From positions 1 through 25,843 of the IMG/VR virus record IMGVR_UViG_3300044617_000721: DNA of 25,843 nucleotides, one strand, 5' to 3'. Below the pieces are notes generated by a model. It saw nothing but the letters and a program-made list of their open reading frames with translations, had not been told where the DNA came from and did not search any database. This DNA is from a virus. How positions within the stretch are numbered: position 1 is the first letter of the stretch; each line of letters begins with the position of its first letter. Below, piece after piece: positions 1 to 25,843 of this stretch. Position numbers and translations under genes: made by a program.

Positions 1-29
1 CGCTCACGGATGTCGGGGTGCATTTCCAT
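1..29 (-). CDS. Terminase small subunit, 5' fragment (repeat copy)
   Basis: The ATG at 29-27 is followed by codons for MEMHPDIRE before the window edge cuts the gene. It duplicates the start of the complete gene at 25374-25700 and is not a separate gene. On the closed molecule this copy and the full gene are one locus. Confidence 0.85.
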
Positions 30-69
30 AGTTTTTTTTCTTGATGTTTTCTATTTGTCCCAAAAGGTT

Positions 70-84
70 GTCAATACCATTGAC
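70..84. promoter_or_regulatory. Perfect palindrome in the late leader (left copy)
   Basis: GTCAAT-ACC-ATTGAC is a perfect 6-bp inverted repeat with a 3-bp spacer, repeated identically at 25741-25755. It lies about 40 bp upstream of the terminase small subunit start. On the minus strand it contains a TTGACA hexamer, so a bound protein would cover a possible -35 element. The obvious candidate binder is the small HTH protein at 3074-3325, but that pairing is inference. Confidence 0.45.
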
Positions 85-206
85 GTACAATCAACTGCGC
101 GCTCAAAGTAAAACCGCGTAAACACTAGGGGACCCCCCTACCCCCTGAAAAAACCTATATTGGAAGGCCTTTAGTACTTGCATTTAATTAGAAGTGTTCA
201 GTAGTA

Positions 207-485
207 TTATTCCTTGTCGCTCGTTGCGCGCTTCTTGTTGTGGCACACCTCGCACAGCGGCTGGTGATTTGACACACGCCAAAACCACTGGGGCTTTGAC
301 TTCGCCGGGATGATGTGGTCGACGACAGTTGCAGGCCGCTCGCACACGGCGCACAGCGGGTTCATCTTGAGGAACCAAATGCGGTACTTGACCCACTTCC
401 AGGTCTTGTACTGCCACTCGACGTGCTCGGCGCCGGGTATCTTGGCGTGCCACTTGGGCGGCTTGCCGTCGGGGACGTTAGGCAT
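207..485 (-). CDS. HNH endonuclease, terminase-adjacent
   Basis: This 92-residue protein has the layout of a phage HNH nuclease. A CxxC pair (C45, C48) is followed by VVDHII (D56, H57), then SNHQPLCEVCHNKKR (N73, H74, C78, C81, H82), giving a zinc-stabilised beta-beta-alpha metal fold. Small HNH proteins encoded just upstream of terS are common in HK97-type phages, where they cooperate with the terminase in cutting packaging sites (established for HK97 gp74 and relatives). On the closed molecule this gene sits directly before the terminal-repeat leader and terS, the expected position. The ATG lies within the end of the preceding glycosyltransferase gene (8-bp overlap), implying coupled translation. 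The fold assignment is firm; the packaging role is inferred from position. Confidence 0.85.
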   Translation of the reverse strand: MPNVPDGKPPKWHAKIPGAEHVEWQYKTWKWVKYRIWFLKMNPLCAVCERPATVVDHIIPAKSKPQWFWRVSNHQPLCEVCHNKKRATSDKE

Positions 486-1185
486 GGGAGAAGTAGTGGG
501 CGGCTGCTGCGTCGCGCTTACGCCGTTGGTCTTGCGAGGCGTGCAGGGCTTCGAGTCCTTCCTTGAGGTTGGTGATGCGGCTCATGAGCATGGCGGGTAT
601 CACTTTGTTCTCGAGCATGGCGCTGACGCATATGTCGTCGCAGGTGTCGTTGTAGTCGTCGAGGGCGCGCGGCATCAGGCTGATGTGCTCGGGTCGCAGG
701 AAGAAGAAGCGGCCTTTGACGATGTCGGTCTTGGCGTCTGTGTGGCTGGCCGGGTGGTGCATGCTGCGCCAGTACGATCGGCCAGGCAGCAGGTTGACGC
801 CGTTGATGCCGATAGCCTGCACGCCAGGGTTCTCGTCCATGTACTGCTCGCAGTCGGCGATGACGTCCTGGTCAACGAAGGTCAAGTCATCGTCCATGAT
901 GAGGATGTACTCCGTGTTGGTGTAGTGGATTTCCATCCACCGCTGCCAGCACTTACGCTCGTTGGTGTATCGCACGATGCGGTGTGCTATGCCTTCGTAG
1001 CGGTGTCGGCTGTCGGAGGCGTTGTCGACCACGAGGATGTCGGGGTTGGCGCTTTGCCGTGAGCAGTCCTCGGTAATCTTCTGCAGCTGGGACGACCGCC
1101 TCCAGTTGGTATAGATGACGGTGGTGCGCGCTTGCGGCCTGTCTCTGTCTTTGGGGTGCTCGAAGTGGTGGCCGTTGTGGTTCAT
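478..1185 (-). CDS. Glycosyltransferase, GT-A fold (family 2-like)
   Basis: This 235-residue protein shows a GT-A signature. The beta strand TTVIYTNW (21-28) leads to LVVDNAS (51-57), typical of the nucleotide-sugar pocket. LIMDDD (95-100) supplies the metal-binding DxD-type motif, and a later acid cluster (DDYNDTCDD) may give the catalytic base. It probably transfers a sugar from a nucleotide donor, but the acceptor cannot be read from sequence. Host surface glycan, virion protein or DNA are all possible. It overlaps the HNH gene downstream by 8 bp and ends the early operon, so it is probably made before or with the packaging genes. The first 20 residues precede the conserved core and are His/Arg rich. 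A second, divergent GT-like protein lies in the tail operon at 16755-17468. Confidence 0.75.
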   Translation of the reverse strand: MNHNGHHFEHPKDRDRPQARTTVIYTNWRRSSQLQKITEDCSRQSANPDILVVDNASDSRHRYEGIAHRIVRYTNERKCWQRWMEIHYTNTEYILIMDDDLTFVDQDVIADCEQYMDENPGVQAIGINGVNLLPGRSYWRSMHHPASHTDAKTDIVKGRFFFLRPEHISLMPRALDDYNDTCDDICVSAMLENKVIPAMLMSRITNLKEGLEALHASQDQRRKRDAAAAHYFSHA

Positions 1186-1219
1186 AGCTGGATGAAGTAG
1201 GAGGGGATGTCGAGCATGG

Positions 1220-1384
1220 TTATGTTCTGAATGGTACGTGACCGGTCATTTGGTAGAGCTTGGCTTTGATGCGGTCGAGGCGGTTGACGTTCGCTGCCCA
1301 CTCCCACGTGTTACCGCCGCCATTGTTGTCCGCCAACCAGTGCAGGATGCGCAACCGTTCACTCCTCAACTCCTGGAGCTGCAT
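1220..1384 (-). CDS. Small hypothetical protein (54 aa)
   Basis: The ATG at 1384-1382 opens 54 codons ending TAA at 1222-1220, overlapping the end of ninG by 26 bp. The protein begins MQLQELRSERLRIL, continues through HWLADN and WEWAANVNRLDRIKAKL, and appears wholly helical. Its leucine spacing resembles small coiled-coil proteins often found after NinG in Bacteroidetes phages. The frame stays open much further upstream, opposite the ninG frame, but that extension lacks protein-like composition, so I take the internal ATG. Without this gene there would be a gap of about 170 bp in an otherwise gapless operon. I do not recognise a function. Confidence 0.5.
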   Translation of the reverse strand: MQLQELRSERLRILHWLADNNGGGNTWEWAANVNRLDRIKAKLYQMTGHVPFRT

Positions 1385-1868
1385 CTCGTCCTCCGGCTTG
1401 ATGTACCACTCGCTTGATACTGGCGTGAAGTAGAGCAGCTTTTTTGTAGAGGGATGCAAGCTCCACCAGCTCTGCCACCTTGTACGCTCGGTGCTGCTGC
1501 GCTCGTTGCATAACCTGATGAGCTCGTCCTGGCTGCTCACGTTCGAGATTGCATCCAAATAGCCACTGTTCTCCTGCTCGGTAAATGTTGCAGGAAACGC
1601 ACTGTGTGCGGACGTTATCCTGATCCCATCGTGTAGCCCAAAAGCGGCGAGAGGCGAAATGTCCGGCCTGCAGGTTGCTGACGTGGTCTTCTTTGCCACA
1701 GGTGAAGCAGCGGGCGTTTCCGTGTCTGTCTGCTGCTTCATAGCGCACCAGCTTGCTGAACCACAGGTCGACCTTCTTGACTGCCTGCGCGTGGGTGAGC
1801 TTCCTGCCCTTTGGCTTCGCTTTGGGTTTGGTGTGCAGCTGCCTGCTCGCTTTGGTGTCTCTCGCCAT
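1359..1868 (-). CDS. ninG: NinG-like recombination protein
   Basis: This 169-residue protein matches the lambda NinG (Rap) layout. A basic N-terminus (about 1-30) is followed by CFTCGK (C54, C57), LQAGHFASRR (68-77, H70), then RTQCVSCN (C90, C93) and WLFGCNLER, an HNH-like zinc-binding core. A helical C-terminus runs from about 110 to 150. Lambda Rap is a structure-specific endonuclease acting on D-loops and Holliday junctions; this protein probably does similar work in recombination-dependent replication alongside the SSB and the putative annealing protein. Its ATG at 1868 lies inside the preceding gene, giving an unusually long 131-bp overlap. There is no later ATG before the zinc motif, so the start seems forced. 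Confidence 0.85.
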   Translation of the reverse strand: MARDTKASRQLHTKPKAKPKGRKLTHAQAVKKVDLWFSKLVRYEAADRHGNARCFTCGKEDHVSNLQAGHFASRRFWATRWDQDNVRTQCVSCNIYRAGEQWLFGCNLEREQPGRAHQVMQRAQQHRAYKVAELVELASLYKKAALLHASIKRVVHQAGGRDAAPGVEE

Positions 1869-2307
1869 CGGTAGCCAAGATACCGGCTTTGGGCTTGTAG
1901 GCGGGCAGGTCGAGGACGTCGGCTATGGCGGTTAGGGACTGGGCGGTGCGCTCGGTGGCCGGCTTGACGTCCTGCACGTCGGGGTCGTACTTGGCTGCAT
2001 GGCGCATGCGGTGGCGTGCCCGCTCGTCGGCGTACTGGCGCATGCAGGCGTACAGCTCACGGGCCTTGAACCGCTCGTACAGGTTCTCGGCCCCCAAGCG
2101 TCCGGTCCGGATCATGGCGAAGCAGTGGCGCAGCTCATCGAGGGTCCACCCGTAGTTCTCGGTGATGACGGTCATGGCGTCGTCGAAGTCGGTGGCGGTG
2201 CGCATAGTCACCTTGCACTCGAGCGCGTTGACCAGCTCCTTGAGGGTGTACAGGATGGCGGCGTTGGTGTCTTCCGGCCCCAGCTCGAGGGCTTTGCGGA
2301 TGGTCAT
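1738..2307 (-). CDS. Replication-associated hypothetical protein
   Basis: I take the ATG at 2307-2305, which lies 4 bases after the stop of the replication initiator; the product has 189 residues. An alternative ATG at 2406 would add 33 residues but overlap the initiator gene by 95 bp. The core (about 15-105) is helical, with YGWTLDELRHCFAMIRTGR followed by LYERFKARELYACMRQYADERARH. This pattern resembles Bacteroidetes phage proteins encoded next to initiators and sometimes suggested to recruit host helicase. That resemblance is from memory and weak. The last 50 residues or so are polar and low in complexity (Gln, Ala, Glu rich), overlap ninG by 131 bp, and may be dispensable or the product of a frameshift. 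The gene is real by context; the function is unproven. Confidence 0.6.
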   Translation of the reverse strand: MTIRKALELGPEDTNAAILYTLKELVNALECKVTMRTATDFDDAMTVITENYGWTLDELRHCFAMIRTGRLGAENLYERFKARELYACMRQYADERARHRMRHAAKYDPDVQDVKPATERTAQSLTAIADVLDLPAYKPKAGILATDGERHQSEQAAAHQTQSEAKGQEAHPRAGSQEGRPVVQQAGAL

Positions 2308-2311
2308 GTCG

Positions 2312-3070
2312 TCACTTGTGGGCTGGGGGAAAGCGAGGCCCGTATCGCTTTGCCACAAGGCGCGCAAGGTCGTCCGCAGTGATGTCCTTACCTCGTGGTC
2401 TGTCATGCTGATGATTTCCCCGCTTGTTGTTAAGAGGAAAGAGCCCTTGCCATCCGTTGGCGATGGACTGGGAGATAATTCGGATTGCGATTCCTTCATT
2501 GTACTCGCTGATTTGTTGGAGGCGGTGTAGTGCGGTTTGGAGGCCGCGGGTGGTGTAGGGCTTGATGCGGCGCTCGCGGCGATCGGCCTCCCACTCCTTC
2601 CAGGCATTCATAAACTGGTCAGAATTGAAAGGCCAAACAACCTCGCGCGCACGCGCGGTGGTCTTTACTACTTCTTTACTATATCTATTCTCTTCTATAC
2701 TCTGCGCAACTGTGGTTGCTTCTTGGCGCAACTGTGGTTGCAACTCTTGCGCCTCTGGTTGCAACTCTTGCGCCTCTGGTTGCTTGCTTCTCTGGTTGCT
2801 TGCAACTACAGGCGCAACTTCGACATGGAGGCGCCGTTTGTAGCCGTAGCCGTCGGTCACGATGTGTCCGCTGGCCTCCAGCTGCTGCCGCATCTTGCGC
2901 ACGTGCTGTGGGGTGCAGCGGAGCGACTGGGCGAGGAACTCGTCCCCGGCCCAGCTCGCACCGTCCTGCTTACTCAACGCCATCAGACGCGCAAGGAATA
3001 CCCTGTGAAGGGGCGGCAGGTCAAGCTCCCACACTTCAGCTGGTATCCAAATGCCGTTGGCGTGTTCCAT
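2312..3070 (-). CDS. Replication initiator / replisome organiser (winged HTH)
   Basis: This 252-residue protein has three parts. The N-terminal helix-turn-helix (about 20-85) contains GDEFLAQSLRCTPQHVRKMR and a wing with YGYKRRLHV, like phage replisome organisers. A Gln/Glu-rich linker (about 92-135) contains a near-exact 7-residue duplication, PEAQELQ. The C-terminal helical domain (about 145-215) ends IISQSIANGWQGLFPLN, a form typical of phage initiator and DnaD-like tails. The family binds origin iterons and loads the host helicase. The linker-encoding DNA (2700-2799) is itself a tandem iteron array beside an A+T-rich tract, the arrangement known from lambda O. The ATG at 3070 follows the HTH regulator gene after 3 bases. 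No helicase or polymerase is encoded, so this protein probably recruits the host replisome. Confidence 0.75.
   Translation of the reverse strand: MEHANGIWIPAEVWELDLPPLHRVFLARLMALSKQDGASWAGDEFLAQSLRCTPQHVRKMRQQLEASGHIVTDGYGYKRRLHVEVAPVVASNQRSKQPEAQELQPEAQELQPQLRQEATTVAQSIEENRYSKEVVKTTARAREVVWPFNSDQFMNAWKEWEADRRERRIKPYTTRGLQTALHRLQQISEYNEGIAIRIISQSIANGWQGLFPLNNKRGNHQHDRPRGKDITADDLARLVAKRYGPRFPPAHK
2655..2799. other. Candidate replication origin: five iterons plus A+T-rich tract
   Basis: On the minus strand five units begin with GCAACCAnAG: they cover 2799-2784, 2783-2763, 2762-2742, 2741-2720 and 2719-2700. The central two are identical 21-bp copies, so most units repeat at about two helical turns. 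Immediately beyond them, 2655-2699 is rich in A and T with strong purine/pyrimidine asymmetry. Iterons followed by an A+T-rich unwinding element, inside the linker of the initiator gene, is the lambda O/ori layout. The repeats keep the reading frame and give the duplicated PEAQELQ in the protein. Confidence 0.6.
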
Positions 3071-3073
3071 GTC

Positions 3074-3325
3074 TTACCGTTGTCCGATGCTCTGCAGGTA
3101 CTCCTCGTGGTACAGCACCTCGCCCATGATTTGGGTCTCGGTGACGTTGCACTGTTGCACCATGGTCGGCATGTGCTTGAGCAGCCCGCGCGGGTTCCGC
3201 TTCAGCCAGTTGTTGATGGTCTGCGGGCTGACCTTGAGGTTGCCAGCCGCCATGGTCAGGCTTCCGTAGTGCTTATTCAGGAACGCTTCCATGCTGGTCA
3301 CTATCATGTAGTTTTCATCATTCAT
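3074..3325 (-). CDS. Small Cro/YdaS-like HTH DNA-binding protein
   Basis: I start at the ATG at 3325-3323, which shares one base with the TAA of the upstream HNH gene (TAATG); a longer frame would need TTG. The 83-residue product has a clear helix-turn-helix at about 19-46: SLTMAAGNLKVSPQTINNWL followed by KRNPRGLL. This resembles Cro or YdaS-type repressors that recognise short palindromes. It is the only small regulator-like protein in the genome. It is a natural candidate to bind the palindromes at 6167-6180 (early leader) or 70-84 / 25741-25755 (late leader). It sits directly before the replication initiator. Whether it represses or activates cannot be read from sequence. Confidence 0.65.
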   Translation of the reverse strand: MNDENYMIVTSMEAFLNKHYGSLTMAAGNLKVSPQTINNWLKRNPRGLLKHMPTMVQQCNVTETQIMGEVLYHEEYLQSIGQR

Positions 3326-3762
3326 TATGCCCAAATTTCATAAACAGACGGGGGAAACGGGAGGCGTGTTTTGTCGTTCGCCTGTTTTTCGAGGTATTTA
3401 ATCGGTGGTAGATAACCGTATTCCTCCATAATTATAAAATACTCGAGGCGTGCGGTCATAAACGGCGCTCCGTCTTTTATTGCCTCAATAAATGGGGTTC
3501 TGTTTACTGCATTTCCGCAAATGGTTTCCTGCATGATATGGCACATTCTGCAGAGTAGCATAAGGTTATCCGGGCTGTCCGTTCCTCCGTCACAAACGGC
3601 TTGAATGTGGCACCGTTGCGTACCTACGGAAAAAGCGCATCCCCAGCACGTCTCTAAATCCTCCGGGCATTCGAACATCTTATCGGCCCAATACTCTCGT
3701 ATTTCCCGCTTCTTCGTTTTTAGCTGACGGCTCATCTTTTTCGTTTTAGAACGGGAGGTCAT
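3325..3762 (-). CDS. HNH endonuclease-like protein, lower GC
   Basis: This 145-residue protein has a zinc/HNH core: C39 and C42 (CWGC), then QRCHI (C51, H52), D65-N66, and LLCRMCH (C71, C74, H75). The N-terminus is strongly basic (KTKK, KTKKRE), as in DNA-binding homing-type nucleases. The gene is visibly richer in A+T than both neighbours, suggesting recent acquisition, possibly as a homing or mobile nuclease, or an accessory factor. The ATG at 3762 overlaps the SSB gene by 17 bp; a second ATG at 3735 would leave a short gap. The last codon couples to the HTH gene by TAATG. The order of residues suits HNH, but H52 lies in an unusual CHI context, so I am less sure of activity. Confidence 0.65.
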   Translation of the reverse strand: MTSRSKTKKMSRQLKTKKREIREYWADKMFECPEDLETCWGCAFSVGTQRCHIQAVCDGGTDSPDNLMLLCRMCHIMQETICGNAVNRTPFIEAIKDGAPFMTARLEYFIIMEEYGYLPPIKYLEKQANDKTRLPFPPSVYEIWA

Positions 3763-4096
3763 TGGGCGCTGGAGTTGACGGTGGTGCCATGCGGTTGGTG
3801 GTGCGTCCTGCGAGCGGCTTCTTGGCCGGAGCTGGAGCAGGTGCCTCTTCCGGCTTGCCTGCGTACTTGAGCTCCACGAAGTATCGGCCGTTCCACTCCC
3901 GGCTGTTCAGCCAGCACTCGAGGGTGATCGGGTGCTCGGCCACCAGCGCCAGGGCTTCATCCACGTCGTCCTTCTTGAACGTGACGGGGTAGATGTTGCT
4001 GCCGGCCTCGATGAGCACGTCGCATACTGTGAATCCGGAGGCGAAGGTCTTGGGCTCTTGCACCGCCTTCACGGTGCCGTTAATCGTTATTTTCAT
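3746..4096 (-). CDS. ssb: Single-stranded DNA-binding protein (Bacteroidota type)
   Basis: The true start is the ATG at 4096-4094, overlapping the preceding gene by 17 bp; the product has 116 residues. The N-terminal 80 or so residues form a beta-rich OB-like domain: MKITINGTVKAV, CDVLIEAG, YPVTFKK, LECWLNSREWNGRYFVELKY. A Pro/Ala-rich disordered linker (about 83-108) leads to the acidic-hydrophobic tip NDLPF. That ending is the hallmark by which SSBs recruit partner proteins. Bacteroidota phages and hosts often have such short SSB-like proteins (DUF3127 type) ending DLPF. It lies in the early operon near the putative annealing protein, NinG and the initiator, consistent with replication and recombination. 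The OB assignment is by pattern; the C-terminal tip is clear. Confidence 0.75.
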   Translation of the reverse strand: MKITINGTVKAVQEPKTFASGFTVCDVLIEAGSNIYPVTFKKDDVDEALALVAEHPITLECWLNSREWNGRYFVELKYAGKPEEAPAPAPAKKPLAGRTTNRMAPPSTPAPNDLPF

Positions 4097-4361
4097 TAGT
4101 AAATGATTTAATGAATTTTGCCATCTGTGTCTGTGTCCATCGGCCGCGGGAATCGGGCCGGTCGAGGTGCGCGATGAGGCGCAGGTTGAGGTGGTGGTAG
4201 GTCTGGTCATCCATCGGCCCGTACATGATGGCATCAAGGGTTGCCTCGTCGTCCCACAGGACGGTGCACTGCATAAGTGACTCGAGGCGAACACGTCGCA
4301 CCTCGATGAGCGTGGTGCTGTCCAAAGCTGCCTCGTCGAAGAAGTCGTCAAGCTCGCTCAT
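4080..4361 (-). CDS. Hypothetical acidic-start protein (93 aa)
   Basis: I choose the ATG at 4361-4359, inside the last codons of the upstream gene (14-bp overlap), because overlaps of 14-17 bp recur in this operon; the ATG at 4385 is possible and adds 8 residues. The product begins MSELDDFFDEAALDS. It continues with a mixed region containing LESLMQCTVLWDDEATLDAI and ends in RWTQTQMAKFIKSF with a polar tail. It is probably a small soluble, mostly helical protein. I do not recognise a family. Its position between a membrane microprotein and the SSB suggests an early role in replication or host takeover. Confidence 0.6.
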   Translation of the reverse strand: MSELDDFFDEAALDSTTLIEVRRVRLESLMQCTVLWDDEATLDAIMYGPMDDQTYHHLNLRLIAHLDRPDSRGRWTQTQMAKFIKSFTNENND

Positions 4362-4548
4362 GTGGGTCGCCCAGTATTTCGTCAAGGATTGCGTCGACGT
4401 CGTTGGTCCACAGCTTATTCTCCAGGTTGCGGATGCGTGCGTTTGCTTTTGCTAATCTCCAGCGCAGGTCGATGTTATTCACTAACAAATAACCGAGGAC
4501 GAGGATGCCTGCAATCCACAGCCATATGCCATGCAGCTCGCTTATCAT
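4348..4548 (-). CDS. Small membrane protein with coiled coil (66 aa)
   Basis: One hydrophobic span at about residues 8-24 (IWLWIAGILVLGYLLV) is followed by a basic-amphipathic stretch (LRWRLAKANARIRNLENKL). The pattern suggests a single transmembrane helix with a cytoplasmic coiled coil, although topology is not certain. The tail is acidic (DAILDEILGDPHERA). ATGA coupling to the gene above (4545-4548) fixes the start. As an early-operon membrane microprotein it could act in superinfection exclusion or in tethering replication to the membrane; both are guesses. It lies far from the lysis genes, so a spanin or holin role is unlikely. Confidence 0.65.
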   Translation of the reverse strand: MISELHGIWLWIAGILVLGYLLVNNIDLRWRLAKANARIRNLENKLWTNDVDAILDEILGDPHERA

Positions 4549-4931
4549 AGCTCGTCCTCACCTACCGCGCCCAGTTCGTACATGCCCACCAGCTTGAGCA
4601 CCACCCGCGACAGCGCGCGCTTCTCGCACATGGCGACTGGGTAAGGGTTGGTGTTGTTGGCCTTGCTCGTCTCCCCAAAGCTGGAGATGAAGTGCGGGCT
4701 GCCGTCCTTCCGCGCCATCGTGCCTGTGGCCTTGATGACGTAGCGGCCGGCCTCCGGGTCGGACCACTCGAGCACCGTCTCGAAGGTAACCACGATGCCG
4801 AGGTGCGCCTGGAGGTAGTCGATGCCCTGCCGGGTCACGATAATGAAGCCACGTTTGTCCTTGTGGAAGTGGTGCGGCGCCATGTTGTACGCCGCTGCCA
4901 GCTTCCGGAACTCCTCAACTGGCTGGCCCAT
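4545..4931 (-). CDS. Conserved early protein, possible strand-annealing protein
   Basis: This 128-residue protein starts MGQPVEEFRKLAAAYN, then has strands and helices through RGFIIVTRQGIDYLQAHLGI and VVTFETVLEW, and a hairpin region (RYVIKATGTMARKDG, PHFISSFGETS). The end, YPVAMCEKRALSRVVLKLVG, runs into MYELGAVGEDEL. The order 'beta sheet, polar hairpin, then a helix with KRAxxR' recalls compact single-strand annealing proteins of the Rad52/ERF superfamily, in which an alpha helix with KRA(L)xxxG packs on the sheet. This is a pattern-level impression only. Its neighbours (SSB, NinG, initiator) fit a recombination module. Similar proteins ending in GEDE occur in Bacteroidetes phages, usually without a named function. 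Confidence 0.55.
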   Translation of the reverse strand: MGQPVEEFRKLAAAYNMAPHHFHKDKRGFIIVTRQGIDYLQAHLGIVVTFETVLEWSDPEAGRYVIKATGTMARKDGSPHFISSFGETSKANNTNPYPVAMCEKRALSRVVLKLVGMYELGAVGEDEL

Positions 4932-5067
4932 GGATGCGTCGGTCGATGAGGGTAAGTGCCATGGCGATGCCGAGGGACAGCTGCGGGTTGAGGGCTTTGA
5001 TGGCGTTGTCTACGCCTTGCAGTTCTGCGCGCAGGTCGCGCATCGCTTGGATTGTTTCCGGTGTCAT
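4915..5067 (-). CDS. Small helical hypothetical protein (50 aa)
   Basis: The ATG at 5067-5065 overlaps the stop of the upstream gene (ATGA), and TGA at 4917-4915 ends 50 codons that overlap the next gene by 17 bp. The product begins MTPETIQAMRDLRAELQGVD, passes through NAIKALNPQLSLGIAMALTL and ends DRRIHGPAS. It is predicted to be two amphipathic helices. Perfect coupling on the 5' side and the operon's usual overlap on the 3' side make it very likely real. Function is unknown. Confidence 0.65.
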   Translation of the reverse strand: MTPETIQAMRDLRAELQGVDNAIKALNPQLSLGIAMALTLIDRRIHGPAS

Positions 5068-5321
5068 TGCTTGATGGTTTCAAGGTTGATGGCCTCCTGT
5101 ACGGAGATGGGGTCAAAAGGTTTCCATCCGAGTATCTCGAAGGGTCCGCGGAGTGGGTCAGTGCCCCACCAGCGGGCCTCGCCTTGGATGGTGCGATCTA
5201 CCTGGTACCGGATGCGCGAAGGGTCTCCGATGGCTTTCCAGCGGTACGCGATAAGGCACCAGGTTTCCTGTGTAGGCAACTCTTTCCAGTGCTTCCAGGT
5301 TGTGAAGTCGATATCCGACAT
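5064..5321 (-). CDS. Hypothetical Trp-rich protein (85 aa)
   Basis: The start MSDIDFTTWKHWKELPTQE is fixed by a TAATG junction with the upstream gene. The protein is unusually rich in tryptophan (WKHWKEL, WCLIAYRWK, ARWWGTD, LGWKPF) and looks like a compact beta protein of about 85 residues. A RIRYQVDRTIQ segment could be a strand pair. I do not recognise the family. It is soluble and has no membrane span. Its context is the early accessory cluster of small coupled genes between the early leader and the recombination genes. Confidence 0.65.
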   Translation of the reverse strand: MSDIDFTTWKHWKELPTQETWCLIAYRWKAIGDPSRIRYQVDRTIQGEARWWGTDPLRGPFEILGWKPFDPISVQEAINLETIKQ

Positions 5322-5560
5322 TAGGCGTGGGTTTGCGGGTTAGTGATGGAATTAGGCGGCATCGGCTGTGCCTTGCGGTTGGTGTAGTACGCCGTGCGCA
5401 GCTTCTCGCGCAGCTGGTACTTGAAGTCCTCGAGGATGCGCTCGAGGTCGCGCTCCCATTGCAGCTCCTCCTGCCAGGCGTTGAAGCTCTCGGGCGCCCG
5501 CTCCGGCATCGACGTGGATGCGATGCGAGGGCCGTTGGTGGTGTAGTGGTTGCGTGCCAT
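5321..5560 (-). CDS. Hypothetical protein with central coiled coil (79 aa)
   Basis: The ATG at 5560-5558 shares a base with the upstream TGA (TGATG); an in-frame GTG one codon earlier is less likely. The N-terminal 28 residues are polar and probably disordered. The centre (EELQWERDLERILEDFKYQL, then REKLRTAY) is a charged amphipathic helix. The last 20 residues are Pro/Asn rich. It could be a small oligomeric adaptor, but no function is assignable. Stop and next start form TAATG. Confidence 0.62.
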   Translation of the reverse strand: MARNHYTTNGPRIASTSMPERAPESFNAWQEELQWERDLERILEDFKYQLREKLRTAYYTNRKAQPMPPNSITNPQTHA

Positions 5561-5691
5561 CACTTGTTGAAATTGAATTTGCCGGGGTGTTTGGCTTCAA
5601 TGCGTTCCTTCAGCTCCTGCACCAGTTCGGTAAAGCGCTGCTCGTAGCGGAGGGCTTCCTCATACGCTTCCTGTGTGTAATGGCGTGGCAT
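5560..5691 (-). CDS. Very small helical protein (43 aa)
   Basis: The ATG at 5691-5689 overlaps the upstream TGA (TGATG) and its own TGA overlaps the next ATG in the same way. The 43-residue product, MPRHYTQEAYEEALRYEQRF and onward through TELVQELKERIEAKHPGKF, is one long charged helix with a basic tail. The coupled junctions at both ends are the main evidence that it is translated. Function is unknown. Confidence 0.6.
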   Translation of the reverse strand: MPRHYTQEAYEEALRYEQRFTELVQELKERIEAKHPGKFNFNK

Positions 5692-5846
5692 CAGTCGAGG
5701 TCTTTTAGGTCGTTTAATACTTGTTTGGCCTTCTGCACGACGAGGTAGTCGATGCTGCCTGACTCCACCTCCACGATGAAGCTGTGGGCGATGGCGTACA
5801 TCTTGCGCAGGTTGATGTAGTCCTGCTCGAGTGCTCGGTAGTCCAT
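5691..5846 (-). CDS. Small helical protein (51 aa)
   Basis: This gene is coupled by TGATG at both ends (start 5846-5844, stop 5693-5691). The product starts MDYRALEQDYINLRKMYAIA, continues HSFIVEVESG and ends with SIDYLVVQKAKQVLNDLKDL plus D. Two amphipathic helices flank a short strand-like segment. It is acidic at the end. No family is recognised; it belongs to the early accessory chain. Confidence 0.62.
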   Translation of the reverse strand: MDYRALEQDYINLRKMYAIAHSFIVEVESGSIDYLVVQKAKQVLNDLKDLD

Positions 5847-6085
5847 CAGTAGCCGCTGGTAAAGTCGAGGTAGGCCTCAATTTGGCCGCGCAGGTCGTCG
5901 CTGCACTGCATCACCTCGGTCACGTCGATGTTCCATTTGCCGCACCGCAAAGTGACCTTCAGGATGTCGATGTGGCTTTCATCCGGTCCAGGACCGCTCT
6001 TGTCTGTCCAGGCTTCGAATTCAACTTCGAAGGTCACGTCTTCCACCTCCATCTCGGAGATTGGAAGTTCCAAGTAATCTTTCAT
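5846..6085 (-). CDS. First gene of the early operon, acidic protein (79 aa)
   Basis: The ATG at 6085-6083 is the first after the early leader; no Shine-Dalgarno sequence is visible before it. The 79-residue protein is strongly acidic (LPISEMEVEDVTFEVEFEAW, DKSGPGPDESHIDI) and beta-rich, with a short helix near the end (DDLRGQIEAYL). Small acidic first-expressed phage proteins are often inhibitors of host DNA-binding proteins or DNA mimics, but nothing here proves that. It is followed without a gap by four more small genes joined by TGATG/TAATG/ATGA junctions. Confidence 0.65.
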   Translation of the reverse strand: MKDYLELPISEMEVEDVTFEVEFEAWTDKSGPGPDESHIDILKVTLRCGKWNIDVTEVMQCSDDLRGQIEAYLDFTSGY

Positions 6086-6113
6086 GCGTCAGTTGTTTGA
6101 TTGGTTGACTCGG

Positions 6114-6160
6114 CAATGATACATTACCTCTTTAGCCCGCGCTAACTTTTTGGCAAAATT
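6114..6160 (-). promoter_or_regulatory. Probable early promoter region
   Basis: This A+T-rich leader precedes the first early gene and follows a terminator, so a promoter must lie here or close by. On the minus strand TTTTG at 6158-6154 is followed 19 bases later by TAAAG (6134-6130), a partial fit to the Bacteroidota TTTG-N19-TAnnTTTG pattern. TATCATTG at 6121-6114 is another candidate -7 element. It also contains two small inverted repeats: TTAGC/GCTAA (6132-6145) and TTTTG/CAAAA (6148-6158). I cannot choose between the alternatives. Confidence 0.35.
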
Positions 6161-6166
6161 CTTTCC

Positions 6167-6180
6167 CACATACCTATGTG
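6167..6180. promoter_or_regulatory. Palindrome upstream of the early promoter region
   Basis: CACATA-CC-TATGTG is a perfect 6-bp inverted repeat with a 2-bp centre, about 80 bp upstream of the first early start codon. It is separate from the terminator stem beside it. Its size suits a dimeric HTH regulator, for which the protein at 3074-3325 is the only visible candidate. Confidence 0.4.
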
Positions 6181-6189
6181 AACAAGAAA

Positions 6190-6215
6190 GCCCCGCCCCT
6201 CGTTAGGGGCAGGGC
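6190..6215 (-). terminator. Rho-independent terminator ending the late/lysis operon
   Basis: An 11-bp G+C-rich stem with one mismatch (6190-6200 with 6205-6215) encloses a four-base loop. Reading on the minus strand, the stem is followed at once by TTTCTTGTT. It lies about 40 bases after the stop of the last lysis gene, so it should stop late transcription before the early promoter. Confidence 0.8.
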
Positions 6216-6255
6216 CAACCAAATCAAACAAATTAGCCAGTGCGTAGTGTGCGTA

Positions 6256-6477
6256 CTACTCCGCGAAAGATAGGCACAACGGTGTAACAGCCACCGCACA
6301 AAGTGCAACGGCCGGCCACGTGATGCCGTGGGCCATGATGTCGTTGCAGGCGGTCAGGGCGATGACTCCGCCCACCGTCCGCTTGGCCGACCACCGCTTC
6401 AGGTCGCCCTTGGTCTTGAAGATTTCGGTGATGTCCAGGCGCCCAAGGATGGAAGCCAAATCGAAGGTGGGCTTCAC
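6256..6477 (-). CDS. Small membrane protein, second holin-like gene (73 aa)
   Basis: The start is a GTG at 6477-6475 that overlaps the TGA of the preceding holin-like gene (GTGA). Upstream sequence in this frame is Arg/Gly-rich and not protein-like. The product begins VKPTFDLASILGRLDITEIF, then a polar helix (KTKGDLKRWSAKR), then two closely spaced hydrophobic spans (about 34-50 and 52-70: VGGVIALTACNDIMAHGITW, PAVALCAVAVTPLCLSF). Small two-span proteins at the end of lysis cassettes are usually holins or antiholins. Its pairing with the 53-residue membrane protein just before suggests a holin/antiholin set, but which is which is unknown. Confidence 0.65.
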   Translation of the reverse strand: MKPTFDLASILGRLDITEIFKTKGDLKRWSAKRTVGGVIALTACNDIMAHGITWPAVALCAVAVTPLCLSFAE

Positions 6478-6635
6478 TTGGTCGGCTTGCCGAGCACGAT
6501 TGCGTTCACGACGCGCTTCACGACGTCCAGCCATTTGTCGTCGGCCTCCGTCGCGGTCAGCGCCGTCAGGGTTCCCAGCAGAGAGAGCAGGGCCAGCGTG
6601 AGCTCCGCCCAGTTTTCGATAATGAAGTCCCACAT
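6474..6635 (-). CDS. Holin-like small membrane protein (53 aa)
   Basis: The ATG at 6635-6633 opens 53 codons. The product, MWDFIIENWAELTLALLSLL then GTLTALTATEADDKW and VVKRVVNAIVLGKPTK, has an N-terminal hydrophobic span, a Thr/Asp turn and a second, more amphipathic helix with a Lys tail. Very similar short proteins lie beside endolysins in marine and flavobacterial phages and are taken as holins. It is separated by 13 bases from the phosphoesterase gene above and coupled by GTGA to the next membrane protein. The membrane assignment is firm, the holin role inferred. Confidence 0.65.
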   Translation of the reverse strand: MWDFIIENWAELTLALLSLLGTLTALTATEADDKWLDVVKRVVNAIVLGKPTK

Positions 6636-6648
6636 GGTATGGTGTTGG

Positions 6649-7503
6649 TTAGTGTGCTTCGGTGAAGGTAGTGCGGTGGTTGATTTTCTCCTTGCCGTCC
6701 GTCCTCACGCGGTTGAGGTGCACGTCCATCCACCACCCGCCCAGGCGTGGCTGAGCGAAGCCCTTCTCCACCTCCCACCCGGCAAAGCGGTCCAGCATCT
6801 TGTAGCTGCCCAGCTTCACGTGGTGGACGGTCTCCTCGCGCAGTGCCATGTGCTGCCCGATGCGCTCCACTGTCATGGGCACGTGCCACTTCTGATGCGT
6901 GTGCCCGCTCACGATGACGTCGGCATCCGGCCACTCCTTCTGGTCGAGGTCGACGTTGAGGACGCCCTTGGAGCGTGGCGCGTTGCCTCCGTAGCCATGA
7001 TGGAAGTGCATCAGCATCGGCACCAAGCTGGCGCTCTCGTATCTGTTCATTTGAATCTTTATCCACCCGCTGTAGGAACCTGGCGAAACGATGCCGCCCA
7101 TGCCCTGGCACAGCCGGTCGATGGGTGAGGTGGACAGCCGCTTCTCGATGTTGGTTTCGTGGTTGCCCCGCCCCATAAACAGCCACCGGTCAGCGTAGGG
7201 CTGGAGGAACTCGATGCTGTCGTTGATGACGTCGTCCAGGTAGGTGATGGACTTGTACTCCGGTCGCAGTCCGCTGTAGCTTCTGCGTGGATCGTACATG
7301 CCCTGCATCAAATCAAACCAGTCCCCAAAACAAAAGACCGCGGCGTCTTTCGCCACGGCCTCGTCGAGGTGCCGCTTGAGTCGGTCGCGGTCGCACTTGA
7401 CGGAGTCGAAGTGGACGTCGGACAGCAGGAGGAACTTGGCCGGGCCGTCCGTGGCGGTGCGGGTGTAGGACACGGACCAGGTGGTCGGTCCGTGCTGCTT
7501 CAT
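6649..7503 (-). CDS. Calcineurin-like metallophosphoesterase
   Basis: The ATG at 7503-7501 follows the endolysin TAA after one base; the product has 284 residues. All blocks of the family are present in order: LLSDVHFD (D29, H31), FGDWFD (D61), GRGNHE (N114, H115), HFHHGYGG (about 166-173) and VSGHTHQ (H201, H203). These bind two metals, so the enzyme should be active on phosphoesters, with nucleotides, nucleic acid ends, lipids or phosphoproteins as possible substrates. There is no signal peptide, so it acts in the cytoplasm. Its position inside the lysis cassette, between endolysin and holins, is odd for a cytoplasmic hydrolase. Family membership is very likely; the substrate is unknown. 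Confidence 0.85.
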   Translation of the reverse strand: MKQHGPTTWSVSYTRTATDGPAKFLLLSDVHFDSVKCDRDRLKRHLDEAVAKDAAVFCFGDWFDLMQGMYDPRRSYSGLRPEYKSITYLDDVINDSIEFLQPYADRWLFMGRGNHETNIEKRLSTSPIDRLCQGMGGIVSPGSYSGWIKIQMNRYESASLVPMLMHFHHGYGGNAPRSKGVLNVDLDQKEWPDADVIVSGHTHQKWHVPMTVERIGQHMALREETVHHVKLGSYKMLDRFAGWEVEKGFAQPRLGGWWMDVHLNRVRTDGKEKINHRTTFTEAH

Positions 7504-7504
7504 T

Positions 7505-7873
7505 TTAGTATGTCCAGATGACCTCTTCGGGGAGGCTGGGGTCGTTGTCGACATGGATGAAGGTGTTGGCCACGCCGATGCGGTTGAAGCCCACCTTGAT
7601 GAGCGCCTGCAGGATGGCGTAGCGTGTACGACTGTCGGGCGCGTGGATGTCTGCTGCGAAGCCGCGCAGGTGCGCGCTATTCTTGGCGGTCTTGTAGCCT
7701 TTCTTCTCGAGGTTGTTGTGGTGGGCCTGCGTGCGGTAGCCGCTGTTTATCTTGAAAGGCACCCCGGCAAGGTGGCGGGCCTCGTCAATCATAGCCAGGA
7801 ACTCCTTGTCCATCTTGGCGCCGGAGCCGGGCGCGTCAGGGCTATCGAACTCGGTCAGCTTAAAGTATCTCAT
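7505..7873 (-). CDS. Endolysin, M15-family peptidase
   Basis: I start at the ATG at 7873-7871 (MRYFKLTEFDSPDAPGSG), giving 122 residues; an upstream in-frame TTG would add only 7. The protein has the zinc peptidase layout of the VanY/DacF-like M15 group: INSGYRT (42-48), SAHLRGFAAD (66-75; zinc ligands H68 and D75) and FIHVD (105-109; ligand H107). Such phage enzymes cut the peptide stem of peptidoglycan, as in the T5 endolysin. No signal sequence is present, so release depends on a holin, matching the small membrane proteins at 6256-6635. The length fits single-domain M15 endolysins with no separate wall-binding part. Confidence 0.88.
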   Translation of the reverse strand: MRYFKLTEFDSPDAPGSGAKMDKEFLAMIDEARHLAGVPFKINSGYRTQAHHNNLEKKGYKTAKNSAHLRGFAADIHAPDSRTRYAILQALIKVGFNRIGVANTFIHVDNDPSLPEEVIWTY

Positions 7874-7890
7874 GCGATGGTTGTACCAGT

Positions 7891-8106
7891 TCAACGATCG
7901 AGGCGAGCCAGCAGCTGCGCGAGCGTGAGCTCAATTTTATGGATGCTGTCAATTATTTCCCGGAGCTGCTTGCGTGTGTCGTTGTCGTTCAGCTCGAGCT
8001 GTATCACGCGCGACTTCAGCCGTGCGACGTCGTTGCTCATCTTGACGTAGATGCCAGCCACGGCGCCGAGGGCCGCGAATAGTGAGATGACAGTATCGAT
8101 GCCCAT
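7891..8106 (-). CDS. Membrane-anchored coiled-coil protein in lysis cassette (71 aa)
   Basis: The ATG at 8106-8104 is used; a TTG three codons earlier is less likely. A hydrophobic N-terminal helix (MGIDTVISLFAALGAVAGIY) is followed by a 45-residue heptad-like coiled coil (MSNDVARLKSRVIQLEL and on through QLREIIDSIHKIELTLAQLL). The plan resembles XhlA-type or Rz-like lysis accessory proteins. It ends 17 bases before the endolysin ATG. It could span the envelope or form a complex with the holin; the sequence does not decide. Confidence 0.65.
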   Translation of the reverse strand: MGIDTVISLFAALGAVAGIYVKMSNDVARLKSRVIQLELNDNDTRKQLREIIDSIHKIELTLAQLLARLDR

Positions 8107-8139
8107 GGCGCGCAAGTTAATGCAGGCGAAGTTGGTGGT

Positions 8140-8271
8140 TTATAGCAAAGCCAACGCCTGCAGAAAGTCCATGACAGTGATGAACCCGTCGGCGTTTAGA
8201 TCCAGCCGTGCGTTGTATGGCGGCGGCATCCCAGGTCCGAGATATTGCAAGATGGCCAGCAGCTGCGTCAT
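8140..8271 (-). CDS. Microprotein with dockerin/EF-hand-like calcium loop (43 aa)
   Basis: The ATG at 8271-8269 overlaps the upstream TGA (ATGA) and TAA at 8142-8140 ends 43 codons. The product starts MTQLLAILQYLGPGMPPPYN. It then has the segment LDLNADGFITVMDFLQAL. D-x-N-x-D-G-x-I-x-x-x-D is the calcium loop of EF-hands and of single dockerin repeats, and the hydrophobic residues around it match dockerin halves of the form D(L)N-x-D-G...D(L/F)xxxL. Known proteins with this motif bind calcium and often partner a cohesin-like fold or structure a repeat. A free half-dockerin encoded by a phage beside adhesin and lysis genes is unusual. The role is unknown. Confidence 0.6.
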   Translation of the reverse strand: MTQLLAILQYLGPGMPPPYNARLDLNADGFITVMDFLQALALL

Positions 8272-8408
8272 CGTCCCTGTCCTTTGTAGGGCTTGCGCCA
8301 GTTCTTCCCGCGCTTGTGCGTGCCCTGCTTTGTCTTGGCGTGGACGCCGGGCCTGCTTACCTGCCGCTCGATGCGGACGGGCTGTGCCTGTGCTTTAGCC
8401 TTCGCCAT
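8268..8408 (-). CDS. Small basic protein (46 aa)
   Basis: The ATG at 8408-8406 lies in the end of the upstream gene (14-bp overlap), and the TGA is coupled to the next gene by ATGA. The product is very basic (MAKAKAQAQPVRIERQVSRP, HAKTKQGTHKRGKNWRKPYK, GQGR). Lys-rich proteins of this size ending in a YxGQGR-like sequence are frequent after tail fibre genes in Bacteroidetes phages. It might bind nucleic acid or act in virion assembly; no function is established. Confidence 0.62.
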   Translation of the reverse strand: MAKAKAQAQPVRIERQVSRPGVHAKTKQGTHKRGKNWRKPYKGQGR

Positions 8409-8622
8409 CTCCTGCCGGTTGCAGCTCGATAGGAACGTCCGGGGGCGTGCCAGTCACCGGCCGGTAAAATATGCCCTCTGCCTCCTCGTACCAGTCGCCG
8501 ATGTGGATGTTTTGGTCGGTGTCCTCCACGATTAAATTGTGCGGGTGTGGGTATTCCGTAGGCATGGCATCTGCCACAATCCGGTTGACGACATAATTGT
8601 CGCGAAGAATGACGTAAATCAT
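8395..8622 (-). CDS. Tail-fibre-associated small protein (75 aa)
   Basis: The ATG at 8622-8620 forms ATGA with the stop of the adhesin gene, which fixes the start. The product begins MIYVILRDNYVVNRIVADAM and continues with PHPHNLIVEDTDQNIHIGDW and YEEAEGIFYRPV, ending in a Pro-rich tail. The core 'V-x-N-x-I ... IGDWY ... FYRP' is the shape of small proteins encoded after tail fibres, some of which act as fibre assembly chaperones or distal tip parts. I see no catalytic motif. The chaperone suggestion is inference from position. Confidence 0.62.
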   Translation of the reverse strand: MIYVILRDNYVVNRIVADAMPTEYPHPHNLIVEDTDQNIHIGDWYEEAEGIFYRPVTGTPPDVPIELQPAGDGEG

Positions 8623-9584
8623 GAGATAGTGTATTCGAGTACCAAACAAAATCCATTTGATCCATTTCCGCCTGCTCCGCTTGTATATCCGTTCCGAGTT
8701 GCACCACCGCCGCCGCCAGGCGCGCCATAGTTACCTCCTGCACCCCCATTTCCTCCATTGCCGGTAGTGTGACTACCTCCTGAACTTCCCGATGAACCAA
8801 TCGCTATAGTTGGTGAGGCTGCTTTTATTCTTTCGCTGTGCGTCATCCTGTCTGCATAATTGGCCACGCCTGGGTTGCCATTACCACCGGACGCTGTGCC
8901 AGCTACTGCGGCAGTATTTGCTACACCTGACCAGTTAAACATGCGACTTCCAGCGCCTCCAGCTCTCACAGTGTTACTGGTGTTTACTCCTGCACCACCT
9001 GGTCCTCCAAGATTTACAACAATGTTTTCTGAAGTGGAATTCAAAGATTGTAATACGGATGATTCTCCTGTACTACCTCCGCCATCACTATCCTTTCCAT
9101 TACCGCCAACAATAAATCCAAACGCAAAGTCAGGTTGAGAATTTGCAGTAGTCATGCCTAAAACAGCGGCTCCCTGACCACCACTCCGGGCCCCATTACC
9201 TCCTTTTGCTATTACCAATGAACCAAATGATGTATCCCCCCCAGCACCACCTGTACCAGCACTTGTGCTGTTTGCACTAATTCCAGCGCCACCTGTACCT
9301 CCTGATCCTATAGTAATCGTTTCACTACTGGCGAGCGCAGATGCTAAAATTTGCGAATAAACAGCCACAGCGCCACCGCCACCACCTCCACCTCGAGCTA
9401 CCACACCAGTAGCAGCCGTTGCTCCTGAACCACCACCACCTCCACCCCCAACGCAAACTACCTCAATCATAACTAATCCACTAGGTTTCGACCAAGTACC
9501 TCCTGCGGTATATTCTCGAAGAGTCAAAACCAGCGTGCCGCCTCCGCTCGCCGAGCCTTTGTTTACAAATTTGCCTACAGCCAT
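8619..9584 (-). CDS. Glycine-rich tail adhesin / receptor-binding tip
   Basis: This 321-residue protein starts right at the end of the tail tip/fibre gene (TGATG). After a short N-terminus, the sequence TWSKPSGLVMIEVVCVGGGG begins the glycine-rich domain seen in many phage fibre tips (first strand, then poly-Gly). Long Gly/Ser/Thr/Asn tracts follow (GGGGGGGSG, GGTGGAG, GGNGGAGG, PGGGGG) up to LVLEYTIS. In T4-like gp38 and related adhesins such tracts form polyglycine sandwiches whose loops contact the receptor. By position and composition this is the likely host-range determinant. The gene has a higher A/T share in synonymous positions than the genes around it, as often seen in exchanged adhesin genes. 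No chaperone or peptidase domain is visible. Confidence 0.8.
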   Translation of the reverse strand: MAVGKFVNKGSASGGGTLVLTLREYTAGGTWSKPSGLVMIEVVCVGGGGGGGSGATAATGVVARGGGGGGGAVAVYSQILASALASSETITIGSGGTGGAGISANSTSAGTGGAGGDTSFGSLVIAKGGNGARSGGQGAAVLGMTTANSQPDFAFGFIVGGNGKDSDGGGSTGESSVLQSLNSTSENIVVNLGGPGGAGVNTSNTVRAGGAGSRMFNWSGVANTAAVAGTASGGNGNPGVANYADRMTHSERIKAASPTIAIGSSGSSGGSHTTGNGGNGGAGGNYGAPGGGGGATRNGYTSGAGGNGSNGFCLVLEYTIS

Positions 9585-12500
9585 CAGAGGTCGAAGATAT
9601 TAAGAGTCACTGTCAACGTTGATGCTGGCGTGGCGGTAGCGTAAATCTTTACAGCACCCGTGCTGCTGTCAGTGCGTGGCAGCACGCCCGCAGTGGCGGC
9701 TACGGACGCGCTGGCGTTGTCCGGGATGACGTCGACGATGCTGGTGGATAGGATTGCTGAATCCGAGATGCTTGCCTCATAGAAGCCCGAAACCAACGAC
9801 CATGCACCTGTAGCGACGGTCTTTCCAGTCACCTGTGTGGCTTTGCGTGTAGCCCACGACAGTGTGCCGCTTCCGTTTGTCGACAGCACCTGACCGCTTG
9901 TGCCATCAGCTGTGGGCAGCGTATAGGTCACGTCACCTGCCAGCGAGGCGGGCGCTTGGATGCGCACATAGTTGGTCCCATTGTTGGTGCCTTCACGCAG
10001 CTCGAGGATAGCTCCGGCGGTGGTGGTGGCTGCGGTGGTAAGAAGCGAAGCGAAGGACAGGGTGCCAGAGCCGTCAGTTTGCAGTACCTGCGCGGACGTG
10101 CCGTCGGCGGATGGCAAGGTCCAAGTAGTATTCCCGGAGAGTGTAGCAGGCGCCTGAATACCTACATAATTGCTGCCATTGTTAGTTGCCTCACCCAAAC
10201 GCAGCACGCCTGCGGTAGTCGCGGTGCCGTCAATTTCGAGCGTATTTGTGCTGGTATCGTATGTGAATGCTTCATCATACGTCATGTTCCCAGCACTGTC
10301 CTGGAACCAGACGGACTTAAACCCACCGGCAGGAGGCGTAGCACCTGGGATACCTATGCTGCTGTAGGTGGCTTGTGTAGTTCCTGCCCACTCCGAGCCA
10401 TTGTACACCAGCACTTGACCGACAGATGCAGGTTGATTCTTGACGTTTGCTAACTCTTCCAGCGTTGTTACTGGAATAATGCGCACAAATATCTCGCCGG
10501 TGCTTGCGTTCTGTTTTGTTACCCAGCCAATTAGTTGCGCGTAAGAATTGTACGCAGTTGGCAATGCGTTTGTCCAAGCTCCGGGCGTTGTGGCGCTTGC
10601 CAATAAAGGTGTCCCTACTGTAAAGCTACTGGTGTTCACTCCTCTAACGTACCCCACTGCTCGGGCATATCCTGACGCACCCGATGCAATGTCTGTCGTT
10701 AGAACGCCGAGAATTTTGTACGGGTCGCTATACAACAAGGATGTAAATGCTGTAATGCGCAGCTCGCCAGTTGATGCCTGACCGCCAAACTCGCGCACGA
10801 TTGTGCCTTTGGTGATTGTGCTTGCCGTGTTGTTGTATACAGGAATGTCTTTAGTGGCGAGATTGTTGAGGTTTGCAATATCCACTCCGTCGACTGTGCC
10901 TGTCACAACTATGTTGCCTTCCACCTTGGCCTGTCCGATGACGTGGAGTGCGCTGTCCGGCGTGTCTGTGTTGATACCCACAAGGCCGCCTTTTGTTTTG
11001 TCGGCGGTGGCGTACATGACGAGCTGCTGCCCTGCCGTGGGCGTGTTGTTGTCCTGCAGGTGCATCTCAAAGATGCCGGGGCTGCTCTCCGACAGGTTGA
11101 CCGTGCTGTTGCCAGAAGCAGAAGACATCACGATAGAGTTTGCCGTGAGCTCCACGCTCATGCCGTCCAGCTTGCTCTCTTCGTAGGTGATTTTGGTGCT
11201 GCCGTAGTCGTCGCCTACCGGCTGGAACGTGTTGTACAGCTTTGTGACGAGGCTGTCCACGTCCTGCAGGTCTAAAGACAGATCTAATATATCAGCACTC
11301 AATGATGCGCCCTGCAGGTCGCTGCTGATTTGCGCCTGCAGTGATTTCGTGCCGTTGTCGCTGGTGAGGTTTTGAAACCTTGGGCCCTTGCGTATGCGCT
11401 CATCAACTGCGACAGTGATGCCGCCGTCTGCGGCGTGCAGCTCGTAAAGCTCAAGGTCTTGCAGCCGCTCCTTCGCGTAGTAGTTCAGTGTGTACGGCGC
11501 ATACCTGCGGCCGTCATACGTGAAGGTGCTGTACATCTGTGGCACCGTTAGCTGCACCGGCAGATATGCCTGGCCGCTCTGCCGGAGGCGTGGTGTGTTT
11601 TGGCCGAAGAGAATTTCGCGCACCCCTAACTCATGCAAATCCTGCGTGCCCGTGGTAACGACGGAGCTGGTCCATGTCGTCGGATCGTCCCAGGTGGTGC
11701 TGCCTGTCTTGACCTCAATACGTCCTATTGCAATGGTTTCAAATGCGTCACCAAGGATGACGCGCTCCTGCTCAAGGACAGCAGTGTTGGCATTTGAGCT
11801 GGTTGCGCTGTATACCACGGTGTCCTCCGCTTCTCCGCTGTAGCGCAGGATGACGTAGGTGTTGGGTTGTGCGGCGTTGGTTTGGTCTGTATTTATCCCG
11901 GCGTCAAGTTCTAGCACATCAAAATAGACGGTAACCTCAAGGCCGGAAAGGTCGGCAGGCAACGGCGGAAGGTCGAGCTGGAAGAATTGCGCGTCGCCTA
12001 TGTTGTCGGTAGGCACGTTCTGTGGCGCACCGCTAATCGTAAACCTGTCGGATGCGTTGGTGGTCCAAGACGCAGCTTGCGGAGATGGGTACGTGTAAGG
12101 AATTGCCTGCCCGAATGGTGGGAGGTAGGCGGTAGCTGCTGTATTTGTAACCGTGTTTTTCAAATACCGGTTGCCACATTTGACTTTAAGCTTGATGCGG
12201 CGTTGGAAATGGTAGCTGTTTTCGCCAGGATAGCCCTCCACCTGATTCCACACGTTATGCAGCAGCAGCCGGAATACTTGGCCGTTGGCATAATCAAATT
12301 CATTGAGCACCACGGTCGTCGTGCCGTGGTCGGCTGGTCCGTAGTTGGCAACAAAAGCCGGGCCTGCGTTGTTGTGTTCAAATAAACGCCGCACTTTTTT
12401 CAGCGGCAGCTGGTACCCGTACTGCCAGCCGCGTAGCTTTTTGATACCGACGCCGATGTCGATGTTCGTGCTGACGTTTGAAGCACTCAAATAGTCGCCC

Positions 12501-13291
12501 TGCTTGTCGTATGCCAATGCGGAAAGCGTAGCACTTGCCACCTGCTTGCCCACAGGCGTAAACCAGAATGTGCCGTTCGCCTGATAGATGCGCGCCCCCA
12601 GGCTGATAGCAAACTGTGCCAGGACGAAAGCAGTATCATAATAGTTTTTCTGGTCTGCATCCTCCTCGTAATTGTAGAAGGTTGCATGCGTCACACGCAA
12701 GTTGCTGTAGTAGTCCCCCGTTGTGATGTTGCCAGGCGTGTAGCTTGCCACAGCCCGCAGGAATGGCGTGTCATTAGCCCACAGCGAAGTGGTACGCAGC
12801 TTCGACAACGCCAGGGTCAGGTGCTTAATAAAGGTGTAACCGAAACCAGCGTTGGTGTATGGCGAGCCGTTGTCGTTGTACAGTATATCCTTGAGGTTTG
12901 CCAAGTCGTCCGTCGCTCGGATGCGGTTCTCGATAGGATATGCCTGGTCTGCCAGCATCAGCTGCTCGGCAAGAATTACGCCGCCCCAATACAGGGTGTC
13001 CACCCCGTCAGGGTCAATTCGTACGCTTACGAGGTAGCGTCCTTCAGGTGCAAGAATTAAATCGGAAAGAAAGTCGCTGTGGTCACTGTTCTGCTCAATT
13101 AGCGTGAACTCAAGAAAGCTGCCGATGATAGGCTCGTACCTCGTCTCGACGTTTCCTTCATAATTCAGCACAAAGCCGTCGCCACCTATGGTGAAGGGAA
13201 TGATGGCCCCCGTGTAGGTGTCGTCGTGGATGTTGACCTGGTATGTGAGTCCCAGGTTGTCGCTGAATTCGGACTGCAGACGGATGGCCAT
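9584..13291 (-). CDS. Tail tip / fibre fusion protein (1235 aa)
   Basis: This is the largest protein of the genome. It starts directly at the stop of the tape measure (TGA/TAATG-type junction at 13291). The N-terminal half (about 1-650) is a mixed beta structural protein beginning MAIRLQSEFSDNLGLTYQVN and containing conserved-looking patches such as RYLVSVRIDPDG and YHFQRRIKLKVKCGN; position suggests the tail hub or tip. A short helical/coiled stretch follows (LQAQISSDLQGASLSADILD). Next is a fibre-like half with an SALHVIGQAKVEGNI segment (typical of fibre repeats), and then two tandem repeats of about 55 residues. It probably replaces separate distal tail, tail-associated and fibre proteins. 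No lytic domain motif is seen. Structural identity is strong from position; domain limits are approximate. Confidence 0.75.
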   Translation of the reverse strand: MAIRLQSEFSDNLGLTYQVNIHDDTYTGAIIPFTIGGDGFVLNYEGNVETRYEPIIGSFLEFTLIEQNSDHSDFLSDLILAPEGRYLVSVRIDPDGVDTLYWGGVILAEQLMLADQAYPIENRIRATDDLANLKDILYNDNGSPYTNAGFGYTFIKHLTLALSKLRTTSLWANDTPFLRAVASYTPGNITTGDYYSNLRVTHATFYNYEEDADQKNYYDTAFVLAQFAISLGARIYQANGTFWFTPVGKQVASATLSALAYDKQGDYLSASNVSTNIDIGVGIKKLRGWQYGYQLPLKKVRRLFEHNNAGPAFVANYGPADHGTTTVVLNEFDYANGQVFRLLLHNVWNQVEGYPGENSYHFQRRIKLKVKCGNRYLKNTVTNTAATAYLPPFGQAIPYTYPSPQAASWTTNASDRFTISGAPQNVPTDNIGDAQFFQLDLPPLPADLSGLEVTVYFDVLELDAGINTDQTNAAQPNTYVILRYSGEAEDTVVYSATSSNANTAVLEQERVILGDAFETIAIGRIEVKTGSTTWDDPTTWTSSVVTTGTQDLHELGVREILFGQNTPRLRQSGQAYLPVQLTVPQMYSTFTYDGRRYAPYTLNYYAKERLQDLELYELHAADGGITVAVDERIRKGPRFQNLTSDNGTKSLQAQISSDLQGASLSADILDLSLDLQDVDSLVTKLYNTFQPVGDDYGSTKITYEESKLDGMSVELTANSIVMSSASGNSTVNLSESSPGIFEMHLQDNNTPTAGQQLVMYATADKTKGGLVGINTDTPDSALHVIGQAKVEGNIVVTGTVDGVDIANLNNLATKDIPVYNNTASTITKGTIVREFGGQASTGELRITAFTSLLYSDPYKILGVLTTDIASGASGYARAVGYVRGVNTSSFTVGTPLLASATTPGAWTNALPTAYNSYAQLIGWVTKQNASTGEIFVRIIPVTTLEELANVKNQPASVGQVLVYNGSEWAGTTQATYSSIGIPGATPPAGGFKSVWFQDSAGNMTYDEAFTYDTSTNTLEIDGTATTAGVLRLGEATNNGSNYVGIQAPATLSGNTTWTLPSADGTSAQVLQTDGSGTLSFASLLTTAATTTAGAILELREGTNNGTNYVRIQAPASLAGDVTYTLPTADGTSGQVLSTNGSGTLSWATRKATQVTGKTVATGAWSLVSGFYEASISDSAILSTSIVDVIPDNASASVAATAGVLPRTDSSTGAVKIYATATPASTLTVTLNIFDL
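9845..10220 (-). repeat. Two tandem fibre repeats inside the tail tip protein
   Basis: Near the C-terminus two copies of about 55 codons follow one another (about 10047-10220, then 9845-10020). Both contain TNNGxNYVxIQAP, TLPxADGTSxQVL and GSGTLSxA. The DNA has diverged at many synonymous sites, so this is an old duplication kept by selection. This repeat type is common in marine phage fibres and usually builds a beta-helical or beta-prism shaft. Confidence 0.75.
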
Positions 13292-15573
13292 TAGTATTTG
13301 GTGCGGTTACGGTTGAACGTGGTGCGCTCGTTGCTGATGACGAGGTCGCGCCCTTGCAGTCGGCCTGTGACGGTGACGTTGGCGTTGCTCTGCCCGGCTC
13401 CTGCCATCTGCAGGAACTCGCCCATGCGCTCAAACGGGATGATAGCTTCTTTGCCTGACTGGTTATCACCGACCATGGCTAACATGGGGCCGGTAGTTAG
13501 ACCTCCCTGCGCAAAGGCCGGTACGCTGCCTCCTCCGGCGCTCTGTAATGCTGTTTTCGCGTACGTTCCCAAAGCCACCAGGGCGATACCTGCAATAAGA
13601 GCGACTGCAGGGTTGAGGGTCTCAAGGGACTTGCGTATGCCTTTGATTGAGATACCTACGCCGATAGCAATTTCCCCAACTTGTACGGCAAGGTCGGCCA
13701 ACGTATTCAGGACCATGCGCCCCAAGCCTTCCATTCCTTTTCCGGTTGCCAGGGTTTGGCCCAGCATCTTGGAGAAGTTGATGGTCATGCTTTCCGCAGC
13801 CTGTTCGATAGCCTGCTCTACAGATGCACCAAAACTCTGCGCGGCCTCTTCAGCAGTCCTAAAACCTTCGGCAATGTCGCCCAGGTCTTGTGTAGTTCCT
13901 ATAAGCTCTTTATTGTTTAGAGCTGGAATAGCAATTTGTTGAGCTTCAACACGAGGAGTGACTGTAGGCGCTACTTGCTGCCCTTGCATGAGCGCCTTGA
14001 GTTCCTTCGCGCGCTCTACTTCGCCAAGCCGTTGGGCGGCAATGGCTGCATCGCGGTAGGCGTCTGCTGTCTGCTCGATACGCGTGTTGAGGTCGCCGGT
14101 GATTTTGTATTCCGCATCGATGTCCTTCAACCTATCCTGGAGGGTGTCCTCGTAGGTTTTGCTTTCTGATGTAGCTGTCAGAAGTGATTGAACATTCGTG
14201 TCAATACTTTCTGTATTCTCATCTTGTTTTTCCGTCAGCCTGCGCAAGGTTTCCGCGTCCTTCTGCCCTTGCAGCTGCTGCTGTATAGCCGTTTGCCGTT
14301 GCCGAGTCAAGCTGGCAATGTTGTCGCGTAGCTGCTTGTCCAGAGCGTTGAGAGAATCCGCGCTGCGTTGAACATCTTGCGGCACCTCCTTGCCAGCAGC
14401 AGCCCATGTAGCCACCGCCTTTGCGTTTGCCTGCACGAGGCGGTAATTTTCGCGCCATTGCGTATTCGCAGTTGCCAGCTCTTGGTCGATGAGCTGCAAG
14501 GCTTCGCGGCCTTGCTTGCCTGCGATGATGCGATCAAAATCCTCTTTGGCTTGGCGGGCTTTGTCGGTCTCACTCTTGTACAGCACCATTGCCCCAATCA
14601 ATACACCGACAGCTGCTGCCGCCGCGACGTAAGGATTAGCAAGGATGGATGTATTCAAGCCCAGCTGTGCGGTCTTCGCAGCCAGCAGGGCGCCCTTGAT
14701 TGTGGTGTAGGCGTTAATCAGGCTACTGACTGCAAGCAGCGTAGGACCGAGCACTGCAAGCAAGCCGCCTACTATGAGGACGGTCTTTTTTGTTTCGTCA
14801 CTCCAGCCTTTGATAGCGTCAACATTACGTCGAACTACAACCAGCAAAGGCTTTAGAAACTCGTTGATGATTTTGCCAAAATCTTCGGACAGGTTGCCGA
14901 TTTCTTTTGATAGCTGCGTGTAAGGGTCAACGTCTGCGGCTGCTTTTGCGGCGCCTCCAAATTGTTTCTCTAACTCGCCGAGAATGATGTTTTGAGCGCC
15001 AGCAATATCACCGGCCTCTTGCATCGCGGTGATTTGCTCCTTCTGCTGTGCGGTGAACTGCACCCCGGCGCGGCCGAGCGCTGTCACGCCTTTGATAGGG
15101 TCGTTCAGTGCCTTGCCTACCTGAACAGTCGCGCTCGTTAAATCCGTTCCTAAACGAGTAGAGAGGTCAAGTGTGGCCTGTTGTGCCCGGTCGAATTCTT
15201 TTCCTGTGATGTTCGTGAACGTCAGCATATTTGCTGTCACGTCCTTCAGGATTTCGTCGTCGTCAAACAAGCTCACGCGCTGCAATCCATCAGCCATTGC
15301 TTCCAATTCGGAAACGGATTTTCCAGCAGCACCGCCGGTCGACTTGACAGCCGCCTCCACCTGGGCGATGGCCTTGGCGCTGTCCACCGCGTTCTTTGTG
15401 GCGATGGTTCCGAAGGCGGCGATGGGTGCGGTGAGGCCGATGGACAGGGACTTGCCCAAGTCGTTCATCTTGCCCGCCGTGTCGCGCAGCCGTTTCGTGG
15501 CGCCATCAAGAGCTTTGTCCAGCTCTTTCGTGTTGGCGCCAAATATGATATTTAGGATTGCGTCTTTAGCCAT
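13291..15573 (-). CDS. Tail tape measure protein
   Basis: This 760-residue protein is the tape measure. It is long and helical, begins with a coiled coil (NTKELDKALDGATKRLRDTA) and a family-typical start region, and has hydrophobic Gly/Ala spans (about 265-335 and 640-680: VLIVGGLLAVLGPTLLAV, VALIAGIALVALGTYA). It ends in the common GG-x-PAFAQGG segment (about 690-700). It sets tail length and may help DNA cross the membrane. By the rule of about 0.15 nm per residue the tail would be near 115 nm. It overlaps the tail chaperone GT product by 8 bp, the standard order. No peptidoglycan hydrolase domain is visible. Confidence 0.92.
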   Translation of the reverse strand: MAKDAILNIIFGANTKELDKALDGATKRLRDTAGKMNDLGKSLSIGLTAPIAAFGTIATKNAVDSAKAIAQVEAAVKSTGGAAGKSVSELEAMADGLQRVSLFDDDEILKDVTANMLTFTNITGKEFDRAQQATLDLSTRLGTDLTSATVQVGKALNDPIKGVTALGRAGVQFTAQQKEQITAMQEAGDIAGAQNIILGELEKQFGGAAKAAADVDPYTQLSKEIGNLSEDFGKIINEFLKPLLVVVRRNVDAIKGWSDETKKTVLIVGGLLAVLGPTLLAVSSLINAYTTIKGALLAAKTAQLGLNTSILANPYVAAAAAVGVLIGAMVLYKSETDKARQAKEDFDRIIAGKQGREALQLIDQELATANTQWRENYRLVQANAKAVATWAAAGKEVPQDVQRSADSLNALDKQLRDNIASLTRQRQTAIQQQLQGQKDAETLRRLTEKQDENTESIDTNVQSLLTATSESKTYEDTLQDRLKDIDAEYKITGDLNTRIEQTADAYRDAAIAAQRLGEVERAKELKALMQGQQVAPTVTPRVEAQQIAIPALNNKELIGTTQDLGDIAEGFRTAEEAAQSFGASVEQAIEQAAESMTINFSKMLGQTLATGKGMEGLGRMVLNTLADLAVQVGEIAIGVGISIKGIRKSLETLNPAVALIAGIALVALGTYAKTALQSAGGGSVPAFAQGGLTTGPMLAMVGDNQSGKEAIIPFERMGEFLQMAGAGQSNANVTVTGRLQGRDLVISNERTTFNRNRTKY

Positions 15574-16233
15574 CTTTCCTGTTCAGTGCTTGGCTCATCT
15601 TGTCGAAGAGCTGGGTGTGCTTGGCCGTGATCTTGGGCGCGGCTGACTTCTTGCGAGACGATGAGTATGGATTGAAGTCCGTCCACTCGTATGCGCGTGA
15701 ATTCTTTGCTCGGTGGATATTCGCCAGCATGGCCATGACGGCGCTGGTGTGCATCCACTGGAGCTCATCTCTAAATTCATAGGAGCGCAGAAGTATCATT
15801 ACCTCTCCGAAGGTACTGCTCCAGAAAATAGACGGGTCCTTGCCGCGCTCAAGCCAAGCGACGTACAAGGACCTCATGTCGAACGGCTCACCTTTGCCGC
15901 TCTCTCCGCTTACTTTTTTTTTGTGTCCAGCTGCAGGGCGGTGAGGACGTCTTTGCTCACTTCGTCCCAGCTGACCGAACCGAAGAGCGCCGCGAACTTG
16001 GGAAAGTTCAGCGGCAGCTCTTGGTCGGAAAGGATGGCCTGTGTCCTGACTCCTGCCCAAACCAGCTTCGGGAGGTTTGCCAGGGCTTTCTGCTCCAAGA
16101 GTTCCTGCAACTGGTCCAGCTGTGCGCCTTCCTCTTCAAGGAAGAGGTTGAGTGCGTAGAGGTTGAGACAGACGTCCACCGTCAGGTCGTCCGTCAGTTG
16201 CAGCGAGAACTTGCCTTGGAGCTTATTGGCCAT
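15566..16233 (-). CDS. Tail assembly chaperone GT fusion made by -1 frameshift
   Basis: The upstream chaperone frame (15910-16233) continues, after a one-base backward slip in an A9 run, into the -1 frame, which is open to 15566. The added part starts KKVSGESGKGEPFDMRSLYV and continues through SIFWSSTFGEVMILLRSYEF to a basic tail (KKSAAPKITAKHTQLFDKM). In lambda and most siphophages G and GT are made this way and the T domain binds the tape measure. The order 'tail tube, G, T by slippage, tape measure' is exact here. An ATG at 15877 could allow independent T translation but is not needed. The combined length is about 222 residues. Confidence 0.85.
15910..16233 (-). CDS. Tail assembly chaperone (lambda G-like)
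   Basis: This 107-residue protein lies between tail tube and tape measure genes. It begins MANKLQGKFSLQLTDDLTVD with a short beta part, then becomes helical and acidic (LYALNLFLEEEGAQLDQLQE), and ends QLDTKKK at TAA. The Lys codons are the slippery run of the frameshift. The family coats the tape measure during tail assembly and is absent from the finished tail. It follows the tail tube gene without a gap. Confidence 0.85.
   Translation of the reverse strand: MANKLQGKFSLQLTDDLTVDVCLNLYALNLFLEEEGAQLDQLQELLEQKALANLPKLVWAGVRTQAILSDQELPLNFPKFAALFGSVSWDEVSKDVLTALQLDTKKK
15913..15922 (-). other. Slippery A9-G site for programmed -1 frameshift
   Basis: On the minus strand nine A residues (15922-15914) and a G (15913) read ACA-AAA-AAA-AAG-TAA in the zero frame. 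A-AAA-AAG is the canonical -1 heptamer, placed directly before the stop. After slippage the reading frame stays open for over 110 codons. Confidence 0.85.
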
Positions 16234-16751
16234 TACGTGTTCAGGTTAAATACAGCCTTTGAAGTATCGAGGACAGCCTTGTAGATTGTGCCGTCGCCTT
16301 CAAAGTTAACAGAGAAAGAGGCCACTTCGTTCAACCCAGCCGTTTCTTCGTAGCTGGTGATGTACGCCTTGCCCCAGTACATGAGGTCGCCGTCGAGGCC
16401 GGTGGTCCATGCCACCTTCACCTTGGTCTTGGCTTTCCACAGGGTGAAGAGGTCGGCCGCGCTGCGGACAGAGCTGCTCAAGCCGTACTCCACGAGGCCG
16501 TCGGCAGTCATGGTCCACGACAGCGAAGAGGTCAGGATTTCGCGCTCGCCGTCGTTGTCTTTGGTCGTGGCGTCGATGACCTCCATGGAACCGCTGAAGG
16601 TGCCGGAGGTGGCGCAGGCAACAATCTCCCAGGTGTCGTTCTCGGAGGTGTTGTTGCCGTACGTGTTGCCGCTGAAGGTGCCGCTGTCGGCGCTTTCGTT
16701 GGAGATGAAGATACCGATCGCGTTGGAGCGGATTTTACCGGAGGTTGGCAT
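16233..16751 (-). CDS. Major tail tube protein
   Basis: This 172-residue protein begins MPTSGKIRSNAIGIFISNES and is rich in Ser, Thr and beta strands. It contains the tube-like features of TP901-1/lambda V-type proteins: an early strand with a loop (SGTFSGNTYGNNTSENDTWE), SLSWTMTADGLVEYG, and TTGLDGDLMYWGKAYITSYE leading to EVASFSVNFEGDGTI. 'SFSVNFEGDGTI' near the end is a frequent tail tube signature (a similar form is common in TP901-1-like proteins). It polymerises into the tail tube around the tape measure. It directly precedes the chaperone gene, as expected. Confidence 0.85.
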   Translation of the reverse strand: MPTSGKIRSNAIGIFISNESADSGTFSGNTYGNNTSENDTWEIVACATSGTFSGSMEVIDATTKDNDGEREILTSSLSWTMTADGLVEYGLSSSVRSAADLFTLWKAKTKVKVAWTTGLDGDLMYWGKAYITSYEETAGLNEVASFSVNFEGDGTIYKAVLDTSKAVFNLNT

Positions 16752-16754
16752 GTC

Positions 16755-17468
16755 TTAAAAGTTAAAGGGTTTCAGTTGGGAAAGTTCGGGAAAGTCGCCG
16801 ACTACCTCCGTGGGAGGGAAGCGGTCGGGCTTGTTGGCGAAGCCGCGGAAGGTGTTGATGTTGACCTCGCTCTTGATGTCCACAATCATAGGGGTCTCGC
16901 TCTTGAGCAGGAAGGTGAGCTGGTCGGTGCAGCGGCTGATGTTGGTGCGGAAGCAGGCGTCAAGACCGCTCATCAGCTCGTACTCGTAGCAGTGGCCTCG
17001 GTGCTTTTGGCAGGCTTCCACCAGCTTGCGCGAGGTACAGCGTCCGACGTTCGACTGGCCGCGCCCGCTGAAGAGGTGCGTCTGTCCGGTCTTACTGTCG
17101 ACTATGTAGAAGGCGGCATGTGCCACCCACGCTCGCCCGGCCTTTAGCTCCTTGGCCATCTTCTCTGCCCAGTCGTTGCGCAGGATGTTGTCGGAGCAGT
17201 ACTCCATCAGGTAGTCGAATTGCATATGACGCAGCATGTAGCGCAGGCCCATTTCGAACTTGCGCCCGACGGGGTGGTTGCCTACCTCGTAGTGGATGTA
17301 GTTGCGCTTCTTGCATACCGCCGCAAGGCCGGCGTCGTCGCCGATGACGCATACCTCCATCTCGATGCCATGCTCGAGGAACTGGCCGCGTACGCGGTCG
17401 AGTGCGTCCATGGCGATGTTGCGGATGCGCGGCCGCTTGTAGACCGGGAAGTGGACGGCAATCTTCAT
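16755..17468 (-). CDS. Glycosyltransferase-like protein within the tail operon
   Basis: The ATG at 17468-17466 overlaps the tail terminator stop (ATGA), giving 237 residues; an upstream GTG is less likely. The start MKIAVHFPVYKRPRIRNIAM and EMEVCVIGDDAG (36-47) match the first strands of a GT-A fold. DYLMEYCSDNIL (85-96) takes the place of the DxD metal motif. HPVGRKFEMGLRYML (65-79) aligns with the helix that packs on the sugar-nucleotide pocket. The rest contains several Cys residues. It may transfer a sugar or other group from a nucleotide donor, perhaps onto the tail or capsid proteins made from the same transcript. GT placement is moderate, since SDN replaces a perfect DxD. Confidence 0.6.
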   Translation of the reverse strand: MKIAVHFPVYKRPRIRNIAMDALDRVRGQFLEHGIEMEVCVIGDDAGLAAVCKKRNYIHYEVGNHPVGRKFEMGLRYMLRHMQFDYLMEYCSDNILRNDWAEKMAKELKAGRAWVAHAAFYIVDSKTGQTHLFSGRGQSNVGRCTSRKLVEACQKHRGHCYEYELMSGLDACFRTNISRCTDQLTFLLKSETPMIVDIKSEVNINTFRGFANKPDRFPPTEVVGDFPELSQLKPFNF

Positions 17469-18337
17469 TTGCTCTTGCGTTGGGTGATGTACCACTGTCC
17501 GCCGATGCAGTGCACGGTGATGCCGTCGTAATCGCGATCCATACTTGCTGACGCGCTGCCGTCGATGGTGACGGTGGTGTCGGCTGTCGCCGGGGCTAGG
17601 GTCAAGGTCCGCTGGTTGGAGAGGTTGCTGCCGGTCTTCACCCGCACCTCGCGCCCTTCGCTGGTAGCTACGGCCGGCAGGCGCAGCGTGGCCGCACCCG
17701 AGCCGGAGGCGCTGGCGTAATTGCAGAACAGCAGATGGTCATCACTGGCCACCGTGAAGGTGGTGCCGTTCGTCAGTGTGATGATGCGCGGGTTGCTGTA
17801 CACCGCCCCGTAGATGTTTAGGTCTGTGGTAGCTGCCCACCTCGAGGTGCTGCTGTTGTATTCGAGGCGGCTGTACGCTCCCGGGCTGGTGGCATTCACG
17901 TCGTACACGTCGTCGAGGTACAGCTCGCCGAGGTCGGCAAGGGCAGAGGGCACGGTGACGTTGTCGCGGACGACGCGCACGTCGTACGTCTGCGTCAGCG
18001 TGAAGAGGTCGATGGCCTCGAAGACATCGGTGGCCTGGTTGGTCAGCCGGATTTCTGCGATGGTGTTGCCGCCGTAGCCGTCGAGGGCCGCACGCACCAG
18101 CACCGCCAAGGCGTTGGCGTCTTTGGGCTTGTCCTCGATGATAGTCACCTGCACGGTGTTCGTGTCCATCGTGCTGGTGCTGTCGTGCGTGTCGGCAGGG
18201 TCGGTGCTGATTTGCTGCACCACGATGGCCGGGATAGTACCACCTTCGAGCCGAGACAGCGGGTAGATGCGGTCGGTGGTGGTGATGGCCGTGACGTTGG
18301 CGTCTGCCTTGAGGATGTCGATGACGAGGTTGATCAT
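17465..18337 (-). CDS. Tail terminator with extra C-terminal beta domain
   Basis: The first 125 or so residues of this 290-residue protein fit the tail terminator/tail completion family (DUF3168 type). MINLVIDILKADANVTAITT leads into RIYPLSRLEGGTIPAIVVQQ and TVQVTIIEDKPKDANALAVL, then LFTLTQTYDVRVV. The usual family length is 110-150. The additional part (about 130-290) is Ser/Thr/Gly-rich and beta-like (RIITLTNGTTFTVASDDHLL, LPAVATSEGREVRVKTGSN, TLAPATADTTVTIDGSAS, GGQWYITQRK). It resembles fibre or decoration modules with an embedded 'G-x-x-V-x-V' turn. It starts at an ATGA overlap with the upstream gene. The extension may protrude from the neck as a collar ornament. Confidence 0.72.
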   Translation of the reverse strand: MINLVIDILKADANVTAITTTDRIYPLSRLEGGTIPAIVVQQISTDPADTHDSTSTMDTNTVQVTIIEDKPKDANALAVLVRAALDGYGGNTIAEIRLTNQATDVFEAIDLFTLTQTYDVRVVRDNVTVPSALADLGELYLDDVYDVNATSPGAYSRLEYNSSTSRWAATTDLNIYGAVYSNPRIITLTNGTTFTVASDDHLLFCNYASASGSGAATLRLPAVATSEGREVRVKTGSNLSNQRTLTLAPATADTTVTIDGSASASMDRDYDGITVHCIGGQWYITQRKSK

Positions 18338-18975
18338 GCGAAGCCTTTCTTGCGCTTGTAGCGGTTTATGATTTTGACGGCGTCCCGGTTGAAACGCTCC
18401 ACCGCCACGTCGCCCTTGCTGTCGAGCACCTCCTGATAGATGTCGTGTCCGGCAAAGCCTGGATGCTTAATCTTTTGGATGCGGTGGATATAGCCACTGC
18501 GCTCGTTGCGCACCATGAAGCCGCCCTTGCCGGTCAGACGGCGGCCGTCTCTTTCGCCGTATTTCTTGGGCCGTGGCTTGGCCCCTACCGCACGGCCCAA
18601 GCCGCCGGTCCTCACCTGCGGCGCGCTGCCCTTTTGGATGAGGTGGTTGTATTTGATGGGTGCGAAGGTGGTCGGCGACGCGGCGTCCATAAACGTGCTC
18701 ACCGGCCGCACGCTGAAGCGCTTGTTGGCTGTCTTGAGCACCACGTAGGGTGAGTATCGCTTGACGTTACCGCGCACCACGTGCTGCGACTTCGACCACG
18801 ATCCGGAGCCACCGAGCTGCTTGCCGAGTCGCTTGGCCTCGTTGCGCAGGACGGATGCCGCGTTCACCTGGGCCGTAGCTACGGCGCCGCTCTTCAGCTC
18901 CAGCGGCAGCTCCTTGAGGGCAGCCTCGATAGCCTTGACGCTGCTCGCATCTACACGCACGTTGAAGCCTGCCAT
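18334..18975 (-). CDS. HK97 gp10-like neck/tail completion protein
   Basis: This 213-residue protein has the layout of the HK97 gp10 family. The N-terminal helix MAGFNVRVDASSVKAIEAAL is followed by a charged core (AASVLRNEAKRLGKQLGG) and a basic loop region (KYNHLIQKGSAP, GGLGRAVGAKPRPKKYGERD). The end is strongly basic (RDAVKIINRYKRKKGF). The K-x-G-x-x motif near 113-116 recalls the 'E-x-G' turn of this family. Such proteins join head and tail. The ATG shares a base with the upstream stop (TGATG). It lies between head closure and tail terminator genes, as expected. Confidence 0.8.
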   Translation of the reverse strand: MAGFNVRVDASSVKAIEAALKELPLELKSGAVATAQVNAASVLRNEAKRLGKQLGGSGSWSKSQHVVRGNVKRYSPYVVLKTANKRFSVRPVSTFMDAASPTTFAPIKYNHLIQKGSAPQVRTGGLGRAVGAKPRPKKYGERDGRRLTGKGGFMVRNERSGYIHRIQKIKHPGFAGHDIYQEVLDSKGDVAVERFNRDAVKIINRYKRKKGFA

Positions 18976-19289
18976 CAGTTCCGAAGCTCGGTAAAGACGC
19001 GCAGACCTTCGCGCCGGCCAATTTCCTCCACGCCCACGATGTAGTAGTACTGGCTATTGTAGAGGATGCGCATGGTAGAGTTTACGGTCGAGCGGTAGCG
19101 CATCGTCCACTGCGTACGGGTGAGGGCCGTCTGCCGGTCCACCTCCACGACCTCGCCGGAGCCACGGTCGAGCTTGTCGGCCCATACGGTGGCCAGCGTG
19201 GTCCACGTCACGACGTCGTAGTTCCAGTCGTCCTTCGTCACCGTCGGCTGCTCGATGACGATGCGCCGGTCCATCTTGCCGATTCTCAT
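18975..19289 (-). CDS. Head closure / head-tail joining protein
   Basis: The ATG at 19289-19287 makes ATGA with the connector stop; the product has 104 residues. It starts MRIGKMDRRIVIEQPTVTKD, then VTWTTLATVWADKLDRGSGE and TQWTMRYRSTVNSTMRILYN, and ends YYYIVGVEEIGRREGLRVF. This is the SPP1 gp16/HK97 gp7 'head-tail joining' fold, recognised by 'R..I..' near the start, the WA-x-L/V motif and 'I.y....y.I.g......r....'. These proteins close the portal after packaging. Length and position agree with the family. Confidence 0.85.
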   Translation of the reverse strand: MRIGKMDRRIVIEQPTVTKDDWNYDVVTWTTLATVWADKLDRGSGEVVEVDRQTALTRTQWTMRYRSTVNSTMRILYNSQYYYIVGVEEIGRREGLRVFTELRN

Positions 19290-19843
19290 GCGTAGACGCG
19301 GTATGTGGACAGCAGAGCCTGCACGCCCATGGGTAACTCGGTGGCAATGGTACCGGTCACAACCTGCTGCCGGTTCTCGTAGTAGTGGCCGCACAGCAGG
19401 CGCATAGCCTGCAGGATAGGACCGGGAACGGTGCTGTGCCCTGCCGTCGTGTTGATGATGACCTGGTTGTACCTCTCGAGGTAGACGGCCGGAGGCGCGT
19501 CAAAGGCGATGCGCTGGGGCGATCCCACCAGGTCGGCATACCACCGCGCCGTCGACAGCGTCTGCAGCACGTTGTCCACGTCGTAGAACTGCACCGACGA
19601 GATAGCCGTCACCGGCCCGGCGGGGAACTGGTTGTCCTCGAAGGAGTCCATGTAGAAGGTCACCGTGCCGGAGCCGAACAGGCGGCCCGTGTATTCCTCG
19701 CACGCTTGGCGTGCGGAGGTGAGCAGGAAGCCGAGCGTGGTGTCGTCATCGTTGCCGTCAATCCTCAAGTAATTCTTGAGGTTGGTGAGGCTGATGAAGT
19801 TCGTGTCGGTAGGCTCCGCCGCGCGGCTGTATCGCATAGTCAT
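19286..19843 (-). CDS. Head-tail connector (HK97 gp6-like)
   Basis: This 185-residue protein contains the connector signature 'L...K.yLri...DDTl...l..ArqacE.ytgr' (SLTNLKNYLRIDGNDDDTTL, SARQACEEYTGRLF), then GPVTAISSVQFYDVDN with a beta part, and a closing helix (PILQAMRLLCGHYYENRQQ, LLSTYRVYA). The family forms the ring directly below the portal. The gene is the first after the terminator at 19861-19881, so its transcription depends on readthrough or a separate start; the leader of 17 bases is short. The stop is coupled by ATGA to the head closure gene. Confidence 0.88.
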   Translation of the reverse strand: MTMRYSRAAEPTDTNFISLTNLKNYLRIDGNDDDTTLGFLLTSARQACEEYTGRLFGSGTVTFYMDSFEDNQFPAGPVTAISSVQFYDVDNVLQTLSTARWYADLVGSPQRIAFDAPPAVYLERYNQVIINTTAGHSTVPGPILQAMRLLCGHYYENRQQVVTGTIATELPMGVQALLSTYRVYA

Positions 19844-19860
19844 AGGTCAAAAGTAAGAAA

Positions 19861-19881
19861 GCCCGGGGGAGTGCCCCGGGC
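19861..19881 (-). terminator. Strong hairpin after the capsid gene
   Basis: An 8-bp G+C stem (19861-19868 with 19874-19881) encloses a five-base loop. On the minus strand TTTCTTACTTTT follows. It lies about 30 bases after the capsid stop and would end or lower transcription into the connector and tail genes, giving high capsid output relative to neck proteins. Confidence 0.82.
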
Positions 19882-19909
19882 CTTCTCTATGGTGTCAGCT
19901 CTGCAAGGA

Positions 19910-21961
19910 TTACGCGCCCACCGTGAACCGGACGTCGCCCGTGTGTGCGAAGTCGGCGTCGGCGTACATGTTGAGGATGAGGCGGGTGATGCCCGTCGCA
20001 GCCAAGGTGTACGGGTCGATGACCAGGTCGGCTGCTCCGCCGCCCCAGTATGCCACGTAGCAGTTCTCCATGTTTGCGATAACAATCGGAACGAGGTCGG
20101 CTTCATTGTTCAGGGTCGTTGCCGCCGTCGTGTTAGCGTACACTTCGGAGTAAACGTCATACGATGCATCGGTGATGAGGCCAGCAGCTGCGAGCGACGT
20201 GCCGTATGCCTGGTATCCGAAGATGGCGTTGTCCTGCATGATGGGGATAGCGCCGCCGGAGACCGTCGGGGTGTAGCGTGCCGTAGCGAGCAGGCCGTGC
20301 GACGTGATGAACGCCGTGCTGTTCGTGAGGGCGTTGGCGTTGCCGAGGGCACCGATGAGGCCCGATGCCACCTGCGAGGTCAAGCCTGCGACCGTAGCGG
20401 CTGCCGTTTCGTTACGCTTCACGAACGTAGAAGCAGCAGCTGCGATGACCTTCACGAGGAACATCTCGTCGATTTGCGCGGCAGAAGCCCGTGCGAACTG
20501 GCGCTGAACCGTAGCGTCGATGCTTTGGTTCATAGCTGCGAGCAACTCGTTGGTGATGTCGATACGCGAAGCCACACGCTGCGGAGCCAGCTGGCGTGCT
20601 GCGATAGCTGCTGCACCCGTTGCCGACGCCGTTTCGTTGATGATGTCCGTGCCGTCGTTGAGGGAGGGCAGGTTGATGTTTCCAGCGAGGCCGCGCAGGA
20701 CGTTGGCGCCTGCCTGCTCGAGGATAGGGGTCGGGACGAGCGCCTCGAGGACATTCGTGTTGGACTGTCCGGGGACGTTCGTGCCACCGATAGTCGACGT
20801 GTTCCGGAGGATGAAGCCCGGGATCTGCGCCAAGCCGCGGACGCCTACGCCTGCGTTCTTCAGGTCGGATGCTGCCTGCTGGCTCATCTCCGCCTCGAGG
20901 CCGGTCAAGCGGCCGGTCATCGATTCGCGGACGAGCTTGCTGATGGAGTAGCGCTGCTGGATTTTCTCCTGCTCGAGCACCTCCGGCTGCGGGGTAGCAG
21001 CAGAGAAGGCAGCACGCAACACCTGCGCCTCGGTCTTCTCGGCGCGCTCAATTTTCGCGTCGAGCGCCTCGATTTCCTGGTGCAGGTTGTCTACGGCCGT
21101 CTCTTCAGTTTCGTTGAAGGACCGCTGCATCAGCTCGGCCGATTCGGTCAAGCTCTTCAGCTGGTTCAGCTTGGAGGCGCGCAGCGCCTTCATGTCGTTG
21201 AGGTTCATGTATGGAAGGGTAAAGGGTTTCTGGTCAAAGGTAGTATTTGCCGAGATATTGGTTTTCCGGCTTTGGTTTTCCTCCGGGCTGTCGTCGGGCA
21301 TGTCGTTGGGCATGTCTTCGGAGACCTCCTCGGTGTAGTCGTCAATCATCGCCTTGATGTCGTCGAGCGATTCGATGATGTCGTCGAGCAGGTCGTCGGT
21401 CTTCTCGTCGCGCTCCTCCATCTCCGTCGGCAGGAAGTTGATGCCGCGCGCCGCCATACGTGCGGCAACGGTGGTGGTGGGTGAGGCGGGATACGTCACC
21501 GGGCTGACGTCGTACAGCTGGCCCACGCGGGTGATGGTCCGCATGCTGCGGTCTTTGCTCCACTCGTCCTCATCGATAGTGAAGGCGAAGCTCGACTGCG
21601 TGATGTCGCCGCGCTTGATGAGCTTGTACAGGTCGCGCCCTTCGCTGGTGTCGGCGAGCATAGCACGGTAGTGGAGGCCGCGCTCGTCGATGGTCAGCTC
21701 GAGGGTGCCGTTGGTGGTGCGTGCCAGCGGGACGCCGGCATGGTTGATGAGCAGCCGGACGTCGTCCTCGGTTCGTCCCTTGAAGGCGCCGGGAGCTACG
21801 CGCTCCTGGAAGTAGCCCAGGTCATAGGTGTCTCCAAAGACGGAAGCGTAGCCGCTGATGATCATGTCCTCTGTCGCGCGCACCTCCATAGTACGGACCT
21901 CGACGTTCGGGCCGTAGATGTTCCGCAGCTCTTGTTCGCGGTCGTTGTTGTTCTCTTGCAT
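19910..21961 (-). CDS. Prohead protease-major capsid fusion protein (HK97 fold)
   Basis: A single 683-residue frame joins two proteins that are usually separate. Residues 1-175 are an HK97-type prohead serine protease: ISGYASVFG (35-43), APGAF (56-60), LLINHAGVPLART (70-82; catalytic H74), ITQSSFAF (120-127; catalytic S124) and YDVSPVTYPAS (150-160). An acidic, low-complexity linker (about 180-232, many Asp/Glu) follows. Residues 252-320 form a coiled-coil delta/scaffold domain (LNQLKSLTESAELMQRSFNE). The rest to 683 is the HK97 capsid fold (LVPTPILEQAGANVLRGLAG, LAPQRVASRIDIT, ending ADADFAHTGDVRFTVGA). The protease should cut itself and the delta domain away during maturation. An ATG at 21208 (Met252) could give capsid protein alone. 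No stop or slippery site separates the parts. Confidence 0.9.
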   Translation of the reverse strand: MQENNNDREQELRNIYGPNVEVRTMEVRATEDMIISGYASVFGDTYDLGYFQERVAPGAFKGRTEDDVRLLINHAGVPLARTTNGTLELTIDERGLHYRAMLADTSEGRDLYKLIKRGDITQSSFAFTIDEDEWSKDRSMRTITRVGQLYDVSPVTYPASPTTTVAARMAARGINFLPTEMEERDEKTDDLLDDIIESLDDIKAMIDDYTEEVSEDMPNDMPDDSPEENQSRKTNISANTTFDQKPFTLPYMNLNDMKALRASKLNQLKSLTESAELMQRSFNETEETAVDNLHQEIEALDAKIERAEKTEAQVLRAAFSAATPQPEVLEQEKIQQRYSISKLVRESMTGRLTGLEAEMSQQAASDLKNAGVGVRGLAQIPGFILRNTSTIGGTNVPGQSNTNVLEALVPTPILEQAGANVLRGLAGNINLPSLNDGTDIINETASATGAAAIAARQLAPQRVASRIDITNELLAAMNQSIDATVQRQFARASAAQIDEMFLVKVIAAAASTFVKRNETAAATVAGLTSQVASGLIGALGNANALTNSTAFITSHGLLATARYTPTVSGGAIPIMQDNAIFGYQAYGTSLAAAGLITDASYDVYSEVYANTTAATTLNNEADLVPIVIANMENCYVAYWGGGAADLVIDPYTLAATGITRLILNMYADADFAHTGDVRFTVGA

Positions 21962-21965
21962 CTCT

Positions 21966-22628
21966 TCAGCTTTTGTCGTTGTACTTGAGAGCCATAATTT
22001 CGTTGCCGTGCACGTTGGTGTTCAGACGCAAGTCCAACACGTACAGGTCCAGCTCGCGCTTCATTATGGCAAGGCGGTCGGCGTGCCGCTCGTAGATGTC
22101 CTCACACACGAGGACACCGCCGTCGGTCAGCAGGGCGCCGTAATTTTTGAGGAACCAAACCTGCGACTCCCAGGTGTGCGGGCCGTCGTCGATGATGACA
22201 TCAAACTGCCCTTCATTCTTAAAAAGCAAAGCGATGGCGTCCTCCGTGTAAGCGTTGTACTCCGCGCCCTTATAGATTTTGACGTTGTCCTGATTTAAGG
22301 GAAAACGCAGCTCCATGTTTGCGGCGTTGTTGTCAATGCCTACCACGCGATTGATGTATGGAAGCCCGGCAAGGGAATGGATGCTGGCGCCTTCGAAGAT
22401 GCCAATTTCCAAAACCTTCAGAGGCCTATTCTTGCGCATTAGCTGCTCGGCGAAGATGAAGTCGTACGCCCTGCCGTAGCTGTGGTACGTGTTCTTGTCC
22501 GAGCCGTTGGACGTAAAAATTTCGCCCACGTTGCAGTGCTGGTACAGCGGATTGCCGCAGGAGCAGTTCGGTGCTTCCGCAGTTACATCAGCTGCCGGGG
22601 CTTTCTCCGTTTTTTTCTTATACGGCAT
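21966..22628 (-). CDS. SAM-dependent methyltransferase-like protein in the head operon
   Basis: This 220-residue protein has a class I methyltransferase core: SDKNTYHSYGRAYDFIF (43-59), KVLEIGIFEG (71-80; motif I), VVGIDNN (95-101), DVIIDDGPH (143-151) and GGVLVCEDI (170-178). This layout is closest to enzymes acting on sugars or small molecules (macrolide sugar O-methyltransferase-like) rather than DNA. There is no target recognition domain or DNA methylase NPPY/PC motif. Before it stands a Cys-rich start (NCSCGNPLYQHC, 21-32) after a Lys/Ala tail. It begins inside the portal gene (11-bp overlap) and ends 4 bases before the protease-capsid gene. Some of the gene is richer in A+T than its neighbours. 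The natural substrate, perhaps a virion glycan, is unproven. Confidence 0.75.
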   Translation of the reverse strand: MPYKKKTEKAPAADVTAEAPNCSCGNPLYQHCNVGEIFTSNGSDKNTYHSYGRAYDFIFAEQLMRKNRPLKVLEIGIFEGASIHSLAGLPYINRVVGIDNNAANMELRFPLNQDNVKIYKGAEYNAYTEDAIALLFKNEGQFDVIIDDGPHTWESQVWFLKNYGALLTDGGVLVCEDIYERHADRLAIMKRELDLYVLDLRLNTNVHGNEIMALKYNDKS

Positions 22629-23808
22629 CGCTGCTGATTTTCGTGCTGTAGTCCGACATGCTGCTCAAGTCGAGCTGGTTCACCTGCACGAGGTGGATGT
22701 CGCCCTTGGCGCCGATGGTGTTGTAGTCCTCCATCGTGCGCACCTCGTTGATGGTGAACACCCCGTCGGTGAGCATTTGGTGGTAGTAGTCGCTGCGGGC
22801 TTTCGTGTCGCCACGCAGGAGGTCTTGCATGTTGAACTTCGCAAAGTAGTCCTCCCGCTCAAACTCGGGGATGAGCTTGAGGTTGACCTCCTGCTCGATG
22901 CGCGTGGCCCATGGCACAACGGTGTGTCGTGCGAAGTTGCGGCCCTGCTCTTCGGTATTGCTGAAGGTCGTCTGCGTGGCAACTCCTACGATATACGGCG
23001 GGACGCCCATGATCGTGCAAATGGTCTCGTCGCTGTAGCGCCGGGTCTGTAGGAACTGCGCCTGCTCGGGAGGCAGTGAGATTTGCTGGTACTTGAAGCC
23101 GAACGGCAGCACCTTGACGCCGATGCCGCCGGTCTGCCACGACCGCCGCACCGCATCCATCTGTTCGTTCTTGATGGGGTTGTCGGTGGACAGGATGCCA
23201 AGCATAGAACCATCCGAGCCAAAGAAGTCGGCCCCGTAGTTCTCGGCCGCCTTGGCGATGCCGATATTCTCCTGGTGCAGCTCGATGGGGGACTTGCCGT
23301 TGAGGCAGCTGACGGCCAGCACGTCCTCGTAGCGCAGGTCGCCCAGCTCCGCGTGACGCACAAACAGCATGCCGTTCATGTTCATCAGGGTGCAGTCGTT
23401 GGTGTGCAGGATGTGCAGGTCGGTCGGCCGGCCGTCGAAGGTGTTGCGCTTGATGTGCGCAAAGGCCCGGCCGTACACCATGGCCATCGCGGTGATGCTT
23501 TCCCAGAACTCGTAGGGCGTCTGGTAGTCGTTCGGCCGTACGGCGCAAAGCTGGTGGGCCGGGTGGTTGTACGCCAAACGGCGGCCGGTGTCAATCCGCT
23601 CGAGCACGTTGAGGTTCATGTAGCCCAGCGTCTGCGAGATAGCACGGACGCAGGCGTACACGGTAGCCACCGTCATGGCGTTCTCTTTCCCTACCATAGC
23701 GCCCGAGCGGGTGCGCATGGTGTAGGCCGTAGAGTTCCAAAACTCGTTGTTGCCGGTGTAGGCAACGCGAGCACGCCGCTGGAAGAGGGATAGGATTCTC
23801 TCGAACAT
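22618..23808 (-). CDS. Portal protein (HK97 type)
   Basis: This 396-residue protein shows the HK97 portal pattern. AMTVATVYACVRAISQTLGY (44-63) is the 'V.acv..ia...a.lp' block. NHPAHQLCAVRPNDYQTPYEFWESI (81-105) matches 'hpl..ll..pN...t...f'. Then comes 'GRAFAHIKRN...G....L..L......', later LSTDNPIKNEQ and 'FGFKYQQISLPPEQAQFLQT', followed by 'CTIMGVPPYIVG' and 'NTEEQGRNFARHTVVPWATRIE'. It forms the dodecameric ring at the packaging vertex. The gene follows the terminase after 31 bases with no Shine-Dalgarno sequence. The C-terminal 11 bp overlap the methyltransferase gene. Confidence 0.93.
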   Translation of the reverse strand: MFERILSLFQRRARVAYTGNNEFWNSTAYTMRTRSGAMVGKENAMTVATVYACVRAISQTLGYMNLNVLERIDTGRRLAYNHPAHQLCAVRPNDYQTPYEFWESITAMAMVYGRAFAHIKRNTFDGRPTDLHILHTNDCTLMNMNGMLFVRHAELGDLRYEDVLAVSCLNGKSPIELHQENIGIAKAAENYGADFFGSDGSMLGILSTDNPIKNEQMDAVRRSWQTGGIGVKVLPFGFKYQQISLPPEQAQFLQTRRYSDETICTIMGVPPYIVGVATQTTFSNTEEQGRNFARHTVVPWATRIEQEVNLKLIPEFEREDYFAKFNMQDLLRGDTKARSDYYHQMLTDGVFTINEVRTMEDYNTIGAKGDIHLVQVNQLDLSSMSDYSTKISSDAV

Positions 23809-23839
23809 TGCGCCGAAGGTACGCTATAGGAAAAATTCC

Positions 23840-25399
23840 CTACAGCGTGACCACCTCGTAGATGACGTCGTCGTCGTCGCTGTTGAGCTTGCAGCCAAAG
23901 GCCATGATGGAAGCTACCACCCCGTCGACCATTTGCCCGTATTTGGTGCGCCCTTTGGTGACCTTGATGTTGTCGGCGGCGTCGCGGTCGAGCTTCACGC
24001 AGCCCATCTGCCAGCGCAGGCAGGCGTTGCCGCCGTGGATGACTGTGCCCTTCACCACCTCCATCTCAAACATCTTCGTGGGCATGCTGATGTCGAGGAA
24101 GCCCTGGCCCATGGGCTGCATGTCGATGCCCGCGTCGATAAGCTCAGGCACGATGTAGGTGGAGAAGCGTCGGTCGTATGCGACGGCGGTGATGTTATAG
24201 GTCTCCGCCGCGCGGATGATGTGGTCGCGGACGGTGCGGAAGTCGGTCACGTTCCCGGGTGTGATGGACAGGTCGCCGTCGCGCTGGAAGCGCAGGTAGT
24301 CGACGCCTTCGCTCTTGCGCATCTTCGTGCGCTCCTCGTTGACGAACTGGTGCACTTTGAGGTAGTGCACCTGCACCACCTCGTCCCAAAAGAGCAGGGC
24401 AAAGGCGGTGAGGTCGCGGGTGGAGGCGAGGTCGAGGCCTCCCCAGCAGGGCAGCTTCTTGAGGTAGTTGTCGTCCGGCAGGGGTCGCGCTCCGCGCATG
24501 AACTCGTGGTCCGTGATCCACGCGACGTCGCTGCCGGTCCATATGTTCAGGTGCAGGCGCAGGAACGTGTTGAGCACCGCCGGGTTGGCCTTGCATTTGG
24601 CGACCTCCTGCTCGAAATACTCCTTCCGGCAAATCGAGCCGTAGCCGGGGTTCGCCTTCTTCCACGTCGCCTCTTGCGTCCAGTCGTCCTCCTTGGCGGC
24701 GCGGTACAGCACCGGCAGGAACGTCGGGTCGTCCACCTCGCCGTTGAGGACGCGCTCGGCGTAGTCGTGCACCTCGTAGCAGATGGAGTTGGTGTCGTAG
24801 CCTGCCGTCGTGAGCATGATGATGAGCGGCTGCTGGCGTGCTGCTACCGACGTAGTGAGCACGTCGTATAGCTCGCGGTCCTTCTGCGTGTGTAGCTCGT
24901 CAAAGAGGACGGCCGAACAGTTGAAGCCGTGCTTCGTTCGGGCCTCGGCGCTGATGGATTTGTAGAAGGAGTTCTTGTAGTAGATGGCGTGCTGTAGCGT
25001 CTTGCAGCGTGAGGCGAGCGACTTGTTTTGCCCGACCATAGCGGCGGCGATGTCGAAGACGATGCGCGCCTGATTCCTGTCGCCTGCCGCGCTGATGATT
25101 TCGGCCCCGGCCTCCTGCTCCGCCACAAGCAGGTAGAGGGCGATGGCGGCGGTGAGGTTTGACTTGCCGTTCTTCCGCGGGATCTCGATATAGCAGGTGC
25201 GGTACTTGCGCATGCCGTCGGCACGCTTCCACCCGAATAGCGGGCGGATGATGTCGTCCTTCTGCCAGTCCTCGAGCAGGAACGGCCCCTGGTGGCCCTT
25301 CACGTGGGAGCAGAACTGCTCGATGAAGTTGACCACCCGGTCGGCCGCCTCGGCGTCGTACCAGTAGCCGGGGTCAGCCGAGGAACTTGTCGAGCTCAT
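23840..25399 (-). CDS. terL: Terminase large subunit
   Basis: This 519-residue protein is the packaging motor. The ATPase has Walker A PRKNGKS (74-80), Walker B VLFDELH (164-170; D167, E168) and coupling motif LTTAG (196-200). The RNase H-like nuclease carries D323 (GLDLAS, 321-326), D409 (VAYDR, 406-410) and D492 (MVDGVVA). 'PRKNGKS' is the usual form in the HK97-like Terminase_1 group. The length suits the family. It overlaps terS by 26 bp. No intein or extra domain is present. Packaging chemistry (cos or pac) cannot be read directly, although the adjoining HNH gene favours a cos-like system. Confidence 0.95.
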   Translation of the reverse strand: MSSTSSSADPGYWYDAEAADRVVNFIEQFCSHVKGHQGPFLLEDWQKDDIIRPLFGWKRADGMRKYRTCYIEIPRKNGKSNLTAAIALYLLVAEQEAGAEIISAAGDRNQARIVFDIAAAMVGQNKSLASRCKTLQHAIYYKNSFYKSISAEARTKHGFNCSAVLFDELHTQKDRELYDVLTTSVAARQQPLIIMLTTAGYDTNSICYEVHDYAERVLNGEVDDPTFLPVLYRAAKEDDWTQEATWKKANPGYGSICRKEYFEQEVAKCKANPAVLNTFLRLHLNIWTGSDVAWITDHEFMRGARPLPDDNYLKKLPCWGGLDLASTRDLTAFALLFWDEVVQVHYLKVHQFVNEERTKMRKSEGVDYLRFQRDGDLSITPGNVTDFRTVRDHIIRAAETYNITAVAYDRRFSTYIVPELIDAGIDMQPMGQGFLDISMPTKMFEMEVVKGTVIHGGNACLRWQMGCVKLDRDAADNIKVTKGRTKYGQMVDGVVASIMAFGCKLNSDDDDVIYEVVTL

Positions 25400-25700
25400 C
25401 CTCTTCCATCTCCTGGTTCATGCTGCCTTCTAACGACCGCACGATGGAGGTCTTGCGCTGACGGTTGTCGCGCAGCTGCTGCCACTCCGGCCTGCTCCTC
25501 ATGTACTGGTCGCCGCTCTTGCCGGTCACCGTGTAGGTGGTGCCGTACTTGCTGATGAACGACTGCAGCATCTCCTCCTCCACCTCCACGCATGCGAGCG
25601 TGTAGATGAGCGAGCGGATGCCTGGTGTGATGATGCCGCGGCGCTGGTAGTCAGCGCACAACTGGTCATATCGCTCGCGGATGTCGGGGTGCATTTCCAT
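25374..25700 (-). CDS. terS: Terminase small subunit (P27-like)
   Basis: The ATG at 25700-25698 starts 108 residues. The N-terminus MEMHPDIRERYDQLCADYQR is helical and probably DNA-binding, followed by LIYTLACVEVEEEMLQSFIS. TTYTVTGKSGDQYMRSRPEW (54-73) is the typical P27-family motif '...G..y.......G....pnP......'. The C-terminus is acidic (NQEMEEDELDKFLG). Family members recognise the packaging site and hand DNA to TerL. The gene overlaps terL by 26 bp and its leader is the terminal repeat, which probably contains the packaging site. No Shine-Dalgarno sequence is visible; a run of eight A residues lies just before the start. Confidence 0.85.
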   Translation of the reverse strand: MEMHPDIRERYDQLCADYQRRGIITPGIRSLIYTLACVEVEEEMLQSFISKYGTTYTVTGKSGDQYMRSRPEWQQLRDNRQRKTSIVRSLEGSMNQEMEEDELDKFLG

Positions 25701-25843
25701 AGTTTTTTTTCTTGATGTTTTCTATTTGTCCCAAAAGGTTGTCAATACCATTGACGTACAATCAACTGCGCGCTCAAAGTAAAACCGCGTAAACACTGGG
25801 CGACCCCCCTACCCCCTGAAAAAACCTATATTGGAAGGCGTTT
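25672..25843. repeat. Terminal direct repeat, right copy (172 bp)
   Basis: This copy matches positions 1-172 with four mismatches (25677, 25798, 25801, 25840). It holds the first 29 bases of terS and its leader. The 25798 and 25801 differences change a hairpin-capable TAGGGG-ACC-CCCCTA in the left copy so that the stem is lost here, while the palindrome at 25741-25755 is unchanged. Confidence 0.93.
25719..25755 (-). promoter_or_regulatory. Possible late promoter and overlapping palindrome
   Basis: On the minus strand TTGACA (25745-25740) is followed after 15 bases by TAGAAA (25724-25719), a weak sigma70-like pair. The perfect palindrome at 25741-25755 covers the TTGACA. A promoter is required here because the terminase gene begins the late operon, but the exact elements are uncertain; the Bacteroidota TTTG/TAnnTTTG pair is not seen at good spacing. 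Confidence 0.3.

Follow-up and report, generated by a model that had tools for sequence, protein, structure and literature searches.

The stretch between positions 2656 and 2820 of the 25,843-bp sequence analyzed here (hereafter, the window) is very probably the replication origin of a phage, located within the gene of its own initiator. This reading, which draws on comparison of sequences and on analogy with mapped origins, bears out the original prediction of an origin at iterons inside the initiator gene and is supported by the spacing of the repeats in relatives, by the low synonymous divergence (pS) of the linker that they encode, and by natural swaps of alleles. In these swaps, the half of the protein that binds DNA is exchanged along with the sites, which is what makes an origin so probable.

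An iteron array within an O-like initiator gene

The minus strand of the window carries, at positions 2710-2799, five exact copies of GCAACCANAG, i.e. GCAACCA(G/C)AG (Table 1), and no further exact copy was found on either strand of the whole 25,843-bp window. All five GCAACCAnAG units that had been predicted on this strand at intervals of 16-22 bp were therefore recovered as exact copies; of the predicted array limits, 2700-2799, the end was correct, whereas the start lies at 2710 instead of 2700. In the coding direction, successive units start 16, 21, 21, and 22 bp apart and span codons 91-121 of the initiator gene (~270-360 nt into it), in codon phases 1, 2, 2, 2, and 0, so that all three reading frames are occupied. 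The final two units in this direction read CACAG where the others read CAGAG, and the right arm of the dyad that they yield is partially retained in units 1-3. An inverted, iteron-like sixth unit (GCAACTACAG in the window) reads CTGTAGTTGC or CTGTGGTTGC in the other close genes of the window's allele type (type A, see below) and in the relatives L041 and L043. Across the window, Tandem Repeats Finder scored the 21-bp part of the array (2735-2783) highest. When the initiator gene was shuffled 1000 times under each of two schemes, the 32 pairs of repeated 10-mers observed compared with maxima of 18 (synonymous-codon shuffles) and 7 (whole-codon shuffles), and pairs in different frames, counted alone, were likewise unmatched by any shuffle. 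Since the repeats exceed all shuffles, we conclude that the array is real and that chance is excluded.

The protein encoded around these repeats matched PHROG_678, annotated as 'replication initiation O-like', over residues 27-227 (E = 2.6e-13; lambda O itself matched at 1.7e-35). The mean confidence of its structure model was low (53.5), so that the domain layout alone was used. In this layout, residues 74-142 form a disordered linker (AlphaFold pLDDT < 50) that includes the iteron-encoded stretch. The profile match and the predicted layout thus agree with the earlier description of a winged-HTH replication protein with the units in its linker, and the PEAQELQ duplication lies where it had been placed, within the segment predicted to be disordered.

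An A+T-rich, purine-biased tract had also been predicted beside the array. When stability was computed for 45-bp segments across the whole window, positions 2660-2704 tied with 4080-4124 for the lowest value (69% A+T; low-stability z = +4.0), and purines make up 73% of the coding strand over the 51-nt tract. The homologous tract ranked first for instability in the relatives L009, L015, L042, and L044.

Table 1. Features of the origin region and early gene cluster, in window coordinates
Feature	Position	Strand	Basis
NinG-like nuclease gene	1359-1868	-	PF05766 2.6e-8; PHROG_5034 1.9e-19
Gene in lambda P position, 189 aa, candidate helicase loader	1738-2307	-	Directly downstream in relatives with this C-domain
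O-like replication initiator gene, 252 aa	2312-3070	-	PHROG_678 match; AlphaFold secondary structure
C-terminal helical domain	2315-2644	-	Helices 151-166, 174-187, 192-204; common to type A and type B alleles
Exchanged cassette	2656-3075		Type B loci match window outside, hardly or not inside
A+T-rich, purine-biased tract, proposed unwinding element	2660-2704		Tied least stable 45 bp of window
Iteron 5, GCAACCACAG	2710-2719	-	Codon phase 0; dyad GCAAC-CACA-GTTGC
Iteron 4, GCAACCACAG	2732-2741	-	Codon phase 2; with next 4 nt, dyad GCAAC-CACA-GTTGC
Iteron 3, GCAACCAGAG	2753-2762	-	Codon phase 2
Iteron 2, GCAACCAGAG	2774-2783	-	Codon phase 2
Iteron 1, GCAACCAGAG	2790-2799	-	Codon phase 1
Inverted iteron-like sixth unit, GCAACTACAG	2802-2811	+	1 mismatch
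N-terminal winged-helix domain, residues 1-84	2819-3070	-	H-H-H-E-E pattern, residues 20-83; swaps together with iterons
DUF3127/single-strand-binding-like gene, same early cluster	3746-4096	-	PF11325 1.2e-6; phrog_4932 0.001

Conservation and exchange of the array among relatives

Close type A relatives (L002-L008) have the same N-domain and array as the window. Three further loci (L041, L042, and L043) have N-domains 78-85% identical to that of the window and different C-domains, and their arrays comprise five units at exactly 16, 21, 21, and 22 bp, with an extra sixth unit in L042. In these loci the linker peptide PEAQELQ is changed to PEKQELQ, PQLQELQ, or PQLQKLQ, so that spacing is indeed kept while the peptide varies. 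The DNA that L042 and L043 have in common with the window is confined to the N-domain, the iterons, and the tract; L041 has these and a piece of the C-domain of ~100 bp. Every type A, type B, or type C locus read across this part of the gene has an array, and no intact close homolog without repeats was found.

At synonymous sites, the linker has hardly changed. For type A including L041-L043, pS was 0.033 in the linker versus 0.497 in the N-domain, and nonsynonymous divergence of the linker in the same set (0.057) exceeded the synonymous value. The window and L041-L043 alone gave 0.030 versus 0.665, close type A gave 0.016 versus 0.147, and type B gave 0.012 versus 0.132. These ratios are descriptive, as genome pairs are non-independent, but the effect is repeated across separate lineages. 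A linker that was neutral or selected for its peptide would not give such low pS; judged from these substitution patterns and from a spacing that stays fixed across peptide changes, selection therefore acts on the linker DNA rather than on the peptide, as had been proposed.

Type B loci (L009-L017) have, as far as their contigs extend, the window's C-domain and upstream gene together with another winged helix and another array. This array consists of five copies of CCGACACGAACGTC (one with one mismatch) spaced 19, 23, 23, and 23 bp apart and occupying all three frames. The DNA match of type B to the window ends at 3076, six bases short of the start codon, and restarts at 2694 or 2655; the flanks are 92-96% identical in the main loci, and the downstream flank of L015 is 87% identical. 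The exchanged block thus contains the N-domain, its sites, and most of the A+T-rich tract. In type C (L044 and L045), the N-domain is 54% identical to that of type A, and units of GTTCCTRTAG are spaced 16, 16, 16, 21, 21, and 21 bp apart. L042, with a type A array, and L044, with a type C array, have the tract and the middle domain in common but not the array, a pattern that implies another, independent exchange, this time on a different C-domain.

From these alignments, the winged-helix domain, its sites, and the tract evidently move jointly, as a cassette of ~400 bp. A wider proposal, which we offer as a tentative and rather doubtful one, is that a self-contained replicator-specificity cassette of this size travels from one phage genome to another, even where the two are otherwise unrelated, and joins different C-domains, with junctions that recur at the A+T-rich tract, and that phages exchange it because selection favors escape from interference with replication by co-infecting phages or satellites with the same origin. 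The initiators of L041, L042, L043, and L044 are three-part mosaics of an N-domain with its array, a middle domain, and a C-tail shared with the overlapping downstream gene, as is the C-tail of L045. A functional tie between this C-tail and the downstream gene was considered and dropped, since the two genes overlap there.

Three other explanations of the repeats were weighed against an origin. That they arose merely by slippage during replication of a linker that is disordered and free of constraint would fit the predicted disorder and the near-perfect 21-bp tandem formed by units 2-4. However, a neutral linker should gain synonymous change, and this one is ~10-15 times more conserved at synonymous sites than the neighboring domain; genomes that differ by a pS of 0.665 in the N-domain have the same array spacing, and arrays differ along with the N-domain between the same flanks. 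Slippage predicts neither arrays that track the domain, nor the use of all frames, nor synonymous suppression, and we reject it, as the alternative named in the original prediction, as highly improbable. Synonymous constraint could also reflect mRNA structure or an RNA element that the transcript of the initiator contains, for example one that controls translation, and the fold of the coding strand does exceed shuffles in stability for type A (z = -4.0, -4.3, and -3.4) and for type C (z = -6.2). Type B lacks such an excess (z = -0.7), and we attribute that of the other types to the dyad-symmetric repeats; what the alleles have in common is the repeat spacing of ~16-23 bp rather than any structure, which leaves an RNA element with next to no credibility.

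The array might instead be an operator, bound by the initiator or another regulator, that autoregulates the initiator operon. Winged-helix proteins are often repressors, and binding within the gene could block transcription. Against this, no exact unit lies near the operon start or elsewhere in the window, the array sits well inside the gene and, in every allele examined, beside the DNA with the lowest stability in that region, and this architecture agrees with that of mapped origins. An operator in place of an origin is therefore quite unlikely, and autoregulation could still come on top of origin function.

Known systems and a proposed mechanism

In phage lambda, O dimers bind 18-bp iterons within the O gene and strain the adjoining 39-bp A+T-rich region, and O combines N-terminal DNA binding, a flexible linker, and a C-domain that contacts P (PMC6022878, PMC7466680). 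The window resembles this system in having iterons in the middle of the gene, between the N-terminal DNA-binding and C-terminal domains, an A+T-rich region of ~40 bp directly downstream of them, and a gene at the P position followed by NinG, as in the lambda nin region. The annotated lambda iterons (39034, 39054, 39078, and 39101) are spaced 20, 24, and 23 bp apart, as compared with 16-22 bp in the window. Each lambda iteron is an inverted repeat with hyphenated symmetry; in the window, units 4 and 5 form a dyad, and units 1-3 have part of its right arm. However, lambda has four 18-bp dyads and the window five 10-bp cores of unrelated sequence. Lambda O belongs to phrog_277, to which the window protein had no match at E≤1, and direct comparison with lambda O by hhalign was not significant (small, shallow alignments). 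Moreover, lambda has P (phrog_109) downstream, whereas the downstream protein of the window had no detectable similarity to lambda P, including by direct hhalign (again with small, shallow alignments). The label 'lambda-like' thus holds for the architecture and the PHROG superfamily, but not for the PHROG of lambda O or for similarity to lambda P.

A second parallel comes from RepA_N plasmids such as pSK41, in which the Rep boxes occupy the center of the rep gene, the origin encodes the linker domain, and the boxes are bound by the N-terminal winged helix; in pPR9, a block of ~500 bp with the N-domain and origin is replaced by one with a phage-type HTH_36 (PF13730) N-domain, between flanks that are 97-99% identical (PMC5703833). 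In the window, too, the repeats are central and encode the linker, and its relatives exchange N-domain and probable origin as a block as pPR9 does. The RepA_N initiator N-domains 4pql, 4pt7, and 5kbj were the nearest PDB folds of the window protein (E 0.007-0.025), a weak likeness even at best (E 0.007, TM 0.5 by target length). The two differ in that one is a plasmid and the other a phage system, in that the window protein had no Pfam match to the RepA_N domain PF06970 at E≤1, and in a C-domain that is unrelated as far as tested. The HTH_36 match of the window protein was weak and under the curated cut-off. DnaD-like and replisome-organizer initiators also have a winged-helix N-domain; their matches to the window protein were partial, consisting of weak profile matches (PHROG_270 and PHROG_186) and of DnaD-type and replisome-organizer proteins among the viral structure matches. 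The window system would work like lambda ori/O and the RepA_N plasmids but strictly belongs to neither, given its different PHROG and lack of P on the one hand and the missing Pfam match on the other.

By analogy with lambda, we infer binding, melting, loader recruitment, and origin activity as follows. The winged-helix N-domain would bind the five in-gene iterons, probably as dimers, at sites about two helical turns apart. The resulting nucleoprotein complex would strain and then melt the adjoining A+T-rich tract, while the disordered, iteron-encoded linker would tether the C-domain. The C-domain would in turn recruit a helicase or loader, perhaps the product of the gene directly downstream, and replication would start.

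Genome context and distant O-like initiators

The downstream gene is conserved between the initiator and NinG and is a candidate new helicase loader. Its product had a single PHROG match, to phrog_26016 (function unknown, 8e-4), and a PDB search with its predicted structure, of low mean confidence, gave no fold match or family. Upstream, an HNH endonuclease-like gene (3325-3762, minus strand) is found among relatives only in the near-identical L002; in those that lack it, positions 3748 and 3320 are adjacent, and it seems to have been inserted recently, upstream of the gene preceding the initiator. At further early-region junctions (~4545/4551, 5353/5378, 5562/5683, and 6063/6188), the inserts of relatives vary in length, which suggests repeated gain and loss of small genes.

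The window ends (1-172 and 25672-25843) form an imperfect direct repeat of ~172 bp, with no exact end repeat, and contig L002 spans the joint between them with a single repeat copy; this makes it probable that the contig represents an entire genome, ~25.67 kb long. Cumulative GC skew, proposed as a check on the origin, showed no change at 2.7 kb and is uninformative here, since the minus strand carries almost every gene. The skew is strongly reversed locally at 8500-10000, over a glycine-rich structural gene (8619-9584, minus strand), which probably reflects coding composition rather than replication. Scans of genome contigs and a megablast search against phage isolates returned no relatives.

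Beyond these relatives, we gathered 22 distinct types of distant O-like initiators via the N-domain and scored them by exact 9-mer repeats. Half of them (11/22) had more repeated 9-mers within the gene than any of 200 shuffles. The repeats, of unrelated sequence, mostly lie right behind the winged helix, often with a unit spacing of 22-23 bp, and in five distant families a synonymous trough was found at or just before this place. Significant exact repeats were missing in the other half, a measure that degenerate iterons would escape. In-gene repeats are thus common across distant O-like initiators, at a level short of established universality. A literature search for phage origins inside initiator genes, lambda aside, returned nothing specific.

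In-gene origins are known as an architecture from lambdoid phages, Stx phages among them, and RepA_N plasmids; the window and its relatives add unusually clear natural evidence. A probable origin is assigned in an uncultivated phage group without an isolate, on evidence beyond repeat counts, and natural allele swaps serve as domain-exchange experiments. The pairing of three DNA-binding domains with three site sequences offers material for deducing how phage winged-helix initiators recognize their sites. The survey of distant types suggests that in-gene origins are common in the O-like superfamily and may be found by a trough in synonymous divergence behind the winged helix.
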